DNA of 64,000 bases from Thermoanaerobacter sp. A7A (GTDB lineage Bacteria; Bacillota; Thermoanaerobacteria; Thermoanaerobacterales; Thermoanaerobacteraceae). This document shows positions 1-64,000 of this stretch, piece by piece. A program made the position numbers and the translations under genes. Numbering within the stretch: the first letter of the stretch is position 1; each line of letters begins with the position of its first letter. The notes below the pieces were generated by a model. It did not search any database and was not told where the DNA came from. It worked only from the letters and a program-made list of their open reading frames with translations. The DNA lies in contig NZ_AVAF01000153.1 in assembly GCF_000445185.1 (NCBI RefSeq), positions 1 through 64,000 on the forward strand, given 5' to 3'.

Positions 1-2650
1 GGAAGAAACCACAGAGCTTTACAGAGAGGAGTTAGAAAAAGCTGCAAAACGGGAAAGAGTTTTAAAGGAAGAACTTAAAAGGATAGAGTCTAATGTAGCC
101 CTTTTACATGCAAACAAGGAAGAATTGGAAGAAAAGTTAAGACAATTTCAAGAAGAATATGTAAGTTTGCAAAAGAAACAAAAGAATGAGATAGAAGAAG
201 TTGAAAAAGCTAAGGAAGATATAATTGAAATTTTAAATAGCATAGCAGACGTGAAAGGAAAATTGTCTTTGAACAATTCTCTAAAGGAAGAGGCAATAAG
301 TAGGCAGCAAAATTTAAAAAAGCATATAGAGGAAATTCAAAATCGAATAGAAATTTTGGATAAAGAAAAAAATAAAATTGTTGAAGAATTACAAATTTTA
401 CAAAAAGAACTGGATAAAAAGAATCAGCAAAGGATTACTAAACAGCAAGCTTTACAAAAAATTGATAATGAGCTGATTTTGAGAGAAGATACTTTAAAAG
501 TTATTAAAGAAGAAATTGAAAGAAAAAGGTCACGACTTTCTATTTTAGAGGAGATGGATAAAAATTACGAAGGCTATAGTGGAACTGTGCGGAACTTGTT
601 AAAACTCTCTGAAAATATTCCTTCTTTTAAGGAAAATATAATAGGAGTAGTGGGGGAACTTTTAGAGGTTGAAAATACTTATAGCACAGCAATTGAGGTA
701 GCATTAGGCTCAAGTATACAGAATATAGTTATAAAATCTTCTGAGGGAGTAGCGGAAATAATTGAAAGGTTAAAACAAAAAGATTTAGGAAGAGCTACTT
801 TTTTGCCTCTTGATTTAATCCGTGGGAGGGGTCTTTCTCAACAGGAAAGCAATATTTTGACTGAGAAAGGCGTAATTGGAGTTGCTTCTAAGCTAATAAA
901 GTATAACGATAATTTAGAAGAAATTTTTAATTTTTTGTTAGGCCGTGTTATTATAGTAGATACCATTGAAAATGCAGTGAGGTTATCTAAAAAATATAAT
1001 CAAGCTTATAAAATTGTAACATTAGAAGGAGAAGTTATAAATCCAGGGGGTGCAATAACAGGTGGCAGTTTAAAACCTAAACTTCAAAGCATCTTTAAAA
1101 GAAAAGAAGAGATAACTAAACTGAAAAAAGATATTGATAGTTTAAAAAATCAACAAGAAATATTGGGGGAAGAAATTGGGCAAAAAATAAATGATAAAAT
1201 TCATGAAGAGGAGCAAATAGAATTATTGAACAAAGAAATTTTTGATATTAGCTACAATATAACTTCTAATGAGCAAAGGAGGATTTCATTAGAAAAAGAA
1301 ATAGGAAATTTATTAAATCAACTAGAAAATTATACTTTAGAAATTGATGAATTAAAGGAAAATGTTAGAAATTATCAACAAGAAATTGACCGGTTTTTAA
1401 AAGAGTTAGAAAGCTTAGAAAAAGAAAAAGAACGATTGGATGCTTTGATCAATGGCTTTAAAGAAAAAAACAATAAAGGAGAGGAAAATTTAGCAATTTT
1501 AGATAAAGAAATCACTGCTTTGAAGATTGAAATCGCTAAAATCGAACAAAAGCTCCAGAATGAACTTCATAACTTAAAAGATAAACGGCAAGAATTTGAT
1601 AGAGAAAAAAACAATATAGTAGAGAAGGAAAAGAATATTAAAGAAATAGAAAGCTTAAAGGTCAATTTGAGTTTAGATAGGGAAAAGTTGCAAGGAGAAA
1701 TATATAAATTACAACAAGAAGTAAAAAAAATTCAAAAAGATATTTCTTCTTTAGAAGATAATATTTTCCAAGAAGAAGAGGATTTACAAAAGCGTAAAGA
1801 AAAATTTTCGATTTTACAACAAGAATTTACTAATATTAATGAAGAATTTCATAAGGTAGAAATGGAAATGCAAAGATTCCAGATAGAGATTGACAATATC
1901 AAAAATAGGCTTTGGGAAGAATATGAATTGACCTTAGACAGAGCTTTTGAAGAAGCTGAAGAAGGCGAGATTTCAAAATTAAGACAAAGAGCAGATCATT
2001 TGGCAAAGGCTATAAAAGGATTAGGTAATGTGAATATAGATGCTATTGAAGAATATAAAGAGGTAAAGGAAAGGTATGATTTTTTAAAATCTCAGATGGA
2101 AGATATTATAAAGGCAAAGGAATCTTTGATTTCTGTAATCGAAGAAGCAAATAAAATTATCAAAACAAAATTTAAAGATGGTTTTGAAATCCTACAGATT
2201 CAATTTAAGGAGACGTTTAGGCGACTTTTTGGAGGGGGTAATGCAGAGTTAATACTTACTGATGAAGACAATCTTTTAGAAACAGGTATAGAAATTAAAG
2301 CACAGCCCCCAGGAAAGAAATTGCAAACCCTTTCTCTTCTTTCAGGAGGAGAAAAGGCATTAGTTGCTATTTCCCTTTTATTTGCAATGCTAATTATAAA
2401 ACCTACTCCTTTTTGTATATTGGATGAGATAGATGCAGCATTAGATGATGCAAATGTGGAGAGATTTGCTGAGTTTCTGAAAGAATTGTCAAGAGATACT
2501 CAGTTTATAGTTGTAAGCCACAGAAAAGGGACAATGATGGTGGCAGATGCGATATACGGTGTAACAATGCAAGAAAAAGGAGTTTCCAAATTGTTATCCC
2601 TTAAACTAAATACTGACGACAAAATAGGAGGCTTGGTAAAACATGCTTAA
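1..2650 (+). CDS. smc: Chromosome segregation ATPase SMC, 3' part (5' end outside window)
   Basis: Reading frame 2 is open from the first bases, so the TTG at 125 in the ORF track is internal and the gene begins upstream of the window. About 882 residues are visible. They show coiled coil, the flexible hinge (about residues 190-355 of the fragment, with 'GGAITGGS' near its end), the return coiled coil, then the C-terminal ATPase head with the ABC signature 'LSLLSGGEKA' and Walker B 'ILDEIDAALDD'. SMC proteins are about 1190 residues, so roughly 300 N-terminal residues including Walker A are missing. SMC works with ScpA/ScpB in condensing and separating the nucleoid. The stop overlaps the ftsY start by 8 bases, the usual smc-ftsY arrangement. 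Confidence 0.97.
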   Translation, partial: EETTELYREELEKAAKRERVLKEELKRIESNVALLHANKEELEEKLRQFQEEYVSLQKKQKNEIEEVEKAKEDIIEILNSIADVKGKLSLNNSLKEEAISRQQNLKKHIEEIQNRIEILDKEKNKIVEELQILQKELDKKNQQRITKQQALQKIDNELILREDTLKVIKEEIERKRSRLSILEEMDKNYEGYSGTVRNLLKLSENIPSFKENIIGVVGELLEVENTYSTAIEVALGSSIQNIVIKSSEGVAEIIERLKQKDLGRATFLPLDLIRGRGLSQQESNILTEKGVIGVASKLIKYNDNLEEIFNFLLGRVIIVDTIENAVRLSKKYNQAYKIVTLEGEVINPGGAITGGSLKPKLQSIFKRKEEITKLKKDIDSLKNQQEILGEEIGQKINDKIHEEEQIELLNKEIFDISYNITSNEQRRISLEKEIGNLLNQLENYTLEIDELKENVRNYQQEIDRFLKELESLEKEKERLDALINGFKEKNNKGEENLAILDKEITALKIEIAKIEQKLQNELHNLKDKRQEFDREKNNIVEKEKNIKEIESLKVNLSLDREKLQGEIYKLQQEVKKIQKDISSLEDNIFQEEEDLQKRKEKFSILQQEFTNINEEFHKVEMEMQRFQIEIDNIKNRLWEEYELTLDRAFEEAEEGEISKLRQRADHLAKAIKGLGNVNIDAIEEYKEVKERYDFLKSQMEDIIKAKESLISVIEEANKIIKTKFKDGFEILQIQFKETFRRLFGGGNAELILTDEDNLLETGIEIKAQPPGKKLQTLSLLSGGEKALVAISLLFAMLIIKPTPFCILDEIDAALDDANVERFAEFLKELSRDTQFIVVSHRKGTMMVADAIYGVTMQEKGVSKLLSLKLNTDDKIGGLVKHA

Positions 2651-3599
2651 TTTTTTTGACAAATCTAAAAAAGAATCCGAAACTGCTGAAAAAAAAGGTT
2701 TTTTTCAAAAGATTAAAGAAGGACTTTTAAAAACAAGAGAAAATTTGACTTCTAAAATAGATAGTATTGTTACAATAGGTAGAAAAATTGACGAAGAACT
2801 TTTGGAAGAATTAGAAGAGATTTTAATTTTAGCTGATATAGGTATTAGTACTACTTCTAAGATTATAGAAGGAATACGTCAAAAGGCAAAAGAAAGAAAG
2901 ATTTATGATGCATCTCAAATAAAAGAACTTTTAGCTGAAGAAGTTTATGAAATTTTGCAAAAGGATGTAGAACCTTTTACCTTGACTTCTCCTATGGTGA
3001 TATTGAACGTTGGGGTAAATGGAGTAGGAAAGACTACTACAATTGGAAAATTAGCTTATTTGTACAAAAAAGAAGGCAAAAAAGTTATGCTAGCAGCAGG
3101 TGATACTTTTAGAGCTGCAGCTATTGACCAGTTAGAAATATGGGCAGAGAGAGTTAACTGTCCAATTATCAAACACCAAGAAGGCTCAGATCCAGCTTCT
3201 GTTATTTTTGATGGCATTCAAGCCTCAAAAGCAAGGGGAATAGATATACTTATTTGTGATACTGCAGGTAGACTGCATAATAAAAAGAATCTGATGGAGG
3301 AATTGAGGAAAATACGCAAAGTTATAGATAGGGAATATCCTGAAGCGAGAGTAGAAACCTTTTTAGTTTTAGATGCTACAACTGGTCAAAATGCTCTTCA
3401 ACAGGCGAAAATATTTAAAGAAGTTTCTGATATAACCGGTATTGTACTTACCAAATTAGATGGAACGGCAAAAGGTGGAATTGTTGTAGCTATAAAATCA
3501 GAATTAAATGTACCTATAAGATATATAGGAATTGGGGAAGGAATAGAGGATTTGCAAGCTTTTGATGCAAAATCTTTCGTTTCTGCTATTTTTCAGTAA
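2643..3599 (+). CDS. ftsY: Signal recognition particle receptor FtsY
   Basis: This is the membrane-associated SRP GTPase that docks ribosome-SRP complexes at the Sec translocon. Its 318 residues hold a short charged N-terminal region, the N domain, then the G domain with the P-loop 'GVNGVGKTTT' near residue 124, 'DTAGR' near 205 and 'TKLDG' near 272. The long acidic A domain of enteric FtsY is reduced, as in most Gram-positives. The ATG start lies inside the smc stop region, implying translational coupling. Ffh, its partner GTPase, is two genes downstream. Confidence 0.97.
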   Translation: MLNFFDKSKKESETAEKKGFFQKIKEGLLKTRENLTSKIDSIVTIGRKIDEELLEELEEILILADIGISTTSKIIEGIRQKAKERKIYDASQIKELLAEEVYEILQKDVEPFTLTSPMVILNVGVNGVGKTTTIGKLAYLYKKEGKKVMLAAGDTFRAAAIDQLEIWAERVNCPIIKHQEGSDPASVIFDGIQASKARGIDILICDTAGRLHNKKNLMEELRKIRKVIDREYPEARVETFLVLDATTGQNALQQAKIFKEVSDITGIVLTKLDGTAKGGIVVAIKSELNVPIRYIGIGEGIEDLQAFDAKSFVSAIFQ

Positions 3600-3630
3600 A
3601 TTAAATCGCAAAAAAATGAAAAAACACAGC

Positions 3631-3659
3631 TTGACAAAAAGCAGCCCTTCATATAAAAT
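3631..3659 (+). promoter_or_regulatory. Sigma-A-type promoter for ylxM-ffh
   Basis: A perfect -35 TTGACA (3631-3636) is followed after 17 bases by TAAAAT (3654-3659). Predicted transcription starts near 3666, exactly where a short hairpin begins (GTAAAGGT, loop TAGG, ACCTTAAC, 3666-3685, one mismatch). The ylxM ribosome-binding site GGGTGGG follows directly. This is the only sizeable gap between ftsY and ylxM. Confidence 0.7.
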
Positions 3660-3698
3660 CTTAATGTAAAGGTTAGGACCTTAACGGGTGGGATTTTT

Positions 3699-4052
3699 GT
3701 GGATGATGATTTTTTATTTATGACTCTTTTGTATGATTTTTATGGTGCTTTGCTTACAGATAAGCAAAGAGAAATTTTTGAGATGTATTATTTAAATGAT
3801 TATTCTCTTGGAGAAATTTCCGAACTTTTGGATATCTCACGGCAGGGAGTTTATGACACTTTAAAAAGAGCAGAAAGCTCGTTAGAGTTTTTTGAGGAAA
3901 AGTTAGGGTTGGTAAAAAGACATCAAGAAATAATGAATAAACTGGATAAGATAAAAAAGGGCATTGAAATAATACGGGAAAGAGAAAGAGACCCAGAAAT
4001 TTTAAAAATTATTGAGGAGATAGCTCGTGAAATAGAAGAGCTAAATCTGTAG
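3699..4052 (+). CDS. ylxM: YlxM/p13-family putative DNA-binding protein of the SRP operon
   Basis: A 117-residue protein starting at GTG behind GGGTGGG. Residues 15-75 form a sigma-70 region-4-like helix-turn-helix ('LTDKQREIFEMYY', then 'LGEISELLDISRQGVYDTLKR'). The rest is a charged helical tail. The YlxM family sits directly before ffh across Bacillota and is thought to modulate SRP, but its exact role is not settled. The stop lies 13 bases before ffh, so the two are co-transcribed. Confidence 0.9.
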   Translation: MDDDFLFMTLLYDFYGALLTDKQREIFEMYYLNDYSLGEISELLDISRQGVYDTLKRAESSLEFFEEKLGLVKRHQEIMNKLDKIKKGIEIIRERERDPEILKIIEEIAREIEELNL

Positions 4053-4065
4053 GAGGTAAATTTTA

Positions 4066-5406
4066 ATGGCTTTTGAAAGCCTATCTGAAAGGCTGCAGGA
4101 AATCTTTAAAAAGTTAAGAGGAAAAGGAAAACTCACAGAAAAAGATATAAAAGAAGCTATGAGGGAAGTAAAAGTTGCCCTCTTAGAAGCGGATGTCAAC
4201 TTTAAGGTAGTAAAAGACTTTATAAACTCTGTTACAGAAAAAGCTTTAGGACAAGAAGTGATGGAAAGCCTGACCCCGGGGCAACAGGTGATAAAGATAG
4301 TCAATGATGAGCTTATAGCCCTTATGGGGTCTACTCAAAGCCGGTTAAATATAGGGAATAAAGTTCCTGCAGTTATAATGATGGTTGGACTTCAAGGTTC
4401 TGGAAAGACCACTGCTTGTGGGAAATTGGCAAACTTGTTAAAGAAGCAGGGAAAAAATCCCCTACTAGTAGCCTGTGACGTCGTCAGACCGGCTGCGATA
4501 AAGCAGTTACAGGTTGTAGGAGCTAATGTAAATGTACCAGTTTTTACAATGGGGGACAAAGTAAACCCTGTTGATATTGCAAAAGCTTCTATTGATTATG
4601 CAAAGTCTCATAACTCTGACGTAATTATCATAGATACTGCGGGTAGGCTTCACGTAGATGAAGAATTAATGGAGGAACTTGTAAATATAAAAAAAGCAGT
4701 ACAACCAGATGAGATTTTGTTAGTAGTAGATGCGATGACAGGTCAAGACGCAGTAAACGTAGCGTCTTCCTTTAATGCAAGGTTAGATATAACAGGAGTT
4801 ATATTGACAAAATTGGATGGAGATACGAGGGGTGGAGCAGCTCTTTCTATTAAGGCTGTTACACAAAAACCTATAAAATACATTGGAACAGGTGAAAAAC
4901 TAACAGACTTAGAGCCCTTTTATCCTGATAGAATGGCCTCTCGTATTTTGGGAATGGGAGATGTTTTGACTTTAATTGAAAAGGCCCAAGCAGCAATTGA
5001 TGAGAAAAAGGCACAAGAGCTAGGGCAAAAGCTTTTAACAAAACAGTTTACACTGGAAGATTTCTTAGAACAATTGCAGAGTCTTAAAAATATGGGGCCT
5101 TTAGACCAACTTCTCAGTATGATCCCTGGAATGAACAAAAACATGCTTAAAAATGTGGACTTTTCAGAAAAAGACTTAAAGAGGATAGAAGCCATTATTC
5201 AATCTATGACTAAAGAAGAAAGGCAAAACCCTTCTATTATAAATGGCAGTAGAAAGAAAAGAATTGCCAAAGGCAGCGGTACCACCATCCAACAGGTAAA
5301 TAGCCTCTTAAAACAGTTTGAAGAAACTAAAAAGATGATGAAGAAATTTGCTGATATTGACAAAGACCTAAAGAAAGGTAAAATGAGGCTGCCTTTCTTT
5401 AGATGA
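4066..5406 (+). CDS. ffh: Signal recognition particle protein Ffh
   Basis: The SRP54 homologue that binds SRP RNA and signal sequences on nascent chains. Its 446 residues show the N domain, the G domain with '[10 protein letters not shown]' near residue 108, 'DTAGRLH' and '[10 protein letters not shown]', and from about residue 300 the methionine-rich M domain ('[16 protein letters not shown]'). Length is normal. The ribosome-binding site is AGGAGG at 4051-4056, overlapping the ylxM stop. Confidence 0.98.
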
Positions 5407-5443
5407 TATCGGAAGGTGGGCAACTTTTGAAGGAGGTGAGAAA

Positions 5444-5704
5444 GTGGCAGTCAGAATAAGATTAAAAAGGTTTGGGGCTAAGAAAAGACCTTTTTACAGG
5501 ATAGTAGTAGCAGATTCAAGATCACCAAGAGATGGAAGGTTTATTGATGAGATAGGATATTACAATCCTATAGCCCAGCCTGCTGAAATAAAAATAGATG
5601 TTGAAAAGGCTAAAAAGTGGCTTAGTGTTGGTGCCCAACCTTCAGATACTGTAAAGTCACTGTTTAAAAAAGAAGGTATAATTGGCAATAGTGCATCTCA
5701 ATAA
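5444..5704 (+). CDS. rpsP: 30S ribosomal protein S16
   Basis: An 86-residue protein beginning '[20 protein letters not shown]', the conserved S16 N terminus. It starts at GTG with an excellent Shine-Dalgarno AGGAGGTGAG four bases upstream. S16 binds 16S rRNA early in 30S assembly. It heads the conserved rpsP-khpA-rimM-trmD-rplS series. Confidence 0.98.
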
Positions 5705-5729
5705 TCCTCTCTTGTGAGGAGGTGTAATA

Positions 5730-5957
5730 ATGGGAGAATTGGTTAAAACTATAGCCAAGGCGTTAGTTGACAATCCTGATGCTGTAGAAGTCAATGAAAT
5801 TGAAGGACAGCAATCTGTTATCATAGAGCTTAAAGTTGCTCCCGAAGATATGGGAAAAGTAATTGGGAAACAGGGAAGGATTGCTCAAGCAATTCGCACG
5901 TTGGTTAAAGCTGCTGCCTTAAAAGAAAAGAAACGTGTGATTGTTGAGATAATTTAG
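5730..5957 (+). CDS. khpA: KH-domain RNA-binding protein KhpA (YlqC)
   Basis: A 75-residue single KH domain with the RNA-binding loop 'VIGKQGRIAQAIRTLV' (GxxG type) at residues 40-55. KhpA partners with the Jag/KhpB protein in several Gram-positives and affects small-RNA binding and cell elongation. The Shine-Dalgarno is GAGGAGGTG. The gene lies 25 bases after rpsP and 8 before rimM, the conserved position. Confidence 0.95.
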   Translation: MGELVKTIAKALVDNPDAVEVNEIEGQQSVIIELKVAPEDMGKVIGKQGRIAQAIRTLVKAAALKEKKRVIVEII

Positions 5958-5965
5958 GTGGTGGT

Positions 5966-6469
5966 ATGGCTGATTATTATAATGTAGGAAAAGTTACTTC
6001 TGCCCATGGCATTAAGGGCGAAGTTAAAGTATATCCTCTTACCAATGTTCCCGAAAGGTTTTATGACCTTGAGTATGTATGGATTTTTGATGACCAACAA
6101 AGGCCCCACAAATATGACATTGAATATGTCAAGATTATATCTAAAGGAGTTTGTGTAAAATTAAAAGGAATTGATACTAGAGGCGATGCAGAAAAATTAA
6201 AAGGGGCCTTTTTAAAAGTTGACTCTCAAAATGCTTTGGAGTTAGAAGAAAATGAATATTTCATCAAAGATTTAGTCGGGATGAAGGTGTATACAGAAGA
6301 AGGAAGTTTTCTGGGTACATTGGTAGAGGTACTTAAGACAGGTGCAAATGATGTGTATGTAATAAAAACTGAGGAGAGGGAAATACTAATTCCTGCTATA
6401 AAAGAAGTGGTTAAAAAAGTTGATGTTGACAATAAAGTAATGGTGGTCCACCTTCTGGAGGGGCTATGA
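5966..6469 (+). CDS. rimM: Ribosome maturation factor RimM
   Basis: A 167-residue 16S rRNA processing factor acting on the 30S head near S19. The N-terminal half begins '[19 protein letters not shown]', the family hallmark, and the C-terminal PRC-barrel half carries '[15 protein letters not shown]' and '[14 protein letters not shown]'. The stop overlaps the trmD start by 4 bases (ATGA), so they are translationally coupled. Confidence 0.97.
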
Positions 6470-7194
6470 TGATTTTTGACGTTTTAACCCTATTTCCTGA
6501 AATGTTTGATAGTGTTTTATCCTATAGTATATTGAAAAGGGCTATTGAAAAAGGAAAAATAAAAGTTAATTTGATAAATATAAGAGATTTTTCAAAGGAT
6601 AAACACAAAAGAGTAGATGATTATCCTTATGGAGGCGGGCCAGGAATGGTGATGATGCCTCAGCCTCTCTTTGATGCAATTGAATTTGTAAAAAGTCAAG
6701 GAAATATCCCTGTATATTACCTTGGTCCTAAAGGTAAAATTTTTAATCAGGAAATGGCGGTTAAGATGTCTAAATTAGAAAGAATAGCCCTTTTGTGTGG
6801 ACACTATGAAGGAATAGATGAAAGAGTCTATTCTGTTATTGATGAAGAAATTTCTTTAGGAGATTTTATATTGACAGGCGGAGAGATAGCCGCCATGGCT
6901 ATCATTGACGCTGTAACAAGACTTATTGAAGGAGTACTTTCACACCCTCAAAGCGCTATAGAAGAATCCTTTGCTAATAATTTATTGGAATATCCACAGT
7001 ATACAAGGCCAGAAGTTTTTAGAGGTATGAAGGTGCCAGAAATTTTACTAAGTGGTAATCATGCCGAAATAGCTAAATGGCGAAGGCAAAAGTCTTTAGA
7101 GATAACTCTTTTAAAACGGCCTGATTTGCTTAAAAAGGCTGTTTTGACTGAAGAAGATAAAAAGTTTTTAAGAGAAAAAGGATTTGACATTTAG
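6466..7194 (+). CDS. trmD: tRNA (guanine-N1)-methyltransferase TrmD
   Basis: This enzyme methylates G37 of tRNAs with SAM, preventing +1 frameshifting. The 242-residue protein has '[18 protein letters not shown]' at the N terminus, '[17 protein letters not shown]', and the SPOUT knot segments '[13 protein letters not shown]' and '[15 protein letters not shown]'. The start ATGATG overlaps the rimM stop. Length is standard. Confidence 0.98.
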
Positions 7195-7216
7195 AAGGTG
7201 GAAGGAGGGAAAAATA

Positions 7217-7561
7217 ATGGACTTAATAAAAGCAGTTGAAAGTCAGCAGATGAGAAAAGACTTAACTCCTTTTAATGTAGGAGATACTATAAGGGTACAT
7301 TATAAGGTTATTGAAGGAGATAGGGAAAGAATTCAGCCTTTTGAAGGGATAGTAATTAAAAAGAGTGGATCAGGTTTAAGAGAGACTTTCACTGTAAGAC
7401 GTGTATCTTATGGCGTTGGAGTTGAAAGGACTTTTCCACTTCACTCTCCAAGAATTGAAAAGATAGAGGTTATAAGGAGAGGTAAAGTCAGAAGAGCAAA
7501 ATTGTATTATTTGAGAAAGAGAGTAGGAAAAGCTGCTACAAAGATAAAGGAATTAATGTAA
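7217..7561 (+). CDS. rplS: 50S ribosomal protein L19
   Basis: L19 sits at the 30S-50S interface. The ORF track starts at an upstream TTG (7184) inside trmD, but the family start is the ATG at 7217 ('[19 protein letters not shown]') preceded by GAAGGAGGG. This gives 114 residues, the normal size. It is the last gene of the rpsP series and is followed at once by a terminator. Confidence 0.97.
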
Positions 7562-7584
7562 AAAGGGGTTAAAACCCCTTTTTT
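7561..7584 (+). terminator. Rho-independent terminator after rplS
   Basis: AAAAGGGGTT and AACCCCTTTT form a perfect 10-base inverted repeat around AA, running into a T6 tract. It begins at the rplS stop codon, marking the end of the rpsP-rplS operon, although rbgA follows closely and may be reached by read-through. Confidence 0.85.
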
Positions 7585-7605
7585 AAATATGTGGAGGAAT
7601 TAGAC

Positions 7606-8439
7606 ATGATACAGTGGTATCCTGGACATATGGCAAAATCTAAAAAGGAGATAGTTTCTAACCTTAAGTTAGTAGATGTAGTATACGAAATAGTAGATGC
7701 GAGAATACCTAAAAGCAGTAGAAACCCAGATATTGATGATATTGTAAAAAATAAAAAAAGGATCATTCTTCTCAATAAAGCTGATTTGGCTGATGATGTA
7801 ATTACGGATTTATGGATAGAATATTTTAAAGAAAAGGGAATAGAAGCGGTAAAAGTTAATTCAATTACAGGATTTGGCCTTAAAGAGATAAATGAAGCAA
7901 CTCAGAGAGTTTGTCAAGATATTTTGGATAAAAAAAAGCAAAAAGGAATGATTCCAAGGCTGAGAGGAATGATTGTAGGTGTTCCAAATGTCGGTAAATC
8001 TACTTTTATTAATAAATTAATTGGCAGTAAAAGGGCAAAGACTGGCGATAAGCCGGGGGTTACAAGGGCTTTGCATTGGATAAAAACTCCTTATTTCGAC
8101 CTTTTGGACACTCCTGGCATACTCTGGCCAAAATTTGACGATAAAAAAGTAGGAATTATGTTAGCAATTACTGGAGCTATAAAAGATGAAATATTAGACA
8201 TAGAAGAAATAGCATTAAACTTAGTAGCAATCTTAAAAAAGTATTATCCTAATTATTTGATGTCCCGCTATAAAATTGATAAAATAGTAGATGAAGATTT
8301 TGAACTTTTAAAAGAAATAGGTAGAAAAAGAGGTTGTTTAATTGCAGGTGGAGAAGTAGATACATTAAAAACTTCTCATATTTTGCTGGAGGATTTTCGC
8401 AAGGGAAAACTGGGGAAGATTTCTCTGGAAAGACCATAA
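7606..8439 (+). CDS. rbgA: Ribosome biogenesis GTPase RbgA (YlqF)
   Basis: A circularly permuted GTPase needed for late 50S assembly. G4 ('LLNKADL') precedes G1 ('GVPNVGKSTFINKL') and G3 ('DTPG'), the diagnostic order. I moved the start from the track's GTG (7591) to ATG 7606 because GTGGAGGAAT at 7591 is the Shine-Dalgarno and the protein then begins 'MIQWYPGHMAKSKKEI', like known family members. Length is 277 residues. Confidence 0.96.
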   Translation: MIQWYPGHMAKSKKEIVSNLKLVDVVYEIVDARIPKSSRNPDIDDIVKNKKRIILLNKADLADDVITDLWIEYFKEKGIEAVKVNSITGFGLKEINEATQRVCQDILDKKKQKGMIPRLRGMIVGVPNVGKSTFINKLIGSKRAKTGDKPGVTRALHWIKTPYFDLLDTPGILWPKFDDKKVGIMLAITGAIKDEILDIEEIALNLVAILKKYYPNYLMSRYKIDKIVDEDFELLKEIGRKRGCLIAGGEVDTLKTSHILLEDFRKGKLGKISLERP

Positions 8440-8450
8440 GGGGGATTTTT

Positions 8451-9983
8451 ATGCTTTCTAAAGTAAAAAGTATGGCAGTCTTAGGGATAAATGCCTATGT
8501 GGTAGAGGTGGAGGTAGATTTATCTACAGGAATTCCTTCTTTTGATATTGTGGGCTTGGGCGATACAGAAGTTAAGGAAGCAAGAGACAGAGTAAGGTCT
8601 GCTATCAAAAACAGTGGCTTTGAATTTCCCCTCAAAAAAATTACTGTAAATTTAGCACCAGCGGATACTAAAAAAGAAGGTACTGCTTTTGATTTGCCTT
8701 TGGCAATAGGAATTTTAAAATGCACAGAGGAGATAAAAGAGGAAAAGGAAGATATAGCCTTTGTAGGTGAACTTTCTTTGGACGGAAGTCTAAGAGGCGT
8801 AAATGGTATACTGCCAATGGTAATAGGGGCAAAGGAAAAAGGTATTTCCTCTATTGTTGTTCCTTATGAAAATGCACATGAAGCGGCAGTTGTAGAGGGG
8901 ATAAAAGTATATCCTATGAAAAATTTAAAAGAAGTGGTTGAATTTTTAAATGGAGATAGGGAAATAGAATCTTTTACTTTAGATATTAATAGTTTTTTTG
9001 ATAATGTAGAATACGACGTAGATTTTGCTGAAGTAAAAGGGCAGGAAAATGCAAAAAGGGTACTTGAGATTGCCGCTGCCGGAGGCCACAATGTGCTAAT
9101 GATTGGCCCTCCTGGAGCGGGTAAAACTATGTTGGCAAGGCGTTTTCCTACTATTCTTCCTCAGTTAAGTTTTGAAGAGGCTTTAGAAGTTACCAAGATA
9201 TACAGTATAGCAGGATTGCTTCCAAAAGGTACGCCTCTTATCACTACTCGACCTTTTAGAGCCCCTCATCATACTATCTCTACAGTTGCTTTAGTTGGGG
9301 GAGGAAAATATCCTAAGCCTGGGGAAGTATCCCTTGCCCACTATGGAGTGTTATTTTTAGATGAGATTCCTGAATTTAAAAAAGATGCAATAGAAGTTTT
9401 AAGGCAGCCATTAGAAGATGAAGTGGTTACAATTACTCGTGTAAATGGTAGTTTTAGTTATCCGTGCAAATTTATTTTGATTTTAGCTATGAATCCTTGT
9501 CCTTGTGGCTATTATGGCGATGATACTCGCGAATGCCATTGTAGTGTAAATGAAATAAGAAGATACCAAAATAAGATTTCAGGACCTTTGTTAGATAGAA
9601 TTGATTTACATGTGGAGGTAAAACCTCTTAAAAAAGATAAATATTTCGAAGAAGAAACGCCATCGGAAAGTTCCAAAGAAATTCGCGAACGAGTCATAAA
9701 AGCACGAGAAATGCAACTTAAAAGGTATAAAGGTACTGGTATATACTTTAATTCTCAATTAAAAGGAAATATGCTGAAAAAATATTGCAAACTTGATGAA
9801 GATACTAAAAAATTTTTAAATGAGGCTTTCGAAAAGTTTTATTTAAGTGCAAGAGGATATAATAAAATTTTAAAAATAGCTCGTACAATTGCTGATTTAG
9901 AAGGTGCAGAAAATATTAAGTTTGAGCATGTAGCAGAAGCATTACAGTATAGAATTGTTGATAGCAAATATTGGTATAAATAA
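8451..9983 (+). CDS. comM: YifB/ComM-family Mg-chelatase-like AAA ATPase
   Basis: A 510-residue protein starting at ATG 8451 behind AAGGGGG; the longer track start (8334) lies inside rbgA. Residues 1-170 form the Lon-S16-like domain ('FDIVGLGDTEVKEARDRVRS'). The AAA domain has Walker A 'GPPGAGKT' near residue 218 and 'LFLDEIPEF', and a C-terminal Mg-chelatase region holds the cysteine motif 'NPCPCGYYGD'. In Gram-negatives ComM is a helicase promoting branch migration during transformation. Its role in Bacillota is less clear, but dprA lies nearby, which suits DNA uptake or recombination. Confidence 0.93.
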   Translation: MLSKVKSMAVLGINAYVVEVEVDLSTGIPSFDIVGLGDTEVKEARDRVRSAIKNSGFEFPLKKITVNLAPADTKKEGTAFDLPLAIGILKCTEEIKEEKEDIAFVGELSLDGSLRGVNGILPMVIGAKEKGISSIVVPYENAHEAAVVEGIKVYPMKNLKEVVEFLNGDREIESFTLDINSFFDNVEYDVDFAEVKGQENAKRVLEIAAAGGHNVLMIGPPGAGKTMLARRFPTILPQLSFEEALEVTKIYSIAGLLPKGTPLITTRPFRAPHHTISTVALVGGGKYPKPGEVSLAHYGVLFLDEIPEFKKDAIEVLRQPLEDEVVTITRVNGSFSYPCKFILILAMNPCPCGYYGDDTRECHCSVNEIRRYQNKISGPLLDRIDLHVEVKPLKKDKYFEEETPSESSKEIRERVIKAREMQLKRYKGTGIYFNSQLKGNMLKKYCKLDEDTKKFLNEAFEKFYLSARGYNKILKIARTIADLEGAENIKFEHVAEALQYRIVDSKYWYK

Positions 9984-10045
9984 AAATTACAATAAAAATT
10001 TTATGTAAAGTAATTAAGTCTCAATTGTGATAAGAAGGTGTTAGC

Positions 10046-10912
10046 TTGGAGATAACAAGTTTTTTTAATAGAGAAAGTATAAAAAATATTTTCTTTATTC
10101 TTATAGGGACTTTAATGTCTGCTATTGGTATTAACATGTTTATTGTTCATGCTAAACTTTTAAGTGGAGGAGTCTCTGGCATTGCACTTATTATACAGTA
10201 TTTAACAAAGTTTCCTGCAGGATACATTATTTTTTTGCTAAACATCCCACTTTTAATTTTGAGCTATAAAAAAGTAAATTTAAGGTTTACAATTTTTACT
10301 ATTATAGGTACTGTATCACTTTCTTTGTTTTTGGTGCTTACTTATTCAATAAAAAATATCTTACATATAAATGATCCATTACTTTTGAGTTTATACGGCG
10401 GAGTGTTAAATGGTTTAGGTATGGGAATAGTTTTTAGTAATCACGGGTCAACTGGCGGGTTAGATATAATTTCTGTAATTGTAAAAAAGAAATATGATAA
10501 TTTTGAAATTGGGCATATTTCTTTTATCGTTAACTTTTTCATTGTAGCTATCGGAGCAGTATTTTTTGGTTTAACCAGTGCTCTTTACACTCTTGTCTCA
10601 ATGTACATTACTTCCTATATGGTGGATAAAACTATAAAAGGTTTTAATAGACAAAAAATGGTGCTGGTGGTTACTGATAAAGTAGAAGAAGTGAGCAAAG
10701 AAATAATGACTACATTAAAAAGAGGGGTTACTTTGCTTCATGGAGAGGGTGCTTATACCAAAGAGAACAAAAAGGTTTTATATTCCATTGTGTCTTTAAC
10801 ACAGCTTCCACAACTTAAACTTATTGTACACCAAATAGATGAAAATGCTTTTATCTCTATATTAGATGTAGCCGAAGTCCATGGAAAAGGATTTATGAGG
10901 GAATTATTTTAA
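10046..10912 (+). CDS. YitT-family membrane protein (DUF161 plus DUF2179)
   Basis: A 288-residue protein with about five hydrophobic segments (near residues 13-35, 45-70, 78-98, 108-125, 150-175) and a C-terminal soluble DUF2179 domain from about 205 ('GVTLLHGEGAYTKENKKVLY'). Members are common in Bacillota; transport has been suggested but no substrate is established. The start is TTG behind AAGAAGGTG. It is not part of the usual rbgA-dprA neighbourhood and stands with trpS as an insertion. The 62-base gap before it shows no clear promoter. Confidence 0.88.
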   Translation: MEITSFFNRESIKNIFFILIGTLMSAIGINMFIVHAKLLSGGVSGIALIIQYLTKFPAGYIIFLLNIPLLILSYKKVNLRFTIFTIIGTVSLSLFLVLTYSIKNILHINDPLLLSLYGGVLNGLGMGIVFSNHGSTGGLDIISVIVKKKYDNFEIGHISFIVNFFIVAIGAVFFGLTSALYTLVSMYITSYMVDKTIKGFNRQKMVLVVTDKVEEVSKEIMTTLKRGVTLLHGEGAYTKENKKVLYSIVSLTQLPQLKLIVHQIDENAFISILDVAEVHGKGFMRELF

Positions 10913-10918
10913 ATTTCA

Positions 10919-10947
10919 TTGCAAATTTTGAAATTTTCTCTTATAAT
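10919..10947 (+). promoter_or_regulatory. Sigma-A-type promoter for trpS
   Basis: TTGCAA (10919-10924) and a perfect TATAAT (10942-10947) are 17 bases apart, between yitT and trpS. The resulting leader to the start codon is only about 40 bases and contains no T-box element. Confidence 0.65.
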
Positions 10948-10978
10948 TTTTTCTAAACGACATAAAATACTCAATTGA

Positions 10979-12337
<1,359 letters not shown>

Positions 12338-12343
12338 TGTTTT

Positions 12344-13072
12344 TCATCCTTTCAGAATTTTTTCAATAAAAGTTTTTCTGTGGATAGGACAGGGGCCATA
12401 TTTTTTTAGAGCTTCAATATGTTCTTTTGTACCATAACCTTTGTTTTTTTCAAAATTATACTGAGGATAGATTTTGTGGTATTCTTTCATCATTTTATCT
12501 CTTTCAACCTTTGCCAGTATAGAGGCGGCAGCTATAGAGATACTTTTTGAATCTCCTTTTACTATAGCTTTTTGATTTATCTCTATTTGAGGAATGGTAA
12601 TAGCATCTACTAAAAGGTAATCAATTTTTTGTTGTATTTTTGAAATAGCAATCTGCATAGCTTTATAGGTGGCATTTAATATATTTATTTTATCAATTTC
12701 TTCGCAATCAACTATTCCAAAGGAATAAGAGATAGCTACTTTTTTTATTACCTCCGACAATACTTCTCTTTTTTCTTCAGATAGTTTTTTCGAGTCATTT
12801 ATCTCAGGGATGAAAACTTCTTTAGGAAGTATTACACAGGCGGCAACTACTGGTCCTACTAAAGGACCTCTTCCCGCCTCGTCTACTCCAGCAATGAAAT
12901 TTAAATTTAATTGATATAATTGATTTTCATAGTATTTTAGATTATTTATTCTTTCTGTTTCTTTTTCAAGCCACTTTTTAGCCGCTTCATTTAAGCTGAG
13001 AGATTGAAAGTCACAAAAGGGATTTTGGTATAAATAGTTTTTGAGTTGGCGTAGGTTATATAAGTTTGACAT
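12344..13072 (-). CDS. rnhB: Ribonuclease HII
   Basis: Removes ribonucleotides from DNA and RNA of RNA-DNA hybrids. The 242-residue protein has an N-terminal helical extension of about 55 residues, then the catalytic core with 'AGVDEAGRGPLVGPVVAA' (first Asp-Glu pair), 'INDSKKLSEEKR' and the later acidic site 'YLLVDAI'. ATG start on the minus strand with AAAGGTGAT upstream. The extension is typical of Gram-positive RNase HII. Confidence 0.96.
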   Translation of the reverse strand: MSNLYNLRQLKNYLYQNPFCDFQSLSLNEAAKKWLEKETERINNLKYYENQLYQLNLNFIAGVDEAGRGPLVGPVVAACVILPKEVFIPEINDSKKLSEEKREVLSEVIKKVAISYSFGIVDCEEIDKINILNATYKAMQIAISKIQQKIDYLLVDAITIPQIEINQKAIVKGDSKSISIAAASILAKVERDKMMKEYHKIYPQYNFEKNKGYGTKEHIEALKKYGPCPIHRKTFIEKILKG

Positions 13073-13095
13073 TGTATCACCTTTCTTTTTTCTTT

Positions 13096-13104
13096 ATTTT
13101 ATCA
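13096..13104 (-). promoter_or_regulatory. Candidate extended -10 promoter for rnhB-yraN
   Basis: On the minus strand the rnhB-dprA divergent gap contains TGATAAAAT, an extended -10 (TGnTAAAAT), 24 bases upstream of the rnhB start. No good -35 is visible. Confidence 0.4.
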
Positions 13105-13116
13105 CAGGTTATGTAT

Positions 13117-13122
13117 TATAAT
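13117..13122 (+). promoter_or_regulatory. Candidate -10 box for dprA
   Basis: A perfect TATAAT lies 40 bases before the dprA start in the divergent gap; no convincing -35 lies 16-18 bases upstream, so this rests on the -10 alone. Confidence 0.35.
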
Positions 13123-13161
13123 AAAGATAATTAGGGAAAACGATGTTAAAGGGGAGCAATT

Positions 13162-14250
13162 ATGGAAAGGGAAAAGATTTTTAAAATATGGTTAAGTACT
13201 GTCAAAGGAATAGGGTATAAAAGTTTTGTTCAATTGATGGAATTTTTCAAAACTGCGGAAGGTGTGTATAAAGCAAAAGAAATTGATATTTTTAAAGCAA
13301 TAGGAAATAGAAAATTAGTACAAAATATAATAGAAGCTCAGAAGTTGAACCCTTTTGATTATATAGAAAGATTGCAAAATTCAAAAATAAGTGTATATAC
13401 ATTAGAAGAGGAGGAATATCCGAAAGAATTAAAAAATATTTATGATCCACCTCCTGTTTTATATTTGAAGGGGAATATAAATTTAAAAGATAATTTGCGC
13501 ATTGCCATGGTGGGCGCAAGAAATGCTACTTTTTATGGAAAACAAGTGGCACAAAAATTGGCATATGAGCTGTCAGAAAGAGGTATAACAGTTGTAAGTG
13601 GCATGGCAAGAGGAATTGATAGTTTTTCTCATATAGGAGCTTTGAAGGGAAGAGGAAAAACTATTGCTGTTTTGGGAAATGGCATAAACATAGTTTATCC
13701 AAGAGAAAATAAAAAGCTGATGGAGCAAATTAGTGAGGAGGGATTGCTGGTTTCAGAGTTTCCTCTTGATTCTCCTCCACTGCCACAAAATTTTCCTCTG
13801 AGGAATAGAATCATAAGCGGGTTATCTCTTGGGGTAGTTGTGATAGAAGCAGGAATAAAAAGTGGATCTTTATTGACGGCTCAATTTGCCTTAGAACAAG
13901 GAAGAGAGGTTTTTGCAGTACCTGGGAATATAACGAGTGCTTATAGCAGAGGAACAAATGAGCTCATAAAACAAGGTGCGAAAATTGTAATTGGTGTTGA
14001 GGATATTTTAGAAGAATTTAATTTAAGAGAGGATGTACAACAAAAGATTGAAGAAAATCTTATATTTCCTCTTACGGAGGAAGAGAAAGAAGTGTACGAT
14101 TTTATTTGTGAAGCTCCAAGAGATATAGAAGAAATAGCAGGCTATGTGAAAATAAAAATCTCAAAAGTTAATGCAATTTTATCTTCTTTAATGTTAAAAG
14201 GTATGATTGAAAAACTTCCTGGCAATAAATATGAGAAAAAAATATTTTGA
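13162..14250 (+). CDS. dprA: DNA processing protein DprA (Smf)
   Basis: Loads RecA on incoming single-stranded DNA during transformation. The 362 residues hold an N-terminal helical region, the Rossmann-like DprA core with 'SGMARGIDSFSHIGALKG', 'FPLRNRIISGLS' and 'GSLLTAQFALEQGREVFAVPGN', and a C-terminal winged-helix-like segment ('EIAGYVKIKISKVNAILSSL'). ATG start behind AAAGGGGAG. It is followed by topA, the conserved order. Confidence 0.97.
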   Translation: MEREKIFKIWLSTVKGIGYKSFVQLMEFFKTAEGVYKAKEIDIFKAIGNRKLVQNIIEAQKLNPFDYIERLQNSKISVYTLEEEEYPKELKNIYDPPPVLYLKGNINLKDNLRIAMVGARNATFYGKQVAQKLAYELSERGITVVSGMARGIDSFSHIGALKGRGKTIAVLGNGINIVYPRENKKLMEQISEEGLLVSEFPLDSPPLPQNFPLRNRIISGLSLGVVVIEAGIKSGSLLTAQFALEQGREVFAVPGNITSAYSRGTNELIKQGAKIVIGVEDILEEFNLREDVQQKIEENLIFPLTEEEKEVYDFICEAPRDIEEIAGYVKIKISKVNAILSSLMLKGMIEKLPGNKYEKKIF

Positions 14251-14275
14251 TAATTGTCAAAAACTTTGATATAAT
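14247..14275 (+). promoter_or_regulatory. Sigma-A-type promoter for topA
   Basis: TTGATA (14247-14252, overlapping the dprA stop) and a perfect TATAAT (14270-14275) are 17 bases apart, about 25 bases before the topA start. Confidence 0.65.
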
Positions 14276-14300
14276 TATAAATTGTTTTGGAGGTGTCGAA

Positions 14301-16382
14301 ATGGCAAAATCTCTCGTTATTGTGGAATCTCCAGCTAAAGCTAAGACCATCTCTAAATTTTTAGGCAAAAATTTTAAAGTAGCAGCCTCCATGGGACATG
14401 TTAGGGATTTGCCTAAAAGTCAATTAGGTATCGATATTGAAAATAATTTTGCTCCTAAGTACATAACTATCAGGGGAAAAGGGGCTATTATAGAGAATTT
14501 AAAAAAAGAAGCAAAGGATGCAGATAAAATTTTTTTGGCCACTGACCCTGACAGAGAAGGAGAAGCAATTTCCTGGCATATTGCCCAATTGTTAAATTTG
14601 AATATTGAGGAGCCTTGTCGCATAGAATTTCACGAGATTACAAAAAATGCAGTGCAAACTGCTCTTAAAAGCCCTCGCTCTATAGATTTAAATTTGGTAG
14701 ATGCGCAACAAGCCAGGAGAATTCTTGATAGATTGGTAGGATATAAAATAAGTCCCCTTCTTTGGAAAAAAATAAAGAGGGGACTAAGTGCAGGCAGAGT
14801 TCAATCAGTAGCAGCTAGGCTTATCTGCGACAGAGAAAGAGAAATAGAAGCCTTTGTGCCAGAAGAATATTGGAGTATTACCGCGATTCTCTCTGATGAG
14901 AAAAACTCTGGCAAGTTTGAGGCAAAATTCTACGGTACCAGAGAGGATAAAGTTGAGTTAAAGACAAAAGAAGATGTAGACAAAATATTAGCAGCATTGT
15001 CTGAAGAATACATTATAGATAAAGTAAAAACAGGTGTAAAAAAGAGGAATCCTTCTCCACCTTTTATCACTAGTACTTTGCAACAAGAAGCTTCGAGAAA
15101 ATTGGGATTTACTGCAAAAAAAACTATGTTAATCGCACAACAATTATATGAAGGCGTAGAAATCAAAGGAGAAGGCAGTGTAGGTCTTATTACTTATATA
15201 AGGACTGATTCTACAAGAGTCGCAAATGAAGCTAAGGCTGAAGTCTATAAATACATAGTTGAAAAGTTTGGAAAAGAGTATACCAATCCTGAAGCAAATT
15301 ATGCTTCTAAAAGAGCCAATGTACAGGATGCTCACGAGGCTATAAGACCTACTTCTATTTATAGGGATCCGGAAAGTATAAAAGATTCTCTAACGCCAGA
15401 CCAATATAAATTGTACAAACTAGTTTGGAGTAGATTCCTAGCAAGTCAAATGGCACCTGCGATTTACGATACTGTTTCTATGGATATAGTAAATAATGGA
15501 TATGTTTTTAAAGCCTCCGGTTCTAGCATTAAATTTTTAGGTTTTATGACAGTGTATGTAGAAGGAACAGATATGCAAGAAGAGGAAGAAAAAACTGTAC
15601 CTGTGCTTCAAGAAGGAACCAAATTGTTTTTAGAGGAATTAAAGCCAATGCAACATTTTACCCAGCCTCCGCCTCGATATACAGAAGCTTCTTTGATTAA
15701 AGAATTAGAAGAAAAAGGAATAGGCCGTCCCAGTACTTATGCTCCTACTATCTCTACTTTGTTAGAAAGAGGATATATGGTAAAAGATAAAAAGAATTTA
15801 AAACCTACAGAATTAGGTTTTATTGTGACAGACGCATTAAAGGAGTTCTTTTCCAAAATTGTAGATGTAAAATTTACTGCTGAGATGGAAGAGCAGCTGG
15901 ATAAGATTGAAGAAGGTCAAGTGAAGTGGTATGAAGTGGTGCAAGAGTTTTATGAAGACTTTTATAATACTTTGAAAATTGCTGAAGAACAAATGGAAGA
16001 GATAGACGTAAAGGAAGAAGTAGAAGTAACTGACATTAAATGTGAACTTTGCGGGAGAAATATGGTTGTAAAGAAAGGCAGGTATGGAAAATTTCTTGCT
16101 TGTTCTGGTTTTCCTGAATGTAAAAATACAAAACCTTTGTACGAAAAGGTTGGTGTGAAATGCCCTAAATGTGGTGGAGAAATTGTAAAGAAAAAGAGCA
16201 AAAAAGGGCGAACGTATTACGCTTGCGAAAATGCACCTAATTGCGATTTCATATTGTGGGATAAGCCCGTTGATGAAAAATGTCCTGTTTGTGGTAGCTT
16301 GTTAGTAGAAAAAAATACAAAAAATGGTCATATACTAAAATGCTCTAATCCAGAATGTGATTATCAAAAAGAAGTTAAATGA
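14301..16382 (+). CDS. topA: DNA topoisomerase I
   Basis: Relaxes negative supercoils by single-strand passage. The start is ATG 14301 behind TTTTGGAGGTG, not the upstream track start, giving 693 residues. Toprim 'LVIVESPAKAKTISKFLG' and 'DPDREGEAISWH' come first, the active-site tyrosine is Tyr299 in 'GLITYIRTDSTR', and the C terminus has three tetracysteine zinc ribbons ('CELCGR...', 'CPKCGG...', 'CPVCGS...'). Architecture is complete. Confidence 0.97.
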   Translation: MAKSLVIVESPAKAKTISKFLGKNFKVAASMGHVRDLPKSQLGIDIENNFAPKYITIRGKGAIIENLKKEAKDADKIFLATDPDREGEAISWHIAQLLNLNIEEPCRIEFHEITKNAVQTALKSPRSIDLNLVDAQQARRILDRLVGYKISPLLWKKIKRGLSAGRVQSVAARLICDREREIEAFVPEEYWSITAILSDEKNSGKFEAKFYGTREDKVELKTKEDVDKILAALSEEYIIDKVKTGVKKRNPSPPFITSTLQQEASRKLGFTAKKTMLIAQQLYEGVEIKGEGSVGLITYIRTDSTRVANEAKAEVYKYIVEKFGKEYTNPEANYASKRANVQDAHEAIRPTSIYRDPESIKDSLTPDQYKLYKLVWSRFLASQMAPAIYDTVSMDIVNNGYVFKASGSSIKFLGFMTVYVEGTDMQEEEEKTVPVLQEGTKLFLEELKPMQHFTQPPPRYTEASLIKELEEKGIGRPSTYAPTISTLLERGYMVKDKKNLKPTELGFIVTDALKEFFSKIVDVKFTAEMEEQLDKIEEGQVKWYEVVQEFYEDFYNTLKIAEEQMEEIDVKEEVEVTDIKCELCGRNMVVKKGRYGKFLACSGFPECKNTKPLYEKVGVKCPKCGGEIVKKKSKKGRTYYACENAPNCDFILWDKPVDEKCPVCGSLLVEKNTKNGHILKCSNPECDYQKEVK

Positions 16383-16408
16383 ATTTAACAAAAATTTTGA
16401 ATTAATTC

Positions 16409-16437
16409 TTGAAGCATTGTGAAAAATGTGTTAATAT
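16409..16437 (+). promoter_or_regulatory. Sigma-A-type promoter for hslV-hslU-codY
   Basis: TTGAAG (16409-16414) and TAATAT (16432-16437) are 17 bases apart, and TG at 16429-16430 makes an extended -10. It lies in the 79-base topA-hslV gap. Confidence 0.55.
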
Positions 16438-16461
16438 TAAACTATCTAAAGGGGTGTAAAC

Positions 16462-16992
16462 ATGTTTAAGGGTACTACCATAATTGCTGTGAGAAAAGGC
16501 GATAAAGTGTCAGTGGCTGGTGATGGGCAGATTACCTTTGGAGAAAATACAATCTTAAAACATGGCGCGAAAAAAATTAGAAGATTATACAATGGAGAAG
16601 TAATAGTGGGATTTGCTGGTTCGGTAGCTGATGCTTTGACTCTTTCGCAAAAATTTGAAGAAAAACTGGAACAATATGGTGGGAATTTAAAGCGGGCTGC
16701 AGTAGAGCTGGCACAGGAATGGAGAAAAGACAAGATTTTAAGAAAGTTAGAGGCTCTTTTGATTGCGGTAGATAAAAAGGATACCTTACTAATTTCTGGC
16801 ACTGGGGAAGTTATTGAACCAGATGAGGATGTGATCGGGATAGGATCTGGAGGAAATTATGCTATGGCTGCAGCCTTAGCGCTACGGTATAATACTGATT
16901 TAGATACAGAAGATATAGCAAAAAAAGCTTTAGAGATAGCTTCAAAGATTTGCGTTTACACTAATAACAACATAACAGTTGAGACTTTATAG
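16462..16992 (+). CDS. hslV: HslV (ClpQ) protease subunit
   Basis: Proteasome-like peptidase that forms a double hexamer capped by HslU. The 176 residues begin '[16 protein letters not shown]'; by family alignment the catalytic nucleophile would be Thr5 after removal of a four-residue propeptide, rather than the Ser used in Bacillus ClpQ. '[10 protein letters not shown]' and '[13 protein letters not shown]' are conserved. The xerC/codV gene that often precedes it is absent here. Confidence 0.96.
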
Positions 16993-17004
16993 GGGGTGCT
17001 TTAA

Positions 17005-18384
17005 GTGAAGAATTATACTCCCAAGGAGATTGTAGAGGAATTAGATAAGTATATTGTAGGACAAAAGGAAGCTAAAAAGTCAGTAGCAGTGGCTTTAAGA
17101 AATAGATATAGGAGAAATCTTTTATCTGACGATTTTAAAGAAGAAGTGACCCCCAAAAATATAATTATGGTAGGCCCTACTGGAGTAGGAAAGACAGAGA
17201 TTGCTCGAAGAATTGCGAAATTAGTAGAAGCTCCTTTTGTTAAAGTGGAGGCTACTAAGTTTACTGAGGTAGGATACGTAGGACGAGATGTGGATTCCAT
17301 GGTTAGAGACCTTGTAGAGGCTGCTGTAAGAATGGTAAAAGAGGAAAAATTAAAAAAAGTTACTGAAAAAGCGAAAAAAATTGCAGAAGATAGACTAATT
17401 GATTACATAGTCGGAAAAAGAAAAAAACAGGCTAAAAATCCTTTTGAAATGTTGTTTAATTATCCTGCAGCCGAGAAAAGTGAAGAGACAGAAGAAGAAA
17501 GTATGCAATATAAAAGAGAAGAAATAAGGCAAAAGTTAAGAAATGGCGAGCTAGATAACTATGTAGTGGAAATAGAAGTAACAGATACATCTACACCAAT
17601 GATGGAGATGTATACTAATTTAGGGTCCGAAGAAATGAACATAAATTTGCAAGATATATTTGCTGACATTTTACCTAAAAAGAAAAAAATTAAAAAAGTT
17701 CCTGTTTATGAAGCAAAAAGAATTCTAGAGTCTGAAGAAGCTCAAAACCTTATAGATATGGATGAAGTAATTGAAGAGGCTATTAAAAGAGCAGAAAACG
17801 ATGGAATAATTTTCATAGATGAAATTGACAAAATTGCCAGCAGTGGTTATACAGCAGGACCAGATGTATCAAGGGAAGGAGTTCAAAGGGATATTCTTCC
17901 TATAATTGAAGGTTGTACAGTAATGACAAAATACGGTCCTGTTAAGACAGACCATATATTGTTTATAGCAGCTGGTGCTTTTAACATTGCAAAAGTGTCT
18001 GATTTAATCCCGGAGCTACAAGGAAGATTTCCTGTAAGAGTTAGTTTAAAACCTCTCACAAAAGAGGACTTTATAAGAATATTAAAGGAGCCTAAAAATG
18101 CTCTTACAAAACAGTATCAAGAGCTTTTAAGAACGGAAGGAATAGAAGTTAAATACACTGATGAAGCAATTGAGGCTATTGCAGAAGTAGCATATCTTAT
18201 AAATCAACAATCGGAGGACATTGGCGCAAGAAGATTGCACACTGTCATGGAGAAGTTGTTTGAAGAATTATCTTTTAATGCGCCAGACCTGAAAGGACAG
18301 CAAATAGTGATAACTGAAGAGTATGTAAAAGAGCAATTAAAGGATAGTCTCAATAAATACGAAGTTAATAAATACATTTTATGA
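17005..18384 (+). CDS. hslU: HslU (ClpY) ATPase subunit
   Basis: AAA+ unfoldase partner of HslV, 459 residues. '[23 protein letters not shown]' is the family N terminus, Walker A '[11 protein letters not shown]' lies near residue 57, the I-domain spans roughly 110-240, Walker B is '[11 protein letters not shown]', and sensor regions follow ('QGRFPVRV', '[13 protein letters not shown]'). GTG start; gap to hslV is 12 bases. Confidence 0.97.
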
Positions 18385-18413
18385 TAATAAAAAAACATAG
18401 GAGGATTAAAAAT

Positions 18414-19166
18414 ATGAGCACACTATTAGAAAAAACTAGAAAAGTAAATCGGATTTTGCAAAAAACAGGAATTCAACCAGTTGATTTTAACGAAATGGCT
18501 AGTATCCTAAAAGATGTCATTGAGGCCAACGTATATATTTTGAGTAGAAAGGGTAAAGTATTAGGTTACAGTATATTAAAGGATTATGGAAATGACATTT
18601 TTGCTCAAAGTAAAATAATACCTGAAGAATATAATGACAAACTTTTGCGAGTGACGGAGACGCTGGCTAATGATAAAGGTAATCTTTTTAAAGAGGATAA
18701 AATTTTATCAGATTTAATTTTGACTATAGTACCTGTCAATGGCGGTGGGGACAGATTAGGAACTTTAGTCTTATCAAGAGGGGTAAAAGAATTTACTGAT
18801 GATGACTTGATATTAGCGGAATACGGTGCTACAGTAGTTGGTCTTGAAATTTTAAGGTCGAAAAATGAAGAAATAGAAGATGAAGCGAGAAAAAGAGCAG
18901 TTGTTCAAATGGCACTAGGAACACTTTCTTACTCCGAATTAGAAGCTATAAAAAATATTTTTGAAGAGCTAAATGGAAAAGAAGGATTATTAGTTGCAAG
19001 TAAAATAGCAGATAAAGTAGGTATTACAAGGTCTGTAATTGTAAATGCACTTAGAAAGTTTGAAAGTGCTGGCATAATTGAGTCAAGGTCTTTAGGAATG
19101 AAAGGTACCCATATAAGGGTACTAAACGATAAATTATTAGAAGAGTTAGAGAAAATGAAAAGATAA
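18414..19166 (+). CDS. codY: GTP- and branched-chain amino acid-sensing repressor CodY
   Basis: Global nutritional regulator of stationary-phase genes. The 250-residue protein has an N-terminal GAF domain binding isoleucine/valine and a C-terminal winged helix with the near-invariant '[20 protein letters not shown]' and '[16 protein letters not shown]'. I chose ATG 18414, preceded by ATAGGAGGATT, over the track start at 18381, which lies before the Shine-Dalgarno. Position between hslU and flgB is conserved with Bacillus. Confidence 0.97.
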
Positions 19167-19192
19167 AAATTTAAACCCTTATTGAAAAATAT

Positions 19193-19245
19193 AAGTCTCC
19201 GCTTTTATGCATGGGGTTGTACTTTAGCATGAAAGCAGGAGACTT
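19193..19245 (+). other. Large imperfect hairpin downstream of codY
   Basis: AAGTCTCC-GCTTTTATGC pairs with GCATGAAAGC-A-GGAGACTT: 18 pairs with one G-U and a single bulged A, around a 16-base loop. It is followed by AATTTTAT, not a true T run, so it could be a first, weak terminator, an mRNA-stabilising structure or the remnant of a mobile repeat. Confidence 0.6.
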
Positions 19246-19255
19246 AATTTTATGT

Positions 19256-19288
19256 AAAAGAGTCTTATGAAAATAGGACTTTTTTCTT
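19256..19288 (+). terminator. Rho-independent terminator after codY
   Basis: AAAAGAGTCTTA and TAGGACTTTTTT form a 12-pair stem (two G-U) with a 6-base loop, running into TTTTTTCTT. It separates hslVU-codY from the fla/che operon. Confidence 0.7.
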
Positions 19289-19309
19289 ATGGTGTAAACT
19301 ATTACGGCA

Positions 19310-19318
19310 TGATATAAT
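19310..19318 (+). promoter_or_regulatory. Extended -10 promoter candidate for the fla/che operon
   Basis: TGATATAAT is a perfect extended -10 (TGnTATAAT), about 145 bases upstream of flgB and just after the codY terminator. The -35 region is poor. In Bacillus the main fla/che promoter also lies in the codY-flgB gap. I see no clear SigD-type sequence here. Confidence 0.55.
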
Positions 19319-19321
19319 ATT

Positions 19322-19427
19322 ATTCGATAAAAATTGATATTATTTTACAAAAAAGGCAGTATTAAAACAAAGTTAAATATTTATTTTTTGGCTTATTTTA
19401 GCAGGATTTTTGATTTTTTTATCGAAT
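19322..19427 (+). repeat. Long-range inverted repeat in the flgB 5' untranslated region
   Basis: ATTCGATAAAAA (19322-19333) is repeated in exact inverted form as TTTTTATCGAAT (19416-19427), separated by 82 bases. A further TCGAATAAG occurs at 19442, just before the flgB Shine-Dalgarno GAGGAGG. It could be a paired RNA leader or a two-site operator. Confidence 0.5.
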
Positions 19428-19463
19428 TAAGTATATTGTGGTCGAATAAGAGGAGGCGAGAAA

Positions 19464-19871
19464 ATGCTGGATTTAGGAATTGAAAATATAGATTTATTAC
19501 AAAAGGGATTGTACGCAGCCACTGTAAGAAACAATGTGATTGCCAATAACATTGCTAATGTGGATACTCCTAATTTCAAAAGGTCTGAAGTCAAATTTGA
19601 GGATATTTTAAAAGATGCTATAAATGGTACAAAGTTAAGAGGTTATGTTACAAACCCTAAGCATATTCCTATTGGCCCACCTGCTATTGATTCCATACAA
19701 CCAGAAATTGTTCAAGTAAATGACACTTCCATGAGGTTAGATGGAAATAATGTAGACATAGATGCCGAAATGGCAAATTTGGCTAAGAATCAGTTGTATT
19801 ACTATGCCCTTGTCCAAAGAGTGAACGGAGAGCTTAATTCTATCATGACTGCTGTAAAAGATGGGAGGTAA
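19464..19871 (+). CDS. flgB: Flagellar proximal rod protein FlgB
   Basis: First gene of the fla/che operon. The 135 residues carry the rod-family N-terminal motif 'NNVIANNIANVDTPNFKRSE' and a C-terminal coiled-coil helix. FlgB is exported through the flagellar type III apparatus and forms the rod segment next to the MS ring with FliE and FlgC. Shine-Dalgarno GAGGAGGCGAG; five bases separate it from flgC. Confidence 0.97.
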   Translation: MLDLGIENIDLLQKGLYAATVRNNVIANNIANVDTPNFKRSEVKFEDILKDAINGTKLRGYVTNPKHIPIGPPAIDSIQPEIVQVNDTSMRLDGNNVDIDAEMANLAKNQLYYYALVQRVNGELNSIMTAVKDGR

Positions 19872-19876
19872 TTTAA

Positions 19877-20320
19877 ATGAACTTATTTAGATCGATGGAC
19901 ATAAGCGCTTCAGGTCTAACTGCAGAACGAGTTAGGATGGATGTAATATCTCAAAATATAGCTAATGTAAATACTACAAGAACAGTTCAAGGAGGGCCTT
20001 ATAGGAGAAAATTAGTGGTTTTAAAAGAAATACAACCTGATAGTTTTCAGAGCATTCTTGATAAAGTTAGAGGCAAATACAGTGGCAAAGGTGTAGAAGT
20101 TGTCCAAATATCAGAAGATGTCCAAACTCCTCTTAGAGAAGTTTATGACCCTGGACATCCTGATGCTGACCAAAATGGATATGTGGAGTACCCAAATGTA
20201 AACATTGTTTCTGAAATGGTGGATATGATTTCTGCTACTCGTGCTTATGAAGCCAATGTAACAGCTTTTAATGCTTCAAAAGCTATGTTTCAAAAGTCTT
20301 TAGAAATCGGTAGGGGGTAG
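19877..20320 (+). CDS. flgC: Flagellar basal-body rod protein FlgC
   Basis: A 147-residue rod subunit with 'MDVISQNIANVNTTRTVQGG' at the N terminus and the family C terminus 'NVNIVSEMVDMISATRAYEAN'. Same export route and structure as FlgB. Six bases before fliE. Confidence 0.97.
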   Translation: MNLFRSMDISASGLTAERVRMDVISQNIANVNTTRTVQGGPYRRKLVVLKEIQPDSFQSILDKVRGKYSGKGVEVVQISEDVQTPLREVYDPGHPDADQNGYVEYPNVNIVSEMVDMISATRAYEANVTAFNASKAMFQKSLEIGRG

Positions 20321-20326
20321 ATATAA

Positions 20327-20623
20327 ATGGTTAATCAAATAACACCGGTTAATCCAATAACTTTGGATAGCACTTTAGAAGCAACACAGAATAGCAGTAA
20401 AATAAATACTTTTAGTGACTTTTTAAAAGAAGCTCTTAATAAGGTAAATGATTTACAGTTAACGGCAATGAAAAATGACCAAAAACTTGTAACTGGTGAA
20501 ATTGACGATATAAATCAAGTGATGATAGATGCTGCGAAGGCTGATATTGCACTGCAGCTTACAATTCAAATAAAAAATAAAGTGTTGGAGGCCTATCAGG
20601 AAATAATGAGAATGCCATTGTAA
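20327..20623 (+). CDS. fliE: Flagellar hook-basal body protein FliE
   Basis: A 98-residue helical protein linking the MS ring to the rod. The conserved C-terminal segment 'VMIDAAKADIALQLTIQIKNKVLEAYQEIMRMPL' pattern ends the protein as in the family. It lies between flgC and fliF, the standard order. Confidence 0.95.
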   Translation: MVNQITPVNPITLDSTLEATQNSSKINTFSDFLKEALNKVNDLQLTAMKNDQKLVTGEIDDINQVMIDAAKADIALQLTIQIKNKVLEAYQEIMRMPL

Positions 20624-20650
20624 TGTCTTTAATTGAAATGAGGTGAATTA

Positions 20651-22162
20651 ATGCCAGAGTTCATTGCCAACTTTAGAGAGCAACTGACAGACTTTTGGAA
20701 TAAGTTTGATAAAAAACAAAAGATACAGTTAGGAATTATTGCTATTTTACTTTTTATAGGCATTTCTTTATTAGTTTACCTAGTTAATAGGCCTAATTAT
20801 GTAGTTTTATATTCAGATCTAAGTATAAAAGATGCGGGAGCGGTAGTTGAAAAATTAAAAACCGAATTCAAGATTCCATATAAAATATCGAACGATGGGA
20901 CGACAATTTTAGTTCCTGTGCAATACAAAGATGAAGTGAGAATGAAACTTGCGACAGAAGGAATCCCACAAGGGGGATTTAGCTTTCAAGACGCTATGAA
21001 TAACTCTCTTGCAACAACAGACCAAGAGAGAAGACAAAAGTATTTGTATTTTCTTCAAAATGAAATACAAAATTCTTTAAAAACTATAGATGGAGTGCAA
21101 GATGCTATTGTCAACATCGCGGTACCTGACCAAAATGCCTTTGTACTTTCTAATACTACTAATCAAGCTACAGCAGCTGTAATGTTGACTTTAAAACCAG
21201 GCGTAACTTTATCTTCTTCTCAAGTTAAAGGAATTATAGATTTTGTATCTAAAAGCGTTGAAGGTTTAAAACCTGAAAATGTTACTGTAATTGATAATAA
21301 TGGTAAAATCCTTACTGCAGAAAGTGATACTACTGCTGAAAATACTAATACTCAATTTGCTCTTCAAAAAAAAGTTCAAGAAGATTTACAAAACAGTCTT
21401 CAAACTCTTTTAGAACAAATTTTTGGTCCTGGAAATGTTGTTGTTAGAGCTAACGTAACTTTAAATTTTGATAAAAAGACGGAAGACAAAATAGAGTATT
21501 TTCCTGTTCAAGGTAATGACAATAAAGGAATTGTAAGAAGCGTACAAGAACTTAAAGAAAAAGCTACAGGTACACAGGGGACAAATCCAACAGGTACTGC
21601 GTCAAATAATCCTCCTGTAACTTCAACAACTAGCAATAATACTTCTGATTACAATAAAACAGAAACTACTATAAACTACGAAATAAATCAGATTAAGACA
21701 AGTCTTGTTCAAGCGGAAGGTAAGATTGAAAGTATTTCTGTTGCGGTTGTTGTAAATCAAAATCTCAATAATTCTATGAAACAACAAATTGCTGACTTGG
21801 TTACAAAAGCTGCAGGCGGAGATTCTCTTGTAAAAGTATCGGTTCAAGGAATGCAATTTAACCAAGACCTGTTAAAAACAATGCAGCAGCAGGCAAAAGC
21901 TTCAAAAGGAGTACCAGTATATGTGTGGGCTATATTAGCGGCTTTAGTGTTAGGAGGCGGACTGTTCCTTATTATGATGAGAAGGAAGAAAAAAGAAACC
22001 TCTTTAACTACAGCTGAACAGGAGGTCTTAGCTACTGTAGAGCCTACTTATGTGATAGATTTCTCTGATAAGGACGAAAAGAAAAAACAGATAGAAAAAC
22101 TTATAAAAGAAAAGCCGGATATTGTTGTTCAGATTATTAGGACATGGCTTAATGAAGAGTAG
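20651..22162 (+). CDS. fliF: Flagellar MS-ring protein FliF
   Basis: A 503-residue inner-membrane ring protein. One transmembrane segment is near residues 27-45 and a second at about 423-443 ('VYVWAILAALVLGGGLFLIMM'), bracketing the large periplasmic YscJ/FliF domain. Residues near 300-340 are a low-complexity Thr/Asn linker. The C-terminal tail binds FliG. Length is slightly short but within range. Confidence 0.97.
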   Translation: MPEFIANFREQLTDFWNKFDKKQKIQLGIIAILLFIGISLLVYLVNRPNYVVLYSDLSIKDAGAVVEKLKTEFKIPYKISNDGTTILVPVQYKDEVRMKLATEGIPQGGFSFQDAMNNSLATTDQERRQKYLYFLQNEIQNSLKTIDGVQDAIVNIAVPDQNAFVLSNTTNQATAAVMLTLKPGVTLSSSQVKGIIDFVSKSVEGLKPENVTVIDNNGKILTAESDTTAENTNTQFALQKKVQEDLQNSLQTLLEQIFGPGNVVVRANVTLNFDKKTEDKIEYFPVQGNDNKGIVRSVQELKEKATGTQGTNPTGTASNNPPVTSTTSNNTSDYNKTETTINYEINQIKTSLVQAEGKIESISVAVVVNQNLNNSMKQQIADLVTKAAGGDSLVKVSVQGMQFNQDLLKTMQQQAKASKGVPVYVWAILAALVLGGGLFLIMMRRKKKETSLTTAEQEVLATVEPTYVIDFSDKDEKKKQIEKLIKEKPDIVVQIIRTWLNEE

Positions 22163-22173
22163 GTGGTGTTGTT

Positions 22174-23181
22174 ATGGCGAGAGGTGCACTCACAGGCAGG
22201 CAAAAAAGTGCAATGCTTCTCATTGCGTTAGGGCCCGAGCTTTCAGCTCAAATATATAAACATTTAAGGGAAGATGAAATTGAACAATTAACTTTAGAAA
22301 TAGCCAGTATAAGAAATCTTACTCCTGAAGAAAAACAAAAAGTTATAGATGAATTTTATAACATGTGCGTAGCGCAAGAGTACATAATAGAAGGTGGAAT
22401 AGAATATGCAAAAGCAGTTTTAGAAAAAGCTTTAGGTACTCAAGAAGCTTTTGAGGTTATAAATAAATTGACTTCTACTTTGAAAGTAAGGCCTTTTGAC
22501 TTTATAAGAAGAGCGGATCCCTCTCAAGTTTTAAATTTTATACAAAACGAACATCCTCAGACTATTGCAATGATTTTGTCTTATTTAAAGCCTCAACAAG
22601 CAGGAGCAATTCTATCCTCACTGCCTGAAAACTTACAGGCAGAAGTAGCTATGCGAATAGCAACAATGGAGAGCACTTCTCCTGAAGTAGTAAAAGAAGT
22701 TGAGAGAATTTTAGAGAGAAAATTGTCTTCCTTAGTCACACAAGATTATACTTCTTCAGGTGGTATTCAGACAATTGTAGATATACTAAATTCTGTAGAT
22801 AGAAGTACAGAGAAAAATATCTTGGATACTCTTGAGTCTATAAACATTGAGTTAGTAGAAGAAATAAAGAAGAGGATGTTTATATTTGAAGATATTGTCA
22901 CATTGGATTCTAGGTCTATACAGAGAGTATTGAGAGAAGTAGACAATCACGATATTGCTCTTGCACTTAAAGGTTCTAGTGAAGAAGTGCAAAGGGTTAT
23001 TTATAGTAATATGTCTAAGAGACTTGCTGATATGATAAAAGAAGACATACAGTATATGGGACCTGTAAGATTAAAAGATGTAGAAGAAGCACAACAAAGA
23101 ATTGTAAATATCATAAGAAAATTAGAAGATGCTGGGGAAATTGTAATATCACGAGGAGGAGGGGACGAAATTATTGTATAG
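22174..23181 (+). CDS. fliG: Flagellar motor switch protein FliG
   Basis: A 335-residue rotor protein coupling stator torque to the C ring. The middle domain has the EHPQ motif near residue 126 ('NEHPQTIAMILSYL') and the C-terminal torque domain has 'LDSRSIQRVLREVDNHDIALALKG' with the conserved charged residues. Stop overlaps fliH by 8 bases. Confidence 0.97.
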   Translation: MARGALTGRQKSAMLLIALGPELSAQIYKHLREDEIEQLTLEIASIRNLTPEEKQKVIDEFYNMCVAQEYIIEGGIEYAKAVLEKALGTQEAFEVINKLTSTLKVRPFDFIRRADPSQVLNFIQNEHPQTIAMILSYLKPQQAGAILSSLPENLQAEVAMRIATMESTSPEVVKEVERILERKLSSLVTQDYTSSGGIQTIVDILNSVDRSTEKNILDTLESINIELVEEIKKRMFIFEDIVTLDSRSIQRVLREVDNHDIALALKGSSEEVQRVIYSNMSKRLADMIKEDIQYMGPVRLKDVEEAQQRIVNIIRKLEDAGEIVISRGGGDEIIV

Positions 23182-23944
23182 GATATATAAACAAGGAGAA
23201 ATAAACTTTTCCTCTCCCGTGATTTTAAGAATTGTGGAAAATGGCAATTACAAAGAAAAAGTGGAGAAAGTAATTGAATTGAGTGAACAAAGAGAGGATA
23301 TAAAAAAAGAAAGTGCGGATTTAGCAAAGCAAATAATAGAAAGGGCGAGACAAGTCCAGCAAGAGATACTTAGGAAGACTAAGGAAGATGTAGAAAAAAT
23401 CTTAATAGAAGCAGAGAAAAAAGCTAAGAAGATTGAAGAAGAGTATAAAGAAAAGGGCTATCAAGATGGATATACTGCAGGATATCAAGAAGGATACAAA
23501 AAAGGAGAAGAAGATGCTAAAGCTATAATAGAAGAAGCAAAGACTATTAAAGAAGAGATTATTAAAGAAAAACAACGAATGTATAAAGAAGCAGAAAGTG
23601 ATATTGTAAATGTAATTTTGCTGGCGGTAGAAAAAATTGTAGGTAAATATGTGGAAGAGGATAAAGACATAATATTGAACCTTATCAAAAAAGGAATGGA
23701 AAACTACAATGCTTTTGACAAAGTAACGGTAAGGGTTAGTGAAGAGGATTATGAACACTGTATTAAAAACAAAGACAAAATTCTTAAAGACATAGAGTTT
23801 TTAGATGATGTAAATATCTTAAAAGATTTATCATTAAAAAAAGGAGATTGTGTAATTGAAACAAATTCTGGAGTGATAAACTCTGGCGTTAGTACACAAC
23901 TTAAAGCTTTAAAAAACTTATTTGCGGGTGTGCTAAATGAGTAA
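23174..23944 (+). CDS. fliH: Flagellar export regulator FliH
   Basis: A 256-residue negative regulator and stator of the FliI ATPase. A long charged helix includes a run of G-x3 repeats ('GYQDGYTAGYQEGYKKG', residues about 94-110), a known hallmark of FliH. The C-terminal domain resembles V/F-type ATPase E/delta subunits. TTG start inside fliG, and the stop overlaps fliI by 8 bases, so expression is coupled on both sides. Confidence 0.94.
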   Translation: MYRIYKQGEINFSSPVILRIVENGNYKEKVEKVIELSEQREDIKKESADLAKQIIERARQVQQEILRKTKEDVEKILIEAEKKAKKIEEEYKEKGYQDGYTAGYQEGYKKGEEDAKAIIEEAKTIKEEIIKEKQRMYKEAESDIVNVILLAVEKIVGKYVEEDKDIILNLIKKGMENYNAFDKVTVRVSEEDYEHCIKNKDKILKDIEFLDDVNILKDLSLKKGDCVIETNSGVINSGVSTQLKALKNLFAGVLNE

Positions 23945-25250
23945 TATTGTTTTGAATAAATATAAAAAGGCTCTTCAAGAAAAAAGGCTAATTCAATATT
24001 ATGGGAAAGTTTCTCAAGTAATAGGATTAACAATCGAAAGTACAGGGCCTCTTTCCAACATAGGAGAAATATGTAATATCAAGACTATTAACGGAAATAC
24101 AATTTTGGCAGAAGTTGTAGGTTTTAAAGAAGAAAAAGTGTATCTCATGCCCTTAGGAAATATGGAGGGAATAGGAGCTGGCAGCAAAGTTATAGCTACA
24201 GGTCAAACCCTTAGAGTTAACGTAGGAAATGAACTCCTCGGAAGGGTATTAGACGGTTTAGGCAATCCTATAGATGGCAAAGGACCGATAAAATTTGAAA
24301 AATCTATTCCTATTAATAATGTGCCACCTGACCCTTTGGAAAGGAAGCGAATTAGAGAAGTTATGTCTCTTGGTATAAAAGCGATAGATGGACTACTTAC
24401 CTGCGGCAAAGGGCAGAGAATTGGTATTTTTGCAGGAAGTGGTGTAGGAAAAAGCACGCTGTTAGGCATGATGGCAAGAAACGCGAAAGCTGATTTAAAT
24501 GTAATAGCTCTCATTGGAGAAAGGGGAAGAGAAGTAAATGAATTTCTAGAAAAAGATTTGGGTGAAGAAGGCTTAAAAAAATCTGTAGTTGTAGTAGCTA
24601 CTTCTGATACCCCAGCTCTTATAAGAGTAAAAGGCGCTATGACTGCAACTGCCATAGCTGAATATTTTAGAGACCAAGGGTTAGACGTCCTTTTGATGAT
24701 GGATTCAGTAACTCGTTTTGCTATGGCGCAAAGAGAAGTAGGACTTTCTATAGGAGAGGCTCCTGTTTCACGAGGGTATACTCCTTCTGTCTTTTCAGTT
24801 TTACCTAAGCTTTTGGAACGCTCTGGATGTTCTAAAAAAGGTTCTATTACAGCCCTTTACACTGTGCTAGTAGATGGAGATGATTTAAATGAACCAATTG
24901 CTGACGCAGTAAGGGGTATACTTGATGGGCACATAGTGTTGTCAAGGAAACTTGCTAATAAAAACCATTATCCTGCTATTGATGTGCTAGCAAGTGTTAG
25001 CAGGGTGATAAATGACATAATTACAGAAGAACATAAAGAACTAATAGCGAGGTTTAAAGATATTTTGGCGACTTACACAGAAGCGGAGGATTTAATAAAT
25101 ATAGGAGCATATAATTTTGGCAGTAATCCTAAAATTGATGAGGCCATTGAGCTAAACGACAAAATGAACAATTTTCTTAGGCAGAGAATAGACGAGTCTT
25201 ATGACTTTGAAACTACAAAACAACTGCTATATGAATCTATTAAAAGGTGA
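23937..25250 (+). CDS. fliI: Flagellum-specific ATPase FliI
   Basis: F1-beta-like ATPase energising export. The 437 residues include Walker A 'GIFAGSGVGKSTLLGMMA' near residue 160-175, 'LIGERGREV', and Walker B-like 'LLMMDSVTRFAMAQRE'. Length is standard. ATG start overlaps fliH. Confidence 0.98.
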   Translation: MSNIVLNKYKKALQEKRLIQYYGKVSQVIGLTIESTGPLSNIGEICNIKTINGNTILAEVVGFKEEKVYLMPLGNMEGIGAGSKVIATGQTLRVNVGNELLGRVLDGLGNPIDGKGPIKFEKSIPINNVPPDPLERKRIREVMSLGIKAIDGLLTCGKGQRIGIFAGSGVGKSTLLGMMARNAKADLNVIALIGERGREVNEFLEKDLGEEGLKKSVVVVATSDTPALIRVKGAMTATAIAEYFRDQGLDVLLMMDSVTRFAMAQREVGLSIGEAPVSRGYTPSVFSVLPKLLERSGCSKKGSITALYTVLVDGDDLNEPIADAVRGILDGHIVLSRKLANKNHYPAIDVLASVSRVINDIITEEHKELIARFKDILATYTEAEDLINIGAYNFGSNPKIDEAIELNDKMNNFLRQRIDESYDFETTKQLLYESIKR

Positions 25251-25256
25251 TAAAAT

Positions 25257-25700
25257 ATGAAAAAATTCGAATTTAATTTGCAGCCAGTATTAAATTTAAA
25301 AGAACAGTCAGAAAAGATTGAAAAAGAGAAATTAGCAAAGGTCATGGCAGAGATAAATATTCAAAAAGAAGAATTACATAAATTAACTAAACATTTAAAT
25401 GAAATCTTAGAAAAAACAAAAGTGGAGATGAAAGAAGGAACTACTATACATAAAATTCTTGAATCAGATGTGTATGTAAAAAAAATTCAACAGATGATTG
25501 AAGACAAAAAACTTTTAATAAAAAAGCTAGAAAAAGATGCTGATTTGATAAGAGAAAATCTTTTAAAAGTTTCAAAAGAGAAAAAGGCATTAGAGAATCT
25601 CAAGGAAAAGAGGTTTTCTGAGTACCAATACTTAATGGCTATAGAACAAAATAAATTTGTAGATGAACAAATAAGTTTTAGAGTGGCTAAATCCTATTAG
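25257..25700 (+). CDS. fliJ: Flagellar export chaperone FliJ
   Basis: A 147-residue, almost wholly alpha-helical, Lys/Glu-rich coiled-coil protein beginning 'MKKFEFNLQPVLNLKEQSEK', the family start. FliJ inserts into the FliI ring and recycles chaperones. Position directly after fliI supports the call. Confidence 0.93.
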   Translation: MKKFEFNLQPVLNLKEQSEKIEKEKLAKVMAEINIQKEELHKLTKHLNEILEKTKVEMKEGTTIHKILESDVYVKKIQQMIEDKKLLIKKLEKDADLIRENLLKVSKEKKALENLKEKRFSEYQYLMAIEQNKFVDEQISFRVAKSY

Positions 25701-25710
25701 GAGGATATAT

Positions 25711-26289
25711 ATGCAAAATCAAGATATACAAACAAAAAGAAACTCCAAAATTTGGCTGATAATTTTAATAATTTTTTTGATACTCGTAGGTGGAATAGTC
25801 TCAGCTGTTTACTTTAATCTATTCGGAAGTCAAACTTTTTTGAAAAAGCAATTAGCTAATGTTCCGGTTTTAGGTAGTTTAATTTCTCCAGTGCCAGTAG
25901 AAGACAAAAATACTCAGATAAATAAATTAACTGACGAATTAAAAGCAAAAGATGAAAAGATTGCTGAGTACGAAACTCAATTGAAAGAAAAAGAAGACCA
26001 AATCAATAGTTTAAAAGCCGAATTGGAAAAAGTTCAAAAGGAGAGCGATTCACTCAAGCAACAGTTAGAAAATAAGCAGACTAACTTGAAAGACATAGCT
26101 AGTTATTATCAAAATATGGATCCGCAAAATGCAGCGCAAATACTCAATAACATGTCAGATGAAGATATAATAAAAATATTGAGGTACATGGATAAAGATA
26201 GTGCTTCAAAGATATTAGAATCATTAAAAGCTGAAAAGGCAGCAAAAATAACAAATATTTTATTGAAAAATGCTACTATGATTCCTTAG
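25711..26289 (+). CDS. MotE-like membrane protein (YlxF position)
   Basis: A 192-residue protein: one transmembrane helix at about 14-36, a coiled coil at 65-128 ('LKEKEDQINSLKAELEKVQK'), then a C-terminal MgtE_N-like helical domain ('MDPQNAAQILNNMSDEDIIKILRYM'). The layout matches the MotE/YlxF group encoded between fliJ and fliK. MotE is a chaperone for MotC in alphaproteobacteria; a role in Bacillota is not established. I give no gene symbol. Confidence 0.85.
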   Translation: MQNQDIQTKRNSKIWLIILIIFLILVGGIVSAVYFNLFGSQTFLKKQLANVPVLGSLISPVPVEDKNTQINKLTDELKAKDEKIAEYETQLKEKEDQINSLKAELEKVQKESDSLKQQLENKQTNLKDIASYYQNMDPQNAAQILNNMSDEDIIKILRYMDKDSASKILESLKAEKAAKITNILLKNATMIP

Positions 26290-26305
26290 AAAGGAGGTGA
26301 AAAGA

Positions 26306-27679
26306 GTGATAGGAGTGGTGCCGGATACTGATTTATTACCATTTAAGATACAGCAGCCAAGGGCTGATAAAACCAAACCAGTTGTAGATTACAAAAAATT
26401 CCCTTCCCCAAAAGATAATAAGGCAAATAAATTTTCAGAAATGTTACAGCAACAGATGGCAATTAATGAAAATAAAGAAAATTCAACGGACAAAGTGGTA
26501 TCTGATGGCAATGTTGAGTTAAATAGTCTTTTTTCAACTACACAATCACTGAAAAAAGAAAAAAATTTAAAATCTTTCCAAACAGAGGATTTATCGTTAG
26601 CAGATGTTTTCAATTGGTTACAGCAGTTAATAAATGGATTAAACGTGGCAATTCAAAAGGATGATGGCAAGGAGTTAAGTGAAAAACAAAATTTTTATGT
26701 GGAATTGCAAAAGGAAGTACAAAAACTGATACAAGATTTTTTAAATAATGGGGTTTTGAATGTTGATAAACTATCGCAAAAAATAAGCCAGTTGCTAGAA
26801 GAAAAACTTGGTGTTAAGTTACAACCAGATGCAATAGCTACGGCAATTAAAAGTGACAACTTTAAGGAAGTTTTAAAAGTCTATAGCGATAAAAATGTAG
26901 ATATAAACAACACGAACATTCAGATAACAGACTCAATTGTATTTTCACAACAAGCCATTAAAAAAGATGGGACAGATAATTTAACTCTATTAAATGAAAA
27001 TTTATCTTTGATAGACAATCAGCGTATCCTTGAGGAAAATAAAGAAATCATACCAAAAACAAAGGATTCACAACCTGACTCAAATAGCAAGATTTTGACA
27101 ATTAAAAATGAAAAAAATCTTGGGGAAAATCAGCAATTACAACAAAATGATTTTACGTTTTTGAAAAATGATGGGAAGACTTTTGGAAACCAACTGATTA
27201 ACCACCAAAATTCAAAATTAAAAGAGGTTCCAGAATCGCAAATTTTTGACCAAATAGTAAAGAGTATGAATTTTTCAAAAAACGACATATCTTCTACCAT
27301 AAGTATACAATTAAAACCAGAATTTTTAGGAAAGCTTCAGATAAATCTTAAATCTATAGATGGAAATATTATCGCTACTATAATAACTGATAGCGAAAAA
27401 TTGAAGCATCAAATTGAATCTAATATAGGAATTTTGAATACTCAATTAGATTTAAAGGGAATTAAAATAGACAGTTTTAATGTGACTGTGGATAAAAACA
27501 TGCAGTTTACTTCTCAATACAATGGACAACAGCAAAGTTACAATGACAACTCACAAGAACAAAATTTGCACAGAGCATATGGTGGATATTTACACTATGA
27601 TTTGGCAGAAGCAGAAGAGACAGAAACTTTACAAAGAATTTACAATCTCTCACAAGACCATATAGATGTGAGGGCGTAG
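26306..27679 (+). CDS. fliK: Flagellar hook-length control protein FliK
   Basis: A secreted ruler that switches export from hook to filament proteins. I prefer GTG 26306, five bases after AAGGAGGTGA, over the track's GTG 26297, which lies inside that Shine-Dalgarno; this gives 457 residues. Most of the protein is divergent, polar and Gln/Asn rich. Only the C-terminal domain (about residues 330-400) is conserved: 'SIQLKPEFLGKLQINLKSID' then 'LNTQLDLKGIKIDSFNV'. Confidence 0.92.
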   Translation: MIGVVPDTDLLPFKIQQPRADKTKPVVDYKKFPSPKDNKANKFSEMLQQQMAINENKENSTDKVVSDGNVELNSLFSTTQSLKKEKNLKSFQTEDLSLADVFNWLQQLINGLNVAIQKDDGKELSEKQNFYVELQKEVQKLIQDFLNNGVLNVDKLSQKISQLLEEKLGVKLQPDAIATAIKSDNFKEVLKVYSDKNVDINNTNIQITDSIVFSQQAIKKDGTDNLTLLNENLSLIDNQRILEENKEIIPKTKDSQPDSNSKILTIKNEKNLGENQQLQQNDFTFLKNDGKTFGNQLINHQNSKLKEVPESQIFDQIVKSMNFSKNDISSTISIQLKPEFLGKLQINLKSIDGNIIATIITDSEKLKHQIESNIGILNTQLDLKGIKIDSFNVTVDKNMQFTSQYNGQQQSYNDNSQEQNLHRAYGGYLHYDLAEAEETETLQRIYNLSQDHIDVRA

Positions 27680-27694
27680 AAAGGAGGGAATTTT

Positions 27695-28087
27695 GTGAAC
27701 GTAAATACCAATTATAGTTTCTCAAATATATACAATAACAGTAAAATTACTTCAAAAAATCAATTAGGTAAAGAGGATTTTTTGAAACTTTTGGTCACAC
27801 AGTTAAAAAATCAAGACCCTTTAAGCCCAATGGATGACAAAGAGTTTATTGCACAGCTGGCTCAATTTTCAACCTTAGAACAAATGCAAAACATGAACAA
27901 CAGTTTTAATGCGATAAGAGCTATAAATTTAATAGGAAAAAGTATTAATGCTAATATCAATGAAAATGGGAATGTTCGTACTGTAATGGGGAAAGTAGAT
28001 ACTATATATAAGCAAAACGGCGAATATTTTTTGGAAGTTGGTAATGTGGACGTACCCTTGGATGCTGTCACAAGTGTTTCAGAATGA
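27695..28087 (+). CDS. flgD: Flagellar hook cap assembly protein FlgD
   Basis: A 130-residue hook scaffold with the family core '[20 protein letters not shown]' and '[18 protein letters not shown]'. It lacks the long C-terminal Ig-like part of enteric FlgD, as is normal in Bacillota. GTG start behind AAAGGAGGGA. Confidence 0.95.
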
Positions 28088-28096
28088 GGTGATAAA

Positions 28097-28465
28097 ATGT
28101 CTGAAATAGTGAAAATCCCTCAAAATCTAAATGTTAATTATTTAGCTCATAGGATAGCGAGTAACAATGGGACCTCTACGGCTTTTAAAGAGGTTTTAAA
28201 TGAAAAAATTGACGAAATAAAATTTTCCAAACATTCTCTCATGAGGATGGAAATGAGAAACGTCAAAATTACTCAAGGTGAATATCAAAAACTATTAGAA
28301 GCAGTGAATAAAGCTTGTGAAAAGGGAATAAAAGATTCATTAATTATAATGAATAATAAGGCTTTTGTGGTTAATTTAAAAACTAAAACGGTCATAACGG
28401 CGATGGATGGGGAAATGTTGCAAAACAGTGTTTTTACAAATATAGACGGTGCTGTAATAATTTAA
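28097..28465 (+). CDS. Small flagellar operon protein (TIGR02530-like)
   Basis: A 122-residue soluble protein with 'FSKHSLMRMEMRNVKITQGE' and 'SLIIMNNKAFVVNLKTKTVI'. This matches the uncharacterised flagellar-operon family found between flgD and flgE in Bacillota; the family name is from memory. No signal peptide or membrane segment. Likely cytoplasmic; function unknown. It ends just before a GC-rich structured gap. Confidence 0.8.
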   Translation: MSEIVKIPQNLNVNYLAHRIASNNGTSTAFKEVLNEKIDEIKFSKHSLMRMEMRNVKITQGEYQKLLEAVNKACEKGIKDSLIIMNNKAFVVNLKTKTVITAMDGEMLQNSVFTNIDGAVII

Positions 28466-28523
28466 GCCGGACCTTGACAGGGGGCTTATCGCTTTTGACT
28501 GACGGATAAAGCGAGCAGTACCG
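28466..28523 (+). ncRNA. GC-rich structured RNA element before flgE (unidentified)
   Basis: These 58 bases are 33/58 G+C, far above the AT-rich surroundings, with no ORF. Two mutually exclusive stems can form: GCTTATC (28484-28490) with GATAAAGC (28505-28512, one bulge), or TCGCTTT (28489-28495) with AAAGCGA (28508-28514). AAGCC/GGCTT (28464-28468 and 28483-28487) could add a third. I do not recognise it as a known riboswitch class. Confidence 0.45.
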
Positions 28524-28544
28524 AAAATAAAGGGAGGAGAAAAA

Positions 28545-29786
28545 ATGTTAAGGTCAATGTATTCTGCAGTTTCAGGGTTGAAAGCTCATCAAGCGAGGAT
28601 GGATGTAATAGGAAATAACATAGCAAATGTCAACACTGTTGGATATAAAGCCAGCAGAATGACTTTTAAAGAAATATTTAGCCAGACGATAAAAGGGGCT
28701 TCTGCGCCTCAAGGAAATGGTGGTGGAACTAATCCTCAACAGATTGGTCTGGGAGTAGCTATAGCTTCAATTGACACATTGTTTACAAGAGGCGGTGCAC
28801 AAAGGACAGATAATCCTACAGACCTTTCAATTGATGGAAACGGATTTTTCATAGTCTCCAATGGAGGAGCAAATGTGTATACAAGGGCAGGAAACTTTAG
28901 TTTTGACTCTCAAGGTGATTTAGTAACCCCTGATGGATATAAAGTTTTAGGTTGGATGTCAACAGATGGGAAAACAGTAAACACTGATACAGGGAATTTA
29001 GTACCAATAAGCCTCAAAAATTGGTCAAGTATAAATCCGGCAACGACTACGCAATTAGAAATAGGAGGAAATCTAAATGCTTCAACAGCAATCAATGGTA
29101 CCATAAGTTATAACATATTAGTATATGATTCACAAGGAGGAAGCCACATAGCTACACTTACTTTTACGAGAACTGATGCTAGTACATGGAATTGGAGCGT
29201 ATCTTCTTCAGATCCTGCCATTTCTTCTGTAACTGGTTCGGGTACACTTACTTTTGGTGCTGATGGAAAGATTGCACCTAATACAACTGCGACGGGTACA
29301 CTTACTTTTAATATGAATACCACTGTAACAAATGCAAGTATTGGGCCAGTTTCTCTTGACCTTTCGCGTATTACTATGTTTTCAACTGAGACGGACCTAA
29401 GAGAGCTCAGCAAAAATGGAAATGAAGCAGGTTCTTTAGAGAGCATTAATATAGACAAATACGGAGTTGTCTCAGGTATCTATTCCAACGGTCGTAGGCA
29501 AATAATTGGACAGATTGCAATAGCTGATTTTCAAAACCCAATGGGTCTAGAAAAAATAGGAAATACCATGTTTATTAATACAGTAAACTCAGGGGAACCA
29601 ATGATAGGAGCAGCTGGTACAGGTACAAGGGGTTCTATAAATCCTGGAACTTTAGAAATGTCTAATGTAGATTTAGCCAATGAATTTGCTGATATGATTG
29701 TTACTGAAAGAGGTTTTCAAGCAAATGCTAAAGTTATAACTACTTCTGACGAAATATTGCAAGACCTTGTGAATATGAAGAGATAA
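28545..29786 (+). CDS. flgE: Flagellar hook protein FlgE
   Basis: A 413-residue hook subunit with 'MYSAVSGLKAHQARMDVIGN' and 'NNIANVNTVGYKASRMTF' at the N terminus, FlgE/F/G core repeats ('DLSIDGNGFFIVSNGG'), Thr/Ser-rich surface domains in the middle, and the conserved C terminus 'SNVDLANEFADMIVTERGFQAN'. Shine-Dalgarno AGGGAGGAG. It is preceded by the structured gap and followed by a strong hairpin. Confidence 0.97.
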   Translation: MLRSMYSAVSGLKAHQARMDVIGNNIANVNTVGYKASRMTFKEIFSQTIKGASAPQGNGGGTNPQQIGLGVAIASIDTLFTRGGAQRTDNPTDLSIDGNGFFIVSNGGANVYTRAGNFSFDSQGDLVTPDGYKVLGWMSTDGKTVNTDTGNLVPISLKNWSSINPATTTQLEIGGNLNASTAINGTISYNILVYDSQGGSHIATLTFTRTDASTWNWSVSSSDPAISSVTGSGTLTFGADGKIAPNTTATGTLTFNMNTTVTNASIGPVSLDLSRITMFSTETDLRELSKNGNEAGSLESINIDKYGVVSGIYSNGRRQIIGQIAIADFQNPMGLEKIGNTMFINTVNSGEPMIGAAGTGTRGSINPGTLEMSNVDLANEFADMIVTERGFQANAKVITTSDEILQDLVNMKR

Positions 29787-29791
29787 CTACG

Positions 29792-29817
29792 GTCTGCTGG
29801 GCTTTCGCCCAGTAGAC
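29792..29817 (+). other. Strong intra-operon hairpin between flgE and swrD
   Basis: GTCTGCTGGGC-TTTC-GCCCAGTAGAC is an 11-pair stem (one G-U) with a four-base loop. No T run follows, so it is not a standard terminator. It may protect the abundant flgE message from 3' decay or reduce downstream expression. Confidence 0.65.
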
Positions 29818-29833
29818 TTGATGGAGGAGTATT

Positions 29834-30043
29834 ATGATTTATGTTACGCGTCTTAATAATGAAGAATTTGTGGTGAACGCAGACTTAATTGAATTTATTG
29901 AAAAAACTCCTGACACTGTTATAAGTCTTACTACAGGTAAAAAGATAGTAGTAAAAGAAACACCTGAGGAAATTATAGAAAAAGTTATTGCCTACAAAAA
30001 GAAAATTTTCACAATAGTAAAAGATAAAGAGGTGTTAGAATGA
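29834..30043 (+). CDS. swrD: SwrD/FlbD-family flagellar protein
   Basis: A 69-residue protein beginning 'MIYVTRLNNEEFVVNADLIE', then 'DTVISLTTGKKIVVKETPEE', the FlbD family pattern. In Bacillus SwrD increases flagellar torque for swarming. Shine-Dalgarno TGGAGGAG. The stop overlaps fliL by four bases. Confidence 0.93.
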   Translation: MIYVTRLNNEEFVVNADLIEFIEKTPDTVISLTTGKKIVVKETPEEIIEKVIAYKKKIFTIVKDKEVLE

Positions 30044-30447
30044 ATAACAAGACAATTTTAATAGTTATTGTTGCAGTGATTTTGTCTTTTGGTGTAGCTT
30101 TTTTGTATTTTAACAATTTTGCCTCTACTAATAGGCCTCAAGAAATCACTTATTATAATTACTCTCCTGGCGGAGAATTTATAACTAATTTAAAAGGAGA
30201 TGGAAAATTTGTTAAAGCAACAATAGAATTGCAAGTTGCAGATAAAAATATTTTAAAAACCTTAGAAGAGCGAAATCCCCAGATTAGAGATTTGATAATC
30301 CAAATTTTAAGAGGGAAAACAGAACAAGATGTGGAAGGACCAGAAGGACAGGAGAAGTTAAAAAACGATATAAAAAATGGAATAAATAAAATAATAGGTG
30401 AAGGAAAAATTGTAAATGTATATTTTGATGAATTCATTGTTCAATAG
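30040..30447 (+). CDS. fliL: Flagellar basal body-associated protein FliL
   Basis: A 135-residue single-pass protein: transmembrane segment about residues 5-24 ('ILIVIVAVILSFGVAFLYF'), then an extracytoplasmic domain with 'RNPQIRDLIIQILRGKTEQD'. FliL supports stator function. Starts at ATG within the swrD stop (ATGA). Confidence 0.94.
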   Translation: MNNKTILIVIVAVILSFGVAFLYFNNFASTNRPQEITYYNYSPGGEFITNLKGDGKFVKATIELQVADKNILKTLEERNPQIRDLIIQILRGKTEQDVEGPEGQEKLKNDIKNGINKIIGEGKIVNVYFDEFIVQ

Positions 30448-30462
30448 GGAGGAGGGGATTTT

Positions 30463-31461
30463 TTGGCTGAAATATTATCACAAAGCGAGATAGATGAACT
30501 ATTAAAAGCTTTTAGCTCTGGCGGATTAGATATCCAAGAAATTGAAAAAGTAGAAGAGACCAAAAGTAAAAAGATAAGAAATTACGATTTTAGAAGGCCT
30601 AATAAATTTTCAAAAGAACAACTGCGAACTCTTCAGATGATTTTTGAAAATTTGTCAAGGTCTTTGACTTCCTTTTTGTCAGGATATTTGAGAACGATAG
30701 TAGATGTTACAGTGGTCTCTGTTGACCAGCTAACTTATTATGAGTTTAGTAATTCTTTAAACAATCCAGTTTTCATTGCTATTATTGATGCAGCTCCTTT
30801 AGAAGGCCCTTTTCTCTTGGAATTTAATAATAATACTACTTATGCAATACTTGATAGAATTTTGGGAGGAATAGGAAAAGGCGAGCTTTTGGATAGAGAT
30901 TATACTGAGATTGAAATCAGCCTTTTGACCAAGATTGTAAAGCAAATGCTTCCACTTTTCAAAGAACCATGGAGCAATATATTAACGATTAACCCCTCTT
31001 TAATAAGAGTGGAAACTAACTCCCAGTTTGCTCAAATAATATCTCCCAATGAGACAGCAGCCTTGTGTACTTTATCTATAAAAATCAATGAAACAGAAGG
31101 AATAATGAATTTTTGTATGCCTCATTTAACGTTAGAACCTATTGTGCCCAAATTAACGACAAAATTTTGGTTTTCTAGCATGAAAAAAGAAGAGAAAGTA
31201 AATCCTGAGCTTATAAAGAGTAAAATAAGCAAAACATATATACCTCTTACTGCTCAACTTGGTTCTACCACCATTACTGTAAAAGAATTTTTGGAGTTTG
31301 AAATAGGAGATATAATCGTGTTGGATAAACATTTCAAAGAGCCTGTAGATATAATAATCGATAAAAAAGTCAAATTTCGAGGTATACCTGGAATCAAAAA
31401 TAACAAATACAGTGTAAGAATAACAGAAGTTATTTACAAAGGAGATGAAGAAAGTGAATGA
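30463..31461 (+). CDS. fliM: Flagellar motor switch protein FliM
   Basis: A 332-residue C-ring protein. The N-terminal CheY-P-binding peptide is 'EILSQSEIDELLKAFSSG', followed by the CheC-like middle domain and the C-terminal SpoA domain ('YIPLTAQLGSTTITVKEFLEF'). TTG start behind GGGAGGAGGGG. Its end overlaps fliY. Confidence 0.97.
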   Translation: MAEILSQSEIDELLKAFSSGGLDIQEIEKVEETKSKKIRNYDFRRPNKFSKEQLRTLQMIFENLSRSLTSFLSGYLRTIVDVTVVSVDQLTYYEFSNSLNNPVFIAIIDAAPLEGPFLLEFNNNTTYAILDRILGGIGKGELLDRDYTEIEISLLTKIVKQMLPLFKEPWSNILTINPSLIRVETNSQFAQIISPNETAALCTLSIKINETEGIMNFCMPHLTLEPIVPKLTTKFWFSSMKKEEKVNPELIKSKISKTYIPLTAQLGSTTITVKEFLEFEIGDIIVLDKHFKEPVDIIIDKKVKFRGIPGIKNNKYSVRITEVIYKGDEESE

Positions 31462-32578
31462 CTTTTTATCACAAGAAGAAATAAATGCACTACTAAAAGG
31501 CTTAACCGAAGAATCTAAAGAAAATCAGTCCCAAAATGGAAAAGATTTAACAGAAGAAGAACAGGATATACTAGGGGAAATTGGGAATATAAGTTTTGGC
31601 ACATCAGCCACTACTTTATATACGTTATTGAGAAACAAAGTTACTATTACTACTCCAAAAGTTTCAGTATTATCTTGGGAAGAGTTAAAAAAAGAATTTA
31701 ATATTCCTTACATTGGAGTTGAAGTAGAGTATACGGAAGGACTAAAAGGTCATAACCTTCTTATTTTAAAAAAAGAAGATGTACTTAAAATGACAGATTT
31801 GATGATGGGGGGAGAAGGAAAAGTAGAAGATGGAGAAATTACTGAACTGCATTTAAGTGCAATAGGAGAAGCCATGAACCAAATGATAGGTTCTGCTGCT
31901 ACTTCTCTTTCTACCCTTCTCAATAAAACTATAAATATTTCACCACCTAAAGCTTTTGTTGTTGATTTTACTGCTTCTTTACCAACAGATATTTCATTCC
32001 TAGAAGGCGATGTAGTAAAAATTGCCTTTAAAATGGAGGTAGGAGAAATAATTGATAGCGAAATCATGCAGCTTTTGCCTCTTGATTTTGCTAAAGAACT
32101 AGTGCGAAGCGTTTTGTCGAAAAATGAAGAAAAATCACCAGCGGTGACTTCCCAAGAAGAGAGTTCCAGTGCTATAATAGAAAGGGATGAAAAAAATGTC
32201 GAGACAGGTAACAATATCTCAACAGATGAGAAAGCTACCAAAAAGAAACAAAAAATTAACGCAAGTCCTGTAGTTTTTCAAAGTTTTGATGAAGAACCTT
32301 CATCTAAAAGCAAGGAAGAGAAGGAAAATTTAGAGCTGATCCTAGATGTGCCTCTTACGATTACTGTTGAACTAGGCAAGACTAAAAAACTTATAAAAGA
32401 TATTTTAGAATTAGGTGAGGGTTCTATTATTGAATTGGACAAATTGGCAGGTGAGCCAGTAGATATTTTAGCAAATGGAAAGTACATAGCTAAAGGGGAA
32501 GTAGTGGTAATTGATGAGAATTTTGGGGTTAGAATTATAGATATTGTACACCAAAGCAAAAGAATTAGCAATATATAA
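31454..32578 (+). CDS. fliY: Flagellar switch protein/CheY-P phosphatase FliY
   Basis: The N terminus has 'FLSQEEINALLKGL' (CheY-binding type), then a CheC-like region with two active-site half motifs ('LGEIGNISFGTSATTLYTLL' and 'IGEAMNQMIGSAATSLSTLL'), a low-complexity linker (about 215-285) and a C-terminal FliN/SpoA domain. It is both a rotor part and a CheY-P phosphatase in Bacillus. I prefer GTG 31454 because the GGAG at 31441 directly abuts the track's ATG (31445), leaving no spacing. Confidence 0.94.
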   Translation: MNDFLSQEEINALLKGLTEESKENQSQNGKDLTEEEQDILGEIGNISFGTSATTLYTLLRNKVTITTPKVSVLSWEELKKEFNIPYIGVEVEYTEGLKGHNLLILKKEDVLKMTDLMMGGEGKVEDGEITELHLSAIGEAMNQMIGSAATSLSTLLNKTINISPPKAFVVDFTASLPTDISFLEGDVVKIAFKMEVGEIIDSEIMQLLPLDFAKELVRSVLSKNEEKSPAVTSQEESSSAIIERDEKNVETGNNISTDEKATKKKQKINASPVVFQSFDEEPSSKSKEEKENLELILDVPLTITVELGKTKKLIKDILELGEGSIIELDKLAGEPVDILANGKYIAKGEVVVIDENFGVRIIDIVHQSKRISNI

Positions 32579-32600
32579 TAAAGATGAGGAGGAATCATTT

Positions 32601-32960
32601 GTGAGCAAAATAATGATAGTTGATGACGCTGCTTTTATGAGGATGATGATTAAAGATATTATTTCAAAAAATAATTTGGGGAGTGTGATAGAAGCTGAGA
32701 ATGGTGCTGTAGCAGTAGAAAAATATTTCCAAGAAAATCCAGATTTGGTCATTATGGATATTACTATGCCTGAAATGGATGGAATACAAGCAGTGAAAGC
32801 AATCCGTGCAAAGGATCCCAATGCAAAAATAATAATGTGCTCTGCTATGGGACAGCAGGCTATGGTTATCGAGGCGATTCAAGCAGGAGCAAAAGACTTC
32901 ATCGTAAAGCCTTTCCAACCTGATAGGGTGGTAGAAGCGATTAAAAAATTGTTGAAGTGA
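32601..32960 (+). CDS. cheY: Chemotaxis response regulator CheY
   Basis: A 119-residue stand-alone receiver domain. Acidic pocket Asp8-Asp9 ('IMIVDDAAFMR'), phospho-acceptor Asp53 ('LVIMDITMPEMDG') and the conserved Lys in 'FIVKPF' are all present. GTG 32601 behind GATGAGGAGGAAT is the start; the track's 32544 start lies inside fliY. CheY-P binds FliM and FliY. Confidence 0.97.
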   Translation: MSKIMIVDDAAFMRMMIKDIISKNNLGSVIEAENGAVAVEKYFQENPDLVIMDITMPEMDGIQAVKAIRAKDPNAKIIMCSAMGQQAMVIEAIQAGAKDFIVKPFQPDRVVEAIKKLLK

Positions 32961-32970
32961 GGCGCTTAAA

Positions 32971-33348
32971 GTGTCTAATGGCACAGAATATGTTTTTCAA
33001 TTGATATGGTATTTAATTGTCTTTCTTTTAGTAATTGGAGTGGCTTTTTACATAACTCGATTTATAGGACAAAGTACTTTAAGATATACTCGTTCTACTA
33101 ATTTACAGGTTATAGATTACGTAATGTTGGGTAGAGATAAAGGCTTATACATACTGAAGGTAGGAAATAAATTTTTCCTTATAGGCGTGAGCAACACCAA
33201 TATAACTTATCTTACAGAGATAAACAAAGAAGACTTAAAATTTGTAACCAATGATAAAAATTTTGTGACAAATTTGAATACTTCAATAGAACGATTAAAA
33301 CAGCTAAAAAACAGATATTTGTCTAAAAAAGATGGTGAGCAAAAATGA
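32971..33348 (+). CDS. fliO: Flagellar export assembly protein FliO (FliZ)
   Basis: A 125-residue protein with one transmembrane helix at about 9-30 and a small cytoplasmic domain ('[20 protein letters not shown]'), the FliO/FliZ pattern. It stabilises FliP during export gate assembly. Position before fliP is standard; stop overlaps fliP by 4 bases. Confidence 0.92.
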
Positions 33349-34010
33349 ATTTAGGAGATTTGGTTTCATCAGTGACAGCTCCTTCAAATATGGCTACAAG
33401 CCTGCAAATAGTTCTTCTGCTAACAGTTTTGACATTAGCTCCATCTATTTTAATAATGATGACTTCTTTTACTCGGATAGTGATTGTATTATCTTTTTTA
33501 AGAAATGCACTAGGACTACAGCAAATGCCTCCTAATCAAGTACTAATTGGTTTGGCATTGTTTCTCACTTTATTCATAATGGCACCTGTGGGGCAAGATA
33601 TCAACAATAATGCTATTAAACCTTATGCAGAAGGAAAAATAACTCAACAGGAAGCGTATCAAAATGCTATCAAACCATTGAAAAATTTTATGCTGAAGCA
33701 AACAAGGCAAAATGATTTAAATCTTTTTGTAAGTTTAGCTAAAATTAAAGTAAATAATCCAGAAGACCTTCCTATGAAAGTGGTCATTCCTTCTTTTATC
33801 ATCAGTGAATTAAAGACTGCTTTTGAAATTGGCTTTATAATATATATTCCCTTTTTGATAATTGATATAGTAGTTGCCAGTGTTTTAATGTCAATGGGTA
33901 TGTTTATGTTGCCACCTGTTTTGATATCTCTTCCTTTTAAAATTTTACTTTTTATTTTGGTAGATGGATGGAACTTGGTTGTCAAATCTTTGATTTTAGG
34001 TTTTAGATAG
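33345..34010 (+). CDS. fliP: Flagellar export gate protein FliP
   Basis: A 221-residue polytopic protein with '[20 protein letters not shown]', '[20 protein letters not shown]' and '[20 protein letters not shown]', all FliP hallmarks. It forms the central export pore with FliQ and FliR. Length matches Bacillus FliP. Confidence 0.97.
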
Positions 34011-34023
34011 GAGGCAAAACAAG

Positions 34024-34293
34024 TTGAATACGGGAGTGGTTATAGATATAGGAAGAGAAGCTTTAACTGTTGCCTTAACAATCGCTACTCCATTATTAGC
34101 AATAGCATTAGGGGTAGGACTTTTAATTAGCATTTTTCAAGCCACTACACAAATTCAGGAACAAACCTTATCTTTTGTTCCTAAAATTGTCGCTATACTT
34201 ATAAGTCTAATTCTATTTGGGCCATGGATGCTTACTACGTTGGTCAACTACACTCAAAGATTGTTTTTAAATATTAATAATTTTATAAAGTGA
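34024..34293 (+). CDS. fliQ: Flagellar export gate protein FliQ
   Basis: An 89-residue protein with two transmembrane segments ('ALTVALTIATPLLAIALGVG', then 'VAILISLILFGPWMLTTLV') and the linking 'QIQEQTLSFVPK'. TTG start behind AGGAGGC. Fourteen bases after fliP. Confidence 0.95.
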   Translation: MNTGVVIDIGREALTVALTIATPLLAIALGVGLLISIFQATTQIQEQTLSFVPKIVAILISLILFGPWMLTTLVNYTQRLFLNINNFIK

Positions 34294-34299
34294 TGTAAA

Positions 34300-35082
34300 A
34301 TGGATATAATTCAGTATTTACTTCAAAATGTTCAAATTTTTATATTACTTTTCGTCAGAATGCTGGGTATTTTTATACTTACGCCTTTTTTTGGTACAAA
34401 AAATGTTCCTACTATTTTTAAAATAGGTTTAGGTTTTTTTGCGGCAGTAATTGTTTTTGATACCATGGAACCGGTAGATTTGCAAACAAATAATGTTTTT
34501 GATTACTTTATCGTTGTCATCTCTGAGTTCATTGTAGGACTTGTGATAGGGCTGGCATCTATGATATCCTTTAGCGCTATACATTTAGCCGGTCAGCTGA
34601 TTGATTATCAGTTGGGGTTTGGACTGGTAAACATTTTAGATATTCACAGCGAAACCCAGGTTCCTTTGATGGGAAATTTCATATATATTTTGACAATCCT
34701 TATCTTCATGCTTTTGAATGGTCATTATATATTATTTACAATGTTGGCTAAAAGTGTTGATATAATTCCTGTTGGGAAAGTTGTCTTTAATTTACCTGGT
34801 ATGTCTCAAGTCTTAACAAAAATGGTTTCTGATATGTTTATATTAGGTTTTAAAATAAGTGCTCCTATAATTTTAACAACTCTTTTGACAGATTTAGTTT
34901 TGGGAATAATCTCCCGTACTATACCTCAGCTTAACGTCTTTATGATAGGAATGCCAGCTAAGATTTTTGTTGGAATCTTTACTTTGCTTATTATGTTGCC
35001 AATGTATTTGGCAATTATAGATTTTATGTTTAATGGAATGAATGCTGACATTTTTAGATTAATGAAATTTATGACAAGGTGA
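34300..35082 (+). CDS. fliR: Flagellar export gate protein FliR
   Basis: A 260-residue protein with about six transmembrane segments, including 'VQIFILLFVRMLGIFILTPF', 'IHLAGQLIDYQLGFGLVNIL' and 'VFMIGMPAKIFVGIFTLLI'. Together with FliP and FliQ it forms the export gate. Six bases follow fliQ, and the stop abuts the flhB start region. Confidence 0.95.
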   Translation: MDIIQYLLQNVQIFILLFVRMLGIFILTPFFGTKNVPTIFKIGLGFFAAVIVFDTMEPVDLQTNNVFDYFIVVISEFIVGLVIGLASMISFSAIHLAGQLIDYQLGFGLVNILDIHSETQVPLMGNFIYILTILIFMLLNGHYILFTMLAKSVDIIPVGKVVFNLPGMSQVLTKMVSDMFILGFKISAPIILTTLLTDLVLGIISRTIPQLNVFMIGMPAKIFVGIFTLLIMLPMYLAIIDFMFNGMNADIFRLMKFMTR

Positions 35083-35087
35083 TAGTT

Positions 35088-36170
35088 TTGAGTAAAATAA
35101 ATTTACAATTGTTTGCTGAAGAAAAAACTGAACCAGCTACTCCTAAAAGGCGACAAGATGCAAGAAAAAAAGGGCAGGTCTTCCAAAGCAGAGAAATAAC
35201 TTCTGCTTTAGTAATTGTAGCAGGTTTTTTGGCAGTAAATATACTCGCAATACCTTTTTTAGGAAAAATGATGGCTTTAACAAAGTATTTGCTTTATACC
35301 TATTCTGGAGTTAATGACGATGTTTTTAATATAGTAGGTATACAAAATCTGTTTATATACCTCTTGCAACAAGCAATATCAATAACTATGCCTATAATTT
35401 TATTGATTTTTATTGTTTCTCTTGCATCAACTTATCTCCAAGTAGGCTTTGTATTTACAATTGAGCCCCTTGCCTTTAAGTTGGAAAGATTAAATCCTGT
35501 GGAGGGCTTCAAGAGAATTTTTTCAAAAAGAGCATTGGTAGAATTAGCTAAATCTATTGCTAAAGTGGTAGTTATTTTCTATATAATGTACTCTTTTTTA
35601 GCTTCTCAATATAAAGGTATACCAATGCTTCTTGATATGTCAGTTCAAGATATATTAAAATACGCTTTAAACATACTTTTGGGAATTACTACCAGAATAG
35701 GAATTGTACTTATTTTTCTTGGAGTATTAGATTACTTCTTCCAGTGGAGAGAGTATGAAACAAGCCTTAAAATGAGTAAAGAGGATATAAAGGAAGAGTT
35801 TAAAGAGACGGAAGGAAACCCTCAGATAAAAGCAGAGATAAGAAGAAAACAGCGACAAGTTTCTATGAGAAGAATGATGCAAGACTTAAAAAAAGCGGAT
35901 GTCGTAATAACAAACCCAACTCATCTTGCTGTTGCTCTTATGTACGATAGTAATGTAAATGACGCACCTGTAGTGATAGCTAAAGGGCAAGACATTATTG
36001 CCCTCAGAATAAAAGAAGAAGCTAAGAAGTTAAATATTCCTATAGTTGAGAATAAGCCATTAGCTCAGGCACTGTATAGGTCTACTGAAATAGGAGATAT
36101 GATTCCACCAGAGCTTTATCAAGCTGTAGCTGAAGTTTTGGCTTATGTGTACAGCTTGAAGGGAGAATAG
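35088..36170 (+). CDS. flhB: Flagellar export switch protein FlhB
   Basis: Controls substrate specificity by self-cleavage. I chose TTG 35088 (AAGGTGAT upstream), giving 360 residues starting '[20 protein letters not shown]'. Four transmembrane segments are followed by the cytoplasmic domain with the intact autocleavage motif NPTH at residues 276-279. FlhB itself therefore looks functional, in contrast to the next gene. Confidence 0.95.
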
Positions 36171-36180
36171 GAGGGATAAT

Positions 36181-38203
36181 TTGAAATCCTCTGAGCTTAC
36201 TGTAGCTCTTTTTGTAGTAGGAATAGTCTTGCTCATAATAATTCCTGTATCACCCGTTATCATGGACTTTTTATTAATATTTAACATAACTTTGTCTATA
36301 ATAATACTTTTGACTACTATGTATGTAAAAGATGCTTTAGATTTTTCTATATTTCCTTCTATATTATTAATAACTACTCTTTTGAGACTGGCTCTTAACA
36401 TTTCGAGTACGAGGCTTATTTTAAGCAATGCCTATGCAGGTGGCGTAATACAGGCTTTTGGAAGTTTTGTAATAGGTGGAAATCCAGTTGTCGGATTCAT
36501 TATTTTCTTGATAATTGCAATTGTACAATTTATCGTCATAACCAGAGGAGCAGAGAGAGTATCTGAAGTGTCAGCAAGATTTACTTTGGATGCAATGCCA
36601 GGAAAGCAAATGGCAATAGATGCTGATTTAAACGCAGGCCTTATAACAGAAAAAGAAGCTAGAGAGAGAAGAATGGAAATACAGCAAGAGGCAAAATTTT
36701 ATGGAGCAATGGATGGTGCTAGTAAATTTGTCAAAGGCGATGCAATTGTTTCTATAATTGTTATAATTATAAATATTGTTGCAGGTCTCATTATTGGAAT
36801 GGTAATGAAGGGGATGGATATAAATAGGGCTTTAAATACTTATACTGTTTTAACAGTAGGCGAGGGTTTAGTAAATCAAATACCAGCACTTTTGATATCA
36901 ACTGGCTACTGGAATGATTGTTACTCGTTCAGCTTCTGAGTCAAATTTAGGAGGGGATGTAATAAAGCAGCTCTTCAATCAGCCTAGAATTTTAAAAATA
37001 GCAGCTGGATTGCTCTTTGCACTGGTATTAGTACCTCTTTTACCTAAACTTCCACTTATCTTAATGGGTTCATTGTTTGCATATCTTGGATTTGCAGGGA
37101 CTCAAAAAGTAACAGTAAAAGAAGAAGAACAAGAAGAAAACATAAAAGAGTTAGAGAATATAAGAGATCCTAAGAAAGTATATGAATTATTGCAAATTGA
37201 CCCTATTGAACTGGAATTTGGCTATGAATTGATTCCTCTTGCAAGTGGAGAATTATTAGATAGGATTGTCATGATAAGAAGACAAATTGCTCTTGATTTG
37301 GGTATTGTGGTCCCAATGATTCGTTTAAGAGATAATATTCAATTAAAGCCTAATGAATATGTTATAAAAATTAGAGGGAATGAAATTGCCAGAGGCAAGG
37401 TATATATTGATAGGTATATGGCTATGACAGCAGGAGAAATAGATGAAGATATTTCTGGAATTCGAGAAAGAGAACCAGCTTTTGGATTACCTGCAATTTG
37501 GATAGATGAAAACGAAAAGTCAAAAGCAGAAGCAAGGGGATATACAGTAGTAGATGTTCCTTCTGTTATTGCTACACACCTCACTCATATTATAAAACAG
37601 CATGCCCATGAACTTTTAGGAAGGCAAGAAGTACAGAGTTTAATTGACAATATAAAAGCGACGAATCCTGCATTAATAGAAGAATTAGTACCTAAGATTT
37701 TAACAATAGGTGAAATAGAGAAAGTACTTTCTAACCTTTTAAGAGAGGGGTTATCTATCAGAGATTTAGTTACAATATTGGAGACTTTAGCAGATTATGC
37801 TCCTATTATCCGAGATACAGATGTTTTAACAGAGTATGTAAGACAGGCTTTAGCTCGTGCTATTTCCAGTAAATATGCTGCAGGTGGTAAGATTGAAGTT
37901 ATAACGTTAGATCCAAGTGTTGAACAGTTAATATCCTCCAGTATAACTCAGACAGAACATGGTTCTTATTTAGCATTGGAGCCTTCTTTGGCGCAAAGGG
38001 TTTTAAAAAGTATCCATGAATTAGTAAAAAAGGTAACTTTAAAAGGTGGACAACCTGTAATTCTGACAGCGCCTGTAACTCGATTTTATCTCAGGAAGTT
38101 AGTAGAACAAATTTCTCCCGATATTGTTGTTTTGTCATATAATGAGCTTTTACCAAATATTGAAGTTACATCGGTGGGGACGGTGAGATTAAATGAAAGT
38201 TAA
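36181..38203 (+). pseudogene. flhA: Flagellar export protein FlhA, interrupted by a one-base frameshift
   Basis: Two ORFs (36181-36939 and 36914-38203) are halves of one FlhA. The first has the membrane domain and FHIPEP motif region ('[19 protein letters not shown]') up to 'IPALLIST', then shifts to a nonsense tail and stops. The second resumes with '[20 protein letters not shown]'. Removing one G of the GG at 36904-36905 restores ...[17 protein letters not shown] and a continuous product of about 673 residues, the normal FlhA length. TTG start behind GGAGGGAT. A real frameshift, a sequencing error or recoding are all possible; FlhA is essential for export in motile bacteria. Confidence 0.9.
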
Positions 38204-39218
38204 AAAATATATCGCTAATGACTATCAAGAAGCTTTACGAATGATAAAAGCGGAAATGGGAAGTAACGCTGTAATACTTCATCAGAACAGAATTAAAGAA
38301 AGAGGGATCATAGGACTTTTTAAGAAGAGTAAAGTGGAAGTAATAGCAGCAGTAGAAGATTACCCACCGGTAATCCCTAAGGAAAATATTACAAAAAATG
38401 ATATAAACGAACTTAAAAATCTAATTAAAACTATAACTATCAATAAAAATGGAACGGTTACAGAAGCTAGGGATAAAAATTTAATTTCTAAATTAATAGA
38501 TTATGGAATAGAAAAGGAAGTGTCTCAGTTATTGGGGGAAGGAATTGATGAACTTGATAATAAAGGAATAAAAATTTTAAAGGAACGAATAGATGCTTTT
38601 ATGGGACCTCCTCAAAAATTGAATTCTGAAAAAAGCAAAAAAATTTTGTTCATTGGACCTACTGGAGTGGGGAAAACTACAACCATTGCAAAAATTGCTT
38701 CTAATTTGATATTGAATGAAGGTAAAAAAATAATGCTCGTTACAGCAGACATTTTCAGAATAGCGGCGGTAGACCAGTTGAAAACCTATGGAGAAATTTT
38801 AGGAGTGCCAGTAAGAGTAGTAAATAATATTTTTGAACTTCATAAACTTCAGCCAGAGTTTGAAAAGTACGATGTAGTTTTAATAGATACAGCTGGAAGA
38901 AGCCATAAAGATGAAAAGCGAATAAGTGAATTAAAAACTTTTATCAAATATGCAAACTGTGATGAAACTTTTTTATGCTTGAGTGCTACAACTAAATCGG
39001 AAGATTTAAAAGAAGTAATAGAAAGATATGAATTTGCAGGAAATTATAAGTTAATTTTTACTAAATTAGATGAAACTGATAATTATAGTTCTATTTTAAA
39101 CGCTGTTTACTATTCAGGGCGACCAATTTCTTATTTTACAAATGGACAAATTGTTCCTGATGATATAACTTTAGCAGAAAGCGAAATTATCGTCTTAAGC
39201 ATAGTAAAGGGGAATTAG
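38193..39218 (+). CDS. flhF: SRP-like GTPase FlhF
   Basis: A 341-residue GTPase that sets flagellar position/number. The N-terminal B domain is 'MKVKKYIANDYQEALRMIKA', and the NG domain has P-loop '[15 protein letters not shown]' near residue 154, 'DIFRIAAVDQL' and 'DTAGRSHKD'. ATG overlaps the flhA stop by 11 bases. Confidence 0.96.
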   Translation: MKVKKYIANDYQEALRMIKAEMGSNAVILHQNRIKERGIIGLFKKSKVEVIAAVEDYPPVIPKENITKNDINELKNLIKTITINKNGTVTEARDKNLISKLIDYGIEKEVSQLLGEGIDELDNKGIKILKERIDAFMGPPQKLNSEKSKKILFIGPTGVGKTTTIAKIASNLILNEGKKIMLVTADIFRIAAVDQLKTYGEILGVPVRVVNNIFELHKLQPEFEKYDVVLIDTAGRSHKDEKRISELKTFIKYANCDETFLCLSATTKSEDLKEVIERYEFAGNYKLIFTKLDETDNYSSILNAVYYSGRPISYFTNGQIVPDDITLAESEIIVLSIVKGN

Positions 39219-39221
39219 TGT

Positions 39222-40076
39222 ATGATGGACCAGGCTGAAAGTTTAAGAAAATTGGTTTCCCAAAAGAAGAAGATAAAAAAAAGCAGGGTTATTACAATTA
39301 CAGGTGGAAAAGGCGGAATTGGTAAAACATGTATCTCAGTAAATCTTTCTTTGGGACTTAAAAAATTGGGCTATAATGTTACGATTATTGATGCAGATTT
39401 GGGATTTTCAAATGTTGAAATTGAATTAGGAGTTACTTCTAAGTATACTTTATTAGATGTTTTGTACAACAACAAAATGATAACAGAAGTTATAAATGAA
39501 GGGCCTTTAGGTGTAAAATACATATCTTCTGGTGGAGACTTCAACCTTATTAAAGAAGGAGTAGATTTAAGTCTTTTTCTAAACAACATTAAAATTTTAG
39601 ACTATTATTCCGATTTTATTATTATAGATACGGGTGCAGGCCTCAATAACGTAGTTAGCAATTTTTTAAAAGCAGCCGATGAAGTTTTACTGATAGTAAC
39701 TCCTGAACCAACGTCTATTATGGATGCTTATACTCTCACTAAGTATTCGCTGGTAGGTGAAAGCAAAAAAATTAATGTAGTGATAAATAGAGTAAAAAAT
39801 TTTGGTGAATACAGAAAAATTTACGATAGGTTTGAAACAGTAGTTAAAAACTATTTAGGTGTATCTTTGATTGATTTAGGGTATTTAGAAAATGACGAAA
39901 AGATGATGGAGTGTATAATTGAGCAAAATCCCATTGTCCTTAAATATGAAAATAGTAAAACCTCAAAAAAGATATTACAAATTGCAGCTCAAATTGCTAA
40001 TCAACCTCCTCCTGTAGAAAATAAGGGGTTGTGGGGTATTTTTTCTAGACTTATCAATAGAGGAGGATTTAAATGA
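39222..40076 (+). CDS. flhG: MinD-like ATPase FlhG (YlxH)
   Basis: A 284-residue deviant-Walker ATPase with 'ITGGKGGIGKTCISVNLSLG' near residue 27, 'DADLGFSNVEIELGV' and 'IIIDTGAGLN'. FlhG stimulates FlhF GTPase and helps C-ring assembly. An N-terminal basic helix ('LRKLVSQKKKIKKSR') resembles the FlhF-activating peptide. The stop overlaps the PilZ gene by 4 bases. Confidence 0.96.
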   Translation: MMDQAESLRKLVSQKKKIKKSRVITITGGKGGIGKTCISVNLSLGLKKLGYNVTIIDADLGFSNVEIELGVTSKYTLLDVLYNNKMITEVINEGPLGVKYISSGGDFNLIKEGVDLSLFLNNIKILDYYSDFIIIDTGAGLNNVVSNFLKAADEVLLIVTPEPTSIMDAYTLTKYSLVGESKKINVVINRVKNFGEYRKIYDRFETVVKNYLGVSLIDLGYLENDEKMMECIIEQNPIVLKYENSKTSKKILQIAAQIANQPPPVENKGLWGIFSRLINRGGFK

Positions 40077-40699
40077 ATGAAATAAATTTACTACCGGGGC
40101 AAAAATTGAGGATAGGTTTGAACAATGGTAAAACCATGTACTCATCTCAAGTACAAGATATTTCTAAAAATGGGACTATATTAATTGATACTCCAGTATA
40201 CAGTGGTCATTTAGTTCCTGTGAGAATAGGTTCAATAGTTCAAGTAATTTATTTTACAAAACAAGGTTTATTTACCTTTTATGCTAAGGTTCTAAATAGA
40301 TTTTCTGGAAAACTTGCTCTTTTAGAGATAATGCCTATAAGCAATGTGGAAAGATTACAAAGGAGACAGTATTTTAGACTAGAGAAGGTGATTCCATTTA
40401 CTTATACCATTAGTGAAGAAGAAGATAAAGTTTATAAAGGCCTTATTCAAGATATAAGTGGTGGAGGATTAAAATGTAAGGTAGATAAAAAATTAGAGGT
40501 AGGGACTATCATAAATTGTGTTTTTACATTAGATCAGGAGATAACAGTAAGCGGAAAAGTAGTGAGATATGATGAATCATTAGAAAAAGGATATGAAGTT
40601 GGTATTTGTTATGTGGACATTGATGAAAAAGTAAGAGAAAAGATTATAAGCTATATCTTTGAAGAACAGAGAAAAAGTAGACAAAAAGGGATTGAATGA
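40073..40699 (+). CDS. PilZ-domain cyclic-di-GMP receptor (YcgR-like)
   Basis: A 208-residue protein with an N-terminal YcgR-type beta domain and a C-terminal PilZ domain. The c-di-GMP-binding residues are visible: 'QRRQYFRLE' (RxxxR) and 'DISGGGLK' (DxSxxG). Such proteins act as flagellar brakes or regulators. Being co-translated with flhG suggests a flagellar role; the exact partner cannot be read from sequence. Confidence 0.9.
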   Translation: MNEINLLPGQKLRIGLNNGKTMYSSQVQDISKNGTILIDTPVYSGHLVPVRIGSIVQVIYFTKQGLFTFYAKVLNRFSGKLALLEIMPISNVERLQRRQYFRLEKVIPFTYTISEEEDKVYKGLIQDISGGGLKCKVDKKLEVGTIINCVFTLDQEITVSGKVVRYDESLEKGYEVGICYVDIDEKVREKIISYIFEEQRKSRQKGIE

Positions 40700-40702
40700 T
40701 TT

Positions 40703-41287
40703 ATGAGAAATGATTGTCTTGTTATAATTGGGGCTTCTACTGGGGGGCCTAAAGCACTGCAATATATATTGACAAATTTACCAAAGGACCTTTTTGCTTC
40801 AGTAATTGTAGTACAACATATGCCAGAAAAGTTTACTAAAATGATGGCAGAAAGATTAGACCAAAGTTGTAATCTCAAAGTAAAAGAAGCAGTAGATGGA
40901 GAGGAAATTTTGAAAAATGTAGCTTATATCGCACCTGGCGATAAAAATTTATTATTAATTGAAGAGAATGATAAAGTAAAAATTAAACTTTCTACTGATT
41001 TTGAATCTGTTTATAAACCTTCCATTGATGCTACTTTCATAAGTGCTTCCCAAATAAATGCTTGCATAATAGCTGTTATTTTGACAGGTATGGGAAGTGA
41101 TGGTTCAAAAGGACTCAAATATTTAAAAGAGAAAGGAAGCTTTATTATATGTCAGGATATTGATTCTTCTTTGGCAAAAGGAATGCCTTACAATGCTATA
41201 AAAACAGGATTTGTTGATAAAGTTCTTCCTTTGGATAAAATTCCAGTAGAAATAATTGAGAAGGTGAGGGAATTTTATGGAAAATAA
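40703..41287 (+). CDS. cheB: Chemotaxis methylesterase CheB, catalytic domain only
   Basis: A 194-residue protein covering only the methylesterase domain. The triad residues are visible as Ser12 ('IIGASTGGPK'), His39 ('VVQHMPEKF') and Asp133 ('GMGSDG'). Normal CheB has about 350 residues with an N-terminal receiver domain, which is absent; the upstream sequence is the PilZ gene, so no receiver remnant is hidden there. Activity control by CheA phosphorylation would therefore be missing. Its end overlaps cheA. Confidence 0.92.
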   Translation: MRNDCLVIIGASTGGPKALQYILTNLPKDLFASVIVVQHMPEKFTKMMAERLDQSCNLKVKEAVDGEEILKNVAYIAPGDKNLLLIEENDKVKIKLSTDFESVYKPSIDATFISASQINACIIAVILTGMGSDGSKGLKYLKEKGSFIICQDIDSSLAKGMPYNAIKTGFVDKVLPLDKIPVEIIEKVREFYGK

Positions 41288-43259
41288 TCAATACATCGAT
41301 ATATTTATTGAAGAATCACAAGAGCATATAGAAAATTTAAATAGCAATTTATTGCTTTTGGAAAATGACCCTGAAAATAGGCAAGTAATCGATGAGATTT
41401 TTAGGTCTGCCCATACTTTAAAAGGCATGGCTGCTACTATGGGCTTTGAAAACATGAATAAATTAGCTCATAAAATGGAGGATGTATTACAAGAGGTAAA
41501 AAATGGCGAATTAAACATTTCTCATCCCATCATGGATATTCTCTTTAAGTGTGTAGATACCTTAAGTGAGATGCTGGATTCAATATCACAAACAGGAGAA
41601 GATAATGTATCTGTTGATGAGTTGATATTTTTACTTTCGGGTGTGAGTTCTAAATCTGGAAACAAAGAAAATATTGTACAAAAGGAAAATAATGCTTCTG
41701 GGAGCGATACTCTACTAAATGTATACGAAGAAGATATAATAAGAGAGGCAGCAAAAGATAATTACAAAGCCTATAAAATAACAGTACATATTGACAAAGG
41801 GTGTGTTATGAAATCCGCTCGTGCTTTTATAATATTTAATAGTTTAGATGAAATAGGAGACATAATAAATTCTTCTCCCTCTGTAGAAGACATTGAAGAT
41901 GAAAAATTTGAGGATAGTTTCACTGTTCACATCATTACAAAAGAGGATAAAGAAAGTATTGAAAAAAGATTATTGTATATTGCTGAGGTCAACAACGTGG
42001 AAGTGGAACTAATAAACATTGATTTAAATAAAGAAGGGGAAAGATTTGTCAAAGAGGTATCTTCTTCACAATCTCAAAGTTTTGAGAACATAAAAAAATC
42101 TCAAAGCAATAATAAAACTTCAAAAAGTGTAAGAGTAGATATAGACAGATTGGATAATTTAATGAATTTAGTAAGTGAACTTATAATCATAAAAACCCGC
42201 CTTGAGGGATTAGAGGCAGATAACAGAAACTCTGAAACTGCAAGTGCTATTGAATATCTCGAAAGAATAACTACTAATTTACATGATGCTGTTATGAAGG
42301 TAAGAATGGTACCGGTTGAAAGAGTATTCAATAGGTTTCCAAGGATGGTAAGGGATTTATCTTACGAGTTAGGCAAAAAAATTATTCTCAATATGTATGG
42401 ACAAGATACAGAAGTAGATAGAACTGTTATAGATGAAATCGGTGACCCTTTAATTCACCTCATAAGAAATTCTATCGATCATGGTATCGAAATGCCACAA
42501 GAAAGGTTGCAAAAGGGGAAACCAGAACAAGGTACTATTAATTTGAGAGCTTATCATGAAGGTAATAATGTCATAATAGAAGTTAGTGATGATGGAAGAG
42601 GAATTGATATAGAAAAAGTCAAAGCAAAAGCAGTAGAGAAAGGCATTTACACCGCTGAGCAAGTAAATGAGCTTTCTAAAGATAAAATTTTAGACCTTTT
42701 ATTTAGGCCAGGTTTTAGCACTGCTGACAAAGTTACAGATATTTCTGGCAGAGGCGTAGGATTAGATGTAGTAAAAAATAAAATCGAATCTTTAAACGGC
42801 TCAATTGAAATATTATCAGAAATAGATAAGGGAACAAAATTTATAATTAAACTTCCTCTTACTTTAGCAATTATACAAGCTTTATTAGTAAAAGTGGGAG
42901 ATGAAAAATTTGCAATTCCCCTTAATTCAATTTCAGAAATAGTTCATAAAAAAGAGGATGAAATACACAATGTTCAAGGGAAGGAAGTAGTTCTTTTTAG
43001 AGGAAAGGTAATTCCAATAATAAGATTAAATGAAGTATTAGAAACCAAAAAGACTTCTGACAATGGAAATTTGGTGTGTGTAATTATCAAAAAAGGCGAA
43101 AATTTAGCATGTTGTACTGTAGATGAATTAATTGGTCAGCAAGAGATAGTCATAAAACCATTAGGGAAGTATCTTTCTAATGTCAAAGTTATTGCAGGAG
43201 CTACAATATTGGGAGATGGCCAAGTGGCCTTAATTGTCGATGCCAACAATTTGTTTTAA
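41277..43259 (+). CDS. cheA: Chemotaxis histidine kinase CheA
   Basis: A 660-residue kinase: Hpt domain with phospho-His46 ('AHTLKGMAATMGF'), P2-type CheY-binding region about 155-250, dimerisation helices, ATPase domain with N box 'HLIRNSIDHGIEMP', 'VSDDGRGID' and 'ISGRGVGLDVV', and a C-terminal CheW-like domain. All key motifs are intact. ATG overlaps cheB by 11 bases. Confidence 0.98.
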   Translation: MENNQYIDIFIEESQEHIENLNSNLLLLENDPENRQVIDEIFRSAHTLKGMAATMGFENMNKLAHKMEDVLQEVKNGELNISHPIMDILFKCVDTLSEMLDSISQTGEDNVSVDELIFLLSGVSSKSGNKENIVQKENNASGSDTLLNVYEEDIIREAAKDNYKAYKITVHIDKGCVMKSARAFIIFNSLDEIGDIINSSPSVEDIEDEKFEDSFTVHIITKEDKESIEKRLLYIAEVNNVEVELINIDLNKEGERFVKEVSSSQSQSFENIKKSQSNNKTSKSVRVDIDRLDNLMNLVSELIIIKTRLEGLEADNRNSETASAIEYLERITTNLHDAVMKVRMVPVERVFNRFPRMVRDLSYELGKKIILNMYGQDTEVDRTVIDEIGDPLIHLIRNSIDHGIEMPQERLQKGKPEQGTINLRAYHEGNNVIIEVSDDGRGIDIEKVKAKAVEKGIYTAEQVNELSKDKILDLLFRPGFSTADKVTDISGRGVGLDVVKNKIESLNGSIEILSEIDKGTKFIIKLPLTLAIIQALLVKVGDEKFAIPLNSISEIVHKKEDEIHNVQGKEVVLFRGKVIPIIRLNEVLETKKTSDNGNLVCVIIKKGENLACCTVDELIGQQEIVIKPLGKYLSNVKVIAGATILGDGQVALIVDANNLF

Positions 43260-43274
43260 CAGGGAGGGAGAACT

Positions 43275-43700
43275 TTGAGCCTATATGTTATCGCCAAAAT
43301 TGATGAGGAAGAATATGCAATAAACATAGAAAAAGTGCAGACTATAGAAAAAGTAATGCCTATAACAAGAGTTCCTCAGACTGAAAGTCATGTAAAAGGC
43401 GTTATAAATTTAAGAGGCGAAATAATTCCTGTGATTTCTTTAAGAGTAAAATTGGGTTTAGTTGAAAAAGAGTATGATGAAGATACAAGAATTGTGGTTT
43501 TAAAGGCTTACGATATGTTAGTAGGCATGATTGTAGATAATGCTAATGAAGTGGTTGATATTGCGGAAGAAAATATTGATAACCTGGTTTTTAATGAGGC
43601 TTCTGATGAATTTGGAAAATTCGTCAGCAAAGTAGGAAAAATTAAAGATAAGGTATTTCTCATTTTAGATTTAAAAAAATTATTAGATGTCAGGGTGTGA
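43275..43700 (+). CDS. cheW: Chemotaxis coupling protein CheW
   Basis: A 141-residue scaffold linking receptors to CheA, with 'YAINIEKVQTIEKVMPITRVP' and 'VKGVINLRGEIIPVISLRVKL'. TTG start behind AGGGAGGGAG. The stop overlaps the cheC start region. Confidence 0.97.
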   Translation: MSLYVIAKIDEEEYAINIEKVQTIEKVMPITRVPQTESHVKGVINLRGEIIPVISLRVKLGLVEKEYDEDTRIVVLKAYDMLVGMIVDNANEVVDIAEENIDNLVFNEASDEFGKFVSKVGKIKDKVFLILDLKKLLDVRV

Positions 43701-44323
43701 GAAATGTGGATATTAGCCGATTAAATGAAATGTACTTAGACATTTTAAAAGAATTAGGAAATATTGGAGCAGGAAATGCTATAACTGCTCTTTCAACAAT
43801 GATTGGCAAAAAAGTGGACATGCAAGTGCCAAAGGTAAAAATTCTAGATTTTCAAGAAGTATCAGATATCTTTGGCTCTGCTGATACGATCATTGTTGGT
43901 ATTTATTTCGATCTAGATGGAGATGTAAATGGTAATATTCTTTTTGCACTTGATATAAAAAGCGCTGCTTCTCTTATTTGGAGCCTCATGGGATTGGAAG
44001 TAAAAGAAGAATTTGATGAGTTAGAAAAATCCGCTTTAGAGGAAATAGGAAATATTATGGCAGGTAGCTATGTAGCCTCATTATCTACTCTTACTTCTTT
44101 AAATATGAAAATTTCACCTCCCGCAATAAGTATAGACATGGCAGGAGCAATTTTGAGTGTTCCGGCTATTAAATACGGAGAAATTTCTGATAAGATTTTG
44201 TTTATTGAGACCCAATTTATAGAGGGAGAAAAACTTATAAAAGGTGATTTCTTCTTAATACCAGATATTAACTCTTTTGATTTAATACTAAAAGCGCTTG
44301 GAGTTGAAGTGAATGGAAAATAA
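43697..44323 (+). CDS. cheC: CheY-P phosphatase CheC
   Basis: A 208-residue phosphatase with two active-site motifs: 'ILKELGNIGAGNAITALSTM' and 'ALEEIGNIMAGSYVASLSTL', each followed by the conserved Pro. CheC dephosphorylates CheY-P and binds CheD. The GTG at 43706 is a possible alternative start with better spacing from AGGGTG. The stop overlaps cheD by 11 bases. Confidence 0.96.
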   Translation: MRNVDISRLNEMYLDILKELGNIGAGNAITALSTMIGKKVDMQVPKVKILDFQEVSDIFGSADTIIVGIYFDLDGDVNGNILFALDIKSAASLIWSLMGLEVKEEFDELEKSALEEIGNIMAGSYVASLSTLTSLNMKISPPAISIDMAGAILSVPAIKYGEISDKILFIETQFIEGEKLIKGDFFLIPDINSFDLILKALGVEVNGK

Positions 44324-44801
44324 GATTTATAGGGTTGGAATGGCAGATGCAAAGGTCACACAAAGCCCAGGAATTCTTACAACTATTGGGCTGGGGTCTT
44401 GTGTCGGAATTGTTCTTTATGACCCAATTACAAAAATATCAGGTCTGGTACATATTATGTTACCTTATAGTAACAAAATATCTGATAATTCTAATAAACT
44501 TAAGTTTGCCGATACCGGTATCCAAGTTTTGATTGAAGAGATGGTAAAATTGGGCGCTAATCCTAAAAGGTTAATTAGTAAAATTGCTGGAGGAGCGCAA
44601 ATGTTTTCTTCGAAGATAAATTCTGACATTATGAACATAGGAGAAAGAAATGCAGTTGCTACTAAAGAAGTACTAGGAAAACTTGGTATACCGGTCGTTG
44701 CGGAAGATATAGGTGGAAATTATGGAAGAACTATTGAGTTTTATTCTGAGGATGGAAGACTATTAGTTAAAACTATTGGTTATGGAATAAAATATATTTA
44801 A
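44313..44801 (+). CDS. cheD: Chemoreceptor glutamine deamidase CheD
   Basis: A 162-residue enzyme with catalytic Cys30 in 'GLGSCVGIVLYD' and His47 in 'SGLVHIMLPYS', plus 'KIAGGAQMF' and 'AEDIGGNYGRTI'. CheD deamidates receptor glutamines and is controlled by CheC/CheY-P. cheC-cheD-sigD order is conserved with Bacillus. Confidence 0.97.
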   Translation: MENKIYRVGMADAKVTQSPGILTTIGLGSCVGIVLYDPITKISGLVHIMLPYSNKISDNSNKLKFADTGIQVLIEEMVKLGANPKRLISKIAGGAQMFSSKINSDIMNIGERNAVATKEVLGKLGIPVVAEDIGGNYGRTIEFYSEDGRLLVKTIGYGIKYI

Positions 44802-44819
44802 AAATTGGGGGAATTTTGT

Positions 44820-45560
44820 ATGGCATTAGTGGAGGAGGATATATGGAAAACTTATAATTCTAGTAAAGACCCAAATCTACGAAATGAAATAATAATCAAG
44901 TATATGCCGCTTGTCAAACATATTGTCAAAAAACTCATCATTTCTGATATTACTCAATCTGAGTATGAAGACTTAATAAATCAAGGAGTAATTGGCCTTA
45001 TCGATGCAATTGAAAAATATCAGCCTAGTAAAGGTGTAAAATTTGAAACTTACGCTACTTTAAGAATAAGAGGAGAAATAATAGACTATTTGCGAAGAAA
45101 AGATTGGATGCCTCGAAGCCTCAAAAAGAAGTACAAAAAAATAGAAGAAACCGTAGAAACACTTCAACAAAAATATAATAGAGAACCTACAGTTGAAGAA
45201 ATAACAGAAGCTTGCGGCTTAAATGAAACAGATGTTTTAAAGACTTTAAGCTATATCAATGTTTCTAATGTTAATTCTTTAGAGGAAGCTATTGAAAATA
45301 ATTTTAAGTTACATGCTATTTCAGACGTCGAATTAAAAAACCCAGAAGAGGAAGTATTATACAAAGAACTGAAAAGAAAACTAGCAAATGCTATTAAAAA
45401 TTTACCAGATAAAGAAAGATTAGTAATAACATTGTATTATTATGAAGATTTAAACTACAAAGACATAAGCAAAATTTTAAATTTAACAGAATCTAGAATA
45501 TCACAAATTCATACAAAAGCTATCAAAAGGATAAGGGAGATATTAAGTGGATACTTTTAA
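44820..45560 (+). CDS. sigD: Flagellar sigma factor SigD (FliA type)
   Basis: A 246-residue sigma-28 factor. Region 2 is 'YEDLINQGVIGLIDAIEKYQ' to 'ATLRIRGEIIDYLRRKDWMP', and region 4 ends with the helix-turn-helix 'YKDISKILNLTESRISQIHTKA'. ATG 44820 with GGGGGAAT upstream is preferred over the track's TTG 44805. It directs late flagellar genes (flagellin, stators, receptors), none of which are in the window. Confidence 0.96.
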   Translation: MALVEEDIWKTYNSSKDPNLRNEIIIKYMPLVKHIVKKLIISDITQSEYEDLINQGVIGLIDAIEKYQPSKGVKFETYATLRIRGEIIDYLRRKDWMPRSLKKKYKKIEETVETLQQKYNREPTVEEITEACGLNETDVLKTLSYINVSNVNSLEEAIENNFKLHAISDVELKNPEEEVLYKELKRKLANAIKNLPDKERLVITLYYYEDLNYKDISKILNLTESRISQIHTKAIKRIREILSGYF

Positions 45561-45575
45561 AATGGGGGCTTTAAA

Positions 45576-46940
45576 ATGGATGAAAAAAAGTACAAAGTAC
45601 TTATTGACGTATCGAGAGATAAACAACAAGCCTATTTGACTTTAATTGAAGACCCCAATGGTATTAGTATTAATAAAGAGGTTTTATTACAAGAAATCTC
45701 GAAACATAATATAGTATATGGAGTAAAATTTGATGTTATAGATAATATTTGTAAAGATTTGAAAAATGCAAAAGGTGTATTAATTGCAGAAGGTAAAAAG
45801 CCTATAAATGGAGAAGATGGAAAGATAATTTTTGAGATAGACGTAGAAAAGGCTGCAACCCCAAAAATTTTGGAGGATGGAAGTGTAGATTATAAAAATT
45901 TAGACTTGTTTAAAAACGTTAAAAAAGGCCAAATAATAGCTCGAAAAATAAATCCTACCGCAGGACAACCAGGAATTAATGTTTTTGGACAAAAAGTTGA
46001 TGCTCTAGGCGGGAAAGATGTAAGACTTCCTCTTGGGAAAAATACTTATATTGATGATGATAAGCTTGTAGCTTCTGTAGATGGTCATATCGTGGTTTTA
46101 AACAACAAAATAGAAGTACATACTCTTTTGGAAGTAAAAGAAGTCGACACTTCTGTAGGAAACATAAAAACGGTAGCAAGTGTAAAAATTACCGGAAATG
46201 TTAAATCAGGTTTTACTGTTGAAAGTGAAGGTAATATAGAAATTTTTGGAGTAGTGGAAGCAGCGACTATAATAGCAAAAGGGAATATCAGTATTCATAA
46301 AGGAGTACAGGGCGCTGGAAGGGCAAAAATTATTGCAGAAGGAAATATTACAGCAAAGTATTTACAAAACTGCAGTGTAGAAGCCGGAGAAGATATATAC
46401 AGTGAAGCGATAATTTATTGCGATGTAAAAGCAGGAGGAAGTGTAAAACTTTTAGGAAATAAAAGCCAAATTATTGGCAGTAAAATTGTAGCTGCAAGAG
46501 AAATTTCAGCGGCAAATATTGGTTCAAAAATGGGAACGTATACAGAATTACAAGTAGGTATACTGCCTCAAAAGAGACTGAAAATAGCGGAATTAACTTG
46601 TCAAATAGAACAAAACAATGCCCAATTAGAAAAAATAGGAAAAATTCTTAAGTACATAGAAAAAATCGAAAACTTACCTCCTGATAAAGAAGAGATTTAT
46701 CATAAAGCTAAAAAATCTTTCCAAGATTTAATTTCTCTAAATCATCGTCTAAGTGAGGAATTAAATTCTTTAAAGGAGGAAATAAAAAGTTCTAGTATTG
46801 GAATTATAAAAGTTTTTGATACAATATTTCCAGGAACTAAACTCGTCATTGATGACGTGACTTTAAAAATACAAGAACCTATTAAATATGCTATGTTTAT
46901 AAAAAATGAGGAAGAAATAAAATTTTTTCCTCTAAAATAA
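45576..46940 (+). CDS. FapA-type (DUF342) protein
   Basis: A 454-residue protein: an N-terminal region, then DUF342 beta-helical repeats ('SVKITGNVKSGFTVESEGNI', 'SIHKGVQGAGRAKIIAEGNI') and a C-terminal coiled coil with a short beta end. Proteins of this family often follow sigD in clostridial fla/che operons, in the place of Bacillus swrB. Function is unknown; a polymer- or surface-associated role is only a guess. Shine-Dalgarno is TGGGGGC. Confidence 0.85.
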   Translation: MDEKKYKVLIDVSRDKQQAYLTLIEDPNGISINKEVLLQEISKHNIVYGVKFDVIDNICKDLKNAKGVLIAEGKKPINGEDGKIIFEIDVEKAATPKILEDGSVDYKNLDLFKNVKKGQIIARKINPTAGQPGINVFGQKVDALGGKDVRLPLGKNTYIDDDKLVASVDGHIVVLNNKIEVHTLLEVKEVDTSVGNIKTVASVKITGNVKSGFTVESEGNIEIFGVVEAATIIAKGNISIHKGVQGAGRAKIIAEGNITAKYLQNCSVEAGEDIYSEAIIYCDVKAGGSVKLLGNKSQIIGSKIVAAREISAANIGSKMGTYTELQVGILPQKRLKIAELTCQIEQNNAQLEKIGKILKYIEKIENLPPDKEEIYHKAKKSFQDLISLNHRLSEELNSLKEEIKSSSIGIIKVFDTIFPGTKLVIDDVTLKIQEPIKYAMFIKNEEEIKFFPLK

Positions 46941-46953
46941 GGAGATGAATTTT

Positions 46954-47238
46954 ATGTCCTCCAATGCCCCTATTGATTTAAAATCTATTCTACCCCGTAC
47001 TGTAGAGGTAGGAAATTTGAAACAAATTGACCTTCAAAAGCCTGTCATTTATTCTCAGCAAATAACAACCCTTTCTAATAGAGAAAATGAAATAAAGAAG
47101 ACAAAGCCTAATGAACTCGAGAAAACAGAAAAAACTCTTATAAAAGATCGTCGAAACTCTGAACAAAAAAATAAGCAGGAAAAAGATAAGGATAAAAAAC
47201 GTAAAAAAAACATAGGCCATCTAGACATAAAAGTGTGA
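46954..47238 (+). CDS. Small charged protein at the end of the fla/che operon (unknown function)
   Basis: A 94-residue protein starting at ATG 46954 behind AAGGAGATG; the track's ATG 46945 lies within that site. Residues 1-40 are conserved-looking ('NAPIDLKSILPRTVEVGNLK'), and residues 45-88 are a highly charged Lys/Glu tail ending in 'KDKDKKRKKNIGHLDIKV'. No membrane segment. Three to five bases after the DUF342 gene, so probably co-expressed. I do not recognise a named family. Confidence 0.75.
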   Translation: MSSNAPIDLKSILPRTVEVGNLKQIDLQKPVIYSQQITTLSNRENEIKKTKPNELEKTEKTLIKDRRNSEQKNKQEKDKDKKRKKNIGHLDIKV

Positions 47239-47245
47239 TAATATA

Positions 47246-47274
47246 TTGACATTTAGCAAAATATATAATATAGT
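47246..47274 (+). promoter_or_regulatory. Sigma-A-type promoter for rpsB
   Basis: A perfect TTGACA (47246-47251) and TATAGT (47269-47274) are 17 bases apart. Predicted transcription starts near 47281, giving a leader of about 100 bases that holds the structured element described next. Confidence 0.65.
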
Positions 47275-47297
47275 ATTCATTGTCAGTCAATAACACA

Positions 47298-47355
47298 CGC
47301 CTAATGATTGCAAAAAGGGTGCCTGAAAAGGTCTTTTTGCAAGAGGATTTAGGCG
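47298..47355 (+). promoter_or_regulatory. Structured rpsB leader (candidate autoregulatory S2 site)
   Basis: CGCCTAA (47298-47304) pairs with TTAGGCG (47349-47355). Inside it TTGCAAAAAG (47308-47317) pairs perfectly with CTTTTTGCAA (47333-47342), leaving a 15-base loop and a 6-base asymmetric bulge. Ribosomal protein leaders of rpsB are known in bacteria; whether this matches a described S2 leader class cannot be judged without a covariance search. Confidence 0.6.
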
Positions 47356-47381
47356 GAGGAATAACCATAGGAGGTGGATGT

Positions 47382-48089
47382 ATGTCGGTAATTTCAATGA
47401 AGCAGTTATTAGAGGCAGGGGTACATTTTGGTCATCAAACAAGAAGATGGAACCCTAAAATGGCTCCTTATATTTTTACAGAAAGAAATGGAATTTACAT
47501 CATTGATTTACAACAAACGGTAGAAAAACTGGAACAAGCTTATGAATTTGTCAAAAAGTTGGCCATGGAAGGAGGCACTATTCTTTTTGTTGGGACCAAG
47601 AAACAGGCTCAGGATTCTATTAAGGAAGAAGCAGAAAGATGTGGTATGTTTTATGTAAATCAAAGATGGTTAGGTGGAACCCTAACTAATTTTAAAACAA
47701 TTAGAGGAAGAATTCAACGATTAAAAGAACTCAAAAAAATGGAGGAAGATGGAACTTTTGATGTTCTTCCTAAAAAAGAGGTAATAAAACTTAGGAAAGA
47801 AAAGGAAAGATTGCAGAAATTTTTGGGTGGAATAGAGAATATGCAGTCTCTGCCTTCTGCTTTATTCATAGTTGACCCCAAAAAAGAAGCTATCGCTGTG
47901 GCAGAAGCTCGAAGCTTGGAAATACCAATTGTAGCTATTGTAGATACCAATTGCGATCCTGAGCTAATCGATTATCCTATTCCAGGAAATGATGATGCTA
48001 TAAGAGCTGTCAAGCTTATTACTTCAAAGATTGCAGATGCAGTGATTGAAGGCAATCAAGGCGAACAATTTGCTGCTTCAGAAGAGTGA
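47382..48089 (+). CDS. rpsB: 30S ribosomal protein S2
   Basis: A 235-residue protein with '[20 protein letters not shown]' and '[20 protein letters not shown]'. The start is ATG 47382 behind ATAGGAGGTGG; the track's 47280 start would read through the structured leader. It opens the rpsB-tsf-pyrH-frr group with its own promoter. Confidence 0.97.
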
Positions 48090-48101
48090 AAATTTTGGTC
48101 T

Positions 48102-48135
48102 AGTGGTAAGGAAAAAGGCAAAGCTCCTTACCACT
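48102..48135 (+). other. Hairpin between rpsB and tsf
   Basis: AGTGGTAAGGA and TCCTTACCACT are a perfect 11-base inverted repeat around a 12-base loop. It is followed by ATTGTATATC, so there is no T run. It may attenuate or stabilise the message between the two genes. Confidence 0.6.
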
Positions 48136-48174
48136 ATTGTATATCATTTATCATTATCTAAGGAGGTTTTTCTA

Positions 48175-48789
48175 ATGATATCAGCACAAGCTGTTAAAGA
48201 ATTAAGAGAACGAACTGGCGCTGGAATGATGGATTGTAAAAAAGCTTTAATGGAAGCAAATGGAGATATGGAAAAGGCCATAGATATTTTAAGAGAGAAA
48301 GGATTGGCTGCTGCTGCTAAAAAAGCAGGTAGAGTTGCTAATGAAGGCTTAGTTGATGCCTACATACACAGTGGTGGAAGAATAGGGGTTTTAGTAGAAG
48401 TAAATTGTGAGACAGATTTTGTTGCAAATACTGATGAATTTAAAAATTTTGTTAAAGAAATATGCATGCAAATTGCTGCCGCAAATCCAAAGTATATTTC
48501 TCGTGAAGATGTGCCACAAGCTGTTTTGGAAAAAGAAAGAGAAATTTTAAAAGCACAGGCGTTAAATGAAGGGAAACCACAAAATGTCGTAGATAGAATA
48601 GTTGAAGGACGTATTGAAAAATTTTATAAAGAGAATTGCTTGTTAGAACAAGAATACATTAGAGACCCAGAAAAAACAGTGAAAGATTTGTTAAATGAGA
48701 CGATTGCAAAATTAGGAGAAAACATTGTAATAAGAAGATTTGTCAGATTTGAAAGAGGAGAAGGTATTGAAACTTCCTCAAATGAGTAA
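48175..48789 (+). CDS. tsf: Elongation factor Ts (short form)
   Basis: A 204-residue nucleotide exchange factor for EF-Tu, with UBA-like '[20 protein letters not shown]' and the core '[20 protein letters not shown]'. ATG 48175 behind AAGGAGG is the start; the track start is inside rpsB. It is about 90 residues shorter than Bacillus or E. coli EF-Ts, resembling the compact Thermus-type form. Confidence 0.96.
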
Positions 48790-48813
48790 TAAAATTAAAT
48801 AGGCAACCACATA

Positions 48814-48837
48814 GGGACACGGTTGTGTCCCATTTTT
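48814..48837 (+). terminator. Terminator/attenuator between tsf and pyrH
   Basis: GGGACAC-GGTT-GTGTCCC is a perfect 7-base stem followed by ATTTTTAT. An alternative stem, CAACC (48804-48808) with GGTTG (48821-48825), would exclude it, so the site may act as an attenuator. Confidence 0.65.
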
Positions 48838-48891
48838 ATAAATTACTTAAAAGATTAAGAAGGATTTTCAAAATTTTTATAGAACTTATAA

Positions 48892-49620
<729 letters not shown>

Positions 49621-49622
49621 GT

Positions 49623-50177
49623 ATGAGTGATTATTTAAAAGCTAGCGAAGAAAAAATGCAAAAATCTTTGAGCGTTTTAAAAAACGAATTAGCTGCTATA
49701 AGAGCAGGTAGAGCAAATCCTGCACTACTTGACCGAATTATGGTAGATTATTATGGTACTCCAACTCCTCTTAACAGATTAGCCACCATTACAGCTCCGG
49801 AGCCAAGAGTACTAGTTGTACAACCGTGGGATGTTTCAAAAATAAGCGATATTGAAAAAGCAATACAGAAATCAGATTTAGGAATTAATCCAGTTTCTGA
49901 CGGTAAAGTGTTAAGATTAGTTTTTCCTGAATTGACTGAAGAAAGAAGAAAAGAATTGGTAAAGTTAGTTCATAAAAAAGCAGAAGAGGCAAAAGTAGCA
50001 GTAAGGCAAATAAGAAGAGATGCTAATGATGCTGTAAAAAAGATGGAAAAAAACGGCGAAATTTCGGAAGATGAAAGAAAAAAGAGAGAAGAAGAAATTC
50101 AAAAATTAACCGACAAATATATTAAAGAGATAGACAAAGTGGTGGAAGCTAAAGAAAAGGAGATAATGGAAATTTGA
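49623..50177 (+). CDS. frr: Ribosome recycling factor
   Basis: A 184-residue three-helix-bundle protein that splits post-termination ribosomes with EF-G. '[20 protein letters not shown]' and '[20 protein letters not shown]' identify it. Shine-Dalgarno GAAGGAGG in the pyrH 3' end. Confidence 0.98.
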
Positions 50178-50359
50178 CAGATTATTATAATAATTTTATA
50201 GGGATGGATTTACATAAAATAATAGAAAAATTACCTAAGGACTTAAAATTTAACGTTGTAGAGACAAAATCTATTTTTAAATATGAGGGTTCTCGTTTAA
50301 AAGTTGCCAGGATAAAAGAACAAAATAACATTCTTGAAATTACTGTTATTAGAATTTAA
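50174..50359 (+). CDS. Small hypothetical protein between frr and uppS
   Basis: A 61-residue ORF starting at TTG, overlapping the frr stop by four bases (TTGA). The product is '[20 protein letters not shown]' plus a beta-rich half ending '[11 protein letters not shown]'. Predicted soluble. No family recognised. Coupled start, compact spacing and sensible composition favour a real gene; the rare TTG and short length are the doubts. Confidence 0.55.
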
Positions 50360-50360
50360 T

Positions 50361-50378
50361 CCCCCTCTGACGAGGGGG
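50361..50378 (+). other. GC-rich hairpin before uppS
   Basis: CCCCCTC-TGAC-GAGGGGG is a perfect 7-base all-strong stem directly after the small ORF, followed by CGCCC rather than T residues. It lies 10-15 bases before the uppS Shine-Dalgarno (GAGGAGG), so it could influence uppS translation or transcript ends. Confidence 0.6.
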
Positions 50379-50406
50379 CGCCCTTATAAAATGAGGAGGA
50401 AAATAA

Positions 50407-51156
50407 ATGGTGTTTTTTAGACAAAAAAATAGAGATTTGAGTGACAAGATTGATAAAAATAAATTGCCTATTCACATAGGGATTATCATGGACGGAAATG
50501 GAAGATGGGCTCAAAAAAGAGGGATGATGAGATTTTATGGCCATAAAGCTGGTGTTAATGCTGTAAGAGAGGTTGTAAAAGCCTCTAGAGAATTAGGGAT
50601 AAAATATTTAACTTTGTACGCTTTTTCAACCGAAAACTGGAAAAGACCTAAAGAAGAAGTAAATTTTTTAATGGATTTACTCGTTGAATTTCTTTCTAAA
50701 GAAATAGACGAATTGAACAAAAATAATGTATTGATTAACTTTATAGGGGATATTTCCGTTTTACCACAGAAGTGTAAAATTGAAATAGAGAGGGCGCAAA
50801 ATGTAACAAAAAACAACTCTGGACTTGTACTTAATATAGCGTTAAATTATGGCGGAAGAGATGAAATAGTAAAGGCTGTGAAAAAAATTTGCACAAAGAT
50901 TTTAAATAAAGAATTGTCCATTGAGGAAATTACAGAACAAACTATAAGTGAAAATTTGTATACTAAAAACCAGCCAGATCCAGATCTTATAATAAGAACA
51001 AGTGGAGAAAAAAGATTGAGCAATTTCTTATTATGGCAATCTGCTTATTCTGAGCTTTGGTTTACAGAGGTACTGTGGCCGGATTTTGGCAAAGAACATC
51101 TTATTGAAGCAATATTGTATTACCAAACTCGCCAAAGAAGATTTGGGGGAGTATAG
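50407..51156 (+). CDS. uppS: Undecaprenyl diphosphate synthase (isoprenyl transferase)
   Basis: Makes the C55 lipid carrier for cell-wall synthesis. The 249 residues include the active-site '[20 protein letters not shown]' with Asp29, and the C-terminal '[20 protein letters not shown]'. ATG start behind GAGGAGGA. Confidence 0.98.
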
Positions 51157-51175
51157 TAAGGAGTGGTAAATAAAT

Positions 51176-51955
51176 ATGCTAAAAACAAGAGTTATAAGTG
51201 CGATAGTAGGCTTGCCAATTTTATTTTTCATTTTAATAAAAGGGGGGAATATGCTTAAAATTGCATTAGTTTTAGTAAGCATATTAGGACTTAATGAATT
51301 TTATAATGCTATAAAAAATATTGGGGTACGGCCTGTAAAAATTTTTGGATATTTGTCAGCAATCCTTTTATATTTTTTAGAAAGTAAAATCGCAAAAGTA
51401 GATGTATTAGTTATAATCACAATGATGCTTTTTTTGCTGTTTTTAACTAATAAAAAATATAATCTCAAAGATTACGCTTTGACTTTGATGGGAATCATTT
51501 ATATACCTCTTTTCTTTTTGTACATACAAAAACTTAGAGAAATGCCTGAAGGAATGTACATAGTATGGTTTGTTTTTATAGTCTCTTGGATGACGGATAC
51601 TTTTGCCTATTTTACCGGTAGATTTTTTGGAAAGCACAAACTTGCTCCTACAATCAGTCCCAAAAAGACGATAGAAGGAGGGATTGGAGGAATCATAGGC
51701 TCTACCATCAGCTGTGCTGTATTTGCTTGGCTATTTCCTCAATCGAATGTCAGTATATATCTTTCTGTAATTATAGGCTTATTGGGAAGTATAATCGCTC
51801 AATGTGGAGATTTAATTGCTTCCTTTATAAAAAGAAATTGTTACATTAAAGATTTTGGGAATACAATTCCTGGCCATGGAGGAATTTTAGATAGATTTGA
51901 TAGTATTTTATTTGTTTCTCCTTTCATATACTTTATTTTTCAGTACTTAATTTAG
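51176..51955 (+). CDS. cdsA: Phosphatidate cytidylyltransferase
   Basis: A 259-residue membrane enzyme making CDP-diacylglycerol. About seven hydrophobic segments are visible, with the C-terminal signature 'CYIKDFGNTIPGHGGILDRF' and the upstream 'SPKKTIEGGIGGIIGS'. Standard uppS-cdsA-dxr order. Confidence 0.97.
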   Translation: MLKTRVISAIVGLPILFFILIKGGNMLKIALVLVSILGLNEFYNAIKNIGVRPVKIFGYLSAILLYFLESKIAKVDVLVIITMMLFLLFLTNKKYNLKDYALTLMGIIYIPLFFLYIQKLREMPEGMYIVWFVFIVSWMTDTFAYFTGRFFGKHKLAPTISPKKTIEGGIGGIIGSTISCAVFAWLFPQSNVSIYLSVIIGLLGSIIAQCGDLIASFIKRNCYIKDFGNTIPGHGGILDRFDSILFVSPFIYFIFQYLI

Positions 51956-51970
51956 AAAGGGATGTACTTC

Positions 51971-53119
51971 ATGAAAAAGGTAATAATTCTCGGCTCAACT
52001 GGTTCTATAGGTACACAAACATTAGACGTAATAAAAAATTTTAGAGAAAATTTTGAAATAGTAGGACTTACAGCTTATAACAATGTAGAACTTTTATCGA
52101 AACAAATTAGAGAATTTAATCCTAAAGTTGTAGCAGTAAAAGATGAAGATAAAGCTAACCAATTAAGGGAGAATCTAAAAAAAAATGTCGAAATTCTAAC
52201 TGGCAGCAAAGGGCTTCAAGAAATTGTGAAGTACGATGCCGATTTAGTGGTGGTAGCTGTAGAAGGGATTGCTGGCCTTATTCCAACAGTTACAGCTATC
52301 CAGAGGGGAAAAGATATCGCTTTAGCGAATAAAGAAGTACTTGTAACAGCTGGACAAATTGTGATGGATTTGGTAAAAAAGAAGGATATAACTCTTTTAC
52401 CTGTAGATAGTGAACACTCTGCTATACTCCAATGTTTAAGAGGAAATGACAAAAAAGAAGTATCTCGATTGATTTTAACAGCCTCTGGAGGTCCTTTTAG
52501 GGGGAAGAAAAAAGAAGATTTGAGAAAAGTAACTGTAAATGAGGCTCTAAATCATCCTAATTGGAAAATGGGGAAAAAAATCACGATAGATTCTGCCACT
52601 TTAATGAATAAAGGGTTTGAAGTAATAGAAGCAAAATGGCTTTTTGACATTTCTGAAGATAAAATTGATGTGATTGTGCATCCCCAGAGTATAATTCACT
52701 CAATGGTAGAATATATAGATGGTAGTGTAATTGCACAATTGGCTGCTGCCGATATGAGGATACCTATTCAGTATGCATTAAATTATCCTACTCGCAATTA
52801 CATAAATGGAATAAATTTTTTAGATTTTTCTCTTACAACTCAACTAACTTTTGAAAAACCCGATTTAGAAACTTTTAGATGTTTGTCGTTGGCATATGAG
52901 GCTTTAAAAATTGGCGGCACGATGACTACAGTGTTAAATGCGGCTGATGAAATAGCTGTGTCACTGTTTTTAAATAAAAAAATAGAATTTTTACAAATAG
53001 CTGAAATCATAGAGGAGAGTATGAAAGAACATAATAATATACAAAATCCCACTTTAGATGATATAATAAATGTGGATAAAGAGGTTAAGGAAAAAATAGC
53101 AAAAAAATATATGAGGTGA
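51971..53119 (+). CDS. dxr: 1-deoxy-D-xylulose 5-phosphate reductoisomerase
   Basis: Second step of the MEP isoprenoid pathway, NADPH-dependent. NADPH site 'IILGSTGSIGTQTLDVI', metal site 'PVDSEHSAILQCL' and 'MNKGFEVIEAKWLF' are all present. ATG 51971 behind AAAGGGATG gives 382 residues; the track start (51962) lies in the Shine-Dalgarno spacer. Confidence 0.98.
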   Translation: MKKVIILGSTGSIGTQTLDVIKNFRENFEIVGLTAYNNVELLSKQIREFNPKVVAVKDEDKANQLRENLKKNVEILTGSKGLQEIVKYDADLVVVAVEGIAGLIPTVTAIQRGKDIALANKEVLVTAGQIVMDLVKKKDITLLPVDSEHSAILQCLRGNDKKEVSRLILTASGGPFRGKKKEDLRKVTVNEALNHPNWKMGKKITIDSATLMNKGFEVIEAKWLFDISEDKIDVIVHPQSIIHSMVEYIDGSVIAQLAAADMRIPIQYALNYPTRNYINGINFLDFSLTTQLTFEKPDLETFRCLSLAYEALKIGGTMTTVLNAADEIAVSLFLNKKIEFLQIAEIIEESMKEHNNIQNPTLDDIINVDKEVKEKIAKKYMR

Positions 53120-53125
53120 TACATT

Positions 53126-54124
53126 TTGACAATATTGATAAGTATAATTGTTTTAAGCGTTTTAGTAATGTTTCACGAATTTGGACATTTTATCGTTGCA
53201 AAACTTTCTGGAGCTAGAGTAAATGAATTTTCTATTGGCTTTGGTCCACGACTTTTTAAGAAGAAATACGGAGAAACAGAGTATTCTTTTAGAGCATTGC
53301 TATTCGGTGGTTATGTTGCTTTAGAAGGTGAAGATGAAAAATCTAATGACCCGCGGGCTATAGTAAATAAGCCTTGGCCTGTAAGGTTAGCTGTCTTTGC
53401 TGCAGGTCCTTTAATGAATATATTATTAGCTTTTTTATTGCTTTTTATTGTATTTTTTAATATAGGAAGTCCGATACCACAGGTAAAATCCGTAATGGAA
53501 GGCTATCCCGCTGAAAAAGCAGGAATTGTGCCGGGGGACAAAATTGTAATGGTAAATAATACAAAAATAAATACATGGGAGGAGTTAGAGAAAGCCATAA
53601 GTTCTAATGGAGAGCGAGTATTGACAATTGAAATTCAAAGGGGAAATCAAATTTTACAAAAACAAGTAAAACCAATTTTTGATAAAAACGCTTCAAAGGT
53701 AATGATAGGAATTGTTCCAGACTATGAGCGTTCTATCTCTCTTGCCTTTAAAACTGCCATCAATCAGACAATATATTTTTCGAAACTTATTATTTTGTCT
53801 CTTGTAATGTTAGTAACCGGAAAAGTCTCTGTCAATGATATTATGGGACCTGTGGGAATTGTTCAAGCTGTTGGAACAGTCGCTAAAACAGGTGTTATAA
53901 ATTTACTAGCTTTTTCCGCTCTTATAAGCGTAAATTTAGGCCTTTTTAATCTATTGCCACTACCGGCTTTAGACGGTGGAAGGATTTTGTTTGTGTTAGC
54001 AGAGGCAGTAAGAGGTAAACCATTGCCACCTGAAAAAGAAGGCTATATTCATTATTTAGGTTTTTTACTGTTGATTGCTTTGTTGATTTTTGCAACCTAT
54101 AGGGATATTCTACGCATTTTTTAA
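53126..54124 (+). CDS. rseP: RIP metalloprotease RseP (site-2 protease family)
   Basis: A 332-residue intramembrane zinc protease. HEFGH is at residues 17-21 in the first transmembrane segment, one PDZ domain follows at about 120-185, and the third zinc ligand region is 'LLPLPALDGGRIL'. TTG start behind AGGTGAT. It probably cleaves anti-sigma factors or signal-peptide remnants; the substrate is not evident. Confidence 0.96.
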   Translation: MTILISIIVLSVLVMFHEFGHFIVAKLSGARVNEFSIGFGPRLFKKKYGETEYSFRALLFGGYVALEGEDEKSNDPRAIVNKPWPVRLAVFAAGPLMNILLAFLLLFIVFFNIGSPIPQVKSVMEGYPAEKAGIVPGDKIVMVNNTKINTWEELEKAISSNGERVLTIEIQRGNQILQKQVKPIFDKNASKVMIGIVPDYERSISLAFKTAINQTIYFSKLIILSLVMLVTGKVSVNDIMGPVGIVQAVGTVAKTGVINLLAFSALISVNLGLFNLLPLPALDGGRILFVLAEAVRGKPLPPEKEGYIHYLGFLLLIALLIFATYRDILRIF

Positions 54125-54136
54125 AAGGTGATAAAA

Positions 54137-55198
54137 ATGAGAAAAATTACTCGCGAAGTCAAAATAGGCAATAAAAAAATTGGAGGAAATAATCCAATTT
54201 TAGTTCAGTCTATGACTAACACGGATACCCACGATATTGAAAAAACAATAGAGCAGATAAAAAGACTAGAAGCTGAAGGCTGTGATATTATAAGAGTTGC
54301 TGTTCCGGATATGGAAGCAGCTGAAGCAATAAAAGAAATAAAGAAAAATATAAATATTCCTTTGGTAGCAGATATTCATTTTGATTATCGATTAGCTATA
54401 AAATCAATTGAAAATGGAGCAGACAAGATAAGAATTAATCCCGGAAACATAGGAAGAGAAGAAAATATCAAAAAAGTGGTAGAAATAGCAAAAGAAAAAG
54501 GTATTCCTATTAGAATAGGTGTAAATTCTGGTTCTTTAGAAAAAGAAATATTACATAAATACAAGGGAGTAACTGCCGAAGCAGTTGTGGAAAGCGCTTT
54601 AAAAAATGTTTTAATTTTAGAAAAGTTAGGCTTTTATGATATAGTTATTTCGCTTAAAACTACAAATGTACCCCTTACTATAGAGGCTTATAAACTCGCT
54701 TCTTCAAAAGTGGATTATCCATTGCACGTGGGTATAACGGAAGCGGGTACTATTGAAGCCGGTACTATAAAATCTGCTATAGGAATAGGAACATTGCTTT
54801 ATTTAGGAATAGGAGACACAATAAGAGTTTCTTTAACGGGTGACCCAGTTCATGAGGTGAGAGTAGGAAAGCAGATTTTACGTTCTTTAGGTCTTTTAAA
54901 AGAAGGAGTCGAAGTCATTTCCTGTCCTACCTGCGGCAGAACAAAAATTAACTTAATAAAGTTAGCAGAAGAAGTAGAAAAAAGGACGAAGAATATTAAA
55001 AAGCCTTTAAAGGTCGCTGTTATGGGATGTGTTGTAAATGGGCCGGGGGAAGCAAAAGAAGCAGATATAGGAATAGCAGGGGGAGATGGAGAAGGAATCG
55101 TTTTTAAAAAAGGAAAAGTTTATAAAAAAGTTAAAGAAGAAGAGTTAGTAGAAGAATTGATGAAAGAAATTGAAAAATTACTTGAGGAGGATTCTTAA
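54137..55198 (+). CDS. ispG: 4-hydroxy-3-methylbut-2-enyl diphosphate synthase IspG
   Basis: Iron-sulfur enzyme of the MEP pathway. The 353 residues (start ATG 54137, AAAAGGTGAT upstream) include '[20 protein letters not shown]' and the [4Fe-4S] ligands Cys263 and Cys266 ('SCPTCGRT') and Cys298 ('[10 protein letters not shown]'). With dxr it gives two MEP steps in this cluster. The stop overlaps the next gene (TAATG). Confidence 0.98.
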
Positions 55199-55818
55199 TG
55201 ATTTCTGTTGTAATCCCAGCTTTTAATGAAGGAAAAAATATTGGGAGAGTTTTGTCAGTCTTAGAAACAATAGACCTGATTGATGAAATCATAGTTGTAA
55301 ATGATGGTTCTACTGATGATACAAAAGAACAAGCATCAAAATACAATGTGAAGCTTGTCAATTTAGAAAAAAATCAAGGAAAAGGAAAAGCATTAAAAGC
55401 AGGAATAGATAATTCTAAAGGTGATATTATTGTTATGTTAGATGCCGATTTGATTGGACTTACTGAAAAACATTTTGTAAATCTCGTATCTCCTGTATTA
55501 AAAAATGAAGCAGATATGACAATTGGAATTTTTTCTGGTGGAAGAAAATCTACAGATTTTGCACAAAAAATAGCACCTTTTTTGTCAGGACAAAGGGCAA
55601 TAAAGAGGCAATTTTTAGAAAACATTGAAGAGATGGAAATCAGTAGATTCGGAGTAGAAATTGCTTTAAATAGACATGCTGAAAAGAATAAGTTAAGAGT
55701 GGTAAATGTGCCTCTTGAGAATATGAGTCATGTCATGAAAGAAGAAAAGCTGGGATTAGTTAAAGGCTTTTATGCACGATTAAAAATGTATTTTGATATT
55801 CTAAAAATGTGGATTTAG
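55198..55818 (+). CDS. Small family 2 glycosyltransferase
   Basis: A 206-residue GT-A enzyme: 'ISVVIPAFNEGKNIGRVLSV', 'IIVVNDGSTDDTKEQ', and the metal-binding 'IIVMLDADL'. It lacks transmembrane helices apart from a weakly hydrophobic C terminus, so it is shorter than dolichyl-phosphate-sugar synthases. Donor and acceptor are unknown. ATG overlaps the ispG stop by one base. It is not a standard neighbour of ispG and polC in Bacillus. Confidence 0.87.
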   Translation: MISVVIPAFNEGKNIGRVLSVLETIDLIDEIIVVNDGSTDDTKEQASKYNVKLVNLEKNQGKGKALKAGIDNSKGDIIVMLDADLIGLTEKHFVNLVSPVLKNEADMTIGIFSGGRKSTDFAQKIAPFLSGQRAIKRQFLENIEEMEISRFGVEIALNRHAEKNKLRVVNVPLENMSHVMKEEKLGLVKGFYARLKMYFDILKMWI

Positions 55819-55831
55819 AAAGAGGGATTTG

Positions 55832-58800
55832 ATGATTCCAGCATTTTTCCTGCAGGAAATTGAAATAAAAAAAGTAAAACTGTTAAAAAAAGAGAGAAAA
55901 CTAATTGTAAGTGTATCCTCCAACAATCAAGCAAGTTCTCAAATAAAGAACTTCCGGGATTTTTTGCTTAATAAATTTCCTTTAATTAAAGAAGTAGAAG
56001 TCGTAATAGAACAAAAAGAAAAATTTAATAATCTTCAAGACATAGTAGATAATTTTGAAGAAATAATTTTAAAAATAAGCGAAGAATATCCCACTTCTCT
56101 TAGTTTTTTAAAAACCTGTGATGTAGTAACAGAAAATCAAAAGATAATAATTAAAGCTCCAAACGAAGTAGTCTATCAATTTATAAAAAGCAATAAAATT
56201 GATTTTGTTCTTAAGAAATTTTTAAGTGATAAATATGGGTTTGAAGCAGAAATAAATTTAGTCCTTTTAGAAGAGTTTGAAGATACAATGGAAAAAATAA
56301 TAATGGAAGAAGATATAAAAAATATTGAAGAAATCGCTAAAAGCGGGCAGAAGCAAGAAACTAGCAAAACAACAGAAAAAATTGAGGATAAAGAAGATTC
56401 CCAAGTACTTTTAGGAAAGGAAATAAAAGCTGAAGCGATATCCATTAAAAATATCACTGCAGAAACAGAAGAAGCAATAATAGAAGGTGAAATCTTTTCT
56501 CTCGAGTTTAAGGAATTAAAGTCCAAAATTTTAATGACTTTTGATATAACTGATTATACTTCATCAATACTTGTAAAAGCTTTTTTAACTGAGGAAAAGT
56601 ATAATTATTTAAAAGAGAATATCCAAGTAGGCAGTTTTGTAAAATTAGGAGGGAAAGTTTTCTACGATAAATATGAAGGAGACTTAGTAATAAGTTTAAA
56701 AGACCTTCAGCTAACATCTCCAAAAGAAAGAAAGGACTTAAGTGAAGAAAAAAGAGTGGAACTTCACTTACACACGCAAATGAGCAGTATGGATGCAGTA
56801 GCCTCTGCAACAGAAGTGATTAAAAGAGCGGCAAAATGGGGACACAAAGCCATTGCTATAACAGACCATGCAGTTGTACAGGCATTTCCAGAAGCAATGG
56901 AAGCATCTTCTAAATACGGTGTAAAAGTCATATACGGTGTAGAAGGTTATTTGGTGGATGATGGTGTACCTATTGTAACAGGAGATACAGAAGCTACTTT
57001 AGAAGATGAATTTACTGTTTTTGATATAGAGACGACGGGTCTTTCCAATATAAATGATGAAATAATTGAAATTGGTGCAGTAAAAATAAAAGAAGGCAAA
57101 ATAATAGATACTTTTGAAACTTTTGTTAATCCACAAATCCCTATTTCTTCTTTTATTACAAAACTTACTGGAATTGACGAATCTATGGTTAAAGATGCTC
57201 CTTCTATAGAAGAAATATTACCTAAATTTTTAGAGTTTGCTTCTAACAGTGTTTTAGTAGCTCATAATGCAAATTTTGATGTGTCTTTTATAAAATCTAA
57301 AGCTAAAAAATTTAATTTAAATGTAAACAATGCGGTTTTAGATACCTTAGAACTAAGTAGGCATTTATATAAAGATTTGAAAAATTACAAACTAGATACA
57401 CTGTCTGAACACTTGCAGGTAAAATTGGAACATCACCACAGAGCAGTAGACGATGCTAGAGCTACAGCTGAAATATTTATAAAAACTATTGATAGATTAA
57501 AAGAATTAGGAGTAAAAAAAGCAAAAGATATAAATGCCATATTAAGAGAAAGTGAAGTTGACATACGAAAACTTCCTGCCTATCATGTTACAATTTTGGT
57601 AAAAGATCAAAAAGGACTGAGAAATTTATATGAAATAATTTCTAAGTCTAATTTGGAATATTTCCATAGGACACCTCGGATTCCAAAAAGTTTACTTATT
57701 AGTAGGAGAGAAGGCCTTCTCATTGGTTCTGCTTGTGAACAAGGGGAAGTTTTTAGGGCAATTGTATCTAACTTAGAAGAAAAGAAACTAGAGAATATTA
57801 TTTCTTTTTACGATTATTTAGAAATACAGCCTGTTGGAAATAATGAGTTTTTAATTGAAAAAGGAGAAGTAAAAAGCGTAGAAGAATTAAGAGAAATTAA
57901 TCGAAAAATTTACCTTTTAGGTAAAGAATACAATAAATTAGTAGTAGCAACAGGAGATGTACACTTTTTAGATCCATGGGATAATATATACAGAAAAATT
58001 TTAATGGCAGGAAAAGGATATAAGGATGCAGATAGGCAACCACCTTTGTATTTTAAAACAACTGATGAGATGCTAAAAGAATTTGAATATTTAGGGGAAG
58101 AAGTAGCGAAAGAGATTGTAATTGATAATCCTAATAAAATTGCTGACCTTGTAGAAGAAGTAAAACCCATACCAGATGGAACATTCCCTCCCGTGATAGA
58201 AGGAGCTGAAGAAGAATTAAGAAGGCTTACTTTAGATAAGGCTCATGAAATATACGGGGACCCTTTGCCGGAAATAGTACAAAATCGCTTAGATAGAGAA
58301 TTAAATTCTATAATTAACAATGGATATGCAGTCATGTATATTATAGCTCAAAAATTAGTATCTAAGTCTTTAAAAGATGGGTATTTGGTTGGTTCTAGAG
58401 GTTCTGTAGGTTCTTCTTTAGTAGCTACTATGAGCGGAATAACAGAAGTAAATCCTTTGCCGCCTCATTATGTTTGCCCAAATTGTAAGTATTCCGAGTT
58501 TATAACTGATGGAAGCTATGGTTGTGGTGTGGACATGCCTGATAAGACTTGTCCTCACTGTGGCACTTTGATGAGGAAAGATGGTTTTGATATACCTTTT
58601 GAAGTGTTTTTAGGTTTTGAAGGGGATAAAGAACCAGATATAGACCTTAATTTTTCTGGGGAATACCAACCTATTGCTCATAAGTATACAGAAGAACTTT
58701 TCGGAAAAGGCCATGTTTTTAGAGCAGGTACTATTGGAACTTTAGCAGATAAAACTGCTTATGGATATGTAAAAAAATATTTTGAAGAACGCAATTTAAT

Positions 58801-60055
58801 AGTTCATAAATCAGAAATCAAAAGACTCACTATAGGTTGTACAGGGGTAAAAAGAACTACAGGGCAACATCCAGGTGGAATAATGGTCGTGCCAAAAGAC
58901 AAGAGTATTTATGACTTTACTCCAATACAGCATCCTGCTGATGCAGAAGACACCGATGTTATAACAACTCATTTTGACTACCATTCAATAAGCGGAAGGC
59001 TTTTAAAACTGGATATTTTAGGGCATGATGACCCTACAGTTATAAGAATGCTGGAGGATTTAACCGGCATTAATGCAAGAGAAATTCCTTTAGATGATAA
59101 AAAAACTATGAGTTTATTTACCAGTGTAGAAGCATTGGGAATAGACCCTGAAGAGCTAAATACTCCTGTGGGTACTTTAGGATTACCTGAGTTTGGTACG
59201 AAGTTTGTAAGACAAATGCTTATTGACACTCGTCCTACTACTTTTGCAGAACTAGTACGCATAAGTGGACTTTCTCATGGCACTGATGTATGGCTCAACA
59301 ATGCTCAGGACATAATAAGAGAAGGAATAGCTACATTAAAAGAAGTAATATCTACAAGAGATGACATAATGCTTTATTTGATAAGCAAAGGTATGGACAA
59401 AAAATTGTCTTTCAAAATAATGGAAAATGTAAGAAAAGGCAAAGGTGTGACACCAGAAGGAATAGAAGAAATGAAAAAACACGGTGTTCCAAATTGGTTT
59501 ATTGAGTCTTGCCAAAAAATAAAATATATGTTTCCTAAGGCCCATGCCGTTGCATATGTAATAATGGCATTTCGAATTGCTTATTTTAAAGTTCATTATC
59601 CAGAAGCCTTTTATGCTACTTACTTTACTGTTAGAGCAGATGACTTTAATTTAGATATTGTATTAAAAGGGAAAGACAGAATAAAAAATGCTATAAAGGA
59701 GATAGAAGCTAAAGGAAATAATGCTAGTCCTAAAGAAAAAAATCTTTTGAGCGTATTAGAAGTAGCTTTAGAGATGTACTTAAGAGGATTTAAGTTTATA
59801 AATGTAGATTTATATAAATCTGATGCAGTCAAATTTTTGATTACTGAAAAAGGATTGCTACCACCTCTTAATTCTCTAGAAGGAGTAGGAATACAAGCAG
59901 CCAAAACAATTGCACAAGAAAGAGAAAATGGCAAATTTCTATCTATTGAAGATTTTAGAAACAGAACAAAGGTCAGTAAAACAGTTATAGAAATATTAAA
60001 ACAGCATGGATGTTTAACCGATTTGCCAGAATCTAATCAATTAAGTTTATTTTAG
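55832..60055 (+). CDS. polC: DNA polymerase III alpha subunit, PolC type
   Basis: The Gram-positive replicative polymerase. Start ATG 55832 (AGAGGGAT upstream) gives 1407 residues. In order: N-terminal domain; OB fold about 215-305; PHP domain beginning 'VELHLHTQMSSMDAV'; inserted 3'-5' exonuclease with 'FDIETTGLSNINDEIIEIG' near 396; PHP remainder; zinc-binding four-cysteine segment near 881 ('CPNCKY', 'CPHCG'); palm with 'EPDIDLNFSGEYQ' near 935; C-terminal helix-hairpin-helix and duplex-binding parts. All motifs are intact. Confidence 0.98.
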   Translation: MIPAFFLQEIEIKKVKLLKKERKLIVSVSSNNQASSQIKNFRDFLLNKFPLIKEVEVVIEQKEKFNNLQDIVDNFEEIILKISEEYPTSLSFLKTCDVVTENQKIIIKAPNEVVYQFIKSNKIDFVLKKFLSDKYGFEAEINLVLLEEFEDTMEKIIMEEDIKNIEEIAKSGQKQETSKTTEKIEDKEDSQVLLGKEIKAEAISIKNITAETEEAIIEGEIFSLEFKELKSKILMTFDITDYTSSILVKAFLTEEKYNYLKENIQVGSFVKLGGKVFYDKYEGDLVISLKDLQLTSPKERKDLSEEKRVELHLHTQMSSMDAVASATEVIKRAAKWGHKAIAITDHAVVQAFPEAMEASSKYGVKVIYGVEGYLVDDGVPIVTGDTEATLEDEFTVFDIETTGLSNINDEIIEIGAVKIKEGKIIDTFETFVNPQIPISSFITKLTGIDESMVKDAPSIEEILPKFLEFASNSVLVAHNANFDVSFIKSKAKKFNLNVNNAVLDTLELSRHLYKDLKNYKLDTLSEHLQVKLEHHHRAVDDARATAEIFIKTIDRLKELGVKKAKDINAILRESEVDIRKLPAYHVTILVKDQKGLRNLYEIISKSNLEYFHRTPRIPKSLLISRREGLLIGSACEQGEVFRAIVSNLEEKKLENIISFYDYLEIQPVGNNEFLIEKGEVKSVEELREINRKIYLLGKEYNKLVVATGDVHFLDPWDNIYRKILMAGKGYKDADRQPPLYFKTTDEMLKEFEYLGEEVAKEIVIDNPNKIADLVEEVKPIPDGTFPPVIEGAEEELRRLTLDKAHEIYGDPLPEIVQNRLDRELNSIINNGYAVMYIIAQKLVSKSLKDGYLVGSRGSVGSSLVATMSGITEVNPLPPHYVCPNCKYSEFITDGSYGCGVDMPDKTCPHCGTLMRKDGFDIPFEVFLGFEGDKEPDIDLNFSGEYQPIAHKYTEELFGKGHVFRAGTIGTLADKTAYGYVKKYFEERNLIVHKSEIKRLTIGCTGVKRTTGQHPGGIMVVPKDKSIYDFTPIQHPADAEDTDVITTHFDYHSISGRLLKLDILGHDDPTVIRMLEDLTGINAREIPLDDKKTMSLFTSVEALGIDPEELNTPVGTLGLPEFGTKFVRQMLIDTRPTTFAELVRISGLSHGTDVWLNNAQDIIREGIATLKEVISTRDDIMLYLISKGMDKKLSFKIMENVRKGKGVTPEGIEEMKKHGVPNWFIESCQKIKYMFPKAHAVAYVIMAFRIAYFKVHYPEAFYATYFTVRADDFNLDIVLKGKDRIKNAIKEIEAKGNNASPKEKNLLSVLEVALEMYLRGFKFINVDLYKSDAVKFLITEKGLLPPLNSLEGVGIQAAKTIAQERENGKFLSIEDFRNRTKVSKTVIEILKQHGCLTDLPESNQLSLF

Positions 60056-60057
60056 TG

Positions 60058-60086
60058 TTGCGTTGGTAAAAGGTGTATGCTATAAT
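60058..60086 (+). promoter_or_regulatory. Sigma-A-type promoter for rimP-nusA-infB
   Basis: TTGCGT (60058-60063) and a perfect TATAAT (60081-60086) are 17 bases apart, and TG at 60078-60079 makes an extended -10. It begins right after the polC stop, with a predicted transcription start near 60092. Confidence 0.7.
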
Positions 60087-60113
60087 TGTTATGTCAACAT
60101 AGATTTTTTGCAC

Positions 60114-60140
60114 AAAGAGTGGGTTTTCCCACTCTTTAGT
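60114..60140 (+). terminator. Leader hairpin upstream of rimP (terminator or attenuator)
   Basis: AAAGAGTGGG-TTTT-CCCACTCTTT is a perfect 10-base stem followed by AGTTTAT. It lies downstream of the predicted promoter at 60058, inside the 5' untranslated region of rimP-nusA. The T run is weak, so it may act as an attenuator as well as the polC terminator. Confidence 0.65.
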
Positions 60141-60179
60141 TTATATAATGAAAAATAAAAGTTTTAGGAGGAGAAGGAT

Positions 60180-60635
60180 ATGTCCAAAATAGAACAAATT
60201 GCAAAGGATTTAGTAATGCCTATTTTAGAAAAAAATAATTTTGAACTGGTAGATGTAGAATACAAAAAGGAAGGAAGCCACTGGTATTTGAGAGTTTATA
60301 TAGATAAAGAAGGAGGTATTACTTTAGATGATTGTCAACTGGTTAGCGAGTATTTAAGCGATAGATTAGATGAAGCAGACCCAATAGAACACAGTTATAT
60401 TTTAGAAGTATCTTCTCCCGGTCTCGATAGACCTCTTAAAAAACCACGCGATTTTGAAAGAAATATAGGAAAAGAAATAGAAATATCCCTATATTCTCCT
60501 ATTGATAAGAGAAAAAAGTTTGAAGGCGAACTTATAGAGTTTACAGGTGATAAAATAATTATTCTCTATAATGGAGAAAGAAAGGAATTTGATATGAAGA
60601 ATGTAAGTCTTGTTAAACCAGTAATAAAGTTTTAA
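60180..60635 (+). CDS. rimP: Ribosome maturation factor RimP
   Basis: A 151-residue 30S assembly factor with 'FELVDVEYKKEGSHWYLRVY' and 'YILEVSSPGLDRPLKKPRDF'. ATG behind AGGAGGAGAAGG. First gene of the conserved rimP-nusA-ylxR-ylxQ-infB operon. Confidence 0.97.
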   Translation: MSKIEQIAKDLVMPILEKNNFELVDVEYKKEGSHWYLRVYIDKEGGITLDDCQLVSEYLSDRLDEADPIEHSYILEVSSPGLDRPLKKPRDFERNIGKEIEISLYSPIDKRKKFEGELIEFTGDKIIILYNGERKEFDMKNVSLVKPVIKF

Positions 60636-60658
60636 AATTAAGGAGGGAGGATAAAATA

Positions 60659-61699
60659 ATGAATACAGAATTCATAGAAGCTTTAAATTCTATCTGTGAG
60701 GAAAAAGGCATACCAAAAGATACAATGTTTGAAGCAATAGAAGCTGCTTTAGTTTCTGCCTACAAAAAAAATTATGGTTCTTCGCAAAATGCTAAAATTG
60801 TGATGGACAGAGAAACAGGTGATGTAAAAGTTTATGCACAAAAAACAGTAGTAGAAGAGGTCTACAATGACCTCTTAGAAATAAGTTTAGAAGAAGCGAG
60901 AAAAATAAATAAAAAATATCAGATAGGAGATATAGTTGATATAGAAGTAACGCCAAAAAATTTTGGCAGGATTGCAGCACAAACCGCAAAACAAGTTGTG
61001 ATTCAACGGATTAGAGAAGCGGAAAGAAATGTGATTTATGAAGAATTTTTGAGCAAAGAAACAGAAGTAGTAACAGGAATTGTAACCAAGGTAGATAAAA
61101 AGAATGTACTCATTAATTTAGGTCGAGTTGAAGCTATATTAAGCCCGGCAGAACAAATTCCAGGGGAAACTTTTGCACCAGGAGACAGAGTTAAAGTGTA
61201 TATTGTGGAAGTAAAAAAGACTACTAAAGGACCTCAGATTTTAATTTCTCGTTCTCATCCAGGACTTGTAAAAAGATTATTTGAATTGGAATCCCCAGAA
61301 ATTCAACAAGGAATAGTTGAAATACGGAGCATTGCTCGAGAAGCTGGTTCACGCACAAAAATGGCGGTTTTTAGCAGAGATGGAAATGTAGATCCTGTAG
61401 GGGCTTGTGTTGGATATAAAGGTGCGAGGGTACAAGCTGTTGTCAATGAACTAAAAGGAGAAAAAATAGATATAGTCAAATGGAGTTCAAAACCTCAAGA
61501 ATTTATAATGAACGCTTTAAGCCCAGCAAAAGCGTTAAGTATAGAAATTTTAGATGAGAAAGAAAAAGTGGCAAGAGTAATTGTACCTGATTATCAATTG
61601 TCTTTAGCAATTGGAAAAGAAGGTCAAAATGCGAGGCTGGCGGCAAAGCTCACAGGTTGGAAAATAGACATAAAAAGTGAATCAATGGTAAAAAGTTAA
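60659..61699 (+). CDS. nusA: Transcription termination/antitermination factor NusA
   Basis: A 346-residue RNA polymerase-binding factor: N-terminal domain, S1 domain about 130-200 ('VVTGIVTKVDKKNVLINLG'), KH1 about 225-285 ('DPVGACVGYKGARVQAVVNE') and KH2 to the end ('LAIGKEGQNARLAAKLTGWK'). It lacks the C-terminal acidic repeats of enteric NusA, as normal for Bacillota. Confidence 0.97.
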   Translation: MNTEFIEALNSICEEKGIPKDTMFEAIEAALVSAYKKNYGSSQNAKIVMDRETGDVKVYAQKTVVEEVYNDLLEISLEEARKINKKYQIGDIVDIEVTPKNFGRIAAQTAKQVVIQRIREAERNVIYEEFLSKETEVVTGIVTKVDKKNVLINLGRVEAILSPAEQIPGETFAPGDRVKVYIVEVKKTTKGPQILISRSHPGLVKRLFELESPEIQQGIVEIRSIAREAGSRTKMAVFSRDGNVDPVGACVGYKGARVQAVVNELKGEKIDIVKWSSKPQEFIMNALSPAKALSIEILDEKEKVARVIVPDYQLSLAIGKEGQNARLAAKLTGWKIDIKSESMVKS

Positions 61700-61712
61700 G
61701 TGAGGTGAAAAG

Positions 61713-61985
61713 ATGAAAACCAAAAAGGTTCCAATGAGAATGTGCTTAGGCTGTCAGCAGATGAAACCGAAAAGGGAATTAATACGCATTGTAAGACGTG
61801 CAAAAGATTCAGTTGTACAAGTGGATTTAACAGGTAAAGTGCCGGGGAGAGGTTGCTATATTTGCAAAGATATAAATTGCCTTGAAAAAGCTTTTAAAAA
61901 TAAAAGGTTAGAAAAAGCGCTAGAAGTACCAATTTCTGATGAAATTTACGAACAACTAAAGAGGGAGATAGAGGATGAAGAATGA
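61713..61985 (+). CDS. ylxR: YlxR (RnpM) RNA-binding protein
   Basis: A 90-residue protein with the YlxR pattern 'RMCLGCQQMKPKRELIRIVR' and 'GKVPGRGCYICKDINCLEKA'. The family binds RNA; in Bacillus it has been reported to modulate RNase P. ATG start behind GAGGTG. The end overlaps ylxQ by 11 bases. Confidence 0.94.
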   Translation: MKTKKVPMRMCLGCQQMKPKRELIRIVRRAKDSVVQVDLTGKVPGRGCYICKDINCLEKAFKNKRLEKALEVPISDEIYEQLKREIEDEE

Positions 61986-62298
61986 CAGATTTCATTCTAT
62001 GCTCGGAATAAGCAAAAAAGCAGGTAAACTTGTCTCTGGCAATTATAGTGTGGATAAATACCTTAAACTTAAGAAAATCTTTTTAGTCGTATTGGCTACT
62101 GACGTGTCAAAAAATACTTTTAAAAAATTTGCTACAATGTGTGAACGAAATAAAGTCCCCTACATTGTATATTCCACAAAAGAGTTATTGGCAAAAGCTA
62201 TAGGAAGAGAAATGGTCGGAGTAATTGGTATTACAGACGAAGGATTAGCAAATGTATTATTGGATGCTGCAAAGGAGGAAAATTATGGAGGTGAATAA
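61975..62298 (+). CDS. ylxQ: L7Ae-family ribosomal protein YlxQ
   Basis: A 107-residue L7Ae/L30e-fold protein ('[20 protein letters not shown]', '[20 protein letters not shown]'). These bind kink-turn RNA; the precise role in Bacillota is uncertain. ATG inside ylxR; the stop is one base before the infB start. Confidence 0.93.
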
Positions 62299-62299
62299 T

Positions 62300-64000
62300 A
62301 TGTCTAAAACAAGAGTTTATGAATTAGCAAAAGAATTAAATTTATCTAGTAAAGACCTTATTTCTAAATTAAATGATTTAGATATAAAAGTAAAAAATCA
62401 TATGAGCACATTGGAAGATGAAGAAGTAGAATTGATAATGGATTTATTAAGTGATAAACCACAACAAACAGAAGAAGTCGATCAACAAAAGGAAGAAGAT
62501 ATATTTGAGGACAATTTAGAAGACATAGAAGAAGAAAGAGTTTATAAAAAGAGCTTTAAAAAAGGTAATAAAAAAAATAAGAAGAATAACAAAAAAATGG
62601 TTTTAACAGAAGAAAAAGAAAAGGACGAAATTAAAATAATCACTATTCCAGAGTTTTTAACTGTAAAAGAGTTAGCAGAAAAAATGAAAGTCAATCCTAC
62701 AGAAATAATTAAAAAGTTAATTGCTAAAGGAATAATGGTTACAGTAAATCAACAAATTGACTTTGAAAATGCAGCTAAAATTGCTGAAGAATATGGATTT
62801 TTAGTAGACAAAGAGGAAGTAAAAAATGAATTAGAAATGTTATTAGAAGAAACGCCCGATGATGAAAAAGATTTGCAACCTCGTCCTCCTATTGTTACTG
62901 TAATGGGACATGTGGACCACGGTAAAACTTCTTTATTAGACGCCATCAGAAATACAAATGTCACTATGAAAGAAATGGGAGGAATTACACAGCACATAGG
63001 AGCTTCTGTAGTTGAGATAAATGATAAAAAAATTATCTTTTTAGATACACCCGGCCACGAAGCTTTTACTGCTATGAGAGCAAGAGGAGCCAGCATCACA
63101 GATATTGTCGTGCTAGTAGTAGCCGCAGATGACGGTGTTATGCCTCAAACTGTAGAAGCAATAAACCACGTGAAAGCCGCCAATGTACCTATGATTGTAG
63201 CCATAAACAAAATAGATTTGCCGACTGCAAATCCAGATAGGGTAAAGACAGAGCTAAGTGAGTTAGGTTTAGTGCCAGAAGAATGGGGAGGAAATACAAT
63301 TTGTGTACCTGTTTCTGCTAAGAAGAATATAGGTATAGATAATCTTTTAGAAATGATTTTGCTGGTTGCTGAAATGGAAGATTTAAAAGCTAATCCAAAT
63401 AAGCCAGCAAGAGGTACTATAATAGAAGCAAAGCTAGAAAAAGGAAAGGGTCCTGTTGCAACTGTCATTGTGCAAAATGGAACTTTGCAAATAGGAGATG
63501 TTATTTTAGCAGGTACTGTTTATGGAAAAGTAAGGGCAATGTTTGACGATAAAGGCAGAAGAATTAAAAAAGCAGGACCTTCTATGCCAGTGGAGGTTTT
63601 GGGCTTTTCTGAAGTACCAGAAGCCGGAGATAAACTCATAGTAGTAGAGGACGAGAAAAAAGCAAGAGAATTAGCAGAAAGACGTAAAGAGCTTCAAAAA
63701 GAAATGGAACTTAAACGCAAGCAAAAAGTTTCATTAGAGGACTTATTTAGTCAAATACAGGAAGGTAGTGTAAAAGAGTTAAATATTATCATAAAAGCGG
63801 ATGTTCAAGGTTCAGTAGAAGCACTAAAAAAATCCATTGAAGACTTAAGCAACGAAGAAGTTAGAATAAAGGTGATACACGGAGCAGTAGGCGCAATAAC
63901 AGAAACGGATGTTATGCTTGCATCAGCTTCTAATGCCATAATAATAGGTTTCAATGTAAGACCAGAAACTAACGCTAAAAATCTCGCAGAAAAAGAAAAG
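62300..64000 (+). CDS. infB: Translation initiation factor IF-2, 5' part (runs off window)
   Basis: Not in the ORF track because it has no stop in the window. ATG 62300 behind ATGGAGGTG opens exactly 567 codons to the last base. The N terminus is '[20 protein letters not shown]', then a short Lys/Glu-rich linker, a second IF2_N domain ('[20 protein letters not shown]'), and the G domain with G1 '[11 protein letters not shown]' from residue 203, G2 'GGITQHIG', G3 'DTPGHEAF' and G4 'NKIDL'. Domain II and part of domain III follow. Confidence 0.97.

Follow-up and report, generated by a model that had tools for sequence, protein, structure and literature searches.

A single-base insertion splits flhA in the metagenome-derived genome assembly of Thermoanaerobacter sp. 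A7A

Results

The window analysed here, a stretch of 64,000 nucleotides at the start of contig NZ_AVAF01000153.1 from Thermoanaerobacter sp. A7A, includes a flagellar/chemotaxis operon, with flhA set between flhB and flhF and all three on the forward strand. Upstream, flhA is adjoined by flhB (35079..36170; 363 aa) and downstream by flhF (38193..39218; 341 aa), each equal in length to its counterpart in the closest relative, G004. Instead of forming one continuous FlhA frame of ~670–690 codons, flhA occupies two frames of 252 and 429 aa. Its 5′ part (36181..36939) opens with a TTG start and terminates at a TGA (36937–36939), and its 3′ part (36914..38203) has the ATG at 36914 as its earliest start codon. 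Because a TGA at 36893 shuts the downstream frame and the TGA at 36937–36939 closes the upstream one, both are open only across a forward-strand overlap of 44 nt (36896..36939), to which any +1 shift is confined.

A reading made from the sequence only had taken these overlapping ORFs for the halves of FlhA, and profile searches bear this out, both matching Pfam FHIPEP (PF00771) with E below 1e-130. The 5′ part covers profile positions 1–297 of 657 (E=1.8e-131) and comprises the N-terminal membrane half, that is, residues 1–242 of G004 FlhA followed by ~10 out-of-frame residues. The 3′ part covers positions 229–656 of 657 (E=2.8e-136) and comprises the last two hydrophobic segments, the linker and the cytoplasmic domain (residues 245–673 of G004 FlhA). 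The whole length of the family is thus covered, but split over two frames, with the break at about FlhA residue 242, after approximately the sixth hydrophobic segment as judged by sequence inspection. No second FlhA or other export gate that could serve as a backup was found in the genome.

A DNA match to flhA was present in 30 of 30 relatives searched. For alignment, we used nine genomes of the same genus and nine of the same family, strand-corrected. In every comparison the sole indel within flhA was the extra G of the window at 36904..36905 (forward strand), a base missing from all 18 relatives, each of which carries an uninterrupted flhA frame of at least 680 codons. The comparison with close relatives called for by the sequence-only reading therefore shows the insertion shared by none of them. 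G004 has 98% DNA identity to the window, and its FlhA is 98–99% identical to the two halves; at 673 aa, it also has the length (about 673 residues) that had been forecast for the gene once one G at 36904–36905 is removed. We also examined 80 further flhA loci from other genomes (three end at a contig edge, and a few come from the same genomes as the 18-genome set), and the frame was open through the insertion point in all 80. The insertion-bearing sequence had no exact match in the viral contigs searched and was absent from every other locus examined, being found in its own genome only. The gene order flhB-flhA-flhF is common to the window and the relatives checked. These comparisons confirm that flhA is split by a one-base insertion in the assembly. 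An indel limited to one lineage, with whole orthologues in the relatives, is the pattern of a recent frameshift pseudogene.

The break had been placed in a conserved segment of FlhA. This location holds, the segment in close relatives differing only trivially from the quoted IIVTR. In the conserved IVTR motif of FlhA, G004 itself carries leucine in place of arginine (CGT to CTT, at the codon matching window position 36926), unlike other relatives. A lesion in a neighbouring gene was seen in T. thermocopriae JCM 7501 (L010, L035), where flhB has one base fewer than the window at the position corresponding to 35766, and its frame is cut at ~238 codons, as against ~363–370.

Across 84 kb of the contig compared with G004, flhA was the only frame-broken gene. 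All other operon genes on the contig match G004 in frame, in agreement with the earlier statement that the neighbouring export genes are intact, and the other length differences are start-site extensions, gene-boundary changes or the contig end. Generally poor contig quality was ruled out on this basis, flhA alone being broken in 84 kb. The insertion site lies deep within the 85-kb contig. Elsewhere in the genome, two flagellin genes are whole, as is a gene of the MotA family. Upstream of the flagellar export genes, three adjoining genes (window 25257–27679) share 69–83% amino acid identity with G004, compared with mostly 95–99% for the rest of the contig, marking a locally fast-evolving or recombined stretch.

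Substitutions in flhA were assigned to the window branch (8 synonymous, 3 nonsynonymous) and the G004 branch (11 and 5). With 3 of 11 changes nonsynonymous on the window branch (p about 0.001 against a neutral expectation set at a rough 75% nonsynonymous), the substitution pattern shows purifying selection on flhA in this lineage. An old, decaying pseudogene was rejected, as there is neither relaxed selection nor a further indel in flhA. The rest of the gene being without decay, the lesion, if real, would be recent or very young.

The background rate of such breaks was estimated by comparing ~523 kb of the A7A genome with ~1.69 Mb of G004, of which ~289 kb aligned. Once gene-boundary effects were discounted, the A7A side showed two clean breaks of a gene by one base: the one in flhA and one at C140:1159, in an amino-acid ABC transporter permease whose T-run is one T shorter than that of G004 (154 aa versus 220). 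On the G004 side, one gene carries two one-base indels (C35 region). About two breaks per 289 kb could stem from recent pseudogenes of the ordinary sort or equally from occasional assembly errors, and the rate does not decide between them. The A7A contig with the permease also has a one-base indel at C140:27490, where a CTT/AAG-rich tract lies towards the 3′ end of the gene for a putative flagellar-operon protein; this indel changes the C-terminal tail only (147 aa versus 139 in G004).

Discussion

Two of the readings considered would have the halves of FlhA still yield a working protein. Programmed recoding, whether by +1 ribosomal frameshifting or by transcriptional slippage within 36896–36939, would give full-length FlhA, and both the 44-nt overlap and the purifying selection on the rest of flhA are compatible with it. 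It nevertheless appears very unlikely: predicted RNA structure at the junction is no better than that of shuffled sequence (z = 0.34), inspection by eye, in line with the sequence-only reading, recognised no slippery sequence in the overlap, and 36880–36945 holds no long homopolymer, its longest run being TTTT. Only one stretch resembles a Shine-Dalgarno sequence, TTAGGAGGGG near 36949, and it belongs to ordinary coding sequence that relatives largely share; the AGGAGG motif (~36949) follows the stop, whereas prfB-type shifting has its motif ahead of the stop. Frameshifting of the prfB kind was rejected for want of a slippery motif, an upstream stimulator, downstream structure or conservation, and transcriptional slippage because the junction is without a long A or T run. 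Alternatively, FlhA might function in two pieces, with ribosomes stopping at the TGA ending at 36939 and reinitiating at the ATG at 36914, and the membrane fragments assembling thereafter. Two features speak for it: an ORF overlap that would suit translational coupling and a break lying beyond roughly the sixth hydrophobic segment. Reinitiation is possible in principle, but this ATG is not preceded by a Shine-Dalgarno-like sequence, and we know of no functional split FlhA; we regard this arrangement as the least probable of all. Against both ideas stands the finding that a split flhA occurs in none of the 18 aligned relatives and none of the 80 further loci. There is very little chance that FlhA is made as two separate pieces or via a newly arisen frameshift site with the flagellum still working. 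The earlier judgement that error or true mutation is likelier than programmed shifting is upheld by the relatives that do not carry the insertion and by the lack of structure and slippery motif.

Since the rest of flhA is undecayed, its neighbours are whole and there is no sign of recoding, the isolated break either arose very recently or stems from an assembly error. The draft genome of the heat-loving Thermoanaerobacter sp. A7A was reconstructed from the metagenome of a Tuna oil field (Bass Strait) reservoir as an assembly of 2,614,610 bp in 178 contigs, using 2×100 Illumina paired reads, and the paper reports no culture (PMC3772140). Its authors list flagellar genes, predict a peritrichous organism and state that the same procedure was followed as for a companion genome (PMC3772140), and the method paper that they cite for that genome, from the same project, describes correcting the reads with Blue and assembling them with Velvet at k=41 (PMC3764415). 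An assembly or consensus error, in which the organism's flhA is whole and the extra base was introduced by read correction, by the resolution of the Velvet graph or by the merging of strain variants in the metagenome, is a serious contender, although we place it somewhat below an even chance. It is favoured by reconstruction of the genome from metagenomic 100-bp reads through the Blue and Velvet k=41 procedure, by the otherwise undamaged state of flhA and the remaining operon, and by the prediction of a flagellated organism (PMC3772140); moreover, with the extra base the first ACTG comes to match an ACTGG seven bases on, so that a short-repeat slip is conceivable. On the other side, the site is not a homopolymer, and the A7A side shows just one more clean one-base break in ~289 kb. 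Indel errors outside homopolymers are uncommon in Illumina data, and isolated one-base insertions in unique sequence are seldom seen.

We consider it marginally probable that a single-base insertion in the A7A lineage or population recently disrupted flhA. A real insertion is supported by its uniqueness against nine congeners and nine family members, with the frame open at all 80 further loci, by its position deep in a contig of an Illumina assembly at a site with no run longer than TTTT, and by a genome without a second FlhA. It is weakened by the whole flagellin and MotA-family genes and the purifying selection on flhA, and also by the one other clean break in ~289 kb, a rate that assembly error could equally yield. 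The null allele would have to be very young, and meeting such an allele in the consensus of a natural population is less expected than meeting it in cells cultured in the laboratory. We lean slightly towards a real insertion over an assembly error, given that Illumina data are not prone to errors at a site of this kind, although sequence alone cannot separate the two.

FlhA is established as necessary for flagellar motility, and small indels often cause the loss of flagellar genes. Were the insertion real, ribosomes would halt at the TGA at 36937–36939 and release a 252-aa N-terminal membrane fragment, and the C-terminal half would probably be made poorly or not at all, since no Shine-Dalgarno-like sequence lies just upstream of the ATG at 36914. 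With no whole FlhA, the export gate ring would be expected not to form, and cells of this genotype would be without flagella. The locus would then record that flagella were lost only lately from a subsurface population, in which the other motility genes checked look intact. If the base is an error, it calls for caution in interpreting reading frames in metagenome-assembled genomes. The finding bears chiefly on annotation: the motility prediction made for A7A from its gene list (PMC3772140) hinges on one unconfirmed base.

As a recent mutation or an assembly slip, the break is ordinary either way, and it has parallels in known systems. FlhA/FHIPEP (PF00771) is the flagellar type III export gate protein; the A7A gene resembles it in the match of both halves and in the flhB-flhA-flhF order, and differs in a frame broken at about residue 242. 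In evolving P. protegens, a one-base flhA deletion (H393Q.fsX15) was found in cultured isolates with severely reduced motility, and the flhA frameshift mutant is described as non-motile (PMC8262913). The two cases are alike in a one-base flhA indel within an otherwise whole flagellar set (PMC8262913), but in P. protegens a base is deleted, in cultured isolates whose motility is impaired, whereas in A7A a base is inserted, in a metagenome assembly for which no culture is reported. Closer in taxonomy, the draft genome of T. thermocopriae JCM 7501 offers a second Thermoanaerobacter example of an export-gate gene with an isolated one-base lesion, which differs from that of A7A in affecting flhB and in being a deletion rather than an insertion.
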